A DNA stretch of 64,000 nt from Candidatus Kapaibacterium sp. (GTDB taxonomy: Bacteria > Bacteroidota > Ignavibacteria > Kapaibacteriales > UBA4661), in contig JALONG010000010.1 of the NCBI GenBank assembly GCA_025455065.1, positions 62,001-126,000 of the forward strand. The letters run 5' to 3'. Each line of letters begins with the position of its first letter. Positions within the stretch are counted from its first letter, which is position 1. This document shows positions 1 through 64,000 of this stretch, one piece after another. Below the pieces are notes generated by a model. It saw only the letters and a list, made by a program, of their open reading frames with translations. It was not told where the DNA came from and made no database searches. Made by a program: the position numbers and the translations under genes.

Positions 1-408
1 GGCACAGAAACAAGCATAGGTGCGCCTGCGGATGCACGTACCGCGCTTGTGGATGCTATTCGGGCGAATATGCAGAAATATGGCGTTGCGACAGCCGATA
101 TTACCGCCTACACTGATAGAATCCCCGCAGCAGCGCAGATTCGCCTTTCAACCATCATGGAAGAAAAATATAAAGCGCTCTTTACTCATCCCGAAATCTG
201 GGTTGATATGCGCCGATATGCCTATAGCACGAATGTCTATACCGGGCTGACGCTACCGGAAAATCACAACCCCGAAGCTGGCGGTAAATGGATACAGCGT
301 GCGCAATATCCTTTGTCCGAGCAAAATCGTAACCGCGAAGCCTACCAAGCAAATTGGGGTACGGCACGCGATTTCTTTACAACGGTGATGTGGCGTGACC
401 GTCGGTAA
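1..408 (+). CDS. SusD/RagB-family outer-membrane nutrient-binding lipoprotein, C-terminal part
   Basis: The frame is open from base 1, so the gene starts upstream of the window; about 135 C-terminal residues are visible. The order AQIRLSTIMEEKYKAL, then PEIWVDMRRYAYS, then a proline-rich stretch and a late block with RAQYPLSEQNRN, is typical of the end of SusD/RagB proteins. These are surface lipoproteins that sit on SusC TonB-dependent porins and capture oligosaccharides or peptides. The SusC partner would be expected further left and cannot be seen. The substrate cannot be told from this fragment. The next gene, a lipoprotein 48 bases downstream, is probably in the same operon. Confidence 0.8.
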   Translation, partial: GTETSIGAPADARTALVDAIRANMQKYGVATADITAYTDRIPAAAQIRLSTIMEEKYKALFTHPEIWVDMRRYAYSTNVYTGLTLPENHNPEAGGKWIQRAQYPLSEQNRNREAYQANWGTARDFFTTVMWRDRR

Positions 409-456
409 ATTATTCTTCTCAATAGCTTTTTCTTTTTACTTTATAGTGTAACTACC

Positions 457-924
457 ATGAAATATATAGTTTGGTTGCTGCTCGCAGCGACAACACTTTT
501 TTGTAACGCTTGCTATACCGAACCCAATCCACTAAGCAGTGTGGCGACAGTTGGTGGTCCGATAGCACTGGTGCGGACATTTACCGTTACCAATCCCGCA
601 ACAAATACTCAGGTGAGCGCTTTAACAGCAGCGACGGCGACACCACTCACATTGACGGTCGCTTACACAACACTTGATGTACCTGTAACACAGGTGAATC
701 TTTACCGACAAATCGGAACAATGCGAACACAAGTTTCCACGGTGAGCGTGAATGTTGCGCCATCAATGAATCAAGTACGCCAAACGTTTACGTACACCAT
801 TCCTGCCGGAACAGCCGCAAATACACGGATATTCCTCATTGCAGGAGTTGTAACGGCAAATGGCGAATCGTTCTCCGGTAACGGAGTCTCAGGCGCGGGG
901 ACAGTTATTCTGACTTCGCGGTAA
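457..924 (+). CDS. Small secreted lipoprotein following the SusD gene
   Basis: 155 residues. The N-terminus MKYIVWLLLAATTLFCNAC is a short charged start, a hydrophobic core and a Cys at residue 19 that fits a loose lipoprotein box. The rest is rich in Thr, Ser, Val and Ala with alternating hydrophobics, as in an immunoglobulin-like or other beta-sandwich fold; I do not recognise a named family. It follows the SusD gene by 48 bases, so an accessory surface lipoprotein of that uptake locus is a reasonable inference. A diverged, 5'-truncated copy of its C-terminal half lies at 1741-2016, and both copies are followed by nearly identical terminators. Confidence 0.65.
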   Translation: MKYIVWLLLAATTLFCNACYTEPNPLSSVATVGGPIALVRTFTVTNPATNTQVSALTAATATPLTLTVAYTTLDVPVTQVNLYRQIGTMRTQVSTVSVNVAPSMNQVRQTFTYTIPAGTAANTRIFLIAGVVTANGESFSGNGVSGAGTVILTSR

Positions 925-982
925 GCATAATGAGGTAAACATTACGCACGAAACTTGCGTGTGTTTGCCGAAACAAACAACA

Positions 983-1034
983 AACCGCCGCTCGAAACAC
1001 CGTTTTTACACGGTTTCAAGCGGCGGTTTCTGTT
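983..1034 (+). terminator. Strong intrinsic terminator after the lipoprotein
   Basis: Arms of about 20 bases starting AAACCGCCGCTCGAAAC and closing with GGTTTCAAGCGGCGGTTT, a short loop, then a T-rich tail. It would end the SusD/lipoprotein transcript. The same element recurs almost identically at 2045-2098. Confidence 0.8.
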
Positions 1035-1132
1035 TTTCCTGGGTGCTATGCTCATATGTGCTGTCATTGCATAAGAGTTTTTGCATATTCAACCTCATCC
1101 CGATAATTACATTTTTTGCAGAAGGAGGTGCC

Positions 1133-1162
1133 ATGAGCGGTGTACACGTAACTGAGAACTAA
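1133..1162 (+). CDS. Nine-codon micro-ORF with a perfect Shine-Dalgarno site
   Basis: ATG at 1133 encodes MSGVHVTEN and stops at 1160-1162. It is preceded by AAGGAGGT at 1122-1129, three bases from the ATG, as full a ribosome-binding site as can occur and unlike most genes in this window. It lies about 100 bases after a terminator and 170 bases before the RiPP-like precursor. It may be a leader peptide, a translated micro-peptide or chance; nothing else supports it. Confidence 0.3.
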   Translation: MSGVHVTEN

Positions 1163-1252
1163 AAATCTTGAGTCCAAATACATCAACACAAAATTCACAT
1201 AAAATTTGAGAAAAATAAGAAATAAATTGAAAATATCGTCAGGAGGAACTTT

Positions 1253-1291
1253 GTGCCGACATTTCTTGTTAAGAAAATGTCATCCATATAA
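1253..1291 (+). CDS. Twelve-codon micro-ORF overlapping a hairpin, upstream of the RiPP-like gene
   Basis: GTG at 1253 is preceded by AGGAGG at 1241-1246 and encodes VPTFLVKKMSSI before TAA. The coding bases contain an imperfect hairpin at 1258-1281 (GACATTTCTT, loop, AAGAAAATGTC). A short translated ORF overlapping a hairpin just upstream of a gene is how translational attenuators are built, so a regulatory leader for the gene at 1333 is possible, but this is inference from layout only. Confidence 0.25.
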   Translation: MPTFLVKKMSSI

Positions 1292-1332
1292 TTTCATTTA
1301 TTTCTATTCATATTTTTTTTACAGGAGTTGTT

Positions 1333-1659
1333 ATGTTAGAGCAAAAGCAAAAATTGCGTTTAGATGAGTTGAATATTGAAAGTTTTGTTACTGACACTAG
1401 TTCAGGCACTACCACTCGCACCTATAAGGGTGGCTACACAACATTTGAGTGGGGTGGGACAGGGCGTGCGAGTGGGGTGTCTTGGTGTGATTGTGTAAGT
1501 GATAATTGTTATGGCACTGAAGGCATTTATACACGACGTGCTGATTGCCAAAGTCAAGCATGGACATGTACATGCCCACCAATACCACCGAACCACACAC
1601 AGAATAATTGCACAATACACGGTCCTGGTTGTTATGATACAATTAATGAACCCTGCTAA
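1333..1659 (+). CDS. Cysteine-rich RiPP-like precursor peptide with pinensin-type leader
   Basis: 108 residues, ATG preceded by AGGAG at 1323-1327. The leader (1-21) contains KLRLDELNIESFVTD, matching the L-x-L-x-x-L-x-V/I-x-S-F-x-T pattern of pinensin-type lanthipeptide precursors from Bacteroidota and relatives. The Gly/Thr-rich middle (22-50) has a GG at 33-34 and another at 41-42. The C-terminal part holds nine cysteines (52, 54, 59, 72, 79, 81, 93, 100, 108) with many Ser/Thr, and the last residue is Cys. There is no Sec signal peptide. No lanthionine dehydratase, cyclase, protease or exporter gene lies nearby, so modification, if any, must come from elsewhere in the genome. Family assignment rests on the leader motif only; a disulfide-rich peptide is the main alternative. 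Confidence 0.65.
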   Translation: MLEQKQKLRLDELNIESFVTDTSSGTTTRTYKGGYTTFEWGGTGRASGVSWCDCVSDNCYGTEGIYTRRADCQSQAWTCTCPPIPPNHTQNNCTIHGPGCYDTINEPC

Positions 1660-1740
1660 TATTAATCCCATATAAAATCATACAGTTAGGCATCTTATAA
1701 AAAAAATAACAAAAGGGGCTTTTGCTTCATTTTTTCTTTT

Positions 1741-2016
1741 ATTGTCGAATACACAACGCTCGAAGCGCCCGTTACGGCAGTAAATCTTTATATCCAAAGC
1801 TGTAGCACTCGTACTCGTGCGGTGAACGTTGCGCCCTCGCCCAATCGTGTGCGGCAAACCATTATGTACACCGTCCCCGCGACGGCAGCAGCAGGGTCAC
1901 GTATCGCCCTTGTTTCCGGTGTGGTAACGGCAAATGGTGAATCCTTCTCTGGGACAGGCGTTGTCTCCAGTGCAGGTGTGCCGACAGCAGGTGTCGCCGT
2001 CATCAACGTCCGATAA
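1741..2016 (+). pseudogene. 5'-truncated copy of the lipoprotein gene
   Basis: Frame +1 from 1741 reads YTTLEAPVTAVNLY, later NVAPSPNRVRQT and SGVVTANGESFSGTG, closely matching residues 70-145 of the lipoprotein at 457-924 (YTTLDVPVTQVNLY, NVAPSMNQVRQT, AGVVTANGESFSGNG). The frame is closed by a stop at 1687-1689 and no signal peptide or plausible start precedes the homologous part; GTG at 1822 would give only 64 residues. It therefore looks like the 3' remnant of a tandem duplicate, with the RiPP-like gene sitting between the two copies. About 12 residues longer at the C-terminus than its parent. Confidence 0.7.
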
Positions 2017-2044
2017 ACACTCGCTCGAAGAGCTTACAAACAAC

Positions 2045-2098
2045 AAACCGCCGCTCGAAACACCGTGTTTGCACGGTTTCAAGCGGCGGTTTTTTTTT
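2045..2098 (+). terminator. Second copy of the AAACCGCCGCTCGAAAC terminator
   Basis: Stem AAACCGCCGCTCGAAACACC with partner GGTTTCAAGCGGCGG, followed by nine T. It differs from the copy at 983-1034 by only a few bases and follows the truncated duplicate gene, so it was probably copied with it. Confidence 0.8.
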
Positions 2099-2112
2099 GA
2101 GCAAATATGCGA

Positions 2113-2499
2113 CTACTTCACCACGCCCAACACTCTAAGCAAAAAGGCGATTGCTTCTTGATTGGTGAGGAAAATAGCGCAAAGAATGACCACCATGTAA
2201 ATCGTGAGTTTGCGGTCAAGACGTGCTTCAAGTGCCTTCATTTCGCCCAATAATTCAGCACGAACAGCCTTGATTTCACCCAGTAGTTCGCTGCGTACCG
2301 CCGCTAAATCTGCTTTCGACGCAAGTTCTTTACTCATTTCATCGCGCAATTCGATTTTCTTTTGCTGCGATAGAGAAGCAACTTCCGCGCTCAATTCATT
2401 CATCCCTTTTTCAAGGTTTACAGCAAGGCTGCGAGCGGCTTCTTGACCAAGTTGCTTCTCAAGAATGGTGTATGTTTCAATGGAAATACTGAAAGCCAT
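2113..2499 (-). CDS. Coiled-coil protein with C-terminal membrane anchor (DUF1640-like)
   Basis: About 128 residues from ATG at 2499, chosen over upstream codons because the conserved-looking part begins MAFSISIETYTIL. Residues 20-100 are a long charged coiled coil with heptad-like repeats (KADLAAVRSELLGEIKAVRAEL); residues 103-125 form one hydrophobic segment ending near the C-terminus. This layout matches the DUF1640/CCDC90-like family of small coiled-coil membrane proteins, whose bacterial role is unknown. Transcribed alone on the minus strand from a promoter at 2540-2570 and convergent with the truncated gene. Confidence 0.65.
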   Translation of the reverse strand: MAFSISIETYTILEKQLGQEAARSLAVNLEKGMNELSAEVASLSQQKKIELRDEMSKELASKADLAAVRSELLGEIKAVRAELLGEMKALEARLDRKLTIYMVVILCAIFLTNQEAIAFLLRVLGVVK

Positions 2500-2539
2500 G
2501 GCGGTTGTGATATTGGTCTCGTGTACAACATTAGTGCAG

Positions 2540-2570
2540 CAAAAATACATTTTTTATTATGCAAACGCAA
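2540..2570 (-). promoter_or_regulatory. Bacteroidota-type promoter for the coiled-coil gene
   Basis: On the minus strand TATTTTTG (2540-2547) fits the TAnnTTTG -7 box and GTTG (about 2568) lies 20 bases upstream, the spacing of the Bacteroidota sigma-A promoter. Expected start of transcription is about 35 bases before the ATG at 2499. Confidence 0.5.
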
Positions 2571-2793
2571 CCGCCGCTTGAAAGCACTGTTGTAGGCACG
2601 TACCTCATTTTTCAAGAGCGAAGGAAATGTGCGTGTTTTTTGTAAATTTGCACGGAAGAAAACCATGAGTGGAGCGGAAAAGAATCCGCCCACGCAAGCT
2701 ACTTTCTAAACCTTTCCCCATCCCTGCCGTCTCCAAGAAACAGCACAACCACGTTCTTCAGACGACTATTTTCCTCATTTTGACCAACATTTG

Positions 2794-5517
2794 ATGATGA
2801 ATCACACCACTCACTTTCGCCGTATATTGCCCTCAAGCCTTATTTGGGCGCTTGTTCTCGCTTTTGCATTGCATCCGATGTCGCTTCAGGCGCAAGATGT
2901 GTTTTCTGAGAAAAGTGTGCGGATAGTCAATTCCGGCGAGCCGCTGAATCACAAGGGATTGGACTATGCACCGGCTATCAGCCCCGACGGAAAGACGCTC
3001 TATTACGTGTCGAACCGCGAAGGCAGCAAAAAAAATCCTCTCGGCAATTTCTCCCATGATTTTTGGTCAATTACCAAGCCCGACCGCTTGGGAACGGTGT
3101 TTTTGCCGCCTGTGAATATGGATAGCCTTGTCGTCAAAGTTGATAACGGCTTGAATACTTCACGCAACGAGGGTGTACCGTCTATTGCGGCAAATCGTCG
3201 AACAATGTTTTTTACGGGATGCGACCGTCCTGATGTGCTGCGCCGCAAAAAGCCGCTTAATGGGGTAAAAATTGAAGATGATGCTTGTGATATTTACATC
3301 GTGGAATTGAACGATAACGGCGAATGGGGTGTGCCGCGTAATCTTGGTCCGGCGGTAAATTCCGATTCATGGGATGGGCATCCTTCTATAAGCCCCGACG
3401 GTATGCGTCTGTACTTTGCTTCTGACCGTGCAGGAGGGCTTGGTGATGTGGACGTTTGGTATTCTGATTATGACGCTGCCCGTAAAATCTGGCTTCCTGC
3501 AAAAAATGCCGGAAATACCATCAATACGCCCTACCGCGATTGGTCGCCCTTTATTGCCGCCAATAACCGCGAACTTTTTTTTGCTTCTGAAGCGGGGCAT
3601 CAGCCGAATTACGGCGGAACGGATTTTTATGTTGCTGTACGCAACGACAAAGACCAGTGGTCGCGCCCGCGCAATCTGGGGCGACCTATCAACACGGACA
3701 AAAATGAGGCATTTCTTTGTACGCCGGCTTCGCGGGACGTGATTTATTTTGCGTCGCAGCGCGGTGATATTGCCAATGCACAAGGCAATTACGATATTTT
3801 CATGGCATTTGTGCCGCAAAGCTCCTTGTCAGTGGCTATACCGCTTGTTGTGCGGGCGTTGGACGGGTGTTTGATGCAAAATACCTCGGCAAGCATTACG
3901 ATTGCCAATCCCGTTACAAAGCGCACCATTACTGACTCTGTGAATGGTTTGAAGCGCGTTACGGTGGAAACAGTTTTAACGGACTTTGATTTTGGACCGC
4001 TTGATAAGCCTGTTGATACCTTGCGTTTGGTTGTTACCGCCCGAAGTCCGCAATACGGCACGCTCATGCAGACACTTACGATTGTCCGCCCCAAAAAGAA
4101 CGAAAACGGCGCATACAGTGCCATGCCCGAAATACCGCCTGTTTCCTTGGTTTTCGGGGAACGCCCGACGCTGCAATCCATGATGCAGACGATTGGTCTT
4201 TCTTCGATGCGTCCTCTTCTAGCAAGGTCGGTTTCATCAGGGTTTAAGGGCTTGGCAATGGAGGAAGTCGTCAGTGTGAGTGTGAATCGCATTTTGAATT
4301 ACCTCTTTTTTGATGTCGGCGAAAGCGCGATTGCTCCACGCTACAAACAACTCAAAAGCCCGAAGGATGCTGACGCTTTCGACGAAGAGCGCTTGCGCGG
4401 CGAAACGTTGGAAAAATACTATCACGTGCTGGATGTGTTTGGTGGACGTTTGCGGAAATTTCCCAAATCGGTTATCACGATTGTCGGCTGTAATGACGGG
4501 GCAAGCCCCGGAGAAAAAAAAGCAGGACTTTCCAAAGCCCGTGCGAATGCGGTCTTTGCGTATTTACGGGATATTTGGGGCATTAGCGAAAAGCGCATGA
4601 AAATTGTTGCGCGTGATTTGCCGTCTGTGCCGTCAAACCGTGATGACAGCTTGGGTTTGGCGGAAAATCGTCGCGTGGAGATTTTGTGCGATGATTGGGA
4701 TATTACGAAACCCGTCGTGGATAGAACGCCCGCTATTTCGACTTCTTCACCCTTTGTGCGCTTTACGATTGCCTCTCCGCAAGGATTGGAGAGCGTTCCC
4801 CCGCCTGTCTATGTCCCGCAACAGCCGAAAGCGGTCGTTGTGAACGGGAAAACCGTGTATCAACAGCCCCCGCCACCCCCGCCACCGCCACAAACCGTGC
4901 GAACACTCACCATTTTGCAAGGCGGCAAAGTCTGGAAGCGCTTTGATAACGTCGGTACAAGCGGCACCATTACGTGGAATTGGAAAAACGAGGCGGAAGA
5001 TTTCCCGCAAGGCGGAGCGCCGCTTGTGGCGGTCTTTTCGGTGAAAGACAAATCGGGGCGCGAGTGTTATTCGGAAACGGCGACAATCCCCGTGCAGCGC
5101 ATTACGACCAATGACAAACAACGGGAAAATATCGCCGACAAGACGCTTGAGCGCTACAATCTTATCATGTTTCCTTTTGACAAATCGGACGTTGGTCCGA
5201 TGAACAGCCGGATTTTGAAAGAATATGTGCTGCCGCGCCTCTTCCCCGCGTCGGATGCGCTTATTGTCGGGCATACGGACGTGATTGGCTCGGATGAGTA
5301 CAATCTGAAACTTTCCGGCGCTCGCGGTGCAAAAGCGAAAGACGAACTTACATCGCTGGTGAAATCAGGGCAGTACAAGTCGTTGGATTCCAAGGGCGTA
5401 GGCGAAGCAGAACCGCTTTTCGACAACGGTTTGCCGGAAGGACGCTTTTACAACCGCACCGTGCAGGTGATTATCGAAACACCGCTCAGTGAATTGCAGG
5501 ACGCGGAGAAGAAGTAA
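2794..5517 (+). CDS. PD40 beta-propeller protein with two C-terminal OmpA-like domains
   Basis: 907 residues; the first of two in-frame ATGs is used. A signal peptide ends near LQAQ (about residue 33). Residues 50-340 carry PD40/WD40-like repeats such as SPDGKTLYYVSNREG and SPDGMRLYFASDRAGG. A beta-rich linker follows, like a carboxypeptidase regulatory domain. The first OmpA-like domain is at about 500-625 (LNYLFFDVGES to ENRRVEI), a polyproline run at about 690-700 and the second OmpA-like domain at about 785-900 (GHTDVIG, GRFYNR). OmpA domains bind peptidoglycan, so this is an outer-membrane or periplasmic protein tied to the wall. The architecture recalls T9SS component PorE, but TPR repeats and a lipobox are absent, so I do not name it. 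Similar C-terminal modules occur at 6703, 30301 and 52606. Confidence 0.85.
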   Translation: MMNHTTHFRRILPSSLIWALVLAFALHPMSLQAQDVFSEKSVRIVNSGEPLNHKGLDYAPAISPDGKTLYYVSNREGSKKNPLGNFSHDFWSITKPDRLGTVFLPPVNMDSLVVKVDNGLNTSRNEGVPSIAANRRTMFFTGCDRPDVLRRKKPLNGVKIEDDACDIYIVELNDNGEWGVPRNLGPAVNSDSWDGHPSISPDGMRLYFASDRAGGLGDVDVWYSDYDAARKIWLPAKNAGNTINTPYRDWSPFIAANNRELFFASEAGHQPNYGGTDFYVAVRNDKDQWSRPRNLGRPINTDKNEAFLCTPASRDVIYFASQRGDIANAQGNYDIFMAFVPQSSLSVAIPLVVRALDGCLMQNTSASITIANPVTKRTITDSVNGLKRVTVETVLTDFDFGPLDKPVDTLRLVVTARSPQYGTLMQTLTIVRPKKNENGAYSAMPEIPPVSLVFGERPTLQSMMQTIGLSSMRPLLARSVSSGFKGLAMEEVVSVSVNRILNYLFFDVGESAIAPRYKQLKSPKDADAFDEERLRGETLEKYYHVLDVFGGRLRKFPKSVITIVGCNDGASPGEKKAGLSKARANAVFAYLRDIWGISEKRMKIVARDLPSVPSNRDDSLGLAENRRVEILCDDWDITKPVVDRTPAISTSSPFVRFTIASPQGLESVPPPVYVPQQPKAVVVNGKTVYQQPPPPPPPPQTVRTLTILQGGKVWKRFDNVGTSGTITWNWKNEAEDFPQGGAPLVAVFSVKDKSGRECYSETATIPVQRITTNDKQRENIADKTLERYNLIMFPFDKSDVGPMNSRILKEYVLPRLFPASDALIVGHTDVIGSDEYNLKLSGARGAKAKDELTSLVKSGQYKSLDSKGVGEAEPLFDNGLPEGRFYNRTVQVIIETPLSELQDAEKK

Positions 5518-5574
5518 ATCCCTGAAAACCTCATCAATCCTATCATTTCTCACATTCATTTCAAGGGTATCACT

Positions 5575-6516
5575 ATGAAGAATATGTTCTCTTTGAAGAG
5601 CCGCGCTGTTGCTGGCGTAGTGCTGCTTTTATGCGTTATTGCATCTGCAAAGACGCTTCTTGCTCAAACGCCGCCCGCGGCCGCGCAGCCTTCGCTCGTG
5701 CGGTTTGGCGTGTTTGGCGGTGTGTCGTTTAATCAGCATTTGACGAATTTTACGGAGTTTTCGCTGTACGTTGCAGAACCCAGCCCTTTGCAACAGCCGT
5801 TTTCAACGGCTACAATCCCACAGTCTTATTCATTGGGTGCATTTGCAGAGTTTTCGCTGATTGATAAATTCGGTGTTGCTCTGCGTGGGAGTGTGACCAA
5901 TGTTGGAGGTTTTGTCTTAACGGGGACGGAAAGATTGCTTTTTCCAATCGGTATCGCTGTTGTCAGTGTTGTAGAAATCACTCATAAAATGACCATTAAC
6001 GATATGGCTCTCATTGGTGCAGAGCCATATTTAACCTTGCGAGTGCTTGATGTCATAACGTTGTATGCCGGAGCAAGGTTTGGTTTCCCTGTTAATCCGA
6101 CGTTTGCGTATGCACAGACTGTACCTGAAGATGGTCAATATCGCTTCCTTATTTCCCCACCCGGGCAAAGCTCAACACGATATGACGTGCGAAACGGCGC
6201 AATCCCACAAGCAAACACCGTTCAAACCGCCCTCTCTGGCGGCATCAGTTTTGAAATTCCGCTTGATGCCGAAAAACACTGGTTTGTCGCGGCAGAAGGG
6301 TTTTATATGTACGGTCTGACGCAGGTTGCCAACGGCTTGCTTTTGCGTCGCCCACTGCCTACATTTAACGGGCTTTCAGCTACGCGCGTTGTACCACAAA
6401 ACGAACTTGGTACTGACCGCGACCCGTTTGGTCAAGGCTGGCCCTCCGAAATTGTCCCCGGCTCGTGGCTGATGAACAATATCCGTGCGGGCTTGTCCTT
6501 GCGCTTTGCTCCGTGA
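5575..6516 (+). CDS. Secreted outer-membrane beta-barrel-like protein
   Basis: 313 residues. The signal peptide has a hydrophobic core AGVVLLLCVIASA and ends at LLAQ. The mature part opens with VRFGVFGGVSFNQHLTNF and alternates polar and hydrophobic residues with aromatic ends, ending in SLRFAP, as expected of an outer-membrane beta-barrel whose last strand ends the protein. It is a paralogue of the N-terminal 310 residues of the next gene (IRYGIFGGVNVLNEHLADF, later EGTDRDPLSEAWP versus LGTDRDPFGQGWP). It starts 57 bases after the PD40-OmpA gene, so the two are probably one operon. The exact function is unknown. Confidence 0.75.
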   Translation: MKNMFSLKSRAVAGVVLLLCVIASAKTLLAQTPPAAAQPSLVRFGVFGGVSFNQHLTNFTEFSLYVAEPSPLQQPFSTATIPQSYSLGAFAEFSLIDKFGVALRGSVTNVGGFVLTGTERLLFPIGIAVVSVVEITHKMTINDMALIGAEPYLTLRVLDVITLYAGARFGFPVNPTFAYAQTVPEDGQYRFLISPPGQSSTRYDVRNGAIPQANTVQTALSGGISFEIPLDAEKHWFVAAEGFYMYGLTQVANGLLLRRPLPTFNGLSATRVVPQNELGTDRDPFGQGWPSEIVPGSWLMNNIRAGLSLRFAP

Positions 6517-6702
6517 GGACTGCGTGTTTCTTGTACGGTTTTGCGGGAATACTACTTTTTTCCATGAAGGAAAAGTTTTTTAGTGCATACTTTTTTCTTA
6601 TTTTACTGCCTGTTTTTGATGGAACGTTGTTGAAGGCAAGCAACACGTTTTTCCTGAGCAATTACTATCTTTTCTCATTTCACTTTTTTGAAGGGCTAGA
6701 TT

Positions 6703-9081
6703 ATGAAATCGCGCTCACAGGTTTCCTTGTATGCAGCATGGATACTGGGGTTTTTGATAATCGCTCCATTTGTAGCCACCCACCCGCGTAGTGCCATCTA
6801 TGCGCAAACACCAGTTGCGAAGGCAGATACAGTGGATGCCTCCGTCTTGAAACTTGGCTTGTTAGATGAAATTATGGTTGATGCGGATAAGCCTATGTTT
6901 ATACGATATGGTATTTTTGGTGGAGTGAATGTTTTGAACGAACATCTCGCAGACTTTGCTTCGTTTGGCTTCCAGACTGATGCCATTAATTTTGGAAGAA
7001 GTGCAGCAAATTTTCCACTAAAATTGTCACTGAATTTTGGCGGATTATTTGAGTATCAACTTATTGATAGATTTGGTTTTGGTATTCGTGCAAGCTATAC
7101 GCAAATTGGTGACTCGCTAAAATCCTTTGAACGTATTCTTGCTGCTGGTGTACAGGGCGGGTCCCCGACTGTAACAAACATTCAGCGCACATTGTTTTTA
7201 CCTAATTTAGCGTTAATCGCAGGTGAGCCATATCTGAAATATCATCCAATAGACTTTTTATCTGTTTCTGTTGGAGTAAGATTTGGCTTTGCCATTAATC
7301 GCGCTTACAATTATAGCGAAAACATTGCTAAAGAATTCCGCTTTGTTGATAATGGCACAAGCGATACCGCACGTAACAGGCAAGCAGGAGAGGTTCCGCT
7401 CAATTCGCCAATTATTAGTTTGATTGGCGGTTTGTGCTACGAAATACCGCTAGACCCGGGGGGTAAATGGTTGTTAGCGATTGAAGGATTTTATGCCTAT
7501 GGAATTAGCCAAATGGCTAATAATTTGTCGTCACGCAAACCACAAGCGACGTTTAATAATGAACCTTCAAGTAAAGTTGTACCGCGTGACCAAGAAGGAA
7601 CAGATAGAGATCCTTTAAGTGAGGCTTGGCCGCGCGATACAAGTGGCACAGGAAGTTGGTTATTTAATAACCTTCGCGCAGGACTTTCCCTCCGCTATTC
7701 TCCCTTCCGCACGATTCGCCCCGAACTCACGCCGCAAATGCAAGAAACCTTCAAGCAAATCAAGCGCATTGACAGTGCTATTGCCGTGGAGCGAGCGCAA
7801 AACCAAAAGCGTTTGGCGCAGGTGGATTCTATCAACAAAGCGATTTCGCAGCGTGTGGAAGAATTGAAAAAAGTCGGTATCAGCGTGAACATTACGAAGG
7901 TTGTAGGTATTGACGAAAGTGGCAAAGAAATACCGGGCAAAGCAAAATTGGTGGTGGAGCAGTTCCGCAAATCCGTGACGCAGCCTGTTTTGCCGGCAAT
8001 TTTCTTCGACGAAGGCTCATTTACGATTCCCTCGAAATACCGCAAACTCAAATCCGCCGACCGAGGCACATTCAAAATGGGCGACCTTGTGAACAAGAGC
8101 AATTACGAGGTCTATCGCCATATTCTGAATATTGTCGGCAAGCGTATGGAAGAAAACCCTGCGGCAGTGCTGTTTGTAACGGGTTGCAACGCGAATGTCG
8201 GTTCGGAGCAGGGCAACCAAAAACTTTCCGAACAGCGTGCGCAAGCGGTGAGTGATTATTTGCAAGACGTTTGGAAAGTGCAGGCAAAGCGGATTATCAT
8301 CCAAAAACGTGATTTACCGGAAGTCCCCTCGAACAGCGCCGATGCTGCCGGAGCGGCAGAAAACCGTCGTGTGGATTTGTCTTCGACGCTGCCGGAATTG
8401 CTTGCGCCTGTGGTGAGCGATGTGGTTGCAAAAATCCCGAATCCGCCGACGATTCGTTTTGGTATCGAAATCAATGCCGGAGCCGGTTTGAAGCAATGGA
8501 ACTTGGAAGCAACACAGTTCCAAGACGATGAAGTTGCGACGGTCTTCCAGCGCACGGGAACAAACACCTATCCACCGCAGTTAGATTGGAATTTGGCGCA
8601 AGACCTCAATACTGTGCCGTCCTCAGGGCAGGATTTGACGATTCAACTTTCGATGACGGACATCAATAACAAAACAGGCGACGCGCCGCTTACATCCATT
8701 CCGGTGGAGCAGATTAACATTCAGAAAAAAGAATTAGAAGGCAAAGACGACAAACGTATTGATTGGTTTGACATTGTCGGCTTTACAGGCGGTGCAAATC
8801 CTGCCTTGGACGAGACCAACCAGAAAACAATCGAAGCAATCAAAGCTAAATTGAAGCCGGAATCCACCATTACCATCAGCGCCTACACCGATAACACGGG
8901 CGATGCGGCGCAAAATAAGCAACTCGCGCAGCAACGGGCAGATTTTATCGCAAAAGCGATAGGAACAACGAAAGCGAAAATTAACGCCGTCGGTCCGACA
9001 ACACTGCACGATAACAACAATCCCGAAGGCAGAATGTACAACAGAATGGTGCGTGTGGAAGTTCTTTCTCCGGCGAAGTAA
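6703..9081 (+). CDS. Beta-barrel protein fused to two OmpA-like domains
   Basis: 792 residues with a signal peptide ending near IYAQ (about 36). Residues 60-345 are the barrel-like domain shared with the preceding gene. A short coiled region (about 345-400) follows. The first OmpA-like domain (about 433-558) has GCNANVG where classical OmpA domains have an Asp-containing loop, and ends ENRRVDL. The second (about 685-790) has YTDNTG and QQRAD, the Asp and Arg that classically grip diaminopimelate. It therefore looks like an outer-membrane barrel with a periplasmic peptidoglycan-binding tail. The upstream gap 6517-6702 shows no gene. A strong terminator follows the stop by 25 bases. Confidence 0.82.
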   Translation: MKSRSQVSLYAAWILGFLIIAPFVATHPRSAIYAQTPVAKADTVDASVLKLGLLDEIMVDADKPMFIRYGIFGGVNVLNEHLADFASFGFQTDAINFGRSAANFPLKLSLNFGGLFEYQLIDRFGFGIRASYTQIGDSLKSFERILAAGVQGGSPTVTNIQRTLFLPNLALIAGEPYLKYHPIDFLSVSVGVRFGFAINRAYNYSENIAKEFRFVDNGTSDTARNRQAGEVPLNSPIISLIGGLCYEIPLDPGGKWLLAIEGFYAYGISQMANNLSSRKPQATFNNEPSSKVVPRDQEGTDRDPLSEAWPRDTSGTGSWLFNNLRAGLSLRYSPFRTIRPELTPQMQETFKQIKRIDSAIAVERAQNQKRLAQVDSINKAISQRVEELKKVGISVNITKVVGIDESGKEIPGKAKLVVEQFRKSVTQPVLPAIFFDEGSFTIPSKYRKLKSADRGTFKMGDLVNKSNYEVYRHILNIVGKRMEENPAAVLFVTGCNANVGSEQGNQKLSEQRAQAVSDYLQDVWKVQAKRIIIQKRDLPEVPSNSADAAGAAENRRVDLSSTLPELLAPVVSDVVAKIPNPPTIRFGIEINAGAGLKQWNLEATQFQDDEVATVFQRTGTNTYPPQLDWNLAQDLNTVPSSGQDLTIQLSMTDINNKTGDAPLTSIPVEQINIQKKELEGKDDKRIDWFDIVGFTGGANPALDETNQKTIEAIKAKLKPESTITISAYTDNTGDAAQNKQLAQQRADFIAKAIGTTKAKINAVGPTTLHDNNNPEGRMYNRMVRVEVLSPAK

Positions 9082-9106
9082 ATTTTTGTAGCAAGAGCAA
9101 AACTCT

Positions 9107-9146
9107 CAAAACAGGCAATGAAGCGCTCTTCATTGCCTGTTTTTTG
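9107..9146 (+). terminator. Intrinsic terminator ending the envelope-protein operon
   Basis: Perfect 15-base stem AAAACAGGCAATGAA with its complement around a six-base loop, followed by TTTTTTG. It ends transcription of the genes from 2794 or 6703. Confidence 0.9.
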
Positions 9147-9174
9147 TTAGAACATGAGATGACAAAAAAAATTA

Positions 9175-9205
9175 TTGGACAATATCAAAAAAAGCAGTAT
9201 ATTTG
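9175..9205 (+). promoter_or_regulatory. Promoter of tRNA-Glu
   Basis: TTG at 9175-9177, 20 bases, then TATATTTG at 9198-9205, a full match to the Bacteroidota -33/-7 consensus. Transcription would begin near 9212, about 36 bases before the mature tRNA. Confidence 0.75.
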
Positions 9206-9247
9206 TTGCTCTTGATTACAAACAAAGACCGCACAAGTTTTCAAGTA

Positions 9248-9319
9248 GGCCCCATCGACTAATGGTTAGGTCACAACCCTTTCAAGGTTGCAGTACGGGT
9301 TCGAATCCCGTTGGGGTCA
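9248..9319 (+). tRNA. tRNA-Glu (anticodon TTC)
   Basis: Cloverleaf with acceptor GGCCCCA pairing TGGGGTC (one G-U pair), D-loop containing AATGGTTAGG, anticodon stem CAACC/GGTTG around loop CTTTCAA giving anticodon TTC, and T-arm ACGGG-TTCGAAT-CCCGT. The discriminator base is A and CCA is not encoded. It is a single-gene unit with its own promoter and terminator. Confidence 0.95.
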
Positions 9320-9331
9320 CTCAACAATTCT

Positions 9332-9364
9332 AAAAGCCGCATGATTCCTCGTGCGGCTTTTTTT
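9332..9364 (+). terminator. Terminator of tRNA-Glu
   Basis: Stem AAAAGCCGCA / TGCGGCTTTT with a ten-base loop and a T tail, 13 bases after the tRNA. Nearly the same stem is used again at 9983. Confidence 0.85.
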
Positions 9365-9416
9365 ATGGAGAAAAACCTATGACTTTTGGTCATCAAAAAA
9401 TATGACCGTATTATTC

Positions 9417-9447
9417 TTTTGTAAGTCGTTCTAAAAATGTATATTTG
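9417..9447 (+). promoter_or_regulatory. Promoter of the small secreted protein
   Basis: TTTTG at 9417-9421, 18 bases, TATATTTG at 9440-9447; consensus Bacteroidota promoter 36 bases before the ATG at 9483. Confidence 0.65.
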
Positions 9448-9482
9448 TGGGTGCAGGTTAAACATTTTAACCGACCTTTTTT

Positions 9483-9959
9483 ATGTATCGTTTTTCTATG
9501 AAAATACGCACTAACAAAAGCCTACGCGTCCTTTTGCCAAGTTTTCTTACTTTGGCAATGCTCGTGTTTGCTCCCGTTTTGTTCGCCCAAGCAACCATAG
9601 AAGGTTTTGTTGCTCGTTCCGACGGACGCGCTATCACTATTGAATGGCGTTCCGGTCAGGAAACCAATATCAATTTGTATGAAGTAGAGCGCTCGCCGGT
9701 GAATCAAAACGATTTTAAGCGCATCGGCGCTGTGCAAGCACGCGGAAGCCAGCAAACATACCGTTTTATTGATGAAAATGCGCTCGTTGCAAGCACTTCC
9801 GGCGGCAATGCGACGGTTCAAGGCGGTGCAGTCTATGTCTATCGCTTGAAAATTATTGATGTGAACGACAAAACCAGCTTTTCCAATACCATTTCGGTGT
9901 CGCATACTATCAGCTCTGTTCGCCGCACGTGGGGGATGATTAAAGAAATGTTTCGCTAG
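9483..9959 (+). CDS. Small secreted protein with a fibronectin III-like domain
   Basis: 158 residues. The signal peptide core FLTLAMLVFAPVLFAQ ends near residue 36; a second ATG at 9498 would also give a good signal peptide. The mature part has the strand pattern of a fibronectin type III or similar sandwich domain: ITIEWRSGQETNINLYEVERS, then TYRFIDEN, then YVYRLKIIDVNDKTSFSN. This resembles the FN3-like module found before the T9SS signal in many Bacteroidota proteins, yet no T9SS signal follows; the C-terminus is short and basic. It has its own promoter and terminator. Role unknown. Confidence 0.7.
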   Translation: MYRFSMKIRTNKSLRVLLPSFLTLAMLVFAPVLFAQATIEGFVARSDGRAITIEWRSGQETNINLYEVERSPVNQNDFKRIGAVQARGSQQTYRFIDENALVASTSGGNATVQGGAVYVYRLKIIDVNDKTSFSNTISVSHTISSVRRTWGMIKEMFR

Positions 9960-9982
9960 AAATGCACAATACCAAGTACAAC

Positions 9983-10028
9983 AAAGCCGCATAATGCCAT
10001 TGCATGATGCGGCTTTCGTGTTTTTTTG
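9983..10028 (+). terminator. Terminator between convergent genes
   Basis: Stem AAAGCCGCAT / ATGCGGCTTT followed by CG, TG and seven T. The permease gene ends on the other strand at 10050, so the element may serve both directions. Confidence 0.75.
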
Positions 10029-10049
10029 CCGAAGAAATGCCGATAAATG

Positions 10050-10895
10050 CTACTCTTTTACTGCTCCTGCCGTCATACCTTGAATAATCTGCTTTTGGAA
10101 TACCAAAAACAGCGCCACCACAGGAAGCGCAGAAATACCTGCTCCCGCCATTAAATGTGACCAATCTATCGTGTTTTTGCTTTGAAATGCCGCTAAACCA
10201 ACGGTCAAGGTGCGGTGCGCAGCATCGTTGGTGAAAAGAAACGGAAAGAGAAACGAATTCCACGAAGCAAGAAAACTATAGAGCGCAAGTACGGTTAATG
10301 CGGGTTTGCACAGAGGCATCACGATTCTGAAAACGACATACCATTCGCTTGCACCGTCCATTCGCGCAGCATCTTCCACATCGCGTGGCAGCGACAAAAC
10401 GTACTGCCTGAGCAAAAACACCCCAAAAGGCGTTACAAGCCAAGGAAATATAAGGGCTTGGTAGGTGTTTATCCAGCCAAAGGCAACCATCATGCGGTAG
10501 AGGGGAATCATCACCACGTGCGGCGGAATCATCATCACCGCCAGCACACTTGCAAAAAGCAGTTCCCGCCCGCGAAAATGCTTTCGCGCAAAGGCATAAC
10601 CGCTCGTGAGGCAAAAAACGCAGTTCCCAAGCGTTACAAGAAGCGCAATCACAAGCGAATTAAGGAAATACCGCCCGAAGGTGTCTGCTTGTAAAATATC
10701 CCCAAAATTCTGCAATGTGAAGGGCGCTGCAAGCAATTCCCAAAACGAGGAATAGCTCTGCGGACGCTCTTTGAGCGCAATCAGCAGCATCCACAGTAGC
10801 GGGAAGGACATGAGGAGAGCCGCAGCGCTCAAGAAACTGTATCGCCATGCCGCAGAAAAGCGGCTCCGGAGTGTGGTGTGATTCATGGCGAACAT
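10050..10895 (-). CDS. ABC sugar transporter permease (MalG/UgpE type)
   Basis: About 282 residues from ATG at 10895; an in-frame TTG at 10913 overlaps the stop of the upstream TPR gene, and ATG at 10886 is also possible. Six hydrophobic segments are visible, and the conserved cytoplasmic EAA loop reads EDAARMDGASEWYVVFRIVMP, the contact site for the ATPase subunit. This is the MalG-like half of a carbohydrate importer in the CUT1 class. No MalF-like partner, binding protein or ATPase is adjacent; a MalK-type ATPase lies at 29051. It follows the TPR gene closely and could be co-transcribed with it. Confidence 0.88.
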   Translation of the reverse strand: MFAMNHTTLRSRFSAAWRYSFLSAAALLMSFPLLWMLLIALKERPQSYSSFWELLAAPFTLQNFGDILQADTFGRYFLNSLVIALLVTLGNCVFCLTSGYAFARKHFRGRELLFASVLAVMMIPPHVVMIPLYRMMVAFGWINTYQALIFPWLVTPFGVFLLRQYVLSLPRDVEDAARMDGASEWYVVFRIVMPLCKPALTVLALYSFLASWNSFLFPFLFTNDAAHRTLTVGLAAFQSKNTIDWSHLMAGAGISALPVVALFLVFQKQIIQGMTAGAVKE

Positions 10896-10909
10896 CGTTA
10901 GAAATGGCT

Positions 10910-12358
10910 TCAAATCAGGCTCAAAACAGCTTTGCGCAAACGGCGTACTTTTTCGTCGCTCAAAAACATCATAAAATCTATCTCATAGACGCTTTGCATT
11001 TTGGGTTCGAGTTTGAGGGCGGTTGCGAGCAGTTTTGCCGCGTCTTCAATCATATCTTCCGCAGCATAAATTTTTGCCAAAGCGTAGTAGCCTTCAACCC
11101 ACTCCGGAGAGAGTTCCATGACTTTTTGAAACGCATAAATTGCCGTCGGGATATTGCCTAATTGCAACGCCGTGTCGCCCAAATCAAACCAACATTCGTA
11201 ATCGCCCGGATTCAGTTCCACAGCGCGGCGGTAACATTTGAAAGATTCGGCGACTTTGCCGGAATTGTAGAGAACATCAGCTTTGGCGTACCACAAATCC
11301 GCCATGTTCGGCATCAGTTCCAGTGCTGTTTCGTAATCCAAAAGCGCCGATTGATACTGCTCCAAAGCGTCATAACACGCGCCCCGCGCAAAATAGCCTT
11401 CGCCGTACTTCGCATCTTGGCTGACGGCACGGGTGTAGAGTTCGATTGCCGTTTGAAATTCACCACTTTCTTGGTAGGCATTGCCTAAATTGTAGAGCGT
11501 CGGAACGTCGTTTGGCTCGTATTTCAGCGCTTCGTGGTAACTTTCAATCGCTTCTTTGATGCGGTGCAACGAAGCGTAGGCGTTGCCGCGATTATACCAC
11601 GCCGAAGCAAAATTTTCCTTAATCGCAATCGCCATATCGTAGCACTCAATCGCTTGATAATACTGCTCTTGCTTGCTGTAAACCACGCCGCAGTTGTACC
11701 ACGCATTGTAATTGTAAGGATGCTCGTCTATGTGCTTGTTGTATGCCTGAAGCGCTTCTTCGGGCTTGCCCAGAAAATCGTAGCAATAGCCTAGTTCGTA
11801 CCACGCATCTTTCGCAAGTGTTTCCGAATGAAGCAGATATTGAAACAGCCTCACTGCATCCTCATATTTTTCATAACGTTCCAAGAGTGTTGCTTTCATA
11901 AACAGCGCTTCTTCATTGTCCGATTCATAGACCAGCGCCTGTTCAATCGTCTGCATTGCTTCGTCGTAGCGCCCAAGCCCGTCCAGCGCCCATGCGCGGT
12001 TGATGTGGGTTTCCATATCGGCTGGGTCGAGTGCAGTGGCGTGGTTGAGCGCTTCCAATGCTTCCTCATAACGCGACAATGCCGTGAGAGCAATACCTTT
12101 TTTCTGCCACGAATCGCTGGAATAGGGCATAGATTCAATGAGTAAATTCGCAAAATTCAGCGCATCATCGAATTTTTCGGTTTCCAAACAGTACAGCACA
12201 AGTTCCTCCAGCGCCGAAGGGCTTGGAGATTGGCTGCGTGAATCGCCACCGCGCATTGCTTCGCGGAAACGGCGAATTTGTTCGTCCATTTCTTTTTTGT
12301 TCCATTGAGGTTTTTGGAAGTCAAAATCATCATCGTCGTCAAAGCCATGTAAACTCAT
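10910..12358 (-). CDS. Tetratricopeptide-repeat protein
   Basis: 482 residues beginning MSLHGFDDDDDFDF, with no signal peptide, so cytoplasmic. After an acidic and polar start (1-45), about eleven TPR units of 34 residues fill the rest, for example AWYNRGNAYASLHRIKEAIESYHEAL and LWYAKADVLYNSGKVAESFKCYRRAV. TPR arrays form helical scaffolds for protein binding; no enzymatic domain is present. The stop TGA at 10910-10912 overlaps a possible TTG start of the permease. Similar TPR proteins are common in this phylum, and the partner is unknown. Confidence 0.88.
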   Translation of the reverse strand: MSLHGFDDDDDFDFQKPQWNKKEMDEQIRRFREAMRGGDSRSQSPSPSALEELVLYCLETEKFDDALNFANLLIESMPYSSDSWQKKGIALTALSRYEEALEALNHATALDPADMETHINRAWALDGLGRYDEAMQTIEQALVYESDNEEALFMKATLLERYEKYEDAVRLFQYLLHSETLAKDAWYELGYCYDFLGKPEEALQAYNKHIDEHPYNYNAWYNCGVVYSKQEQYYQAIECYDMAIAIKENFASAWYNRGNAYASLHRIKEAIESYHEALKYEPNDVPTLYNLGNAYQESGEFQTAIELYTRAVSQDAKYGEGYFARGACYDALEQYQSALLDYETALELMPNMADLWYAKADVLYNSGKVAESFKCYRRAVELNPGDYECWFDLGDTALQLGNIPTAIYAFQKVMELSPEWVEGYYALAKIYAAEDMIEDAAKLLATALKLEPKMQSVYEIDFMMFLSDEKVRRLRKAVLSLI

Positions 12359-12569
12359 AGCAGTGTCCTTAATTGTGCGGAGAAAAAGCGCGTGATTGTC
12401 GCATATTCTGCGTCGAAATGTTCTACGGAATCGTTTTATGAAATCGTTCTACAATGATAGTCAGTTCCGAAACGATTTGCAAGGAAAATACGTTTTCCGC
12501 CCAGACAAGTTACAAAAGCCCTTACGTGAGGAGCAGTGCGAAGCGCTTGGTAATAATGCGGATTCTTTC

Positions 12570-12599
12570 TTGTTCGGCAGAGGAATTTTCGTAGATTTG
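12570..12599 (+). promoter_or_regulatory. Promoter of the glycosyltransferase
   Basis: TTG at 12570-12572, 19 bases, TAGATTTG at 12592-12599; consensus match. It lies inside an upstream in-frame extension and so supports the ATG at 12642 as the real start. The rest of 12359-12569 shows no other feature. Confidence 0.65.
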
Positions 12600-12641
12600 T
12601 GGCTGTTTTTGCCCTATTTTTCGCTCATCAACATTTCACGA

Positions 12642-13979
12642 ATGTACACAAGTTCTTCTGCACATACTCAATTTGCGCCCGCACCCGATGTGCAAAAAAA
12701 AGTGCTGGTGCTGGCGTATTATTTCCCGCCAATGGGACTAAGCGGGGTGCAGCGCACACTGAAATTCACCAAGTATATGCGGCGGTATTTTTGGGAGCCG
12801 ACCGTTATCACGACCGGTCCCGTCGGGTATTACGCCATTGACCAATCTTTGCAAGAAGAAGCCGAGCGTGAGCAAATTCGCGTCGTGCGCACAAGCGGCG
12901 GCGATGTGAATGCGATGCTTGCCGCAAAAGGAGAGTTTAAGCAGCGCACAATGCCGGCGGAAATTATTCGGAAGTTTCTCTCAAGGGTGAGTAATTGGCT
13001 TTTTGTGCCGGATAACAAGCGTTCATGGGCGCGGCAGGCATATAAAACAGCCGCGAAACTCTTGCAGGAAGAGAAATTCGACCTCATTTTCGTGAGCGGT
13101 CCGCCGTTTTCGGCATTGCAAGCCGCAGCGCGTCTCAAAAAGAAGTTTGGTTTACCGCTTGTGGTGGATTACCGAGATTTGTGGCTGGGAAATCAGTTTA
13201 TGTCCTTCCCAACGCCTCTCCACACGTGGCTGCACGGACGCATGGAGTATGCGGTTTTGCGCGAAACGAACAAAATAATCGTTACCAATCGCCGCATGAA
13301 AGAGCGTATGCTCAGTCATCATCCCTTTTTGCAGCATGAGGATATTACGATTATTTCGCAGGGCTTCGACCCCGATGATTTTCGTATTCCGCCTGTACAG
13401 CGCACGAATTGGAAGTTTCGGCTGGGCTATGCGGGAATTTTCTACGATTTCATTACGCCGAAATATTTTCTGAAAGCCGTGCAGATGATAGCCAAAGAGC
13501 GCCCCGACGTGGCGGTGGACATGGAATTGCACTTTATCGGGCTGCTCCGCAAAGAAAATATGCGCTTGGTGAAAAAACTTGGTTTGGAGAGTTTGGTACA
13601 CAATCACGGGTATTTAGACCACAAGGATTCCGTAGCGATGATTTCATCGTGCGATGCGCTATGGATGATGGTCGGTCATGCTCGCAGTGCCGATACGGTC
13701 TCAAGCGGCAAACTCTACGAGTATTTCGGCAGTCAAAAGCCGCTCTTGGTAAGCGTCCCCGAAGGCGCATTAAAGCAGGCTTCGCAGAAGTACGGTGCGG
13801 CAATCGTTACCGAACCCGACAACGTGCATCAAATCAAACTTGCCATTTTGCAACTCTACCAAGATTTCAAAGCACGAACCCCGATGAAGCCGCATATTGA
13901 CTACGTTGAGCAGCACAGACGCGATTTTCTCACGGAACAACTCACGAAAGAATTTAACTTTGCGCTGGACCATCCTTGA
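12642..13979 (+). CDS. Glycosyltransferase, GT4-like
   Basis: 445 residues from ATG at 12642. The frame is open back to 12396, but the promoter at 12570-12599 and the domain start favour the later ATG. The N-terminal Rossmann-like domain opens with KKVLVLAYYFPPMGLSGVQRTLKF, typical of GT4 enzymes. The middle has DLIFVSGPPFSALQAAARLKKKFGLPLVVDYRDLW; the C-terminal domain has GYAGIFYDF, the LHFIGLL segment, and VSSGKLYEYFGSQKPLL where GT4 enzymes bind the nucleotide sugar. Probably transfers a sugar in exopolysaccharide or lipopolysaccharide synthesis. No other polysaccharide gene is adjacent. Confidence 0.82.
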   Translation: MYTSSSAHTQFAPAPDVQKKVLVLAYYFPPMGLSGVQRTLKFTKYMRRYFWEPTVITTGPVGYYAIDQSLQEEAEREQIRVVRTSGGDVNAMLAAKGEFKQRTMPAEIIRKFLSRVSNWLFVPDNKRSWARQAYKTAAKLLQEEKFDLIFVSGPPFSALQAAARLKKKFGLPLVVDYRDLWLGNQFMSFPTPLHTWLHGRMEYAVLRETNKIIVTNRRMKERMLSHHPFLQHEDITIISQGFDPDDFRIPPVQRTNWKFRLGYAGIFYDFITPKYFLKAVQMIAKERPDVAVDMELHFIGLLRKENMRLVKKLGLESLVHNHGYLDHKDSVAMISSCDALWMMVGHARSADTVSSGKLYEYFGSQKPLLVSVPEGALKQASQKYGAAIVTEPDNVHQIKLAILQLYQDFKARTPMKPHIDYVEQHRRDFLTEQLTKEFNFALDHP

Positions 13980-13980
13980 A

Positions 13981-14095
13981 GAAGGGATGAGGGGCAGGGG
14001 CAAAGGGATAAAGGCTGCAATACGAGTATTCATCAGGTGTGCAGACTCACAGTCTATTCCGCCCTTATCCCTCTGCCCTTATCCCTTTACCCTTC
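13981..14095. repeat. Inverted repeat of CCCTTATCCCT-type sequence between convergent genes
   Basis: Left arm 13981-14014 (GAAGGGATGAGGGGCAGGGG and on) is an imperfect complement of the right arm 14062-14095 (CCCTTATCCCTCTGCCCTTA and on). It separates two convergent genes and may act as a terminator. Related pyrimidine-rich CCCTTATCCC tracts occur at 30271 and 45892, so this may be a dispersed intergenic repeat. Confidence 0.6.
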
Positions 14096-14096
14096 C

Positions 14097-15830
14097 TCAA
14101 TACCCCGCCGACTGCCCGTCTTTCCGCGATTCCGAAGCCCCCACATACACACCCGTTGGAAGGCGCACAATTCCTTGATAGCCGCCAAATTCACCGTCAA
14201 GCGCAAAGCGGACTTTGTGACCCATTTGCATCAGCGACCTCGCCAAACCTTCGGGGAAGCCGCTTTCGAGCATGATTGCGCCGCCGTCGGTCATACGCTC
14301 CCCCGTCGGCTCGGATGAGCCTGTGTGTGCGATGCGGGGCGCGTCACCGGCTTCTTGAGCATTCATCCCGAAATCAATCATGTTCATGATGATTTGGACG
14401 TGTCCGAGCGGCTGAAATTCGCCACCCATCACACCAAAACTCATGTATGGAGCGCCATCTTTGGTGATGAACGCCGGAATAATTGTGTGGAACGGGCGTT
14501 TATGCGGTGCGTAGCTATTCGGGCGACCTTCGGTCAAATCAAACATTTCGCCTCTGTCTTGCAAAATAAAGCCCAAGCCGTCGGGAGTCATTCCCGAACC
14601 CATACCGCGATAATTGCTCTGAATGAGCGAAATCATGTTGCCCTCTGCATCGGCGACGGTCATGTAAATCGTGTCACCGTCTTTGAGTGCCGGATTTCCC
14701 GCATCAAACGTGCGTGATGCGCGGTCGGGATTGATGAGTTTGCGCCGTTCATCGGCATATTCTTTGGAAATAAGCGCTTTGACGGGCGTTTTGACAAACG
14801 CGGGGTCGGCATAAAACCGTGCGCGGTCTTCAAACGCAAGTTTTTTCGCTTCCACAAAGTAGTGAACGTGTTCTTTGCTGCCGAAACCGAAGGATTTCAT
14901 GTCGTATTTTTCCAGAATATTCAGCATTTGGAGCGCCGCGATGCCCTGACCATTCGGCGGCAACTCCCACACATCATACCCGCGATAGTTCGTGGAAACA
15001 GGCTCAATCCATTCCGACGTATGGTCAGCAAAATCTTTTTCGGTCAGAAAACCGCCTTGACGCTTCATGTAATCGGCAATCGCTTTGGCAATATCACCTT
15101 TGTAAAACGCATCTCGTCCGCCTTTGGCGATTTTTTCGAGTGTGTTGGCAAGATTCGGGTTCTTGAAAATTTCACCTTTTTGCGGAGCGCGACCGTTGAT
15201 AGTAAAGGTTTCCTTAAAGTTTGGAAACTGCGAAAGCGCAGGAACACTGCGCCCCCAGTAATATGCAATCACTTCCGACAACGGAAAACCTTCCCGCGCA
15301 TAGCCGATAGCGGGCTTGAGAATAGTGGTCATCGGCAGTTTGCCGAATTTTTTGTGCAGCTCAAACCACCCGTCCACACAGCCCGGAACCGAGACCGGAA
15401 GCGGTCCCAATGGTGGAATAGACTTCAAGCCCTGCTTTTTGAAATACTCCATTGTGAGCGAATACGGCGAGCGTCCGCTTGCATTCAAGCCGTGCAGTTT
15501 TTTTGTTTTTGCATCCCAGACAATGGCGAAAAGGTCGCCGCCCATGCCGTTGCCCGTCGGTTCAACTAAGCCCAAGACAGCATTTGCCGCGATTGCCGCA
15601 TCAATGGCTGTTCCGCCTTGTTTCAAGATGTCGAGTGCGACTTGTGTGGCGAGAGGTTGGCTTGTACACGCCATTCCGTGCGGTGCTATCACTTCGGAGC
15701 GCGTAACGAAGGGCTTGCCAAGCGGTCGGTGTTGGGAATACATCCGGTGTGTGGTGAAAAAAAGTGAGAGAAAACAAAGAAGAAAAGCGAGTTGTGATGC
15801 GCTCTTGGGGCGCTGCGTGGTGCGGTGCAT
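14097..15830 (-). CDS. ggt: Gamma-glutamyltransferase precursor
   Basis: 577 residues from the ATG at 15830, which gives a good signal peptide (QLAFLLCFLSLFFTTHRMYSQ region). This N-terminal-nucleophile hydrolase cuts itself and then transfers or hydrolyses the gamma-glutamyl group of glutathione in the periplasm. The family hallmarks are visible: GTAIDAAIAANAVLGLVEPTGNGMGGD near the N-terminus, ELPPNGQGIAAL in the middle, and the nucleophile Thr387 in GDTIYMTVAD, followed by GNMISLIQSNYRGMGSGM. The usual TTH at the cleavage site is TIY here, as in YwrD-type members. It is monocistronic and ends against the inverted repeat at 13981-14095. Confidence 0.92.
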   Translation of the reverse strand: MHRTTQRPKSASQLAFLLCFLSLFFTTHRMYSQHRPLGKPFVTRSEVIAPHGMACTSQPLATQVALDILKQGGTAIDAAIAANAVLGLVEPTGNGMGGDLFAIVWDAKTKKLHGLNASGRSPYSLTMEYFKKQGLKSIPPLGPLPVSVPGCVDGWFELHKKFGKLPMTTILKPAIGYAREGFPLSEVIAYYWGRSVPALSQFPNFKETFTINGRAPQKGEIFKNPNLANTLEKIAKGGRDAFYKGDIAKAIADYMKRQGGFLTEKDFADHTSEWIEPVSTNYRGYDVWELPPNGQGIAALQMLNILEKYDMKSFGFGSKEHVHYFVEAKKLAFEDRARFYADPAFVKTPVKALISKEYADERRKLINPDRASRTFDAGNPALKDGDTIYMTVADAEGNMISLIQSNYRGMGSGMTPDGLGFILQDRGEMFDLTEGRPNSYAPHKRPFHTIIPAFITKDGAPYMSFGVMGGEFQPLGHVQIIMNMIDFGMNAQEAGDAPRIAHTGSSEPTGERMTDGGAIMLESGFPEGLARSLMQMGHKVRFALDGEFGGYQGIVRLPTGVYVGASESRKDGQSAGY

Positions 15831-16001
15831 AGCGATTGTGTAATGAGGGTGAAAAAGGAGCATTGCGAAAATTTGCGAACAGCAATCTACAATTTTTTTT
15901 GAAGAATTGTTGTAACCTTTACTTCGTTCAAGGCTTCTTCTTGGCGAGGCTCGTAACTATGCGCTTTGTGCGCCATTTTTCATTTTTGTAAGGAGATTTG
16001 T

Positions 16002-16736
16002 ATGACTCGCACGTCGAATCGTTTGCCTGCCGCTATTATCGCGGTGTCGCTTTTTGTTGCCGCAATATCGCTTCTGCTTTTGTCCGGCTGCCAAGTGCTG
16101 CAAGACATCCAATCGCCTGTTCTCAACGGTAACGGTGTGATTCGGTCACAAACCCGCACTATTGCGACGTTTCAAGGGATATTAATTCAAGCAAATGAAA
16201 TTCCCTTTGATGTCGAGGTTGAATGTAGTGGACAATCCACACCGCGTTTTGAAATTATTGGCGATGAAAATCTGTTGTCGCTTGTTTCGCAGCGTGTGTT
16301 TCGGAACGTCCTTTCTGTCAGTATAAATACGGCTTCTCCCTACCGCGAATTGCGTACCACAGAACGGATGAAATTGAAGATTATCGCACCCTCCACTATT
16401 GACCGATTTGAATTGTCGGGCGATCACCGTGCAGTCATTACGAATGTTGATACGAAAAATATCCTTCTGATTGGTCATCAATCGCAAAGCATTACTGTAA
16501 GCGGTAGAGCCGATTCTGCGGTTATTCGCGGGCTTGGTGCAACAACGGAAATCCTCGCAAAAAACCTACTTGTGCAGCACTCAAACACGCAACTTCTCAG
16601 CGACGCTTTTGCTGTTGTTCATGCTGAAAAATCACTGTATGCAACGGTAAGGGATGCTCACATCGAATATTACGGCGCTCCGCAAATGCTCTTTACGTCA
16701 ATTCAAGGTACGGGTAATATCGTTGCTAAGCGATAA
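16002..16736 (+). CDS. Lipoprotein with a GIN-type (DUF2807) beta-helix domain
   Basis: 244 residues from ATG at 16002, preceded by AAGGAGA. An upstream in-frame extension to 15966 has no reason to be used. The lipobox LLSGC gives a lipid-anchored Cys near residue 31. The mature part starts with NGNGVIRSQTRTIATFQGI, then EIPFDVEVECSG, and continues with short repetitive strands (IDRFELSGDHRAVITNVDTKNILLIGHQSQSITVSGRADSAVIRGLG), matching the DUF2807 'head GIN' domain, a right-handed beta-helix common in Bacteroidota lipoproteins. Function unknown; probably an envelope protein. Confidence 0.78.
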   Translation: MTRTSNRLPAAIIAVSLFVAAISLLLLSGCQVLQDIQSPVLNGNGVIRSQTRTIATFQGILIQANEIPFDVEVECSGQSTPRFEIIGDENLLSLVSQRVFRNVLSVSINTASPYRELRTTERMKLKIIAPSTIDRFELSGDHRAVITNVDTKNILLIGHQSQSITVSGRADSAVIRGLGATTEILAKNLLVQHSNTQLLSDAFAVVHAEKSLYATVRDAHIEYYGAPQMLFTSIQGTGNIVAKR

Positions 16737-16810
16737 GTTTATGCTGCCCTACTGCTTCGCTACGGTCTTCGCAGCGGAACGGGTTTCCCGAATAACAAAA
16801 CAGCACATAA

Positions 16811-16846
16811 AAAAAGCCCGCGCTCTACAAAAGAGCGCGGGCTTTT
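16811..16846 (+). terminator. Bidirectional intrinsic terminator
   Basis: Stem AAAAAGCCCGCGCTCT with AGAGCGCGGGCTTTTT and loop ACAAA, with A and T runs on both sides. It ends the GIN lipoprotein transcript. Its stem is related to the one at 18535 by compensated changes. Confidence 0.88.
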
Positions 16847-17313
16847 TCATAACTGCCTTGCAAAGAGTGAATGAGCAAAAGAACGAAGGAGTAAATCGGT
16901 TGGATGGGAATGGCGTAATGTCCATGATGACAAAGTAATTTCATTTCAACAACAACAATAACATTTTTTTTATTCCGTCCATGCTGAGAGTTACTCAACA
17001 AAAAAGCAACCAATTATTATGAAATCTGTTGGGTAAGTGCGGTTCAGGTCAGAACAACGAAAGTTTACGGTAGGTGTTCGGAACATCTTGCCAATGTGCA
17101 ATCACCACACAATAATACCCCGAATGCCCGTAAAAAAACAGCGTCAAACAATTTGATTCAAGACACACTGTTCTATCGCAGTAAGCAATACCGAGTACAC
17201 TGTTAGCTTTAACAATCTTATACTCCTTTTCTATTTTTTTTCCTCGAAGACGTTCTTGGGCATCACCACCCAACGGTCTTTCATACTCTTTTTTCACCTT
17301 TCACCACCATTCT
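16847..17313. other. Intergenic region without a recognised gene
   Basis: About 470 bases between the terminator and the next T9SS gene. It is AT-rich, with no tRNA, no repeat that I can detect and no consensus promoter that I would defend. A minus-strand frame of 82 codons at 17049-17297 has no recognisable features and is not called. Confidence 0.5.
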
Positions 17314-18450
17314 ATGTTCCGTTTTTCTTCTCGCTTGGCATTTGCCATGCTCAGTTTGGCGATTTGTGTATTTGGCATCAAAACGCTGAATGCTCAGAAT
17401 GCAGCCCCAACAAGTCTGCAAGTCATTCACAATGCCTCTGACCCTGCGGCAGCTAGCGTTGGCGTATGGGTTGGACTGCCCCCGGCACAAGCCGGCGGTC
17501 AGCCTACATTCTTGAATGCCGTACCGACATTTCCTTTCCGCACCGCAACGCCAGCACTGACGGGTCTTGGTGCTGCCGTGCCGTCGCTTGCTGCTGCGGT
17601 CGGTGTTCCCTTGACCGTCAATGTTACCGCTCCTGCTGCCATGAGCGCTACACCTGCCATTGCGAGCTTTTCTCCCGTTGCTTTGCGTAATGGTGCAAAT
17701 ATCGTCATTGCTAATGGTGTGGTCACACCGGCAAATTTCGCTGCTAATCCCGAAGGTCGTGCAACTGCATTCACACTTTCGACTCTCGTGGATTCGACGA
17801 ATGTTCCGGCAGACCGCGTGCGCTTGGTGGTCTTTCATGGTTGCACCGATGCCCCGCGTGTGGAAGTCTTTGCCAGAGGCGTAGGCGTTTTGGGAACATT
17901 TAGTTTCCGCGAAGCCTTTGTAGTTGATGTGCCGAGCAATGACTACTCGCTGGATATTCGCTTGCCCGGCACAACGACGGTTGTTGCTTCGTTTTCTGCG
18001 CCGCTTCGTACGCTCAATCTTGTGGGGCAGCGTGTTGTGGTCAGTGCGTCGGGCTTCCTCAATCCCGCAGCGAATCGTAACGGCGCTGCCTTTGGACTAT
18101 TGGCAGTGGTAAACTCCACTGCTGCTACGCCTACTGTTACGATGTTGCCTGCGATTGCGACTTCCGTACGCATGACAAACAGTGATAACGGTTTATCTCT
18201 TCAATCTGTCGCTCCGAATCCCTCCACAGAGCAAGTAACCGTGCGCTTCACAGCCCAAGAATCGGGTATGGTAGAAATGACGGTTGTGAATATGTTAGGT
18301 GCAACAGCATTACGGTTGCCCGTTGAGTACCGTTCTGCCGGAAAACATGATATTGCCGTCAATGTTTCATCATTAGAAACAGGAACATACCAACTGTTGA
18401 TTACGCAGAATAACCGCCGCGTAGCACTGCCGATGGTCATTGTTCGCTAA
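17314..18450 (+). CDS. T9SS cargo protein with DUF4397 domain
   Basis: 378 residues. The signal peptide MFRFSSRLAFAMLSLAICVF ends at LNAQ (28). Residues 35-285 show the DUF4397 pattern, with short beta units such as SLQVIHNASDPAAASVGVWV, VRLVVFHGCTDAPRVEVFA and VVSASGFLNPAANRNGAAFG. The last about 85 residues are a type A sorting domain: SVAPNPSTEQVTVRF, then VEMTVVNMLGATALRL, then LETGTYQLLITQNNRRVALPMVIVR. It should cross the outer membrane by T9SS and be attached at the surface or released. Ligand or role unknown. A terminator lies 85 bases downstream. Confidence 0.88.
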   Translation: MFRFSSRLAFAMLSLAICVFGIKTLNAQNAAPTSLQVIHNASDPAAASVGVWVGLPPAQAGGQPTFLNAVPTFPFRTATPALTGLGAAVPSLAAAVGVPLTVNVTAPAAMSATPAIASFSPVALRNGANIVIANGVVTPANFAANPEGRATAFTLSTLVDSTNVPADRVRLVVFHGCTDAPRVEVFARGVGVLGTFSFREAFVVDVPSNDYSLDIRLPGTTTVVASFSAPLRTLNLVGQRVVVSASGFLNPAANRNGAAFGLLAVVNSTAATPTVTMLPAIATSVRMTNSDNGLSLQSVAPNPSTEQVTVRFTAQESGMVEMTVVNMLGATALRLPVEYRSAGKHDIAVNVSSLETGTYQLLITQNNRRVALPMVIVR

Positions 18451-18534
18451 TTGCATGACGTTCTTGTATCCCCCATACAAGCTGCGATAAGGCAACATAG
18501 TTGAAAATTAGCTCGCTGTTTTCTACGGTCATAA

Positions 18535-18573
18535 AAAAAAGCCCACGTTCTACAAAAGAACGTGGGCTTTTTT
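18535..18573 (-). terminator. Bidirectional terminator between convergent genes
   Basis: Stem AAAAAAGCCCACGTTCT / AGAACGTGGGCTTTTTT around the loop ACAAA. It can end both the T9SS cargo gene on the plus strand and the tRNA-Arg/TPR unit on the minus strand. Confidence 0.88.
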
Positions 18574-18598
18574 ATCATTGTCGTTGCAAATGCAAGAA

Positions 18599-19303
18599 TT
18601 ATTCTAACGTTGCACCCAAGCGGATGATACCTGCTTTTGCTTCGTTGATTGCTTCGGAAAATTCCGGCGAAGCAGCAACGGCGCGGTACAAAGCAAGTGC
18701 TTTTTCTTTTTGACCTGCTTTTTCGTAGTGCATAGCAGCAAGAATGCGGTAATGGTCTTCATCGCCGATTTTTGCACCGATAGCGGCTGCTTCTTCGTAG
18801 AGTTTTGCTGCGGCTTCGGATTGATTACTATTTGCACGGCAAGAAGCTAATCCTGCTAAGCCGCCCATTTTTGTGATGTCGCTGCTTGCGCCGCTTGCTT
18901 GGTCGAAAAAGCGTTCTGCTTCTGCATAACGACCGAGAGAGGCTGTCGCCGTGCCTGCGTACAATGCAGCCAAACGACCGCTTTCCGCGCTGCCGTATTG
19001 ATTCGCAATCGCCGTCAAACCAACAACTTGCTCACCGCGAATCATGCCGGAAACGCCACCCAAAGCGACTTCCAACTGACCTGCGTCATAAAAGGGGCGA
19101 ATACGCGAAAGTTTGAGGGCTGCTTCTTTTTCGGTATTTTGCTTGGTATAGCGGTAAAAAAGGAAACCGCCAATAAGTACCGCCAGCAGTGCTAATCCGG
19201 CAAGGGCAAATTGCATTGTCCGTTTGCGCTGCGCTTCGGCATCGGTGAGGACTTCCGCCGTGTTTTCAAAGTCGTTTTCGAGAATTTCTTCTTTGTCGCT
19301 CAT
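18599..19303 (-). CDS. YfgM-like membrane-anchored TPR protein
   Basis: 234 residues with an acidic cytoplasmic start (MSDKEEILENDFENTAEVL), one transmembrane segment at about 28-50 (FALAGLALLAVLIGGFLFYRY) and a periplasmic region of TPR units: EVALGGVSGMI, AALYAGTATASLGRYAEAERFFDQA, ILAAMHYEKAGQKEKALALYRAV. Length and layout match the YfgM/tetratricopeptide_21 family, which in E. coli cooperates with the Sec-associated chaperone PpiD. It begins 41 bases after tRNA-Arg on the same strand without an intervening terminator, so the two may be one transcript. It ends at the bidirectional terminator at 18535. Confidence 0.78.
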   Translation of the reverse strand: MSDKEEILENDFENTAEVLTDAEAQRKRTMQFALAGLALLAVLIGGFLFYRYTKQNTEKEAALKLSRIRPFYDAGQLEVALGGVSGMIRGEQVVGLTAIANQYGSAESGRLAALYAGTATASLGRYAEAERFFDQASGASSDITKMGGLAGLASCRANSNQSEAAAKLYEEAAAIGAKIGDEDHYRILAAMHYEKAGQKEKALALYRAVAASPEFSEAINEAKAGIIRLGATLE

Positions 19304-19344
19304 TGTTGTTGTGGAAGAAAATAAAACAGAGGTGTTTACTGTTG

Positions 19345-19417
19345 CACGCCCGAAGGGACTTGAACCCCCAACCTATGGAACCGGAATCCATTGCTCTATC
19401 CATTAAGCTACGGGCGC
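19345..19417 (-). tRNA. tRNA-Arg (anticodon CCG)
   Basis: Reverse strand reads GCGCCCGTAGCTTAATGGATAG at the 5' side. Acceptor GCGCCCG pairs CGGGCGT, the anticodon stem ATGGA/TCCAT encloses loop TTCCGGT with anticodon CCG, and the T-arm contains GGTTCAAGTCC. The discriminator is G and CCA is not encoded. The promoter is at 19534-19565, and the tandem repeat at 19426-19524 lies in the leader. Confidence 0.94.
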
Positions 19418-19425
19418 GTGAACGT

Positions 19426-19524
19426 TTTGCTACTACTTTGCTACTACTTTGCTACTACTTTGCTACTACTTTGCTACTACTTTGCTACTACTTTGCTACT
19501 ACTTTGCTACTACTTTGCTACTAC
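19426..19524. repeat. Nine exact tandem copies of an 11-bp unit
   Basis: TTTGCTACTAC repeated nine times with no mismatch, ending at 19524 and followed by TATAGCC. It begins eight bases upstream of the mature tRNA-Arg 5' end and lies between that tRNA and its predicted promoter, so on the minus strand it would be transcribed as GTAGTAGCAAA units in the pre-tRNA leader. It also lies about 50 bases upstream of the DUF2851 start on the plus strand. Exact tandem copies imply slippage-prone copy number. Confidence 0.95.
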
Positions 19525-19533
19525 TATAGCCTA

Positions 19534-19565
19534 CAAATTTACAACGTTTTTTCTAAAAAAACAAA
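19534..19565 (-). promoter_or_regulatory. Promoter of tRNA-Arg
   Basis: On the minus strand TAAATTTG (19534-19541) and TTTG (19562-19565) are separated by 20 bases, a full match to the Bacteroidota consensus. The start of transcription would fall at about 19527, just outside the tandem repeat, giving a leader near 110 bases. Confidence 0.65.
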
Positions 19566-19575
19566 CTCCGCCCTG

Positions 19576-20643
19576 ATGAAAAATACACACACTGCGTCCC
19601 ACCTTCGCTCGGCGATGAATGAACGCGAGTTACAGCGCCTCATTCGGCGTGTTTTGCGGGATGCCTCTGTGCAGTGGCAGACAAACGACGGCACGGCTAT
19701 CACGGTTTTGTCTGTTGGCGAATGGAATCACCACGACGGTCCCGATTTCCTGAATATGGCTCTACAAGCCGAAGGGAAGATTTTGATTGGTCATGGCGAG
19801 GTGCATTGGCGCTCGTCGGATTGGGAAGATCACGGACACAGCGCACAGCCGATGTATCAAGGGTTGCTGCTGCATATTGTTGTGCAGGACAATCGCCTCA
19901 AAACGCCCTTTGCACGGCATACGCTGGTGATTCCCGAAGAAATCTTGCTGCCGTACACGGGGAAATTACCCGAACTCGCTCCAACGCTGCAACCACGCGA
20001 AATAGACGATATTCTCCGCGATTGTGCCGAGCAGCGCTTTTTTCGCAAGGCGGAGTTTGCAGGAGCGCTGTTGCTGGAGTACGGCGCAGACGCAGCTTGG
20101 AAGAGGCTTGGAACAGAATTTTGTGAGAAGCGTTTGCGCACAAAACATCTGCCGCAAGGCATTAAACGTCTTGCAAGCCTTTTACATGAAACGGTTGAAG
20201 AAAAAAATACCGGAACGGTTCATCAAATCAAGGCTGCGCAGTCAATAACCGCGTTTATCGAAGAGTGCGCAGGAGCGGAATTTCCGAAGATACAAGAATC
20301 GTGGGCGCTCTTGCTTGACGAAGCGCCATTCGGTGCGGGTACGACGTTGGAATTTGTTGTGAATGTTCTTTTGCCGCTTGGCTACGCGAGGGCTTCGGGA
20401 GCGCACAAACAGGACGTTGCGCAAGGGCTGTTGCGGTGGTATCGGACGCTGAAGGCGGTCAATCGCTATGCTCGCTTGCAGCGTAAATACTCGTTTGTTC
20501 GGCAGGAATACGTTTGGCAACAGCAGGGGTTGTTGGAATACGAAGCGGAAATTGCTGCACCGAATCACCATGCCGAAAAAACGCTACACGCTTCATCTGC
20601 ACACGGTTCTGTGGACATGGTGATGACGGTGTTTGAGGCGTAA
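19576..20643 (+). CDS. DUF2851 family protein
   Basis: 355 residues from ATG at 19576. The frame is open upstream through the tandem repeat and the tRNA, but those bases cannot be coding. Recognisable family parts are GEWNHHDGPDFLNMAL near residue 50, GHGEVHWRSSDWEDHGH, and YQGLLLHIVVQDNR. DUF2851 proteins are widespread in Bacteroidota and of unknown function; this one is somewhat shorter than many. It appears cytoplasmic. The promoter was not found and the spacing to the repeat means copy number could change its 5' region. Confidence 0.82.
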   Translation: MKNTHTASHLRSAMNERELQRLIRRVLRDASVQWQTNDGTAITVLSVGEWNHHDGPDFLNMALQAEGKILIGHGEVHWRSSDWEDHGHSAQPMYQGLLLHIVVQDNRLKTPFARHTLVIPEEILLPYTGKLPELAPTLQPREIDDILRDCAEQRFFRKAEFAGALLLEYGADAAWKRLGTEFCEKRLRTKHLPQGIKRLASLLHETVEEKNTGTVHQIKAAQSITAFIEECAGAEFPKIQESWALLLDEAPFGAGTTLEFVVNVLLPLGYARASGAHKQDVAQGLLRWYRTLKAVNRYARLQRKYSFVRQEYVWQQQGLLEYEAEIAAPNHHAEKTLHASSAHGSVDMVMTVFEA

Positions 20644-20812
20644 GAGGAGGATTTGCGGTTCTACGGCGGGTGCTGCGAGGTAATTCTTAGTGTAAACGAA
20701 ATGAAAATTTCCCCAAATTCTTTTCCGCGTCCGAAAAATTTCCTATCTTCTTGTGTAATTCAGCCATCTTGAATTCAAGCCTTTTGTTCCACCCCGACTT
20801 CACCGCAAATTT

Positions 20813-22540
20813 ATGGCACTCAAAGCCTTCGTTGCTTCCACAAGCAAACTGCTCTCGAAATTTGTACAAGATGTCTGCACTTCAGAAGACATCAGCGTTA
20901 CACAAATGGGAAAAGAAGACACACTGTTTGCCGACTTGCAAGCATCCACGCCGGATTTGCTCTTTCTCCACGCTTCGATTATTGAAGATTTTGACGATAA
21001 CATTATTGCCCGTGTGAAAGCAGACGACAATCTCAGCCGTGCCTACATCGTCGTTTTCGCTTCGCGCCCCGAAGGTGCAGAGTTTGCTTACAAAATCGGT
21101 GCCGATGCGTTTTTGCCGATTCCCTTTAAGAACGAGCAGTTTGAGCAGATTTTGCGCCTTATTCTGAATTTGCCGAAGCATATTTTGGTGGTGAGCAAAA
21201 CCGAAGCACTGCCCAATGCTGTGCGTGAAGCAGGTGCAATGTATGATTTTAACGTGCTGTGGGCGCACTCTGCCGAAGAAGCAATTACGCTTGCGGGAGA
21301 GAAATTCCCCGATTTAATTTTGAGTGAATATGCGCTGCCGCAGCGTAACGGCGCGAATTTGAGCAAACTTGTGAAAAATTCGCACTTGCTGGGGCATATT
21401 CCGGTGGTGATTATGATGGAATCCAACGACCAAGAACTCGTGGAAGAGTGCTTTGAAGCGGGTTCTAACGATGTTTTTCTCTTTCCTTTTGACCGCCAAA
21501 AGCATATTCACACTATCAGCAATATCGTCAAACCACCGCGCAAAGGGCGTAAATACTCGGCATTGGTAGTGGATGACAGCGTTACCGTCCGGCACGTTAT
21601 CTCGAAAATGTTCAAACAAATGGGCTTTACCGTGCTGACGGCTGCCGACGGGCAGGAGGGCATGAAACTTGCCGTGCAGCACCGTCCCGACATTATCACG
21701 AGTGACTACGATATGCCCGTTATGGACGGGTGGGATTTTTGCGCCCGTTTGCGCGAAAGCGAGTTTACACAGACGATTCCGGTCGTGATGGTTTCTTCAC
21801 GCGACACGATAACCGACAAACGCAAAGCACAAACGCTAGGTATTGCGGCATACCTGACGAAGCCCTTCAAAACGGAAGATTTGGAGAAAATCGTCAAAGC
21901 GCTGGTTGTGCAGACACAGCGCCGTAAAAAAGAAGAAATTTTGGAAAAATACACCGCCGGAGATGCGGTCAAAAAAATCGGCGAAGGTGCGCCCGGAGGT
22001 ATTGAAGAGCGCTCCGTTACGATATTCTCCTGCAATATCTGTGATTTTAGCAAAAAATTTGATTGGCTGGGAACGGCACGGGCGATTGAGCTTTTGAACG
22101 AGTATTTCCGCGTTGTAACGGGCATGATTACTGAGCGCAAAGGCGTTGTGGACAGCATCATGGGCGATGAAATTCTCGCACGGTTCGACACGGGCGACGC
22201 AGGCGGTGATGCGCTCAACGCGATAGATACGGCAGTTGCGCTTTTGGAGTATCTGGATTCTTACAATTCACGGGAAAATGACGAATTGGAAGTGCGCATC
22301 GGTATTCACTCCGACCTTGTGCTGGTGGGCAATTTCGGCAGTGCCGAACACCGCTTAGTCTATTCGATGCTGGGCGACGGCGTGAACATTGCCAAATTGC
22401 TTCAACGCTCGACAGCGCCCAATTCTTGCTTGTTTTCGGCAGACACCTACAACCACGTGGGGGAGAGTGTTGGCGAGTTACAGTCGTATTCCGTGCCGCG
22501 TAAAAGTGGTGAGCGGGATGTGATTGCGTATAAATTGTGA
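20813..22540 (+). CDS. Triple-receiver protein with C-terminal class III cyclase-like domain
   Basis: 575 residues, cytoplasmic. Three receiver-like domains follow each other: 1-120 (no clear phosphoacceptor), 123-240 (Glu172 where the phosphoacceptor Asp should be, SEYALP) and 248-365, which is canonical with Asp254/Asp255, phosphoacceptor Asp298 (SDYDMP) and Lys350 (TKPF). The last 180 residues fold like an adenylate/guanylate cyclase: VTIFSCNICDF, SIMGDEILARF, SMLGDGVNIAKLLQRS. The first metal-binding Asp is Asn408, the second is kept (Asp452), Asn525 is kept, but the arginine expected four residues after it is Leu529. Catalytic activity is therefore doubtful. No sensor kinase is adjacent. 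Confidence 0.85.
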   Translation: MALKAFVASTSKLLSKFVQDVCTSEDISVTQMGKEDTLFADLQASTPDLLFLHASIIEDFDDNIIARVKADDNLSRAYIVVFASRPEGAEFAYKIGADAFLPIPFKNEQFEQILRLILNLPKHILVVSKTEALPNAVREAGAMYDFNVLWAHSAEEAITLAGEKFPDLILSEYALPQRNGANLSKLVKNSHLLGHIPVVIMMESNDQELVEECFEAGSNDVFLFPFDRQKHIHTISNIVKPPRKGRKYSALVVDDSVTVRHVISKMFKQMGFTVLTAADGQEGMKLAVQHRPDIITSDYDMPVMDGWDFCARLRESEFTQTIPVVMVSSRDTITDKRKAQTLGIAAYLTKPFKTEDLEKIVKALVVQTQRRKKEEILEKYTAGDAVKKIGEGAPGGIEERSVTIFSCNICDFSKKFDWLGTARAIELLNEYFRVVTGMITERKGVVDSIMGDEILARFDTGDAGGDALNAIDTAVALLEYLDSYNSRENDELEVRIGIHSDLVLVGNFGSAEHRLVYSMLGDGVNIAKLLQRSTAPNSCLFSADTYNHVGESVGELQSYSVPRKSGERDVIAYKL

Positions 22541-22559
22541 TATAGCAATTCCAATCATT

Positions 22560-22877
22560 TTACTCCTCATCCAATTCCTCCAAAGCCGCAGACAACTCCG
22601 CAAAGGCGTGAGTGTCTCCGGCTTTTTTTGCAGCCTGAAGCCCTGCGTGGTAGATTTCACGAGCTTTATCGGGATTGTCGCTTGCGCGGTACACGCCTGC
22701 GAGCATATAGTACGTCGGGACGTATTCTGGGTTGTCCGAGCGGAGGCTTTCAAACCACGTTGTGGCTTCGGTGTATTCTTTGCGAGCATTGTATTCCAGC
22801 GCAATCGCGTAGCGCGTGAAAGCATCCTGCGGGTCGTCGCGGTGGAATTCGAGAAGGTGTTCAAGGCGATTGTTCAT
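22560..22877 (-). CDS. Small tetratricopeptide-repeat protein
   Basis: 105 residues from ATG at 22877; a longer frame to 22931 is unlikely. Starts MNNRLEHLLEFHRDDPQDAF and contains two to three TPR units (FTRYAIALEYNARKEYTEAT, PTYYMLAGVYRASDNPDKAR), with an acidic tail ALEELDEE. Cytoplasmic, no other domain. It follows frr on the same strand but beyond a terminator. Confidence 0.75.
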   Translation of the reverse strand: MNNRLEHLLEFHRDDPQDAFTRYAIALEYNARKEYTEATTWFESLRSDNPEYVPTYYMLAGVYRASDNPDKAREIYHAGLQAAKKAGDTHAFAELSAALEELDEE

Positions 22878-22915
22878 GGTTTTTGCACAGGTTGATGTGG
22901 TGAAATGTGATACGA

Positions 22916-22967
22916 AGAAAAATGTCTGCACCGCTAAGAGTGCATAAACACTTGCAGTACAGACATT
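22916..22967 (-). terminator. Terminator after frr
   Basis: On the minus strand AATGTCTG and CAGACATT close a long hairpin with a large loop, followed by TTTCTTCG and preceded by the frr stop at 22999. It ends the translation cluster. Confidence 0.6.
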
Positions 22968-22998
22968 ATTCGTGACGTTTACGTCGTGAGCGGTTTTC

Positions 22999-23559
22999 TT
23001 ACACAGCCATTACTTCTTTTTCTTTTGCATCGGTCATATCATCAATAGTTTTGATGAAGCGGTCGGTAATTTTTTGAATATCCTGCTCACCCCGCTTACG
23101 GTCGTCTTCGGATAAATGCTCGTCTTTTTCGATTTTTTTGAGCATTTCGTTATGGTCGCGGCGGATATTGCGGATTGCCACACGGCTGTCTTCGGCGAAC
23201 TTTTTGCAGGTTTTTACGATGTCTTTGCGGCGCTCTTCGGTCAGCATGGGAATTGGCACACGCACGACGTTTCCGTCATTCGAGGGATTTAAACCCAAAT
23301 CCGCTTCACGAATGGCTTTCTCAATCGGTGTGAGCATCGCTTTTTCAAAGGGCTGCACAACAATCGTGCGCGGGTCAGGCACAGCCATTGAAGCGACTTG
23401 GTTAATCGGCATTGGTGAGCCGTAATAATCCACGCGCACGGGGTCGAGAATTGCCGCCGTAGCGCGTCCTGTACGGACTTTAGCAAATTCTTGTTGCAGG
23501 TGGTCGGTAGTTTTTTTCATTGCCGCCTGCGCTTTGTTTACAACGTCTTGTATCGGCAT
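22999..23559 (-). CDS. frr: Ribosome recycling factor
   Basis: 186 residues from ATG at 23559 (MPIQDVVNKAQAAMKK), the usual length; an upstream extension to 23616 is not expected. RRF with EF-G splits the post-termination ribosome in the cytoplasm. Signature parts visible are KVRTGRATAAILDPVRVDYYGS, ASMAVPDPRTIVVQPFEKAM, and VPIPMLTEERRKDIVK. Last gene of the rplM-rpsI-rpsB-tsf-pyrH-frr cluster. A gap of about 120 bases separates it from pyrH. Confidence 0.96.
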   Translation of the reverse strand: MPIQDVVNKAQAAMKKTTDHLQQEFAKVRTGRATAAILDPVRVDYYGSPMPINQVASMAVPDPRTIVVQPFEKAMLTPIEKAIREADLGLNPSNDGNVVRVPIPMLTEERRKDIVKTCKKFAEDSRVAIRNIRRDHNEMLKKIEKDEHLSEDDRKRGEQDIQKITDRFIKTIDDMTDAKEKEVMAV

Positions 23560-23678
23560 AATCGTAAAAAATAATTGTTGATATCTGAGTTTTAAGAGGT
23601 TTTTTAAGGGATTCACACACCATTATTGTAGCGCAAACTTCACGTTGTGTGTGTGGCTCACACTATCGGTCACAATAT

Positions 23679-24392
23679 TCAATTCGTAATCTTCGTTCCA
23701 ACGGCTTCGCCCATAACGACGCGCTTCAGATTGCCTTTTGTTCCCATATCATAGACGATAATCGGGATATTGTTTTCCTGAGCAAGCGTAAACGCCGTTA
23801 AATCCATCACACGAAGATTATTCTCCAACGCATAACGGAACGTAACCGTGTCGAAGCGCTTTGCATTCGGATTTTTCTCGGGGTCAGAATCATACACACC
23901 ATCTACACGTGTCCCTTTGATAATCACATTCGCATTGATTTCATTGGCGCGAAGTGTTGCCGTTGTATCGGTCGTAAAATAGGGATTGCCCGTGCCTGCA
24001 CCAAAAATCACCACACGCCCTTTCTCCAAATGGCGCACGGCTCTGCGGCGGATATACGGCTCTGCAATTTGCGACATCGTGATAGCCGTTTGCAAGCGTG
24101 TCGGAACGCCGCGTAATTCCAAGGCATTTTGCAGAGCGATAGAATTTATCACCGTTGCAAGCATACCCATATAATCGCCTGAAACACGGTCAATACCGTG
24201 ATGTTCGGCATTGATACCTCGGTAGATATTACCACCGCCGATAACCAGCGCCACTTCCACATCCAAGTCACACAATTCTTTCACTTCTTCTGCCACATAA
24301 CCCAAAATAGCAGAATCTATGCCGTATTGCTGTGAACCCAAGAGTGATTCGCCACTCAGTTTAAGCAAAATGCGTTTGTAGTGTGGTTTCAT
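23679..24392 (-). CDS. pyrH: Uridylate kinase (UMP kinase)
   Basis: 237 residues from ATG at 24392 ([20 protein letters not shown]); the longer frame adds an unrelated start. It converts UMP to UDP with ATP in pyrimidine nucleotide synthesis. Family motifs are [36 protein letters not shown], and [20 protein letters not shown]. It sits in the canonical place between tsf and frr. A terminator-like hairpin at 24503 lies upstream in the gap from tsf, so pyrH may be transcribed partly from its own promoter. Confidence 0.96.
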
Positions 24393-24502
24393 AATGTCTT
24401 CAAAAAGAACTTGAGAAGGTGATGAGAATTGGTGTCCAGCAAGTGTCACTTTCAATGCCTACATACACAAGCGCTGGAAAGTTTCGCCGATGCAATATAC
24501 AG

Positions 24503-24539
24503 AAAAATGGCTCAAAACCTAATGCTTTGAGCCATTTTT
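24503..24539 (-). terminator. Terminator-like hairpin between tsf and pyrH
   Basis: Arms AAAAATGGCTCAAA and TTTGAGCCATTTTT around a nine-base loop; symmetric, with A and T runs. It would end or attenuate transcription after tsf. Confidence 0.75.
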
Positions 24540-24550
24540 GAACGAAGTTC

Positions 24551-25429
24551 TTAATTGTTGGAAGCGTTTTCGGCGTTGCTATCGCCGGTCTCGCCCAAGA
24601 AATAGCGCCGGAAACGAGTAACATCGGTGCTTGCGGAGATAGCTTTCAAAACCTCGCTAACAGTTTTGCCGGAATCTTTCACGAAGGTCTGCTCAACAAG
24701 GCAGAACTCCTGATAAAATTTCTCCACACGCCCTTCGGCAACTTTTTGAGCAATCTCCGGCTTTTTGCCTTGTTGGATTGCCTGCTCCATGTAGATTTCT
24801 TTTTCTTTGTCGAGTGTGGAAGAATCAACTTCTTCGCGGCGAACAAAGCGTGGACTCATTGCGGCAATTTGCATCGCAATATCGCGCATTTGAGCGCGGT
24901 CGCCGTCATTGTTAGGGGCAGTAGTGAGTTCGAGCAACACGCCCAATTTATTACCGGTGTGGATGTACTCAATAATGAAGCCACCTTTGGTTTCGATGCG
25001 CTCATAGCGCTTCAAAATGATGCGCTCGCTGAATTTTGCCAGCATTTCGTTCATCAAATCGCCCAATTTTTTGCCGCCGATGTCGGTAGAAAGCAGCGCC
25101 TCTTCGTTTGCCGGATTCGCTTTCAAGACCGTTTCAACAACGGTATCAACGAATTTTACAAACTCTTCGTTGCGGGCAACAAAGTCTGTTTCGCAGTTAA
25201 TTTCTACGATTGCAGCCGATTTGCCGTCGCCGGAGGTTTTAGTCACGATAAGACCTTCATTGGTAGCGCGGTCTGTGCGCTTTGCGGCTGAAGCAGCACC
25301 GCGTTTGCGGAGGTACTCGATAGCGCCGTTCATATCGCCATTGGATTCGTCGAGCGCTTTTTTGCAATCAGCCATGCCTGCGCCGGTGCTTTCGCGCAGG
25401 TTCTTGACCATATCAAGAGTTACAGCCAT
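24551..25429 (-). CDS. tsf: Elongation factor Ts
   Basis: 292 residues starting MAVTLDMVKNLRESTGAGMADCKKALDE, the N-terminal UBA-like domain of EF-Ts. The core TDFVARNEEF motif that contacts EF-Tu is present at about residue 80, and the later segment has VLLELTTAPNNDGDRA. It recycles EF-Tu by exchanging GDP for GTP. It starts 38 bases after rpsB, almost certainly co-transcribed. The C-terminal part (RRYFLGETGDSN) is acidic and variable. Confidence 0.96.
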   Translation of the reverse strand: MAVTLDMVKNLRESTGAGMADCKKALDESNGDMNGAIEYLRKRGAASAAKRTDRATNEGLIVTKTSGDGKSAAIVEINCETDFVARNEEFVKFVDTVVETVLKANPANEEALLSTDIGGKKLGDLMNEMLAKFSERIILKRYERIETKGGFIIEYIHTGNKLGVLLELTTAPNNDGDRAQMRDIAMQIAAMSPRFVRREEVDSSTLDKEKEIYMEQAIQQGKKPEIAQKVAEGRVEKFYQEFCLVEQTFVKDSGKTVSEVLKAISASTDVTRFRRYFLGETGDSNAENASNN

Positions 25430-25467
25430 GATAATTTCTATGAAAAAGTGAGAAGTTAAGTAATTGC

Positions 25468-26325
25468 TTATTCTGCTGCGGCTTCTTCGCTGACAGCTTC
25501 GACTGTTTCTGCGCCGTCAGTAGCGGCAACTTCCGTGCGAGGACCGCGTTTGCGAGTGCGGCGACGGGATTTGTTGTCGTCTTGCTGTCCGTCGTTGTCG
25601 AAGTCTTTTTCGTCTGCGCTGAGGTCAATGTTGTTGATTTTCGCGTATTCTCTGCCTTCCAACACCGCGTCTGCCATAATTTTCGCAATGAGTTCAACTG
25701 TACGCACGGAATCGTCATTTGCAGGAATCGGGTAATCAACCGTGTTCGGGTCGCAGTTGGTGTCCACGATAGCGAAAATCGGAATACCGAGTTTATGCGC
25801 TTCGTCAATAGCGATGTGTTCTTTTTTGATGTCCACAATGAACATAGCGCTGGGAAGGCGCGACATATCACGGATACCGCCCAAAACGCGATTCAGCTTC
25901 TCTTTTTCGCGGGTCAAATCAAGGCGTTCTTTTTTCTTGATTTTGTCGAATGTTCCGTCAGTTTCCATTTTCTCAATCGCTTCCATGCGACGAATGGATT
26001 TGCGGATGGTTGAGAAGTTGGTGAGCATACCGCCTAACCAACGGTCAGCCGCATAGTACGCACCGCAACGAGCCGCTTCGCGGGCGATAACGTCTTTTGC
26101 TTGTTTTTTTGTACCAACGAACATAAAACGTCCGCCTTTGCTTGCTACTTCTTGTGCCGCGTCGTGTGCAACGTCCACCAGAAGTTGTGTTTTGCGAAGG
26201 TCAATGACGTGAATACCATTGCGCTCAGCAAAAATAAAATTCCGCATTTGCGGGTTCCAACGGCGCGTAAGGTGTCCGAAGTGTGCGCCTGCTTCGAGCA
26301 GTTGCTCAATGCTAACTTTAGCCAT
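25468..26325 (-). CDS. rpsB: 30S ribosomal protein S2
   Basis: 285 residues from ATG at 26325, with GGAG eight bases upstream; the in-frame TTG at 26337 is not needed. Starts [25 protein letters not shown], followed by [33 protein letters not shown] and IPANDD; typical S2. The last 50 residues form a charged extension with [12 protein letters not shown] and an acidic end, longer than the E. coli protein. Precedes tsf by 38 bases. Confidence 0.96.
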
Positions 26326-26471
26326 GAATAGCTCCAAAAAAATAAAAATGTGTTAAAACTTCTGCGTCGTTCACTTTATCGCCACAAGCAAGGAAGCGCT
26401 TTTGAAGGGCGCAGCATTACCACACATGGGATAATCCCGACGCATGAATGATGAGTAAGAAAATATACAAA

Positions 26472-26501
26472 TCGGCTGCACAGCACAAGCAATGCAGCCG
26501 A
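26472..26501 (-). other. Hairpin in the rpsI-rpsB gap
   Basis: TCGGCTGCA and TGCAGCCGA pair around a twelve-base loop. The downstream minus-strand sequence has only a weak T tract. It lies in a 210-base gap and may be a weak terminator after rpsI or part of an S2 leader; no other feature is seen in the gap. Confidence 0.4.
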
Positions 26502-26535
26502 AAAGTATTTGCTAGAGGGAAAAGAAGAACGCGGA

Positions 26536-26931
26536 TTAACGCTTGGAGAATTGGAAGCGTTTGCGTGCTTTTTTGCGACCGTATTTTTTTCGTTCCACCA
26601 TACGCGGGTCGCGTGTGAGGAGTTCGGCAATACGGAGCGTTGAGCGGAGTTCTTCGTTATAGGTTACAAGCGCACGAGCGATACCGAGGCGCATTGCACC
26701 GGCTTGACCGCTTTTGCCGCCGCCTAAGGTGTCAATGATAACATCGAATGTGCCGATAGTGCCTGTAACAGTGAGGGGTTTCAAAACGTCAATGCGCTGG
26801 AACTCAGACGCAATGTAGGTTTCGAGGGATTCCGTGCCGTTGATAACGACTTTGCCATTGCCGGGTTTCAGGCGCACTTTCGCAATCGCGGTTTTACGCT
26901 TTCCGGTGGCGGAGTAAACAGTTGATGACAT
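26536..26931 (-). CDS. rpsI: 30S ribosomal protein S9
   Basis: 131 residues starting MSSTVYSATGKRKTAIAKVRLKPG, with ATGKRKTAIA the signature of the family, and ending in basic FQFSKR, the tail that reaches the P-site tRNA. Usual length. It follows rplM by 63 bases, the conserved rplM-rpsI pair. Confidence 0.96.
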   Translation of the reverse strand: MSSTVYSATGKRKTAIAKVRLKPGNGKVVINGTESLETYIASEFQRIDVLKPLTVTGTIGTFDVIIDTLGGGKSGQAGAMRLGIARALVTYNEELRSTLRIAELLTRDPRMVERKKYGRKKARKRFQFSKR

Positions 26932-26994
26932 TGGAATTGTGAGAAAAAAGACGTGGGAAATCAGTTACAACGTGCGTCGTAAAATTTGGTGGAA

Positions 26995-27456
26995 TTACGA
27001 CGTAAAGTTATACGGAAGCGGGTAGGCTTCGGGTTTCTGTGCCGCGTGGTCATGCTCGGCACCGTTGAAAACGCGCAATTTTTTTGCAATCGCATCGCCC
27101 AACGATGTTTTGGGAAGCATACCGCGAACAGCGTGTTCGATAGCAAACGCCGGATTGGTTTTCTTCACTTCTTTGTAGCTCTTGAAGCGAGCGCCGCCCG
27201 GGTATAGCGTATTGCGGTAGTATTCTTTTTTCTCAGCGCGTTTTTGCGCCATTGTTGCTTGCTCGGCGTTGATGACAATCACATAATCGCCGCAGTCTGC
27301 GTGCGGAGTGTAATATGCTTTGTGCTTGCCGCGAAGCAATGTTGCTACTTGTGCAGCGAGGCGACCGATATTTTGACCGGCGGCATCAACAACGAGCCAC
27401 TTATGCTCAATGATTGCCTCGTTTGCAGATTTCGTAGATTTCGTGTACGGTGTCAC
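26995..27456 (-). CDS. rplM: 50S ribosomal protein L13
   Basis: 153 residues with a GTG start at 27456, preceded by AAGTAGGT. Family signatures are KWLVVDAAGQNIGRLAAQVA, KHKAYYTPHADCGDYVIVIN, and HAVRGMLPKTSLGDA. First gene of the cluster; a consensus promoter at 27571-27602 gives a leader of about 108 bases, long enough for regulation. Confidence 0.96.
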   Translation of the reverse strand: MTPYTKSTKSANEAIIEHKWLVVDAAGQNIGRLAAQVATLLRGKHKAYYTPHADCGDYVIVINAEQATMAQKRAEKKEYYRNTLYPGGARFKSYKEVKKTNPAFAIEHAVRGMLPKTSLGDAIAKKLRVFNGAEHDHAAQKPEAYPLPYNFTS

Positions 27457-27570
27457 GGTTGTACCTACTTGAAAAAACAGTGAAACGGTATTGATTTAAT
27501 TTCTATGGCTATATTTCTCAGACAGTTAAGCGGCATCATACCCGTAACGCCGAAAATTGTGCAGAGCCTA

Positions 27571-27602
27571 CAAAATTATCATTCCCAAAAACATTTTCCA
27601 AA
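27571..27602 (-). promoter_or_regulatory. Promoter of the rplM-rpsI translation cluster
   Basis: Minus strand TAATTTTG (27571-27578) and TTTG (27599-27602) with 20 bases between; full consensus. Predicted start near 27564. Confidence 0.7.
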
Positions 27603-27654
27603 TCTATTTCTGTTCTTAAGAAAAATTCCTGCCGTATCGTTCGAGAATGATTGT

Positions 27655-27772
27655 CCACGAATGACACGAATCCTCACGAATGACGCATAAACGCAGTATC
27701 TTTTGTTCTTTTTGATTCAAGCAAAACATGGTGCGCCGCGCTAGGATTCGTATTAATTCGTGTGATTCGTGG
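27655..27772. repeat. Long-arm imperfect inverted repeat with ATTCGTG units
   Basis: Left arm 27655-27681 (CCACGAATGACACGAATCCT and on) is the near complement of right arm 27744-27772 (ending GTGTGATTCGTGG). Each arm contains three spaced ACGAAT/ATTCGT words. It lies between the divergent rplM promoter and the queA promoter. No gene is in 27457-27919 otherwise. It looks like a dispersed intergenic repeat rather than an operator. Confidence 0.65.
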
Positions 27773-27821
27773 ATAAATTTTTGTGGAATCTGACCTGTTA
27801 CGAAAAAACTTGAAAAAAGAG

Positions 27822-27853
27822 TTGCGCACCCCTATTGGAAAATTGTATATTCG
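27822..27853 (+). promoter_or_regulatory. Probable promoter of queA
   Basis: TTG at 27822-27824, 21 bases, TATATTCG at 27846-27853 (one mismatch to TAnnTTTG). Confidence 0.45.
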
Positions 27854-27919
27854 GCTTCAATTACTAAACCCTTGTTGGTGTGTGATGTTTTCGCCCATTC
27901 GATACAGAAGGATTTGCGC

Positions 27920-28957
27920 ATGAAACTCTCTGAATTTAACTACACCCTGCCCAAAAAGCTCATTGCGAAGTACCCCGCAGACCCGCGTGATTCCGCGTAT
28001 ATGATGGTTTTAGACCGTCAAACGGGTGAAATGACCGATAAGAAATTTTCCGATATTTTGAACTATTTCCAAAAAGGCGATTGTCTTGTCATTAACGATA
28101 CAAAGGTCTTTCCCGCAAGACTTTTCGGCAAAAAAGAGAAAACGAATGCGAAAATTGAAGTGCTGCTTTTGCGCGAGCTCAAAGCAGAAGACCGCATTTG
28201 GGACGTTATCGTGGATCCCGCACGGAAAGTGCGTATCGGCAATAAAATCTATTTCGACGACAACAAACTTTACTGCGAAATCATTGACAATACCACGTCT
28301 CGCGGGCGCACGGTGCGCTTTAACAACGTCGGCGATATTTACAAAATCATTGACCGTATCGGTCAAATGCCGCTTCCTGACTACATTAAACGCGACCCCA
28401 CAGAATTAGACAAAGAAACCTATCAAACAATTTTCGCCGACAAAATCGGCTCAGTAGCTGTGCCGTCCGGCGGTCTGCACTTCACAAAATCGCTGCTCAA
28501 AAAATTGGAAGAAAAGGGCGTTACGATTGCCAAAATCACACTGCATATCGGGTACAGCGTTTTCGACCCCGTTGATGTGGAAGATTTAACCAAACACAAG
28601 ATGCACTCTGAGTATTTCGAGATTAACCGCGAAGCCGTCGAAACTATCAACAAGGCGCTCAAGGGCAAAAAACAAGTCGTTGCCGTTGGTTCAAGTGTTG
28701 CAAGAGCGCTTGAATCCAGCGTTTTGACGACTAATGCCATTAAAATCAATCGCGGTTGGACGGACAAATTTATCTATCCGCCCTACGAATTTAAGATTGT
28801 CAGTCGCCTTATCACCAATTTCCATCCGCCAAAATCAACGCTGATGCTGCTTTCGGCGGCGTTTGCCGGAAAAGACGAACTTATGAAAGCATACAAAAAA
28901 GCCGTCAAGCAAGAGAACCGCTTTTATTCGTATGGCGACGCGCTTTTTGTGATTTAA
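27920..28957 (+). CDS. queA: S-adenosylmethionine:tRNA ribosyltransferase-isomerase
   Basis: 345 residues from ATG at 27920, preceded by AAGGA; the upstream in-frame start is ignored. QueA moves the ribosyl part of SAM onto preQ1 in tRNA, a late step of queuosine synthesis. The usual start MKLSEFNYTLPKKLIAKYPADPRDSAYMMVLDR and later motifs are present: KVFPARLFGKKE, PLPDYIKRDPTELDKETYQT, VPSGGLHFTKSLL, DLTKHKMHSEYFEI and TNFHPPKSTLMLLSAAFAG. No other queuosine gene is in the window. A terminator follows. Confidence 0.96.
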   Translation: MKLSEFNYTLPKKLIAKYPADPRDSAYMMVLDRQTGEMTDKKFSDILNYFQKGDCLVINDTKVFPARLFGKKEKTNAKIEVLLLRELKAEDRIWDVIVDPARKVRIGNKIYFDDNKLYCEIIDNTTSRGRTVRFNNVGDIYKIIDRIGQMPLPDYIKRDPTELDKETYQTIFADKIGSVAVPSGGLHFTKSLLKKLEEKGVTIAKITLHIGYSVFDPVDVEDLTKHKMHSEYFEINREAVETINKALKGKKQVVAVGSSVARALESSVLTTNAIKINRGWTDKFIYPPYEFKIVSRLITNFHPPKSTLMLLSAAFAGKDELMKAYKKAVKQENRFYSYGDALFVI

Positions 28958-28981
28958 GATTAGGATAAGCCCTTGATATTC

Positions 28982-29012
28982 AGCCTCTTGCACCACTTTG
29001 CAAGAGGCTTTC
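28982..29012 (+). terminator. Terminator of queA
   Basis: Stem AGCCTCTTGCA / TGCAAGAGGCT with a short loop, then TTCTTG. Confidence 0.75.
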
Positions 29013-29050
29013 TTGTTTGATTGTTGTTTGCATTATTCCTCCCCAAAACC

Positions 29051-30217
29051 ATGACAGAAATCCGATTGGAACATATTTTCAAGCGTTACGATAACGGCTT
29101 TGAAGCTGTGAAAGACCTGTCTTTGTGCCTTCCGGCAGGTAGTTTTACGGTGTTACTGGGTCCTTCGGGTTGCGGAAAAACCACCACATTGCGCATGATT
29201 GCTGGCTTAGAAACGGTTTCTTCCGGTAATTTGTATTTTGACAATGAACGCATGAACGATGCACCGCCCAAAGACCGTGATATTGGTATGGTCTTCCAAA
29301 ATTATGCGCTGTACCCGCATTTAACAGTGTTTGAGAATATCGCGTTTCCGCTTCGGTTGCGAAAAATTGCCAAAAAAGAGCTGGAAGAGCGCGTGCAATC
29401 TGCCGCCGCGACTGTCGAACTCGGACATTTACTAGACCGCAAACCCAAGCAACTTTCCGGCGGACAGCGCCAGCGTGTGGCGTTAGCAAGAGCGATTGTC
29501 CGCAAGCCCCGTGTGTTCTTGTTTGATGAGCCGTTGTCCAATCTTGACGCGCAGCTCCGCCAGCAAATGCGAGCCGAAATTACGCGCTTGCAGCGCCTTG
29601 TCGGAGCAACGGCGGTCTATGTTACGCACGACCAAAGCGAGGCGATGACGATGGCAGATAATATCGTGATTCTGCACGAAGGGAAATTGCAGCAAGTCGG
29701 TACGCCGCAGGAAATTTATGCAAACCCTACAAACCGCTTTGTTGCTGGGTTTGTTGGTAGTCCTGCTATCAACTTTTTCAAGGGGGAAGTACGGGAAAAT
29801 TCCGGCACAATAACATTCCACGAATATGGCGCAAGCGCAGGAATAACGATACCTTCAAGCCTTTTTACTGCTCAAAAACTGCCCACTGGAAAATGCACCT
29901 TGGCAATTCGTCCAGAGCATCTTTTTTTTACGGAAATGAGAAATAGTGCGGGTTCTATGGCGGAAATGCTCTCATTTTCAGCAACGGTGCAACGAGAGGA
30001 GTTTTTAGGACATGAACGTTTAGTCTATGTGCAGACCGCGCCCAATCTGCCTACAATAGTGATTCGGCTTGCTGTGGGAGGGAATGTTACGGAAACAGGG
30101 ATGCAGATTGGCTCAGAGGTGAATTTGTTCGTACTGCCCCATCATTGCTGCTTTTTTGATGAATCTGGAAAGAGGATTGTTATCGGGGAATCTCGCGGGG
30201 AATTTTTGACCGAGTAA
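29051..30217 (+). CDS. ABC sugar transporter ATPase (MalK/UgpC type)
   Basis: 388 residues from ATG at 29051. Walker A is GPSGCGKTT (37-45), the Q-loop is VFQNYALYPHLTV, the signature LSGGQRQRVALARAIV, Walker B RVFLFDEPLSNLDA and the H-loop VYVTHDQSEAM. The C-terminal about 150 residues form the OB/TOBE regulatory domain of the MalK class (IRPEHLFF). One such ATPase can serve several CUT1 carbohydrate importers. No permease or binding protein is beside it; the permease at 10050 is a plausible partner, which is inference. It is convergent with the PD40 gene at 30301. Confidence 0.9.
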   Translation: MTEIRLEHIFKRYDNGFEAVKDLSLCLPAGSFTVLLGPSGCGKTTTLRMIAGLETVSSGNLYFDNERMNDAPPKDRDIGMVFQNYALYPHLTVFENIAFPLRLRKIAKKELEERVQSAAATVELGHLLDRKPKQLSGGQRQRVALARAIVRKPRVFLFDEPLSNLDAQLRQQMRAEITRLQRLVGATAVYVTHDQSEAMTMADNIVILHEGKLQQVGTPQEIYANPTNRFVAGFVGSPAINFFKGEVRENSGTITFHEYGASAGITIPSSLFTAQKLPTGKCTLAIRPEHLFFTEMRNSAGSMAEMLSFSATVQREEFLGHERLVYVQTAPNLPTIVIRLAVGGNVTETGMQIGSEVNLFVLPHHCCFFDESGKRIVIGESRGEFLTE

Positions 30218-30270
30218 CCCATTTTACCGCCACAACCAAGACGTAGCAAAGCGGTGGAATAGGCAAGTTG

Positions 30271-30294
30271 CCCCTTATCCCCTATCCATTTACC
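30271..30294. repeat. CCCTTATCCCC tract in a hairpin between convergent genes
   Basis: CCCCTTATCCCCTATCCATT and flanks resemble the tracts at 14062 and 45928. GGCAAGTTGC before it and GCAACTACTTGCC after it form the stem of a hairpin, between the stop of the ATPase and the stop of the PD40 gene. Confidence 0.5.
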
Positions 30295-30300
30295 CTGCAA

Positions 30301-32391
30301 CTACTTGCCACGTTTTTCCTGCGGTGTTTGCGGAACAAATCGCTCAATGGTGAGCAGAATGGAGCGAGCAAGAATACGCTCTTGGGGTGTTTCGGGTGTG
30401 GTGAGTTCGGTTGCGGCTTCGATTTGAAGCGCTTGTGCAGGGAAAAGCGGTGCTTGACGCTTGATTTCATCCGCGATTGTTTTAGCGAAGCGTTCTACTT
30501 GCTGTGCATTTGTTTTTTCGCCGAAGGAGTACGGCGAAATGGACATCGTTGCTCCTTGAGCGGTTGCTCCTGTCAGAAGCGAGACGATTTCTCGCACGGC
30601 TGCCTGCTGTTCAGGGGAAAGCGTCGGCGCGTCGGCGCTTGGAACAAGAAAACGGTAGCGGTCAATGATTTTGTCCTGCACACGCTGTGCGCGTTTTTGC
30701 TCCAAAGGTAGCCTATACACCGTCAAAACAAGATCCCGCCTGCCTTTGCGCCCAAGCGAGTCTGTACCGCTCAGGTGCGCGTGAAGTTCTTCCGGCAGGG
30801 CGCTCCACGCGCTTGGTTCAATCGGAATAGTGCCGGAAAAGGGCAGATTTACGCCTGCGGTACGGAAAATCGTGTCTTTTTCGCCGCTTACCGCCTCGCT
30901 TACTAAAGTGAAATTCCATGAGCGCAAAAGATTTCTGGGGCGAACATCCAGCGCAAGATCTATTTTACGCGGCTTGGCGATGACGTTCACTCCCGCAATG
31001 CGTACAGGTGCGGTAATGCGCGGGTCAGACGAGGAAATCTCCACACACCGCACGGCATCTTCTCCGGCGAACATCATCAAACGGCGCTTTGTGTCAGCAA
31101 TTTCCTGCGGAGTGTTTTTGCTAAGAATCCGCTTCCCATCTATGTTCCAGACCGTTTGTAGATACCCGCGCAGTGCTTCGACACGCTGTCGCGCTAGGGC
31201 GCTGTTGCTGTTTTCCGTCGTGCCGAGCGTCAGTGTGGCATCGGGATAATCTCGGAGACGTTTTCCTAGAATGTTCAGCGTCTCGGTGTAGATTGCAAGC
31301 GGGTCGGGGCGGAGATTTTGCGGGGAAAAAGTGCTTGTTTCATTGTCAAAATATACCTTCATTTCACGTGGTAATGTGCCGACATTCGGCTCAAACACAA
31401 GGCAAGGCGGGAAGGGCAGAACATCGGTCATGGAAAATTCTTCTGCCGTTAAAAACGATGTTTGCGTGGCGATTTTGTATTCTATCGCAGAAACAAATTG
31501 CGAAACAGGGACAAATCGAGCCATGTATAAATCCAATCCACCGCGAGACCCCGTGCGGTTCGACGCAAAAACACCGACATTTCCGGGCAGCATCGCAAAA
31601 TCCGAATCATCGTACTCGCTGTTTAATTCCACAATCGGCACAGGCGCTTGCCACTTGCCTTCCAAGCGCACGGACAGAAAAATTTCAAAACCGCCTTTGC
31701 CGCCAAAACCATTGGAAGCGAAATAAAGTGAATCTTCCGCCGCAAAGTGTGGTGTAATCTCGTCTCCGTCGGAATTGAGAACATCGCCCATATTCACGGG
31801 AACTTGCCACGTACCGCTTTCATCGCGGCTTGCCGTCCAAAGGTCAATTCCGCCCCGCCCTAACGCACGGTTTGATGCAAAAACCACCGTTTTGCCTGAC
31901 GGAGACAGCGCCGGATGAGCATTGAAGCCGTCGGTATTCAGCACATCAATCGCGTCGGGCTTGGGGAAAACCGTACCGTTCTGAGCGACTTGAAAAATGT
32001 TCAAATACGGGCGGCGCTTGGTCATGCGGAAGGTGGAAATAAGAGCGCTGCCGTCTTTTGCGAAAGTGATGTAAGACTGATTATTACGGGCTTGGTTCAG
32101 TGCAGTGTTGTTGCGTTCCGGCGGGGCAAAGCGTGGACGAGTTTCGCCGGAAGTCGCATCACGACGGGCTTCGTAGCGGCTTGTGAAAAATTCTGCATAG
32201 CCGTTTTGTGTGGAGGAAAAATAGACAGCACGGTCTTGGTAGGAATACGACGGCGCAAAATCATCGCCGGAAGAATTCAGAATACTGAGGTTCTGCGGCT
32301 CTTCCCACTTTCGGCGCTCCTGTGCTTGAAGGAAACCACCAAGGGAGACAACGAAGCACAATGCCGATACAATCAAGGGTTTGAGCCGCAT
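30301..32391 (-). CDS. PD40 protein with degenerate OmpA-like domains
   Basis: 696 residues with a signal peptide ending FLQAQ (about 24). Residues 40-330 carry PD40 repeats such as SPSGKTVVFASNRALGRGG and AAEDSLYFASNGFGGKGG. The C-terminal half aligns with the double OmpA module of the genes at 2794, 6703 and 52606 by position and by YLQTVWNIDGKRI, but the characteristic loops have decayed: TLGTTENSN replaces GCND, there is no ENRRVEI, and SISPYSFGE replaces the GHTD type loop. It may have lost peptidoglycan binding. It starts 56 bases after the symporter gene on the same strand, so they may be one operon. Confidence 0.78.
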   Translation of the reverse strand: MRLKPLIVSALCFVVSLGGFLQAQERRKWEEPQNLSILNSSGDDFAPSYSYQDRAVYFSSTQNGYAEFFTSRYEARRDATSGETRPRFAPPERNNTALNQARNNQSYITFAKDGSALISTFRMTKRRPYLNIFQVAQNGTVFPKPDAIDVLNTDGFNAHPALSPSGKTVVFASNRALGRGGIDLWTASRDESGTWQVPVNMGDVLNSDGDEITPHFAAEDSLYFASNGFGGKGGFEIFLSVRLEGKWQAPVPIVELNSEYDDSDFAMLPGNVGVFASNRTGSRGGLDLYMARFVPVSQFVSAIEYKIATQTSFLTAEEFSMTDVLPFPPCLVFEPNVGTLPREMKVYFDNETSTFSPQNLRPDPLAIYTETLNILGKRLRDYPDATLTLGTTENSNSALARQRVEALRGYLQTVWNIDGKRILSKNTPQEIADTKRRLMMFAGEDAVRCVEISSSDPRITAPVRIAGVNVIAKPRKIDLALDVRPRNLLRSWNFTLVSEAVSGEKDTIFRTAGVNLPFSGTIPIEPSAWSALPEELHAHLSGTDSLGRKGRRDLVLTVYRLPLEQKRAQRVQDKIIDRYRFLVPSADAPTLSPEQQAAVREIVSLLTGATAQGATMSISPYSFGEKTNAQQVERFAKTIADEIKRQAPLFPAQALQIEAATELTTPETPQERILARSILLTIERFVPQTPQEKRGK

Positions 32392-32446
32392 ACTCAGAAC
32401 AAAAAAGTCAAAAGAATTACGCCGCGAGAGCCTACGCTACAACAGG

Positions 32447-33694
32447 TTACGCCGTAACAGGTTCTTCGGCGGGAATGTTAAGTTCGCCTTCCCACCGCGC
32501 CATGACTGCCGATGCGAGGCAATTACCAATCAAATTGACGGTAGTCCGCGCCATGTCCATAAAGGCATCCACGCCGAGAATAATGGCGATGCCCTCAAGC
32601 GGCAAGCCAAATTGCACCAGTGTTCCCGATAAGATGACGAGCGACGCACGGGCTACTGCCGCCACGCCTTTACTCGTAATCATCAGCGAAAGCATCATCG
32701 TCATTTGTGTTGCAAAGGAAAGTTCCACGCCTGCTGCCTGTGCGACGAAGATAGACGCAACGGCGAGATACAGAGTCGAACCGTCAAGATTGAACGAATA
32801 ACCCGTAGGTAGCACGAAGGAAACGATACGCTGCGGAACGCCGAATTTTTCCATATTCTGCATTGCAAGCGGTAATGCGGCTTCGCTGGAAGCGGTTGTG
32901 AAGGCAAGCACGGCAGGGTCTTTGATCGCTCGAATAAAGCGCATAAGCGGGATACGGGCAATAAGCGCCACCGGAACAAGTACGCCCAAAACAAAGACCA
33001 CAAGCGCTCCGTAGAGTGTCAGCACAAGTTTTCCGAGATTCCACAATACGCCCAAACCGCTTTGACCGACGACGTAGCCAATCGCAGCGCCGATGCCGAT
33101 GGGCGCGTAGTTCATAATAATTCCCGTGAACTTAAACATCGTTTGCGACAAACCTTCGCAAAAATGGAGAATCGTTTCTTTCGCCGGACCGGGTTTGACT
33201 TGCGTGAGCGCGATAGCAAAAATGACCGCAAAAAAGACTACTTGCAAAACTTCATTGTGCGCCGCAGCCTCGAAAAAACTTTGCGGAATCATATGTTCGA
33301 GTACGCCGGAAAAAGTCACTTGCGAAGATTTCGAGGCAAATTCTTTGGCTTCATTGACCGAACCGGCGAGCGATATTCCCACGCCCGGTTTCATTAAATG
33401 TGCCGCACCCAAACCTACAAACAGCGCAAGAGTTGTCGCTAACTCGAAATACAAAAATGAGCGCCATGCCAAGCGCCCGATGCGGCGCACATCGTCGCCG
33501 TGTCCGGCAATGCCGACAACAAGCGTTCCGAAAATAAGCGGCGCGACGATAGATTTAATCATGCGCAGAAACACGGTCGAGAAAATTTTCAGATTTTGTG
33601 CGGCTTCGGGGAAATTTGCTCCAACAATAATACCCAGCGCAAGCGCAATAAAAATCCACTGAACAAGCGAAATACGACGTAAAAAACTCCACAT
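32447..33694 (-). CDS. Dicarboxylate/amino acid:cation symporter (DAACS family)
   Basis: 415 residues from ATG at 33694. It has about eight transmembrane segments plus two re-entrant hairpins, as in glutamate and C4-dicarboxylate carriers. The HP1 serine motif is TASSEAALPLAM, the TM7 motif reads GYSFNLDGSTLY (NMDGT in GltPh), and the HP2 region has MITSKGVAAVARASLVIL. It takes up glutamate, aspartate or dicarboxylates with sodium or protons; the exact substrate is not decided by what I can see. Upstream partner of the PD40 gene at 30301. Confidence 0.9.
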   Translation of the reverse strand: MWSFLRRISLVQWIFIALALGIIVGANFPEAAQNLKIFSTVFLRMIKSIVAPLIFGTLVVGIAGHGDDVRRIGRLAWRSFLYFELATTLALFVGLGAAHLMKPGVGISLAGSVNEAKEFASKSSQVTFSGVLEHMIPQSFFEAAAHNEVLQVVFFAVIFAIALTQVKPGPAKETILHFCEGLSQTMFKFTGIIMNYAPIGIGAAIGYVVGQSGLGVLWNLGKLVLTLYGALVVFVLGVLVPVALIARIPLMRFIRAIKDPAVLAFTTASSEAALPLAMQNMEKFGVPQRIVSFVLPTGYSFNLDGSTLYLAVASIFVAQAAGVELSFATQMTMMLSLMITSKGVAAVARASLVILSGTLVQFGLPLEGIAIILGVDAFMDMARTTVNLIGNCLASAVMARWEGELNIPAEEPVTA

Positions 33695-33839
33695 AACCAA
33701 ATCCTGAACAAAACAATGGGAAAACAGAGTTGATGCGCTGCCGAAGGCGATATGATGCGATATTGACAGCAGTCGAGGGCGAAAGATACGGCATTTTGCG
33801 CTTTTTTTGCAAATTATTCTTTGCCCTCGTGAAAAATCG

Positions 33840-33869
33840 TTTGTAAAGCAGGTATTTTCCTTATTTTGG
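33840..33869 (+). promoter_or_regulatory. Possible promoter of the VWA protein
   Basis: TTTG at 33840-33843, 18 bases, TATTTTGG at 33862 (one mismatch); about 60 bases before the ATG at 33930. Confidence 0.35.
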
Positions 33870-33929
33870 CGGCTTCAAGAGTGCTGTTGTTTGCAGCGCT
33901 TGGTTTGATGTATGTAACTGTTCGATTCT

Positions 33930-36900
33930 ATGCGCATTTCCTCTTTTCGTTCCCTTGGTGCGATGCTTCTGTTTCTCACCCTGAACATTCTGGTGAACAT
34001 TCTGTGCAGCAGCCTCGCCGCTGCACAGTCGCTTGGTTTGTTCAATATCGTTGATTCTGCATTTCCGCGTATGCGTGCCAATGTTGTCGCCTACACCGCA
34101 CAAGGTCAGCAAATCCTCTCACCACAAAGTTTTCGCCTTTTGGATGACAATCGGCAGCGTGCAATCGTGAGTTACACCTGCCCTGTACAGCAGGCGCAGC
34201 CTGTGTCGGCAGTCTTGGCGATTGATGTTTCATTGTCTATGACTTCGCTGCTGTTTCCTTCTCGTGATTCGCGTCTTGATGCCGTGCAGCAGGCAGCGAA
34301 TATCTTTGTGAGCGGACTTGCTTCGGACGGCTCGGAAGCGGCTGTTACCGCATTTGCCGATGACAGCTACATCGCGCAGGATTTTACGAGGAATAAAGAC
34401 CTTTTGAGAACGGCAATCAACGATTTGCGCCTTTTTTTCGGAACAAATTACGAAGCAGGTTTTTTAGGACAGCCCGGAGGCGCATTGCGTCTCTTCTCAC
34501 GGGCAAAACACGCAAATCGTGCGCTGATTTTCCTCACTGACGGCGAATCATCCGTCAGTACGCAGGAGGTGATTCGAGAAGCGCGGCGTTTGGGTGTTGT
34601 GGTCTATTGCATCAGTATTGGTCTGCCTGTGCCTTCCAGTCTTGATTCTATCGCTCGTGCAAGCGGTGGGCGTTCATTTTCCAATATCGCTTCTTTGGAT
34701 GCTGCGGTGAGGTTGTATCAAGAATTGTCCATGCTTATTCGGCAAAATTCTCCCTGCGTAATTGAGTGGATAAGCGATGCCGCCTGTCGCCGTGAAGAAC
34801 GTGTGCTTATGCTGTCCTCAAGCGCTTTGCCGCCGAATATTACAGCAACGGCACGGTATATGCCGCCGCAGGCGATTAGCGAGCAGATTCGTGTCAATCC
34901 CACAACGCTCCCCTTTGGTGCGGTGCAGACAGGAAGCATAACGCAGCGCACAATGAGTATTAGTCTTGCTTCCGGAGCGCAAAACCGAACCGTGCTACGA
35001 TGGATTTCGCCGGATTCTACCACGCTTCGTGTTCTCACGCCTACGCCCTTGGTACTGCAAGCAGGCGCAACGCCTCTGACAGTTGATATTTCCTATCGTT
35101 CACCCGGAAGCGGCTACCGATTTTTTACCATATTGGCGGAGTTGGATAATGGCTGTACACTACCACTGTACATCACGACGGGAGCATTTGGCGAACGCCC
35201 GATTATCCCAACGCTGGAACTTGTTCGCCCCAATGGTGGGGAAGTTTTTTTAGTGGGAACGCGCGCATCTATCGCATGGAAAGGCGTTCCGCCGAGTGAA
35301 AGTGTGATTTTGGATATGAGTATTGATTCCGGTGCAACGTGGCGCAATGTGGATTCCAACGCTGTGTCCCTCAACCTAGCATGGACAGTGCCCAATACCC
35401 CCAGCGACCGTTGCCTGATGCGGGTTCGGCAGAAAAACCCCAACACTGCGCCCTTGTCGAATGACAGCTCGATTGCGCGTCTCGCCGTTACGGGTGGAGG
35501 GCTGTTTGCCGCGCAGTTTGGGGGGCGGAGCGGCGGGCAAATCATCAGCGCGGGCGCTTTCACCGTAGCGTTGTGGGATAGTTCCGCTCAGGCGCTTCAG
35601 CAATTTTCAACAGGCAACACCGAAGTTATTGATGCCGATATGCACGAAAGTGGCGCATTTGCCTACATTTTGCGCAATTTTCGCACGGCAAATGTGGTCT
35701 ATTCTCGTCCCACTTCTCCAGCGCAACTTTCTCCCACGCAACGGGCGACGTTTTCCTTTCGTGATTTTGGCACGTCTGAACCGCGCAGCATCCGTATTAA
35801 CCCTGCAAACCCGCGTGAACTTGTAATCACTAATGCTGACCCACTTGGTCAGGTGGTCAATGTCACACGCATTGTAACAGACCAGACGACGGGCGGTGAT
35901 GCGTCACAAGCCGTCTTGCTGCCACAAAGTCAAGGTTCGGTGCAAAACGCAGCCTTCAGTTCTGACGGAAGAGAGATTCTTGCTGCCTTCGATGGTTCGG
36001 CTTTGGCAGGAGGCGGCATACGCCTTTGGCGCAACCAAGAACCGTTTCAAGCACCGTTGCAGTGGCAAACTCCAAGGGGATTTCGTGCGTGGAATGTCAA
36101 TGCGACGCGCTTACCGGACGGTTCGTTGCGCGTGGCAGTGGTTGTGCAAACAAGCACGGGTGCAGGAGAAGTGCGGTTTTTACGCATTGAACGTAATGCA
36201 CAAGGTGTGGAGCAACTCCGCGAAGATGATGCAGTGAAGCGGATTCAAAGTGCAACACAGGCGCAAATGGTCATGTCCTCCTTTGACCGCACGGGAACGT
36301 ATTTGGTTGTTGCATTGGCAAACGGCACGGCGGAAGTGTATGAAATCAGCACTGGTGCGGTTGTGATGATTCTGCGCCATTCTGCGGGGCGGCGTGTCAA
36401 TATGGCATATTTTAACCCTTCTGCAAGCCGCATTGTGACTGCGGGGGATGATGGACGAATGGTTGTATGGATTTTGAATGAAACACAACCAATACAAACA
36501 GACCCTTCGGATTCGCTTTGGCGCATCGTCCGCCCACGCCCCGAAGCGGTCAATATCACCATAGGAACAGTCGTCGTGGGAGCGCTCAAAGACACGCTGG
36601 CACTTGCGCTCACGAACACGTCGGCGTTTCCCGTTGGCATCCGCCGCTTGTGGTTTGCCTCGAACAATAACACAACGGCAAGCGTGATTACAAGCACTCG
36701 CGGAACGTTTTCGCTCATTGCCGGAAATGTGCCTTTTACTCTTCCGGCGGCGCAAATGCTTCAGGGAAGGTTTGTTCCGGGGCAGCATTTTCTCGAACTG
36801 CGCTTTCGCCCGAACCGCACGGGTGAACATCTTGACAGCATTGTTTATGAAACAATTTCCGGCGATACCGTCAAAGCGCGAATCACAGGAGTTGGCACGA

Positions 36901-39311
36901 GTACAGGATTAGAAGTCGCCACGCGCTTGATTGATTGGCAAACGCGCGTTGTCGGTACGCCTAACGATACGACGCAAGCCGTCTTGGTAAATCGTGGAAC
37001 GCAGCCACTCACAATCCCTCTTCCAAGCCTTGTTCCAAGCGCTGTGCAAGGAACAAACGCAGTTTTTACGGTATTGGGGTTTGCGTTAGGAAATCGCCCG
37101 TTTACAATTTCAACTGCGCCTGTGGTCTTGGCTGTGGGCGATTCTCTGCGTGTGGTGGTGCGCTTTACGCCGCCGCGCACGGAGCGGTTTCAGTCGGCAC
37201 TACTTTTTCGTTTGGAGGCGTTTAATTTTTCCACCACAGCCCAACTTTTCGGCGTTGGTGCGGTGCGCGGTGCGATGCTTTTCCCCGAAAACATCAGCGT
37301 TCCTGTGGCTGTGCAAGAGCGCGGACAATGTTCGCCGCAAATAACGGTGCGGCTGCTCAATACGGGAACAGAAACGCTGACAATTCAGGGCGTGGATGTT
37401 CTGGAGTCAAGCAATGGTACGCCTACGGGGATATTTCGAGAACTCAGTCGAACAAGCGCGATTGCGCCCGGCAGCATCGGGGCAATCACGCTGCTTTTTG
37501 CGCCGCAAACAGCCGGTTTGACAAGCGCAACGCTGCGTATTCGCTCTAATTCCGTTCAAGGAGACGTGAACGTGGTTTTGCAAGGGCGCTCCGAGCGCCC
37601 CGAACTTGTCGTTTCGATGCCGAACATCATTTTTCCGCCGCTTGAACAGGGCATTTCAACAACACTCTCCGTGCGTGTTCGTAATCAAGGAAATACCGAT
37701 GTTGCGTGGATTAACGCACCCGTGCGGTTTCCTGACCGAAGCGGCGTTGAACGCTTTCAACTCACTTCCACGCCACAATCTGCGCGGCTTGCTGCGGAGG
37801 GGGCGGCGGATTTGACACTGCGATTTTTGGGTGGCACTGAAGGAGCAACATACAACGACAGCCTTGTGATTACCGACACTTCGCGGTGTTTTTCGCAAAC
37901 CTTGCGCTGGTCTGCAAGCGTCAATTCACTCTTTCGCCTGCGTTTCAGTGACGTGCAGCCGCTTCAAACCTGCGAACAATCGGCAGTGCGGGAATTTACG
38001 GTGCAAAATATCGGCACCATGCGGAGCGTGGTTGAGTATGCGATTGTACCACCAAACCCGCTTATACGCTTGCTTGGAACACAAGATACGCTGAACGTCG
38101 GGGAAACGCTCACAATCCGTGTGCAAGTAGATTCGCTGCCGCGTGGCGGGCTTGCGCCTTTTTCGGTGGAAATACGTGAGCGCCGTTCCACTACGCAAAA
38201 TAGCGGGCAGCAAGGCGCTTCGCAGGGCGTTTCGGCAACTGCACGAACGGTGTTTTCGGTGGCGATTCAAATTTTCAAGCAAGATGTCGGGTTGGACATT
38301 GTGCCGCGTTTGCTTACAATGGGCGATGTGGAAGAAAACACCGCAACGCAAGCAACAATCACGCTGCGCAACAGAAGCAGTCAAGCGCTCATGCTGCCGC
38401 GCCGCGCATTAAGCAGCCCAAATTTCAGTCTGGAAGCGCCTTCGGTGATGATTCCGCCTTACGACAGTCTTCGAGCGCGAGTGATTTTTAGCGGCGCTGC
38501 GGCAAATGCAGTGACAAATACGGCGTGGAATGATGCGTTTGTGTTTGTGCCGATGCCCATTGACGGTGTTGGCTGCGCTGTTCAGCCGGACACGCTGCGA
38601 GTAAATGTCAGGGTTTTGCCGCCCCGCAGCGCCACACTTGTTTTTTCGGACATCAGTGCTTCGCCGGGCGATACGGTTGCCATGCGGGTTTTTCTGCAAA
38701 ATCGTGTGCGGATTCCTGTGGGAACGGTGTTACGAGACACGTTGCGGTATAATGTAACGCTGTTGCAGCCGCTCCCACCCTTGCCGATGAACCCGCCTGT
38801 GCTTGGAGAGCGCATTGTTCCTGTGCGTTTGAGGGTTTCGTCGGACAATTCAGCCGTGCCGATTGATACGCTGCGTTTTCGCGCTGCACTGGGGAACGAC
38901 ACCTTGACAACGCTGCGTTTAAGCGGTACTCCACAAAACCGTGCCGCAGGAATGAGCATCACGGCAACGGGCGCGACATTTCGCCTGACGGGAGTAGCAC
39001 GGGCGGGCGGTTTGCGCCTCATTGTCGTAACACTTGGCACGATTACCAATCTGCGTGTGCGCCCGAACCCCGCTTCGGGCGAGGCTGTGTTGGAGTTCAC
39101 CTCTGCAATCGCCGATTCATACACGCTTACGCTGCTTACGCCGCTTGGAAATCGCATAGATGCAAGCATTTTTGCAGAGCAGCGCTTTGATGCCGGCACA
39201 GGCGTACATTCCAGAACGCTGGATGTGAGCCGTTTACCTGTCGGCACGTATTTTCTGCATTTGCGAAACAGCAGGGAACTCGCGTCGTATCGGCTCTTGG
39301 TAGTGCGGTAA
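33930..39311 (+). CDS. Giant VWA / WD40-like / choice-of-anchor D protein with T9SS sorting domain
   Basis: 1793 residues. A signal peptide ends near LAAAQ (about 33). Residues 90-270 are a von Willebrand A domain with intact metal site: DVSLS, a threonine in FGTNYEAGF, and TDGES. Residues about 500-870 hold an LVRPNGGEVF-type domain and a WD40-like segment (ILRHSAGRRVNMAYFNPSASRIVTAGDDGRMVVW). Residues 870-1650 carry repeated immunoglobulin-like 'choice-of-anchor D' units (LEVATRLIDWQTRVVGT, LTLRFLG). The last about 80 residues are a T9SS type A signal: RVRPNPASGEAVLEFTS through LPVGTYFLHLRNSRELASYRL. A large surface protein or adhesin; ligand unknown. Confidence 0.85.
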   Translation: MRISSFRSLGAMLLFLTLNILVNILCSSLAAAQSLGLFNIVDSAFPRMRANVVAYTAQGQQILSPQSFRLLDDNRQRAIVSYTCPVQQAQPVSAVLAIDVSLSMTSLLFPSRDSRLDAVQQAANIFVSGLASDGSEAAVTAFADDSYIAQDFTRNKDLLRTAINDLRLFFGTNYEAGFLGQPGGALRLFSRAKHANRALIFLTDGESSVSTQEVIREARRLGVVVYCISIGLPVPSSLDSIARASGGRSFSNIASLDAAVRLYQELSMLIRQNSPCVIEWISDAACRREERVLMLSSSALPPNITATARYMPPQAISEQIRVNPTTLPFGAVQTGSITQRTMSISLASGAQNRTVLRWISPDSTTLRVLTPTPLVLQAGATPLTVDISYRSPGSGYRFFTILAELDNGCTLPLYITTGAFGERPIIPTLELVRPNGGEVFLVGTRASIAWKGVPPSESVILDMSIDSGATWRNVDSNAVSLNLAWTVPNTPSDRCLMRVRQKNPNTAPLSNDSSIARLAVTGGGLFAAQFGGRSGGQIISAGAFTVALWDSSAQALQQFSTGNTEVIDADMHESGAFAYILRNFRTANVVYSRPTSPAQLSPTQRATFSFRDFGTSEPRSIRINPANPRELVITNADPLGQVVNVTRIVTDQTTGGDASQAVLLPQSQGSVQNAAFSSDGREILAAFDGSALAGGGIRLWRNQEPFQAPLQWQTPRGFRAWNVNATRLPDGSLRVAVVVQTSTGAGEVRFLRIERNAQGVEQLREDDAVKRIQSATQAQMVMSSFDRTGTYLVVALANGTAEVYEISTGAVVMILRHSAGRRVNMAYFNPSASRIVTAGDDGRMVVWILNETQPIQTDPSDSLWRIVRPRPEAVNITIGTVVVGALKDTLALALTNTSAFPVGIRRLWFASNNNTTASVITSTRGTFSLIAGNVPFTLPAAQMLQGRFVPGQHFLELRFRPNRTGEHLDSIVYETISGDTVKARITGVGTSTGLEVATRLIDWQTRVVGTPNDTTQAVLVNRGTQPLTIPLPSLVPSAVQGTNAVFTVLGFALGNRPFTISTAPVVLAVGDSLRVVVRFTPPRTERFQSALLFRLEAFNFSTTAQLFGVGAVRGAMLFPENISVPVAVQERGQCSPQITVRLLNTGTETLTIQGVDVLESSNGTPTGIFRELSRTSAIAPGSIGAITLLFAPQTAGLTSATLRIRSNSVQGDVNVVLQGRSERPELVVSMPNIIFPPLEQGISTTLSVRVRNQGNTDVAWINAPVRFPDRSGVERFQLTSTPQSARLAAEGAADLTLRFLGGTEGATYNDSLVITDTSRCFSQTLRWSASVNSLFRLRFSDVQPLQTCEQSAVREFTVQNIGTMRSVVEYAIVPPNPLIRLLGTQDTLNVGETLTIRVQVDSLPRGGLAPFSVEIRERRSTTQNSGQQGASQGVSATARTVFSVAIQIFKQDVGLDIVPRLLTMGDVEENTATQATITLRNRSSQALMLPRRALSSPNFSLEAPSVMIPPYDSLRARVIFSGAAANAVTNTAWNDAFVFVPMPIDGVGCAVQPDTLRVNVRVLPPRSATLVFSDISASPGDTVAMRVFLQNRVRIPVGTVLRDTLRYNVTLLQPLPPLPMNPPVLGERIVPVRLRVSSDNSAVPIDTLRFRAALGNDTLTTLRLSGTPQNRAAGMSITATGATFRLTGVARAGGLRLIVVTLGTITNLRVRPNPASGEAVLEFTSAIADSYTLTLLTPLGNRIDASIFAEQRFDAGTGVHSRTLDVSRLPVGTYFLHLRNSRELASYRLLVVR

Positions 39312-39486
39312 GGGGGAAGAGGCTATCGGTTTTTAGCGCGAAAGTGTGAAGATTTTTGTATATTACTGCCCTGCGTAACAAGGGTTGTAGCACTTGCATC
39401 TGCCCGTGTTTACGTGCTTGGAGTGATGGTGTATTCCAATGGTCATTGCTTCGGTTTTCTTCTTTTTACTGTTTTTTTTACAGTGC

Positions 39487-40698
39487 ATGAACGCAGTCGG
39501 CGAGACATTTCGTTCCGCGCGGCAACAGCGCAACCTCAGTATTGACGAGGTTTCCAAGTTCACAAAGATTGGTGTACGGGTGATTGAATCTATCGAACAC
39601 GGTAATTTTCAAGCCCTGCCGCCAACCTATATGCGCTCATTTGTCCGCACGTACTCGCAATTTTTGAACATCCCCGAACCTGAACTGAATTTAGGCGACG
39701 CGCCCGATGCAAAGCGCTTTCAGCCTCAGCAGACCGAACAAGTTTCCCCTTTGGCTATGCCGGAAAATGTGTTTACTCCGGCATATTTCTCCGACCAAAA
39801 ACGGCGTAACAAGCGCATACTTGCTGCACTCTACAGCGTCGTTGGTGTACTGTTGGCAGCCGTTGGTTTTTTAGTCTGGACAGCGCCGCCTGTGGCTCCT
39901 AAGCCTGATGATACCATGCTTACACGCCCTTTGCGTATTATCGCCGAAGCTGTCAAACCGCCTTCAATGCGTGATACAACGGCAGTTGCGTTTGCGCAAA
40001 GTTCGGATAGCATGATTTTGGAAGCGCGGGCGTTGGAAAATGCGTGGCTCAGTATCGTCATGGACAGAAAACGCACCGACCAATTTACCATGGAAGCCGG
40101 TAAAACATACCGTTGGTCAGCAGCGAAGAGTTTTTCGTTTTCGCTTGGTAATGCCGGAGGTGTAGTTTTTTCGCTGAATGGGCGAGAATTGGAGCGCTTC
40201 GGCGAAACGGGTGTTGTTGTGAGGGATGTCCGCATCCAACGTGATGCCGTGCGCGGTACGACGATTAACTCTTCCAGCAATCCTGCCTTGGCGCGTATTT
40301 TGGAAGCTGCTCCGCAACAAAATACTGCACAACAAAATACCGCACAGCAAAATCCGTCTGTCCAGCCCGGAAATCAGCAACCACCAGCTTCACAGGGAAC
40401 ATCTTCGCAAGGAGCAACGCCGACAACCACGCCAAACAGCACACAAACACTCGCTGCTACGAAATCAAACGAAACAACCACTTCGCCTGCAAAAACGGCA
40501 CTTGTAGCGGCTTCTTCCGCGCCGACTTCTTCTAATGGAGCAAAACTTGATTCCGCAAAACCGCGTCCGCGCTTTGTTTCACGTCCGAAGCCGCAACCCA
40601 AAATCTTGATTGACCCCGTAACACCACCGCTTCCGGCACCAAAAATCCCTACAACGGTGATGAAACCTCTCGACAACAAGAGCGGTAAGAATAATTAG
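39487..40698 (+). CDS. RodZ-like membrane protein with Cro/CI helix-turn-helix
   Basis: 403 residues from ATG at 39487; the longer frame starts with a hydrophobic stretch that does not fit the family. Residues 1-65 are the HTH (ETFRSARQQRNLSIDEVSKFT, YMRSFVRTYSQFL). One transmembrane segment lies at about 111-131. Residues 160-270 form a DUF4115-like periplasmic domain (AWLSIVMDRKRTDQFTMEAG). The C-terminal 130 residues are low complexity, with QQNTA repeats and proline-rich KPRPRFVSRPKPQPK. RodZ links MreB to the membrane and shapes the cell. No mre gene is near. Confidence 0.8.
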   Translation: MNAVGETFRSARQQRNLSIDEVSKFTKIGVRVIESIEHGNFQALPPTYMRSFVRTYSQFLNIPEPELNLGDAPDAKRFQPQQTEQVSPLAMPENVFTPAYFSDQKRRNKRILAALYSVVGVLLAAVGFLVWTAPPVAPKPDDTMLTRPLRIIAEAVKPPSMRDTTAVAFAQSSDSMILEARALENAWLSIVMDRKRTDQFTMEAGKTYRWSAAKSFSFSLGNAGGVVFSLNGRELERFGETGVVVRDVRIQRDAVRGTTINSSSNPALARILEAAPQQNTAQQNTAQQNPSVQPGNQQPPASQGTSSQGATPTTTPNSTQTLAATKSNETTTSPAKTALVAASSAPTSSNGAKLDSAKPRPRFVSRPKPQPKILIDPVTPPLPAPKIPTTVMKPLDNKSGKNN

Positions 40699-40761
40699 CA
40701 CGGCGTTTTGCTCTCTTTACCTCGCAATTTCTTTTTTCTAACCCCGCTTCACATCTGCATT

Positions 40762-41169
40762 ATGCACACTCACGCTCCTGCACGTTTTCACGTGATTCCG
40801 TTTTTGATTGCGCTTGCGCTTTTGGTTGGAGTTCATATTTTGATTGGCTGGCAAGTGGCGCTGCTTGTTCCGCTTGTGTATGCGTTTGTTTTTCCCTCAA
40901 AGGCATACATGGAAGCGACGCTACAAATGGTTGCCGCATGGCTTTTACTCTTGGTGACAAGCTACGGACTTGCCCCTGAAGAAACTTCGAGGATGTTGAA
41001 CACAGTTATCAACATTATCGCTCGCAATAGCGCACAAGGTCTGGGCTGGGTGATGCCGATAGTATCGCTGCTGTTTGCGGCGTTGCTTGGCTTTTTGTGT
41101 GGTGTGGTGGGAAGTGGTTTGCGTTTGGTTGTGAGCGGAGCGCACAAGCAAGAGACAGGTTTGGTGTAA
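40762..41169 (+). CDS. Small polytopic membrane protein
   Basis: 135 residues from ATG at 40762. About four transmembrane segments: FLIALALLVGVHILI, VALLVPLVYAFVF, MVAAWLLLLVTSYG, and MPIVSLLFAALLGFLCGVVG. I do not recognise a family. It follows the RodZ-like gene by 63 bases and may share its transcript. Confidence 0.7.
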   Translation: MHTHAPARFHVIPFLIALALLVGVHILIGWQVALLVPLVYAFVFPSKAYMEATLQMVAAWLLLLVTSYGLAPEETSRMLNTVINIIARNSAQGLGWVMPIVSLLFAALLGFLCGVVGSGLRLVVSGAHKQETGLV

Positions 41170-41198
41170 AATAGCGATGTTTTTCAAAGGCAAAATCA

Positions 41199-41456
41199 AT
41201 GACTATTCGCTTCACGAAGCATTGTTTACAGCGCCTTTCAGAACGCGGTGTGTCTGAAGAAGAGGTGTGGCAAACTGTACTGAGGAATCAAAGCTACCTT
41301 GCTCCCGATGAGAAACTTATTTTTCATGCTGTGTTCCCTTTCAATGCTTTATGGCGCGACATATATTACGCAAACAAGCGCATAGAATGTATTTGCGACT
41401 ACAATGCTGCTTTAGACGAATGTACGATTATCACTGTTGTATCAAAATATTTTTAG
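41199..41456 (+). CDS. DUF4258 protein, toxin-like
   Basis: 85 residues, MTIRFTKHCLQRLSERGVSEEEVW then CDYNAALDECTIITVVSKYF. This is the DUF4258 pattern: a His-x-x-x-Arg start and a C-terminal strand, resembling RelE/ParE-type small proteins. Four bases separate its stop from the next ATG, a DUF2283 gene; the two families are often adjacent and are proposed to act as a toxin-antitoxin pair. That function is inference here. Confidence 0.75.
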   Translation: MTIRFTKHCLQRLSERGVSEEEVWQTVLRNQSYLAPDEKLIFHAVFPFNALWRDIYYANKRIECICDYNAALDECTIITVVSKYF

Positions 41457-41460
41457 CACT

Positions 41461-41694
41461 ATGGAATTCAGCCATGACCCCGAAGCAAATGCCGCATATT
41501 TACGGCTTTGCGATGATATTGCTCTTCAGGGCGAATGCGAAACGGTACGTGTAGAAAGCGGTACGGGCTACATTCACTGTGATTTTTTACCTGATGGGCG
41601 TTTGTACGGTATTGAGTTTATGGATGCTAGGCGGCAAGTCAATGTTGATACGCTTTCTGAAATAATACACCGCACCAACTCGGTCTTTGCTTGA
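41461..41694 (+). CDS. DUF2283 protein, antitoxin-like
   Basis: 77 residues from ATG at 41461; an in-frame start at 41437 lies inside the previous gene. Residues 1-15 MEFSHDPEANAAYLR and the segment DFLPDGRLYGIEFMDA match DUF2283, a small acidic family that commonly follows DUF4258. Probably the antitoxin or partner of the preceding protein. Confidence 0.75.
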   Translation: MEFSHDPEANAAYLRLCDDIALQGECETVRVESGTGYIHCDFLPDGRLYGIEFMDARRQVNVDTLSEIIHRTNSVFA

Positions 41695-41793
41695 GTTTTA
41701 ACCGTTGGAGTACACCGTTTGCGCGTAATTGTTAGACTTGTATGCGCTTTACTACTCTATTCTCTCGACTTTTTTCAGAATTATTATCTTTTT

Positions 41794-42855
41794 ATGCTCC
41801 AAGAAATTACCCAACTTCGCACCGTCATTGAACAAGATCTGCAAGCGCTTGGCTCTGCGCCCGGTAAAGACCAATTAGAACAATTTCGCCTGAAGCATCT
41901 CGTCCGTAAAGGTACGCTGGCGGAATTAACCGAGCGTTTGCGCGATGTTCCGAAAGAGGACAAACCTGCCGTCGGCAAAGAACTTAATTTGCTGAAAACC
42001 CTCGCCGAAGGAGAATTTAAGCGCCTTTCGGAAGAAGGTGATGTGCAAACTTCGGTGAAACCAACGCTGGATTTGACCTTGCCCGGCAGACGCTGGAAAC
42101 ACGCTCCCAAGCACCCTATCAACCAAACGCTGGATGAGATGCTGGCTATCTTCAATCGTATGGGATTTGCGATTGCCGAAGGTCCTGAAATCGAAGACGA
42201 CAAGCACAATTTCGAGGATTTGAACTTTCCGCCCGACCACCCCGCACGCGATATGCAGGATACATTTTTTATGGAGGCATTTGGCAAAGACGGCTCAAAG
42301 CGTGATGATGTCTTGCTCAGGACGCATACCTCGCCTGTGCAGGTGCGCCTTATGAACTCCCAAAAACCGCCTATTCGCGCCATTATGCCCGGTCGTGTTT
42401 ATCGTAACGAAGCTATCAGCGCACGGTCGCTGGCGGAGTTTCACCAGATTGAGGGCTTGTACATTGACAAAAACGTGAGTTTAGCGGAATTAAAAGGAAC
42501 GCTGGTGTCGTTTGCGCAGCAGTTTTATGGTCCGATGCTTGGCGGAAAAGCGCTTCAATACCGCTTCCGTCCGTCGTTTTTCCCCTTTACCGAGCCGAGT
42601 GCGGAAATGGACATTACGTGTTTCCTTTGCGGCGGAAAAGGCTGTCGTATTTGTAAGTATTCGGGATGGCTTGAAATCTTGGGTTGTGGCATGGTTCACC
42701 CCAACGTCCTCAAAGCAGGCGGTATTGACCCCGAAGAATATTCGGGTTTTGCATGGGGCATGGGCATTGAGCGCGTAACGCTTTTGCGGTCGGGAATTGA
42801 CGATATTCGACTTTTGTATGATAATGATGTTAGGATTTTAGAACAGTTTGCGTAA
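41794..42855 (+). CDS. pheS: Phenylalanyl-tRNA synthetase alpha subunit
   Basis: 353 residues from ATG at 41794 ([20 protein letters not shown]); the longer frame is a membrane-like artefact. Class II synthetase attaching Phe to tRNA-Phe as an alpha2-beta2 enzyme. Family motifs: [92 protein letters not shown] and [16 protein letters not shown], ending [16 protein letters not shown]. The partner pheT is not next to it; the following gene is unrelated. Confidence 0.96.
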
Positions 42856-42905
42856 ATTAGGGATAGTTGGTATATCAACGATTGACACGATACAAAAGGT
42901 GCGTT

Positions 42906-43352
42906 ATGGACGAAATCCTGCAACTCCGAGAATTTATCGAAACGCAGCGTTATCACGATGCGTTGTTGCTGATTGGAGAAATGGAAGAAATGGCAAAAGA
43001 AGACAAAACCAATAAATTGTATAGTTTTAGCGTCATTTTACTTATTCACCTTATTAAGCAACACGCCGAAAAGCACACGACCCGTTCTTGGGACGCATCT
43101 ATCTATAATTCACTAAAGCACATAGCAAAAACGAATAAACGCAAACATTCCGGCGGCTACTACATTACCGACGGCGAATGGGACGAAGTCCTCAACGACG
43201 CATTCGATGAAGCTCTTCAAACGGCGGCTCTTGAAGCATTCAGTGGTTCATTCACACCCAAAGAACTCCTGACGAAATTTGACCAAGAAGCCGTTACCCG
43301 CGAAGCAAAAATGCGTATTTTGGAACGTCAATCAACACTCTCACGTAACTAA
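42906..43352 (+). CDS. DUF29-like protein
   Basis: 148 residues from ATG at 42906. The N-terminus reads MDEILQLREFIETQRYHDALLL; the middle has LLIHLIKQHAEKHTTRSWDASI, the His/Trp-rich motif typical of DUF29 helical proteins. Cytoplasmic, function unknown. DUF29 is most common in cyanobacteria but also occurs in other phyla. It follows pheS by 50 bases and precedes the thiolase by 42, so co-transcription is possible. Confidence 0.6.
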   Translation: MDEILQLREFIETQRYHDALLLIGEMEEMAKEDKTNKLYSFSVILLIHLIKQHAEKHTTRSWDASIYNSLKHIAKTNKRKHSGGYYITDGEWDEVLNDAFDEALQTAALEAFSGSFTPKELLTKFDQEAVTREAKMRILERQSTLSRN

Positions 43353-43394
43353 TCTTTTCCCCCACTTTCACTCACAACTACTCAGGAAATCACT

Positions 43395-44570
43395 ATGGCA
43401 GAAGCAGTTATCGTCAGCGCAGCCCGCACTGCCGTCGGACGCGGCAAAAAAGGCTCTCTCGCAAACACTCGCCCCGATGACCTCGCGGCACTCGTTATCA
43501 AAGAATCCGTTCAACGCGCAAAGATTGACCCGAAACTTGTCGAAGACGTAATTATCGGCTGCGCAATGCCCGAAGGCGAGCAAGGCTTGAATTTTGCTCG
43601 TGTTGCGTCGCTATTGGCAGATTTGCCCGACAGCGTTTCGGCAATGACCGTGAATCGCTTTTGTGCAAGCGGCTTGCAGACGATTGCTCTGGGCGCACAG
43701 TCCATTATGAGCGGTATGTCGCACTGCGTGGTGGCTGGTGGCGCAGAATCCATGAGCATGGTGCCGATGTCAGGAAATAAGCCCTCAATGAACATGAACG
43801 CCGTAGATAAGCGTCCGGGCGTGTATATGAACATGGGCTTGACCGCAGAGCGCGTTGCCGACCAATGGAAGGTATCTCGGGCAGACCAAGACGCTTTCGC
43901 CGCAGAAAGCCATGCCCGCGCTGCCAAAGCGATTGCCGACGGGAAGTTCAAAGACGAAATCGTTCCTGTGCAGGTGCGCGTGGACAAAATGAATGGAACG
44001 GGCTTCAAATCTAGCACCGTAGAATTTGCAACGGATGAACTTGTTCGTGCCGATACGACGGTAGAAAAATTAGCAACGCTCCCACCCGCTTTCAAAATGA
44101 ACGGTTCGGTAACAGCCGGTAACGCCTCGCCCTTCAGCGACGGTGCGGCTGCTGTGGTGTTGATGAGCGCTGAAAAAGCCAAAGAAGTAGGTGCAAAGCC
44201 GCTCGCACGGTTTGTTGCTTTTGCTACATCGGGCGTAGCACCGGAGATTATGGGCATTGGTCCGATTGAAGCCGTACCGAAAGTTCTGAAAGTAGCAGGC
44301 ATGAAATTGGAAGACATTGACCTTTTTGAACTCAACGAAGCATTTGCAGCACAAGCATTGGCGGTCGTGCGCGAACTCAAAATCCCGACGGATAAACTCA
44401 ATGTTAATGGCGGTGCGATTGCTCTTGGACACCCGCTCGGCTGTTCAGGCGCGAAACTGAGTGTGCAAATCATTCACGAATTGAAGCGCAGAGGCGGTCG
44501 GTATGGCATGGTAACGATGTGTATCGGCGGCGGACAGGGTGCTGCGGGAATTATTGAGGTTTTGAATTAA
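43395..44570 (+). CDS. Acetyl-CoA C-acyltransferase (thiolase)
   Basis: 391 residues, degradative or biosynthetic thiolase joining or splitting acyl-CoAs. The nucleophile Cys90 lies in [11 protein letters not shown], His346 in [17 protein letters not shown] and the proton-shuttling Cys376 in [11 protein letters not shown]. The start [22 protein letters not shown] is conventional. Whether it serves fatty-acid oxidation (FadA-like) or acetoacetyl-CoA formation cannot be decided; no other beta-oxidation gene is adjacent. A terminator follows. Confidence 0.94.
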
Positions 44571-44582
44571 ATGATAAGAAAC

Positions 44583-44626
44583 GAAGCGCCGGGCAGTTGT
44601 AGAAATAGTCTGTTCGGCGCTTTTGG
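44583..44626 (+). terminator. Terminator of the thiolase
   Basis: AAGCGCCGGGCAG and CTGTTCGGCGCTT form a long stem with a large loop, followed by TTGG and T. Confidence 0.65.
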
Positions 44627-44720
44627 TCTTAATGATTGTGTCGTGAACGTCGCCGCTTTCTTAAAGAATACTTTTTGAAGATTGACCACACTTGATGACC
44701 CATTTCGGGGCAAACCCACC

Positions 44721-45179
44721 ATGAAAACTACGCTCAAACCTCCTGTAAAATATACACTTGCGATTGTTCTCATCCTTTGGGGCATATTTCTGATGATTGG
44801 CGGTTTGGTCAATATGTTTCCGGACAACGCCCCACCGCATATTTCTGTTTCCGATGTGTTTATGTTTCTTACGCTTGGCGTTGCGCCGTGTGTGATTGGA
44901 GCAATACTGTGGTTTCGCACTGCGCAAGAGCGCAAAGAACTTGCCCAGATGGAGTTGGAGCAGGATATTTTGCGGCTTGCCAAAAGTATGCACAATAAAC
45001 TCACTGCAAGCGATGTTGCGATAAAAATCGTCGTGCAGCCCAAACAGGCTGAAGAAATGCTGCAAGAAATGGTTGTCAAAGGCTGGGCGCACCTTGAAAT
45101 CAGTGATTCCGGAGTTCCGGTCTATAATTTTCACACGCTCATTTCTGGTGATGAAAAGCGCAGCGCTACGCAAATTTAA
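44721..45179 (+). CDS. Small membrane protein with a cytoplasmic winged-helix-like tail
   Basis: 152 residues from ATG at 44721. Two transmembrane segments (TLAIVLILWGIFLMIGGLV and DVFMFLTLGVAPCVIGAILW) are followed by a charged helix (RTAQERKELAQMELEQDILRLAK) and a tail (LTASDVAIKIVVQPKQAEEMLQEMVVKGWA) shaped like a winged helix. I do not recognise a named family. It stands alone between the thiolase terminator and acpS. Confidence 0.65.
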   Translation: MKTTLKPPVKYTLAIVLILWGIFLMIGGLVNMFPDNAPPHISVSDVFMFLTLGVAPCVIGAILWFRTAQERKELAQMELEQDILRLAKSMHNKLTASDVAIKIVVQPKQAEEMLQEMVVKGWAHLEISDSGVPVYNFHTLISGDEKRSATQI

Positions 45180-45471
45180 TGTGAAACAGTGGAGATTTAC
45201 TGCGAAACAGTGGAGCATACCACCAACACTGCATCCACGATATTGTGCCTTATTGTCCCCATTGTGCAAAGGTTTTCCTTGTCTTTCTGGTTTTTCCGTA
45301 ATAAGTTTGCAAGCCATTCGGAACATATTTCGGAGCAAAATATTATGATGCTTTTCCGCAGCAATCAAGCATCCAAGCCGAATGACCAATGACTAATGAC
45401 CAATGACTAATGACCAATGACTAATGACCAATGGCTAACGAATAACGAATGACCAAACAACCACGCACACC
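45180..45471. repeat. Intergenic region with AATGACC-type tandem repeat
   Basis: Four near-perfect copies of a 14-bp unit AATGACCAATGACT occupy 45381-45436, itself two 7-bp halves (AATGACC, AATGACT), then a decayed tail AACGAATAACGAATGACC ends near the acpS start. Two copies of GAAACAGTGGAG lie at about 45183 and 45204. No gene is seen in the gap. Confidence 0.7.
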
Positions 45472-45867
45472 ATGATTCTCGGCATCGGCACAGATATTGT
45501 CCTTGTAACGCGCATTCAAGAGGCGTTGGAAAAATACGGCGAGCGATTTTTGCGACGAATTTACACCGACGAAGAGCGCCGTTATTGCGAGGCGCAGAAG
45601 CATAAATTCCAGCATTATGCCGCCCGTTTTGCGGCTAAAGAAGCCTTTAGCAAGGCTATCGGCACAGGTCTCACGGGTGATATGACATGGACATCGGTGG
45701 AAGTTGTCAAAAAGCGCACAGGAGAGCCGTTTTTGCGGGTGTATGGGAACATTGCCGAAAAATATGGTGCTTGCACGTTCCATGTTTCTCTCTCGCACAC
45801 CTCCGAAAGCGCTTTGGCTATGGTTGCCATTGAAACAGATGATGCAGCGCTCTTGCGCACGCTGTAA
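45472..45867 (+). CDS. acpS: Holo-[acyl-carrier-protein] synthase
   Basis: 131 residues. AcpS moves the phosphopantetheine arm of CoA to acyl carrier protein, essential for fatty-acid synthesis. It begins MILGIGTDIVLVTRIQEALE with the metal-binding Asp8; Glu57 sits in ARFAAKEAFSKAIGTG, and the C-terminal strand reads FHVSLSHTSESALAMVAIE. The ATG at 45472 follows the tandem repeat by about 35 bases. Confidence 0.95.
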   Translation: MILGIGTDIVLVTRIQEALEKYGERFLRRIYTDEERRYCEAQKHKFQHYAARFAAKEAFSKAIGTGLTGDMTWTSVEVVKKRTGEPFLRVYGNIAEKYGACTFHVSLSHTSESALAMVAIETDDAALLRTL

Positions 45868-45891
45868 AACCGTCAAACCATAATAAAAACT

Positions 45892-45957
45892 ACCCTTTGC
45901 CCCTATTCTTCTGAGCGCTGCGCTCAGTCCCTTATCCTTCATCCCTTATCCCTTCCA
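45892..45957. repeat. CCCTTATCC tract with a short hairpin
   Basis: CCCTTTGCCCCTATTCTT precedes CTGAGCGCTGCGCTCAG, a small perfect hairpin, then CCCTTATCCTTCATCCCTTA. It closely resembles the tracts at 13981 and 30271 and abuts the arginase start. Confidence 0.5.
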
Positions 45958-45961
45958 CGTT

Positions 45962-46879
45962 ATGAGTAAACTTCATCATGTACAGATTATTGGTTATCCC
46001 AGCGATTTAGGTGCGGGGCGGCGTGGCGTGGACATGGGACCCTCGGCGCTGCGTATTGCGGGAATCACCGGAAAATTGGAAGCACTTGGTTATACCGTTA
46101 CGGATGAGGGCGACATCCCCGTTCATGCGCTGGAAGCGGAGGACGAAGGCTCGTCAAAACTACGCTATCATCAAGAAATTGCCCGTGCAACGGCTATTTT
46201 AGCAGAACGGGTAGAGGCTGCCTTGGAATCGCAACGTTTTCCGCTCATTCTGGGCGGTGACCATTCCATGGGAATCGGCTCTGTGGGCGGTGTTGCGGCA
46301 TATTGCCAAAAGCACGGCAAACGTTTGGGTGTGGTCTGGATTGACGCTCATGCGGATATGAATACGCCGGAGACTACGCCGTCGGGGAACATTCACGGGA
46401 TGCCGCTTGCGGTGGCTATGGGCTATGGCGATGCAACGCTGCGCTCTATCGGTGGGGATTTTGTGAAAGTGAAGCCGGAAAATGTTGTGATTATCGCTGC
46501 ACGGGATTTGGACAAAGGCGAAGTGGAACTCATTAAGCGTTTGAATATCAGTGCTTACACGATGTTCGACATTGATAAACGCGGAATTTACCCGATAATT
46601 GCTGAAGTTGTCGAGCAGTTGCGTCCGCACATTGACCATTTGCACGTAAGTTTTGATTTGGACAGCGTGGACCCGCAGGTCGCGCCGGGTGTTGGTACGC
46701 CGGTGCCGGGCGGTTTGTCCTTCCGCGAAGCACATTTTATTATGGAGTATTTGGCTGAAACCCGCATGGTTGGTTCGTTGGATGTTACGGAAGTGAATCC
46801 GATTTTGGACACACGGAACAGCACGGCGCTTTTTGCTACGGATATTGTCAGTTCGTGCATGGGTAAACGGATTTTGTAA
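45962..46879 (+). CDS. Arginase (arginase/agmatinase family)
   Basis: 305 residues, the usual length. The manganese ligands are in place: His101 in GGDHS, Asp128/His130/Asp132 in WIDAHADMNTPET, and Asp232/Asp234 in SFDLDSVDP. The segment SGNIHGMPLA and the later GVGTPVPGGLSFREA support arginase (arginine to ornithine and urea) rather than agmatinase, which is family knowledge applied here. Start MSKLHHVQIIGYPSDLGAGRRG is typical. No other arginine gene is nearby. Confidence 0.9.
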   Translation: MSKLHHVQIIGYPSDLGAGRRGVDMGPSALRIAGITGKLEALGYTVTDEGDIPVHALEAEDEGSSKLRYHQEIARATAILAERVEAALESQRFPLILGGDHSMGIGSVGGVAAYCQKHGKRLGVVWIDAHADMNTPETTPSGNIHGMPLAVAMGYGDATLRSIGGDFVKVKPENVVIIAARDLDKGEVELIKRLNISAYTMFDIDKRGIYPIIAEVVEQLRPHIDHLHVSFDLDSVDPQVAPGVGTPVPGGLSFREAHFIMEYLAETRMVGSLDVTEVNPILDTRNSTALFATDIVSSCMGKRIL

Positions 46880-46918
46880 TTCTCATCATTTTTCATTCGT
46901 CTTGTTTGAGGTGCTGCT

Positions 46919-47563
46919 ATGAAACAGTTCTATGCTTGTGTTTGCATGATGCTTGTTGCTGCCTCATCAGCAACGTTTGCCCAAACTACAGGGCGCTGGA
47001 CGCATCAAATCGGCGTAGAAGTCGGTCCGCAGTACGCCTTTGATGCCACTGCAATCGCATCAGACCAGCAAAAACTTATGCTCCGTGATGTTGGTGTAGG
47101 GATTGGTATGGCACTGAATTATTATTACCGCTTTGACCGCTCGTTGTTTCTTTCGATTTCCGGTGCCGTGGGCGTGTTTGGCAACGGCTATTTTCGTCGC
47201 CAAAATGCCGATGGGACGTTTCCTGTGGTCAATACGTTTTACTTCCAAAATAATGCGCTGGTAAATTTTGCCTTTACAGGCGGTTTACGCTATAATTTTT
47301 CGCTCACGGGCTTCCAGCCTTACGTTGGCTTAGAAGCGGGAACATACTTCATTGGCGGCGGCGGCATTAGACCGGAAGGCTCACAAACAGCAACCGTGAA
47401 TCTTGCACTTACCCCCAAAGCAGGATTCCGTCAGCCTTTGCAGCCCGGACTAGACCTTGACGCATCGGTGAAATTGATTGCCTTGATTACAGGATATGTG
47501 CCATTTTCCTATGCAAGCGTGAATGTCGGTGTGTCATATGCTCTGAATTTTCAGAGCGAATAA
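46919..47563 (+). CDS. Secreted outer-membrane beta-barrel protein
   Basis: 214 residues. The signal peptide MKQFYACVCMMLVAASSATF ends at FAQ. The mature chain has alternating strands with GVGIGMALNYYYRFDR, FTGGLRYNFS and PYVGLEAGTYFIGGGG, ending in VNVGVSYALNF-QSE, a small eight-strand outer-membrane barrel type. Function unknown. It follows arginase by 39 bases. Confidence 0.7.
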   Translation: MKQFYACVCMMLVAASSATFAQTTGRWTHQIGVEVGPQYAFDATAIASDQQKLMLRDVGVGIGMALNYYYRFDRSLFLSISGAVGVFGNGYFRRQNADGTFPVVNTFYFQNNALVNFAFTGGLRYNFSLTGFQPYVGLEAGTYFIGGGGIRPEGSQTATVNLALTPKAGFRQPLQPGLDLDASVKLIALITGYVPFSYASVNVGVSYALNFQSE

Positions 47564-47630
47564 TTGTTGGTGCAAACCATTGATTTTCGCGGTAATGTCT
47601 ATGAATAATCCTTCTTCCGAATTTGCCTTT

Positions 47631-50600
47631 ATGAAATCTCCCCTATTCCGCATCATATCTGCCTGTGTTATATTTGTTAGCCTGCAAGGCGCATCAATGC
47701 TTATGGCACAATCCTCCTTTCAGCCGGAAATTGCCTTCGAGCGATTGACGGTGAAGCAAGGCTTGTCGCAAGGCTCTGTCTTGTGTATGCTGCAAGACAG
47801 TCGTGGTTTTATGTGGTTTGGTACGGAAGATGGCTTGAACCGTTGGGACGGTCATTCGTTCAAGGTTTTTCGTACAAACCCGCGTGATACGGCATCGCTG
47901 GCTCGGAGCTATATCGAAGCGCTCTACGAGGATAAAGAAGGTACGCTCTGGGTGGGGACAAAAGGCGGTCTTTGCCGCTTCAATCGGGCAACGGAGACCT
48001 TTACCACTTTTCGCGCCGACGGTAAACCCGAATCTCTTTCCAATGCCTACATTACTTCCATTGTGGATGATGCTCGGGGCGAATACTTGTGGGTTGGCAC
48101 ATATGGCGGTGGGCTTTGCCGTATGGATAAAAAAACGGGAAAGTTCAAAACCTATCGCAAAAACGTCGGCAAAGAAGGCGCATTGCATAGCGATATTGTT
48201 TGGCGTTTGGCAGCGGACAAAACAGGCGCTGTCTGGGTTGGTACCTACGACGGCGGTTTGTATCGCTATATGAGCGCGTCGGATAATTTTTTACGGTTTT
48301 CTTCCGACTCCTCGTCCGGTGGTTCGCTGGGACGGAGTGACATTCAAGCGCTTTGGGCAGACCGTTTGGGGCGGGTGTGGATTGGTACAAATCGCTCAGG
48401 ATTATGGTCGTTTGAGTATCGTCCTATTTCGCGGAGCGGAGAATTTAAACATTTTTCAAATGACCCCGCAAATCCTGCCACTATCGGCAGTTCTAAGGTT
48501 TCGGCTGTTATCGAAACACGTTCCGGCGAGATTTGGGCAGCGACGGATAATGGTTTGTCGGCGATGAACCGTGCGTTAGAACAGTTTCAAACCTATCGAA
48601 AAGAGCGCGCTGAACCCGAAAGCCTCGTTAATGATGAAGTACTGTCGCTCTACGAAGACCGCAACGGCACGGTTTGGGTGGGAACACGCGACGGTATCAG
48701 CTTTTTTAATCCTAAAGCACGGAAATTCCTTACCTATCGTGCATTGCCGAATCAAGTGCGCGGACTGAGCAATAATGCGGTTTGGGCGTTTGCCGAAGAC
48801 CGCGACGGAAAAATTTGGATTGGCACGGAAGACGGTCTAAACCGCATGGAATCTCAGCCTTTGTCCGGTGGAAACGGCGTTTTTGAGGTGTTTCGGGCAA
48901 ATGATGTGTTTCCGAATCAACTCGAAGAAAATTTTATTTCCGCGCTGTGTGTCGCCCGCGACGGTACGCTGTGGATAGGCACGGACGGAAGCGGTGTGTA
49001 TGCACTACGTCAAACAGCAGTGTACGGAAAAGCAAGTTTCGAGCATTTTATTGCCGAAGAAGGCGATGCTGCATCGCTTACAGGCAATTCGGTCAGTAAA
49101 ATTATTGAAGACCGCGACGGCAAAATTTGGGTTGCCACTTACGGCGGTGTGTGCCGTCTGGAGAGCATAGACGCAAGTGGTAAAGCGCAGTTCACGCGGT
49201 TTACCTACAACAAAGACGTTCCCGCAAAATCACTTTCCAGCCCTATTGTGTTGGCAATGTGTCAAGACCGCGCAGGGCTGATGTGGATTGGCACGGAGAA
49301 CGGTTTGACGAGGCTTGACCCGAAAACAGGCGACACGAAAATTTATCGCTCGGAAAATGGTCGTCCCGAAAGCCTGAGCGATAATGCGATTCAGTTCATT
49401 TACGAGGATAAAGCGGGAAATCTTTGGCTTGCAACCGAAGGCGGTATCAATAAATTTGACCGCGCAAGCGAAAAATTTTCTGTTGTGGAAGTGTCCGTCG
49501 AAGGCAGCGACGCAAAACTTTTAGAAGCGCTCAAAAGCACGGTTATGGGCATTCAGGAAGATAAATCGGGAACGCTCTGGCTTAGTACCAATCACGGTTT
49601 GGTGCGCTTTATGCCGAAAACAGGTGAAATGCGCCTATACGAAGAGCGTGACGGGCTGCAAGGCGAAGAATTTATTACTGGAGCGGTCTTCACAAGCAAA
49701 AACGGTACGATGTTTTTCGGTGGCACAAATGGCTTCAGCGTGTTTCATCCTGACAGCTTGCGCACAAACACTAATGCGCCTTCGCTGGTCTTTACGGGCT
49801 TTACTGCCTTTGGGAAGCCTATTCAACTTGATACGGTAATCGCCGAGAAGCGGCATATAACCTTGAATTACAGCAATAACAATTTTGAACTTCGCTTCGC
49901 GGCGCTCAGTTTTAGTTTTGCTTCGCGGAATCGGTATCGCTATAAATTAGAAGGATTTGACACCGACTGGCATTATGCCGAATCGGGGCAGTTCGACGCA
50001 CGGTACACAAATTTAGACCCGAAAGAATACGTCTTTCGTGTGCAGGCGTGCAGTTACGAAGGTTCTTGGGATGAAGCGGGGTCTGCGGCATTGGTGATTG
50101 AAATTACGCCGCCCTTTTGGAAAACGTTGTGGTTTCAAATTCTGAGTGGACTGCTGGTTGTCGGTGGCGGGTTTGCTTTTGTACGTTGGCGTGTGCAAGC
50201 AGTGGAAGACCGTAATAAAAAATTGGAGCGCCTTGTGGAACTTCGCACAAAAGAACTCCAAGATTCTAACGAAGAAATCAAAACACAGTTCGGCGAAATC
50301 CAGCGTCAAAACAAGATTCTCGACGAACAATCGGTTGAGATTGAGCTGAAAAATACCGAATTGCAAGAAGCATACACCGCACTCAAAAGCAGCGAAGAGC
50401 AGCGTATGATGGAGCGTGCGCATTTGTCACAATCCGAGAAAATGGCTTCGCTGGGGCGTTTGACCAACGGCGTGGCACACGAAATCAACAATCCCGTGAA
50501 TTTTATTTCCGGTGCCGTCAAGCCGCTCAAACGCAACATGGGCGTACTCATGCAACTTTTGGAGCAGTACAGCATCATCACTCCCGATAAACTCAGTTCT

Positions 50601-59300: not shown

Positions 59301-62300
59301 TGGTGGGATTTGCTTTTGCAGCAATTACAAGTTTTACGCCCGCCGTTGCAGCAAACGGTACAGTTGTAACAATTAACGGGGCAGGATTCACGGGGGCAAC
59401 GGCGGTGCGCTTTGGTACAAATATGTTTGGGACAGCAACCCCCGCAGCAATGTTCAACATTGTGAATGACAACCAAATTACGGCGACCGTCGCCGCAGGT
59501 GCGAGTGGACGAGTGTGGGTGCAGGCTGCGGCTGGTACATTAAGTACAGCGGCTGGGAGTTTTACCTTTGTTAATCCTCCGACTATCACAGGCATTACAC
59601 CGACGTTGCAAGGTAACGGCGGCGTGGTAACAATCACGGGAACAAATTTTATTGCCGCGCCCGCTCCGACAGTAACCTTTGGCGGTGTTCCCGCAGCGAG
59701 TTTTATGGTGGTCAGTGCAACGCAAATTAACGCTACCGTTGCCGCGGGAGCGACAGGAATGGTCTCGGTAACAACAATCGCAGGAACGGCAAATTTTGCC
59801 GGATTTACCTTTGCGCCTACACCAACGATTACAAGTTTTGCACCGATGAGCGCACCTGTCGGTGGCACGATAACCATTAACGGCACTGGCTTTTTTGCTG
59901 CACCTTTGCCGACGGTGAATATTGGCGGTGTTGCGGCAACAGGCGTTACCTTTGTCAGTGGGACACAAATCACGGCAAATGTGGCTGCAGGCAGCGCTTC
60001 GGGAATGGTGCAAGTAACCACGCCCGGCGGCACGGCAAATTCTCCCGGATTCCAACTTGCGCCGACGGTCACAAGTTTTGCGCCGACAAGCGCCGGAGCA
60101 GGGACAACCGTAACAATCAACGGTTCGGGCTTTACGGGTGCAACAGGCGTGAGTTTTGGCGGCGTTGCCGCGGCAAGTTTTATGGTTGTTTCTGCGACGC
60201 AGATTACCGCCGTTGTTGCTCCGGGAAGTCTGAGCGGGAATGTGCAGGTAACAACCCCTGTGGCTTCGGCGAGTCTTGCCGGATTTACGTTTATTCCGCC
60301 ACCGACAATCACGATGTTTACCCCGACAAGCGCTATGGGCGGTGCGACGGTGACGATTACGGGGACAAATTTCACGGGTGCAACGGCGGTGAGTTTTGGC
60401 GGTATTGCTGCGGCAAGTTATATGGTTGTTTCCGCAACACAGATTGATGCTGTTGTCTCTGCCGGAGGTTCGACCGGTACTGTGCAGGTAACAACGCCCG
60501 GTGGTACTGTAACGAGTGGTGCAGGATTTACGTTTATTCCGCAGCCACCGACAATCACGATGTTTACCCCGACAAGCGCCGGAGGCGGAGCAACGGTAAC
60601 GATTACCGGGACACATTTTGCAGGTGTTTCGATTGTATCGTTTGGTGGTGTGAATGCCGCGAGTTTCACCGTCATCTCTCCAACACAGATAAATGCCGTT
60701 GTCGCAGCCGGAGGCGCTTCGGGAAGTGTGCGCGTAACGGCACTTGGTGGTACGATTATGACTCCCGGCTTTACCTTTATCCCGCCGCCAACTATCACAA
60801 GTTTTTCCCCGATGAACGCAGGAACGGGAACGGTAGTAACGATTAACGGTACAGGTTTCACGGGCGCAACGGCGGTGAGTTTTGGCGGTGCGGCGGCTGC
60901 AGGGTTTACGGTTGTTTCGGCGACGCAAATCACGGCAACCGTTGGAGCAGGTGCAAGCGGAAATATCCAAGTAACCACGCCCGGCGGCACGGGAACGCAA
61001 GCCGGATTTACCTATCTTCCCGGACCGGGTATTATCGGCTTTGCTCCGATGAGTGCTGCGCAAGGCACAACGGTAGTCATTACGGGAACGAATTTCACGG
61101 GCGTTTCGGCGGTCAGTTTTGGCGGTACTCCGGCAATGAGTTACATGGTAATTTCACCGACACAAATCAATGCCGTTGTGGGAGCAGGAGCTTCGGGTGA
61201 TGTTTCGGTAACAACAAGCGGCGGTACAGTGCTTTCGCCCGGATTTACGTTTATTGCTCCGCCAAATATCACATTTTTCACGCCTTCCGGCGCAAATGGT
61301 GCAACGATTGTTATTAACGGCTCAGGGTTTACGGGCGCTACGGCGGTAACGTTTGGCGGTACAAATGCGGCAAGTTTTACTGTGCTGACGGATAATTTGA
61401 TGACCGCTGTTGTTGGTGCCGGTTCGAGTGGAAATGTCGTTGTAACAGGTCCGGGCGGCGTAGGAACGCGACCAGGCTTTACCTTTAACGCAGGACCGAT
61501 GATAACGGGTTTTACGCCAACCTCAGCCGGACCCGGAATGACGGTGGTCATTAACGGAGCAGGATTTTTAGGTGCGACGGGTGCAACGGCGGTGCAGTTT
61601 GGCGGTGTGAATGCGGCAAGTTACACCGTCGTTTCTGCGACGCAGATTGTGGCTATTGTCGGCGCTGGTGGTGCAAGCGGTGTTGTGCGCGTCCAAACGC
61701 CGGGAGGAGTGAACACTCTTGCCGGATTTACCTTTGTACCGGCACCGACGATAACAGGCTTTGCACCTGTTACTGCCGCACCTTCCACGACTGTTACCAT
61801 TACCGGAACGAATTTTACGGGTGCAACAAGCGTTACTATCGGCGGTTTTGCTCCGGCGAGTTTTACTGTTGTTTCGGCAACGCAAATTAACGCTGTTATT
61901 GGCACAGGTGCAACAGGAAGTATTACCGTCTTTACGCCGGGCGGTTCTGCCTCGCAGGCAGGTTTCATGTTTGTTCCGCCGCCGCCTGCTATCACGGGCT
62001 TTACGCCGACAGCGAGTGCTTCCGGCGGGACGGTTACGATTACGGGAGTCAATTTCTTATCGCCATCGGCAATTACCTTTGGCGGAACGCCTGTGACCAG
62101 CTTTTCGCTTATTTCGCCAACACAAATAAATGCCGTCATTGGCGCAGGTGCAAGCGGGAATGTGTCAGTAACAACGCCGGGCGGTGTTGCCGTCCGAAGC
62201 GGTTTCACGTACTATCCGCAGCCGACCATTACGAGTTTTGCGCCCACAAGCGCTCCGACGGGAACGGTTGTTACCATTAACGGAACAAACTTCACCGGAG

Positions 62301-64000
62301 CAAGTATTGTGCGCTTTGGTGCAACGACGGCAGCGAATTTTACTGTTGTTTCGGCAACGCAAATTACCGCACAAGTCGGGACGGGAATGAGCGGGAATGT
62401 TTCGGTCGTAACGTCCGGTGGCACGGCTACGCTTGCAGGTTTCACGTATTTGCCTTCACCGACGATTGCGAGTATCCTGCCTAATGCCGGCGGACCGGGT
62501 TCGACGATAACCATTAACGGAGCAAATTTCACCGGCGCAACGGCAGTACGCTTTGGTGGTGTGTTGGCAAGTAGTTTTGTGATTGTTTCGCCGACGCAAA
62601 TAACGGCGGTTGTTGCGGCAGGCGGTTCGACGGGAACTGTTACCGTTACAAGTCCCTCAGGTACGGGAGGTTTAGGCGGATTTACGTTCTTCCTTCCTCC
62701 AAATGTCACGTCGTTTACGCCCCCATCACGCGGGCCGGGTGGGGTGGTTGTAATAACGGGAACAAATTTTGTAAACATCTCATCGGTACGCTTTGGAACT
62801 ACGCCTGCGGCGAGTTTTACGACGAATTCTCCGACGCAAATTTCTGCTGTTGTCGGCTTGGGGGCAAGTGGCAGCGTTTCGGTGCAAAATCCGGGTGGCA
62901 CAGGTTCGTTAGCTGGGTTTACGTTTGTTCCTGTTCCAACCTTGACTTCCATTTCACCGACAAGCGGAGAGCCTGGTGATGAAATTATCATTAACGGAAC
63001 AAACTTTATTGGTGTGAGTAGTGTGAGTTTCGGTAGCGTGAGCGCTGCTAGTTTTATGGTACTGTCGCCAACGCAAATACGCGCAATCGTTCCCGGGGCA
63101 GCAGGAACCTCTATTGTTGTGCAGACAACGGGTGGAACAGCGACAATAGGCGGTTTTCGCTTTATTCCCGCACCGACGATTACAGGAATTTTGCCCGCAA
63201 GCGGCAGACCGGGTGATGTGATTTCGATTGTCGGTACAAATCTTGCAACAGTGCGGCGTGTAACCTTTGGCGGTGCTGCTGCCACAGGCTTTACGGCGGT
63301 TTCTCCAACCTTGATAACCGCAATCGTCGGTGATTTTGGCGCGAGCGGTCATACGCTCGTCGAAACGCCCGATGGTATTGATAGTTTAGCAGGATTTACG
63401 TTTATTTTCCCGACACCGCGTATTACGGATTTCTCGCCGAGAATTGCCGGACCGAATATGACCATTACCATAACGGGAACGGGGTTATGGGGGGCATCCA
63501 CAGCGACCTTTGGTGGTGTTGCTGCTACGGGGCTGCGCGTGGCTTCACCAACGCAGATGACGGCGATAATTTCTTCAGGTGCAAGTGGAAGTTTAGTAAT
63601 TACTACGCCGGGCGGTTCTGCTTCTCTTGCGGGCTTTACGTTTGTTCCTGCGCCTGTTATCACGGGAATTATGCCCTCAAGCGCTTCGCCGGGTGATACC
63701 ATTACGATTACGGGAACAAATTTGAACGGCGTAACGGCAGTGAGTTTTGGGAATATCCCTGCACAAAACTTCATCATTGTTTCACCGACGCAAATTCGCG
63801 CCGTTGTTCCGCGTAATGGTGGTGCAGTTGGCGTAACTTCGCCGGGAGGCACGTTTATTTCATCAGCATTTACAACCGCTCCGCCGCCGTCGCTCTTCCG
63901 CTTTACGCCAACAGCGCAGGCTGCGGGTGGTGTTGTGAACATCATCGGCAGAAACTTTGTTGGTGTGCGGTCGGTGAGTTTTGGTGGCACAAATGCGGCT
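56306..64000 (+). CDS. Giant NHL-propeller and IPT/TIG repeat protein, 5' part
   Basis: ATG at 56306; the frame stays open to the last base, giving at least 2565 codons with no stop. The signal peptide MNARVLLSRSIALCSLMALL ends near NPSAAQ. Six NHL-type units follow (about 32-350), for example GNIYVADYINHCIRYIT and GNLIVADRLNHRIRQIT, a six-blade propeller. From about residue 352 there are roughly 27 complete IPT/TIG domains of about 80 residues (consensus PTITSFTPTSA, G-T-V-T-I-T-G-T-N-F-T-G, SFGG, VVSATQI, GNVQVTTPGGTAT, AGFTFIP), the last cut by the edge. Probably a long surface fibre; a T9SS signal may lie outside the window. Confidence 0.9.
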   Translation, partial: MNARVLLSRSIALCSLMALLLVAALNPSAAQVVTTFAGSTAGYTDATGVAARFNQPYGIAASGGVLYVTDRGNHRIRQISAGAAVTTLAGSGTPAFTDAMGTSAQFSGAHSVAMSGTNLVIADAGNNRIRQVSAAGNATTIAGNGTGALTNGMGTSAEFNFPVGVAVDGGGNIYVADYINHCIRYITSGGVVTTFAGNGTSGYVDATGTAARFNLPAGVAIDGGGNVFVADQLNHRIRRITPGGVVTTFAGSGVAGWADGTGTAAQFNEPTGLAFDGAGNLIVADRLNHRIRQITPGGVVTTIAGNGTAGFMDATGTAARFSGPTGVAVSGTTIYVADLGNNRIRAITPPPVPTITNISPTIAGAGMTVIITGTNLTGAAAVSFGGVPAASFTVISATQVNAVVAAGSASGNVSVTTPGGTAVLAGFTFIPPPTITGFTPTSASTGTVVSITGTNFIGVTSASFGAVNAAGYMTVSATQVNATVAAGGATGNVQIVTSGGTVSLTGFTFIPPPTITSFAPMSAASGATVTINGTNFTGATSVRFGGVDAASFMVVSATQITAVVAAGGATGSVQVTAPGGTATSAGFTFIAPPTITSFTPNVGGMGTSVTITGTNLSGATGVLVGGVAATITGNTATSLTFTVAAGATGTIQVTTPGGMVTSVGTFTWFPAPTITSFMPAAGAPGAVITIDGTNFTDTPNLSVVRFGGVLAASVTFVSANQITAVVAAGGATGNVQVVTPGGTVNSAGFTFLPLPPTVTSFTPTTRCPGGAVTITGTNFVAPATVTIGGVAATGVVVVNPTTITCNVGAGGATGTVDVTTPGGTAPSAAMLTVVPTPTITGFVPTTQTAGGTVTITGTGFTGVTGPASVRFGGVNAASYVVVSATQIDAVVAAGGASGNVFVQSPGGCTVNSPGFTFSAPAPTITGFAPTSGIAGTVITITGTGFTGTVAANVRFGATFAGGTPAASIAVVSDTQINATLGAGASGSVWVQAPGGTTSMVGFAFAAITSFTPAVAANGTVVTINGAGFTGATAVRFGTNMFGTATPAAMFNIVNDNQITATVAAGASGRVWVQAAAGTLSTAAGSFTFVNPPTITGITPTLQGNGGVVTITGTNFIAAPAPTVTFGGVPAASFMVVSATQINATVAAGATGMVSVTTIAGTANFAGFTFAPTPTITSFAPMSAPVGGTITINGTGFFAAPLPTVNIGGVAATGVTFVSGTQITANVAAGSASGMVQVTTPGGTANSPGFQLAPTVTSFAPTSAGAGTTVTINGSGFTGATGVSFGGVAAASFMVVSATQITAVVAPGSLSGNVQVTTPVASASLAGFTFIPPPTITMFTPTSAMGGATVTITGTNFTGATAVSFGGIAAASYMVVSATQIDAVVSAGGSTGTVQVTTPGGTVTSGAGFTFIPQPPTITMFTPTSAGGGATVTITGTHFAGVSIVSFGGVNAASFTVISPTQINAVVAAGGASGSVRVTALGGTIMTPGFTFIPPPTITSFSPMNAGTGTVVTINGTGFTGATAVSFGGAAAAGFTVVSATQITATVGAGASGNIQVTTPGGTGTQAGFTYLPGPGIIGFAPMSAAQGTTVVITGTNFTGVSAVSFGGTPAMSYMVISPTQINAVVGAGASGDVSVTTSGGTVLSPGFTFIAPPNITFFTPSGANGATIVINGSGFTGATAVTFGGTNAASFTVLTDNLMTAVVGAGSSGNVVVTGPGGVGTRPGFTFNAGPMITGFTPTSAGPGMTVVINGAGFLGATGATAVQFGGVNAASYTVVSATQIVAIVGAGGASGVVRVQTPGGVNTLAGFTFVPAPTITGFAPVTAAPSTTVTITGTNFTGATSVTIGGFAPASFTVVSATQINAVIGTGATGSITVFTPGGSASQAGFMFVPPPPAITGFTPTASASGGTVTITGVNFLSPSAITFGGTPVTSFSLISPTQINAVIGAGASGNVSVTTPGGVAVRSGFTYYPQPTITSFAPTSAPTGTVVTINGTNFTGASIVRFGATTAANFTVVSATQITAQVGTGMSGNVSVVTSGGTATLAGFTYLPSPTIASILPNAGGPGSTITINGANFTGATAVRFGGVLASSFVIVSPTQITAVVAAGGSTGTVTVTSPSGTGGLGGFTFFLPPNVTSFTPPSRGPGGVVVITGTNFVNISSVRFGTTPAASFTTNSPTQISAVVGLGASGSVSVQNPGGTGSLAGFTFVPVPTLTSISPTSGEPGDEIIINGTNFIGVSSVSFGSVSAASFMVLSPTQIRAIVPGAAGTSIVVQTTGGTATIGGFRFIPAPTITGILPASGRPGDVISIVGTNLATVRRVTFGGAAATGFTAVSPTLITAIVGDFGASGHTLVETPDGIDSLAGFTFIFPTPRITDFSPRIAGPNMTITITGTGLWGASTATFGGVAATGLRVASPTQMTAIISSGASGSLVITTPGGSASLAGFTFVPAPVITGIMPSSASPGDTITITGTNLNGVTAVSFGNIPAQNFIIVSPTQIRAVVPRNGGAVGVTSPGGTFISSAFTTAPPPSLFRFTPTAQAAGGVVNIIGRNFVGVRSVSFGGTNAA

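Follow-up and report, generated by a model that had tools for sequence, protein, structure and literature searches.

Pinensins, class I lanthipeptides of Chitinophaga, belong to a family reported to have its LanB split and to use a LanC akin to the cyclase domains of LanM (PMC7268733). In that survey of >100,000 genomes, 10 precursors were named as an exception (PMC7268733). A second kind of known system bears on the promoter described below: in the meningococcus, porA varies through a G run between its promoter boxes (PMC3639595). A brief literature search returned no description of pinensin-type clusters in Kapabacteria. Here we analyzed a precursor gene with a pinensin-type leader in a 64-kb stretch of DNA (the window), which is part of contig C30 of a Kapabacteria genome (G000; 5.61 Mb, 99.5% complete, 131 contigs), and compared it with its sister genes in the same genome and with precursors and enzymes in members of the same genus.

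The precursor gene and its insertion site

The gene and its parts are as follows.

1323..1329, + strand: ribosome binding site AGGAGTT, as in sister genes (AGGAG at 1323-1327)
1333..1659, + strand: pinensin-type lanthipeptide precursor gene, intact (108 aa, ATG start)
1333..1434, + strand: leader, residues 1-34, containing KLRLDELNIESFVT, its GG end being the predicted C39 cut site (NF038180 match at residues 6-23; GG column aligned)
1435..1656, + strand: predicted core of 74 residues with 9 Cys and 14 Ser/Thr (residues after GG)

A sequence-only reading had described this open reading frame as a pinensin-type leader followed by a nine-cysteine core with Cys as its final residue, and both parts of the description were borne out. 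The NCBIfam model NF038180 (leader_pinensin) matches residues 6-23 with 24.1 bits (E 2.4e-5), a margin of only 0.1 bit over the curated cut-off of 24 bits. This narrow pass is strengthened by an aligned double glycine and by a motif confined to precursors. The leader ends in TYKGG. Its double glycine (residues 33-34) falls in the same alignment column as the GG of almost every relative and leaves a core of ~74 residues. The relaxed motif L.L..[LI].[VI].SF.[TI] has three matches in the six frames of 344 kb of the genome, and all three are precursor genes, the window gene included. The cysteines lie at residues 52, 54, 59, 72, 79, 81, 93, 100, and 108, so that the core, with its 14 Ser/Thr past the GG, contains both kinds of residue for thioether rings. 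The core is unlike every other core in this analysis, and cores vary freely in the pinensin-leader family. A Pfam search with the precursor returned no family, a scan of viral contigs found no relative, and a scan of genome contigs for relatives returned only two congeners, G007 and G001, both of which bear clusters. According to the sequence-only reading, homologs that kept the cysteines and lost the leader would have made this an ordinary disulfide-rich protein; we found the reverse, with the leader retained and the core variable among relatives. Judged from its sequence, the reading frame truly belongs to the pinensin leader family.

The gene lies inside a local duplication.

457..924, + strand: small lipoprotein-like gene after a SusD-like gene, present here in a single copy in relatives (comparison with relatives)
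1744..2016, + strand: second copy of 457-924 with its 5' part missing, the precursor sitting between both copies (comparison with relatives)
2040..2098, + strand: second occurrence of the terminator-like inverted repeat of 977-1035, with which the duplication closes (blastn)

In the other genus members examined, no precursor was seen at this site and one copy of 457-924 follows the SusD-like gene. Because the duplication flanks the precursor and the site is empty in relatives, the precursor appears to have entered, or to have been kept, in this lineage with the local duplication.

Sister precursors and their shared upstream element

A search for further precursors with the same leader, which had been proposed from the sequence alone, found four more in the genome: contigs C38 and C54 have one each, and contig C108 (4.1 kb) has two. 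Three of these four pass the NF038180 cut-off when scored as proteins; one of the C108 precursors falls under it (20.6 bits), yet it matches the others in leader, GG, and promoter. All five reading frames in G000 are intact, and shuffles of the same composition remain open in ≤0.6% of cases. The intact frames may reflect selection or a recent arrival instead of decay, and in this respect may count against reading these precursors as stranded. C108 terminates 49 bases past a precursor, and a cluster could therefore extend into unassembled DNA. We also noticed an erythromycin-esterase-like gene and an S41 peptidase beside the orphan precursors (L036, 7820-9223 of C54; L034, 1879-3600 of C108); both are distantly related (29-35%) to G007 cluster genes.

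In four species of the genus, a 108-nt upstream element is common to eight precursors; it consists, in order, of TTTGGAAATG, G-rich stretch, TAnnTTTG, hairpin, and AGGAGTT, where TTTG...TAnnTTTG is the promoter and the G run lies in its spacer. Seven copies were found by pattern search and eight by a covariance model, all of them directly 5' of precursors, and the same two kinds of search found no copy in four genus members without precursors. In the hairpin, five pairs are changed on both sides, and its percentage of paired bases and covariation score exceed those of at least 499 of 500 shuffles and of all slid versions; in number of changed pairs it does not surpass the shuffles, and the set consists of only eight related sequences. 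Several copies fold no better than shuffles and those of C38 and C54 fold well. We therefore base the hairpin on the covariation together with these two well-folding copies.

Upstream of the window gene, we found the following features.

1223..1321, + strand: degenerate element copy (promoter and hairpin; G run interrupted, TTTG/TAnnTTTG pair lost) (covariance model R1)
1258..1281, + strand: inverted repeat GACATTTCTTGTTAAGAAAATGTC where the element has its hairpin (sequence, and alignment with the other copies)

Model R1, which was built without the window sequence, gave its best match in the 64 kb at 1223-1321 (19.4 bits, E 0.032). This match ends 11 bases 5' of the ATG, implying that the window gene carries a decayed copy of the element. 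The single-strand fold of this upstream region is not telling: it has a z of -1.6, and the predicted minimum-energy fold leaves the repeat at 1258-1281 unused. No TTTG/TAnnTTTG pair is recognizable in the 250 bases 5' of the gene, and its expression is therefore unlikely.

For the promoter itself, we examined the spacing of the two boxes in 354 kb of G000. Of the 15 TTTG/TAnnTTTG pairs whose spacers measure 10-29, 7 are spaced by 20 bases, where shuffles give an expectation of 0.1 at 20, and from these sequences the promoter optimum in G000 is a 20-nt spacer. The spacers of the four intact sister copies, read from one assembly per species, are 18, 22, 22, and 22. G/C runs of at least 8 occur twice in the 354 kb, both times inside precursor promoter spacers, and four times over 612 kb of loci (from several species and partly redundant), three of them in precursor promoters. 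A homopolymer between the boxes and spacers scattered around the optimum are thus features of the four sister copies, not of the window copy. We infer that the sister spacers of 18 and 22, which are within slippage reach of 20, would make these promoters weak or off and that slipped-strand mispairing would switch them. What is novel is the promoter variant with the G run; the window gene itself adds one more member to a known family.

Maturation enzymes in the genome and its relatives

The sequence-only reading had found no lanthipeptide enzyme in the window; this holds, and it extends to the remaining genome. Neither the LanB N-terminal part, nor the LanB elimination domain, nor LanC was detected in the G000 assembly, and PF04738, PF14028, and PF05147, which score strongly in G007 and G001, have no match in G000. 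A full-length LanB query gave a single weak match in G000 at chance level (E 0.004). This match, on C88, has one internal stop and unrelated gene surroundings and was not reproduced by local tblastn, and we rejected it as chance. The window precursor has a GG leader end, and the sole C39 transporter of G000, on C61, is of another kind, being 27% identical to the transporter of the G007 cluster. This identity and its own GG peptide nearby make it unlikely to be the cognate exporter. In this locus (L102, 6786-14324 of C61), a separate bacteriocin-like system, the C39-ABC transporter has ABC genes and a short GG peptide (MKELNFEQMALMQGG...) as neighbors. The earlier proposal that the precursor may be processed in trans therefore found no support within this genome, where searches for LanB, the elimination domain, LanC, and the cognate transporter all came up empty. 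The split LanB and the LanC by which a pinensin-type system is recognized are present in G007 and G001 and undetected in G000, so we speak of a stranded precursor rather than of a pinensin system.

Complete systems are found in the two congeners. In G007, the 23-42 kb region of contig C44 (L038, L039) contains 17 precursors in one class I cluster. The cluster also includes LanC and the LanB elimination domain, a C39-ABC transporter, a LytTR regulator, and genes for an S41 peptidase and an erythromycin-esterase-like protein. The LanB N-terminal protein is encoded on a separate contig, C21, where it adjoins S41-like genes. G001 owns the same parts in small pieces (81% identity for LanC, 99% for C39, and 94-98% for LanB), with enzymes and precursors located on contigs of 3-9 kb. 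The best NCBIfam match of the LanC of this genus is the LanM model. The precursor cores differ widely, but C-terminal blocks recur in the G007 cluster (PTMAQTPIPCWE/CYV, GQFICM, and SQFCEC), a pattern which suggests core shuffling.

Several further features of these loci were observed. Tandem repeats of ~21 bases (TTTTGCCTACGTTCACTCC), followed by a second promoter type, TATTGTTTTGC-GGGGG-TAGTTTTG, stand ahead of many precursors on C44 of G007 and on the small contigs of G001, and such repeats may break assemblies. At 3028-3480 of L041 (G001, C68), the natural ATG of a precursor is out of frame with the leader after an A run, owing to a frameshift, a sequencing error, or slippage. Short broken pieces of a second LanB, 71-72% identical, lie at contig ends in G007 (C21, 45-167; C44, 48937-49053). 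In G148, which is of another family in the same class, L046 (C12) has two Cys-rich precursors, at 41 and 2478, with a similar leader and without a GG site.

Interpretation and comparison with known systems

The identification of the gene as a pinensin-type precursor agrees with the profile match, the GG site, the four further precursors, the same-genus clusters with split LanB, LanC, and C39 transporter, and the common upstream element. Going by the enzymes of G007 and G001 and by the known family, in relatives with the whole system the split LanB would read the leader motif, one protein glutamylating Ser/Thr and the second eliminating; LanC would then join Cys to the dehydrated residues, and the ABC transporter with its C39 peptidase would cleave behind the Gly-Gly and secrete the product. 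In G000, where these enzymes are undetectable, the five dispersed precursors would be stranded, as remnants or as a dormant reserve of a peptide repertoire that lost its machinery or never received it, and we predict silence for the window copy, whose G run and two promoter boxes are gone. From these sequence comparisons, we therefore favor as the most likely explanation that the gene is a genuine but stranded, and probably silent, pinensin-type precursor.

A less probable explanation, which we still take seriously, is that G000 owns the machinery in DNA missing from the assembly or dropped in binning, and that the window precursor is processed in trans in the manner of prochlorosins; such processing is possible only if the enzymes sit in unassembled DNA. 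The assembly has 131 contigs, C108 is just 4.1 kb and ends right after a precursor, the enzymes and precursors of G001 are on similarly short contigs (3-9 kb), there is precedent for dispersed precursors whose LanM lies far away (PMC7268733), and the reading frames have stayed open. However, the genome is 99.5% complete, the window copy has no recognizable promoter pair, and, while the parts in G007 occupy two contigs (C21 and C44), G000 would have to miss three enzyme families as well as the cognate C39 transporter. It is improbable that the product is no longer a lanthipeptide and is cut after the GG and exported unmodified, for example by the C61 transporter, as a disulfide-rich secreted peptide: the GG site, the presence of one C39-ABC transporter in the genome, and the nine cysteines would fit, but that transporter is only 27% identical to that of the cluster and has its own GG peptide nearby, and relatives retain the leader, not the Cys pattern. 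A chance reading frame resembling the leader, to which the profile score of just 0.1 bit over the cut-off might point, is scarcely credible and already contradicted, because the GG site, Cys-rich core, ribosome binding site, and upstream element are all in register and the relaxed motif occurs elsewhere in the 344 kb only at two further precursors.

If the gene is a stranded precursor, as we favor, the enzyme-free genome offers a natural case of the fate of RiPP precursors when their machinery is absent. The spacer G run, if it slips, would be a simple means of varying the modified peptide produced by a cell. We speculate, with considerable doubt, that this genus keeps scattered hypervariable precursors behind randomly G-slipping promoters, so that different cells offer different peptides, and that its enzyme-less species carry a dormant stock that becomes reusable once machinery is acquired.

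Compared with known systems, the leader motif, the split LanB in the genus, and the LanM-related LanC are as in the Chitinophaga pinensins (NF038180; family I 17 in PMC7268733). The free core lengths and Cys patterns, the up to 17 precursors per cluster, the G-run promoter, and the enzyme-less precursors of G000 appear to set the present genes apart from them. The 17-precursor class I cluster of G007 also exceeds the 10 precursors of the earlier survey (PMC7268733). The double-glycine leader end and the C39 ABC transporter in the cluster are shared with the Bacteroidetes class I LanAs that have GG leaders and C39 proteases; those have an LxLxKx5L leader (PMC7268733), whereas the leader here is of the pinensin type. 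As in the class II prochlorosins, one leader type is joined to many different cores and precursors are dispersed over the genome, but the enzymes in this genus are of class I and G000 has none that we could detect. Finally, as in the porA promoter of Neisseria meningitidis (PMC3639595), a G run between two boxes sets the spacer length, while the boxes here are of the Bacteroidota type (TTTG/TAnnTTTG), the gene encodes a lanthipeptide precursor and not a porin, and switching by length is, for this promoter, only inferred.

Follow-up and report, generated by a model that had tools for sequence, protein, structure and literature searches.

The window, a stretch of 64,000 nucleotides, shows nine exact copies of an 11-bp unit between a promoter of Bacteroidota type and the tRNA-Arg(CCG) gene. 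We take this array, with a probability of roughly 60%, to be a minisatellite born by replication slippage in a leader that tolerates change, which would be transcribed and then removed by RNase P. The location is unusual for a perfect minisatellite, given that it makes up nearly the whole predicted leader of a tRNA whose anticodon is unique among the 38 tRNAs found in the genome.

The array and its predicted transcription unit

The array covers positions 19426-19524 and is, as the original prediction had described it, an exact letter-for-letter succession of nine 11-bp units, which read TTTGCTACTAC on the plus strand and GTAGTAGCAAA in the RNA transcribed from the minus strand. TRF reported 9.1 copies with 100% match and a score of 200, compared with a top score of 70 across 20 Markov-1 random sequences of 64 kb. 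A 788-kb sample of the genome contains 26 non-overlapping short arrays (period 5-30, at least three copies and at least 80% match), of which the one at 19426-19524 is the best. Twelve of the 26 are intergenic, and the array is missing from these because the simple ORF caller placed it within a long open frame. Although all plus-strand frames are stop-free across the array, a coding role was rejected because the DUF2851 frames of relatives begin later; the open frames have 378-396 amino acids in four relatives versus 464 in this genome. A two-unit pattern, allowing up to three mismatches, found no second locus elsewhere in the genome, so a dispersed repeat family was discarded as the source of the unit. 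A plasmid search with a 301-bp query returned only tRNA-sized matches, and viral contigs searched with three units gave no match.

The promoter that had been proposed at 19534-19565 was found with both of its boxes and its spacer. Read on the minus strand from 19565 to 19534, it has the form TTTG-N20-TAnnTTTG, with the -33 box TTTG at 19562-19565 and, 20 nt from it, the -7 box TAAATTTG at 19534-19541, which is kept in six relatives of the same genus. It is a promoter of the Bacteroidota type and not of the E. coli sigma-70 type; a sigma-70 scan, directed at the wrong promoter type for this locus, gave no match. Both boxes and their spacing match the Bacteroidota primary sigma promoter as outlined in PMC7366714 and PMC9723704, with nothing notable that differs, here in a Kapabacteriales-type genome. 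According to the promoter description in PMC9723704, the TAnnTTTG box of Flavobacterium psychrophilum is located at -12 to -5. From the position of the -7 box, transcription of the locus would start near 19529, and the predicted pre-tRNA 5' leader (19418-19529, minus strand) has about 112 nt, 99 of which, or nine tenths, are repeat. The array lies 9 bp behind the -7 box and 8 bp from the tRNA, so it fills this predicted leader from about 5 nt past the predicted start. No other TAnnTTTG was found within 260 bp upstream of tRNA-Arg(CCG); therefore, no consensus start lies between the array and the tRNA, as the original prediction presupposed. Furthermore, the leader of about 110 bases made almost entirely of repeat, which it had put forward, is well supported as a prediction, since the promoter, the tRNA and the downstream gene are kept in this order in the six relatives. 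Alignment of 22 tRNA promoters also shows a common motif past the -7 box, roughly TAGTCTNTTT, at the transcript start region, in place of which the array locus and its relatives carry TAGGCTATA.

The tRNA-Arg(CCG) gene (19344-19417, minus strand) is followed, about 40 bp behind, by a gene encoding a TPR-type protein (18599-19303, minus strand; Pfam TPR hits below the cut-off), which is probably included in the same transcript. On the other side, the divergent DUF2851 gene (19576-20643, plus strand; PF11013, E 1.6e-22) was given its start at 19576 because relatives start there. No NCBIfam family was found for either the DUF2851 or the TPR protein. The genome has an RNase P RNA (261 bits). At 20813-22540 the window encodes a protein that has matches to the response-regulator receiver as well as an adenylate/guanylate cyclase domain.

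Leader length in this genome and its relatives

The genome is a draft of 5.6 Mb, and it was compared with MAGs labelled Ignavibacteria, taking one genome per species. DUF2851 is present in 96 of 99 genomes; tRNA-Arg(CCG) adjoins it in five of the 30 loci examined, those of this genome and of four others of its genus. All five loci show a near-identical promoter followed by GTAGGCTATA, a differing leader, the tRNA and a TPR-type gene. G005 and G006 carry this promoter-tRNA-TPR unit beside another gene, with DUF2851 on another contig; the leader is therefore to be assigned to the tRNA-TPR unit, with DUF2851 as no more than a transient neighbour. A search with two units and up to one mismatch detected the array in only one of the 123 genomes of the order; the unit is absent from all relatives.

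Measured from the -7 box, the tRNA-Arg(CCG) leader has 116 nt in this genome, 42 nt in G007, 44 nt in G001, 33 nt in both G002 and G004, 135 nt in G005, 202 nt in G006 and 49 nt in G009, which belongs to another genus; the tRNA was not recovered from G003 and G008 in this comparison. This is the widest range (33-202 nt, 6.1-fold) among the nine tRNAs with four or more measurable leaders in the genus, and the second widest is that of tRNA-Cys (39-112 nt). The 112-nt tRNA-Cys leader (L062) is that of this genome and is without repeat, and those of the relatives have 39 to 68 nt. The 202-nt leader of G006 holds a 25-bp palindrome with 117 and 123 matches on the two strands of G006 at up to three mismatches, counts in which one place may appear on both strands. 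This palindrome, GTAGTCCACCTTTGAGGTGGACTAC, occurs at more than 100 places in G006 (e.g., L252-L255) and at none in G005 or in this genome. Palindrome in one species and array in the other indicate that the tRNA-Arg(CCG) leader was enlarged differently in different species. The suggestion of a leader that changes length by slippage holds as far as length is concerned, which does vary between species; however, it varies through unrelated sequence and not through unit copy number.

A promoter was recognisable within 130 nt of 22 of the 38 tRNAs of this genome, with leaders of 14 to 116 nt (median 42) of which the array leader is the longest. Among the relatives, 69 of 160 tRNA upstream regions showed a promoter (median leader 43 nt, 90th percentile 68 nt); this survey spanned 200 bp upstream, and for that reason the 202-nt leader of G006 is missing from it. 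These 160 regions, together with three of this genome, contained no array above a TRF score of 62 besides that at 19426-19524. According to PMC10731613, in the part that deals with leader length, E. coli leaders of single or first tRNAs have 2 to 52 nt. Against this range, the leader of about 112 nt predicted here asks how little RNase P cares about the RNA that precedes the tRNA.

Folding of the tRNA leaders

Leader folding was compared with that of shuffled sequences in 93 leaders with a recognisable promoter, 21 from this genome (loci L039-L068 and L102-L107) and 72 from relatives (loci L142-L251). The tRNA kinds Gly-TCC, Leu-CAG and Leu-TAG had been removed, with promoters that were uncertain or probably serve the preceding tRNA, which left 94 leaders; one of these was too short. 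The median z was -1.49 in this genome and -1.43 in relatives, and 38 and 36% of the leaders, respectively, had p under 0.05, compared with 7% of 94 stretches taken from upstream of the promoters and 14% of 42 that follow promoters of the same type in the genome sample. Leaders of orthologous tRNAs do not count as independent; grouped by tRNA kind and with the array leader left out, the mean z was below 0 in 21 of 23 kinds (Wilcoxon p 6e-7). For the 34 leaders with p under 0.05, the first paired base lies at a median distance of 1 nt from the assumed start and the last at a median distance of 2.5 nt from the tRNA, and the sequences of these hairpins differ between orthologues. Several leaders of this genome, those of Ser-CGA, Ser-GGA, His and Thr-CGT, fold no better than their shuffles.

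The array leader stands out against the folding tendency of tRNA leaders in this genus: it is essentially unfolded, with 198 of 200 shuffles folding at least as well, and its z of +2.39 is the highest, that is, the least folded, of the 93. Six of the seven tRNA-Arg(CCG) leaders of relatives fold only weakly better than their shuffles (z -0.5 to -1.7), and therefore support for the idea that the array took the place of a hairpin comes chiefly from the trend across the genus.

Pairing between leader and tRNA is also low. Across the 93 leaders, with 20 shuffles each, 1.18 pairs are expected in native sequences versus 3.68 in shuffles (p 7e-16, kinship ignored). For the array leader the values are 1.03 and 1.81, and one of its 20 shuffles is as low. 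With the array in front, acceptor-stem formation reaches 0.966, versus 0.961 for shuffles of the array, so base order adds little there and the low content of C and U does most. Across the genus, tRNA leaders tend to form internal pairs in preference to pairs with the tRNA, which is testable in other Bacteroidota, and the hairpins are perhaps a more interesting by-product than the array itself. No matching description of leader hairpins, or of repeats in or near tRNA leaders, was found in the open-licence literature at the level of abstracts.

Changes in leader sequence have few-fold effects on bacterial RNase P, and pairing in or with the leader slows the enzyme more, according to the account of leader effects in PMC10731613; an unstructured repeat would therefore be a harmless leader. 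With the array attached, the tRNA is still predicted to fold as a cloverleaf, and the proposed effect on RNase P processing or pre-tRNA stability did not find support. This result bears equally on the possibility that the array acts through its length, with slippage-driven copy number tuning promoter escape, pre-tRNA processing or stability, and thus CGG decoding or the TPR gene. The onset of the array close behind the predicted start, its filling of the leader and the exceptional length variability of the tRNA-Arg(CCG) leader among the nine compared agree with such a function; however, the unchanged tRNA fold, the lack of the array in the other 122 genomes of the order and the retention of the same promoter and tRNA by relatives whose leaders measure 33 and 202 nt make it unlikely.

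The genus-wide data would also fit a broader proposal, which we regard as improbable. The tRNA leaders of the genus would carry a structural demand, fulfilled by a hairpin from the first bases or by no structure at all, that blocks pairing with the tRNA, and the tRNA-Arg(CCG)-TPR leader would be a hot spot that swaps in palindromes or a slippage-prone unstructured repeat, whose length adjusts the output rate of the CGG-decoding tRNA or the TPR mRNA.

In the minisatellite reading, which we prefer, replication slippage would have created a lineage-specific array in the transcribed stretch that separates the start site from tRNA-Arg(CCG), hosted by a conserved tRNA-TPR transcription unit. The array would be transcribed as a long, nearly structureless leader, then cut off by RNase P, and would be nearly neutral. 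It may persist because the length of this leader is free to vary and because the C- and U-poor repeat pairs neither with itself nor with the tRNA; this absence of structure may meet the demand that a hairpin seems to satisfy in the other leaders of the genus. Against the minisatellite reading stands the fact that the strongest short array of the sample begins almost at the predicted start, as chance placement would rarely bring about.

Other explanations and known systems

Short-read assemblers can collapse or expand arrays of this kind, and the genome is divided into 131 contigs, so the array might be real and nine not its true or only copy number. At 99 bp, however, the array is shorter than common reads and its flanks are unique, which makes an assembly product rather doubtful.

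Control at the level of DNA, by a protein bound in a row to the 11-bp repeats or by start sites that these would offer to DUF2851, appears very unlikely. The period of 11 corresponds to one helical turn, and the unit junctions read TACTTTGC, fitting eight times the TAnnTTGY box SM5 of F. psychrophilum as it is given in PMC9723704. However, this fit was made post hoc and the motif occurs 69 times in the window versus 70.6 in shuffles; moreover, the array is absent in relatives. No TAnnTTTG box points to DUF2851 in this intergenic region or in four relatives, and DUF2851 is not adjacent to the tRNA unit in G005 and G006, which also renders the proposed modulation of the divergent gene unlikely.

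The cut-off leader might also be a protein-binding RNA, such as a sponge of A-rich triplets, since the RNA unit GUAGUAGCAAA holds unfolded runs of A-R-N triplets, the motif of the Hfq distal face; this is the least probable of the explanations, with a leader that is not conserved among relatives, and a sponge for Hfq was rejected on the lack of any Hfq match in the genome.

At the plasmid R1 parC site, 11-bp direct repeats follow one another next to a promoter, and the parM and parR genes lie alongside. The array shares with it the row of 11-bp repeats beside a promoter; however, it stands in a chromosomal tRNA context, and the nine neighbouring proteins scanned belong to Pfam families other than ParM and ParR, which does not suggest a centromere of this type. 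The TAACTGA heptamer arrays of Beggiatoaceae, Cyanobacteria and some Bacteroidetes, for which a possible post-transcriptional role has been proposed, are likewise short intergenic direct repeats ahead of genes; as summarised in PMC4679880, they have a 7-bp unit and precede many genes, mostly before start codons, whereas the 11-bp unit described here precedes a tRNA and its two-unit pattern has a single locus. Bacterial minisatellite or VNTR loci, such as mycobacterial MIRU in the outline of PMC3635867, are the closest to the array in their perfect, head-to-tail and lineage-private units, and the short units of high identity found by TRF agree with this class; the array differs from them in sitting in a tRNA leader, and it is known here from a single genome, with the other species, each represented by one genome, lacking it.

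Further repeats were noted. TRF units hinted at a dispersed family with GCCCTTATCCCT, for which the strict two-copy pattern is found in one place only. Another short array, AATGACCAATGACT, is located at 45381-45438 of the window (4.1 copies, 97%) and has similar units in other stretches of the genome. Finally, repeats of long period (162 and 246 bp, about 70% alike) at 56868-57269 and 60270-60753 probably correspond to repeated protein domains.
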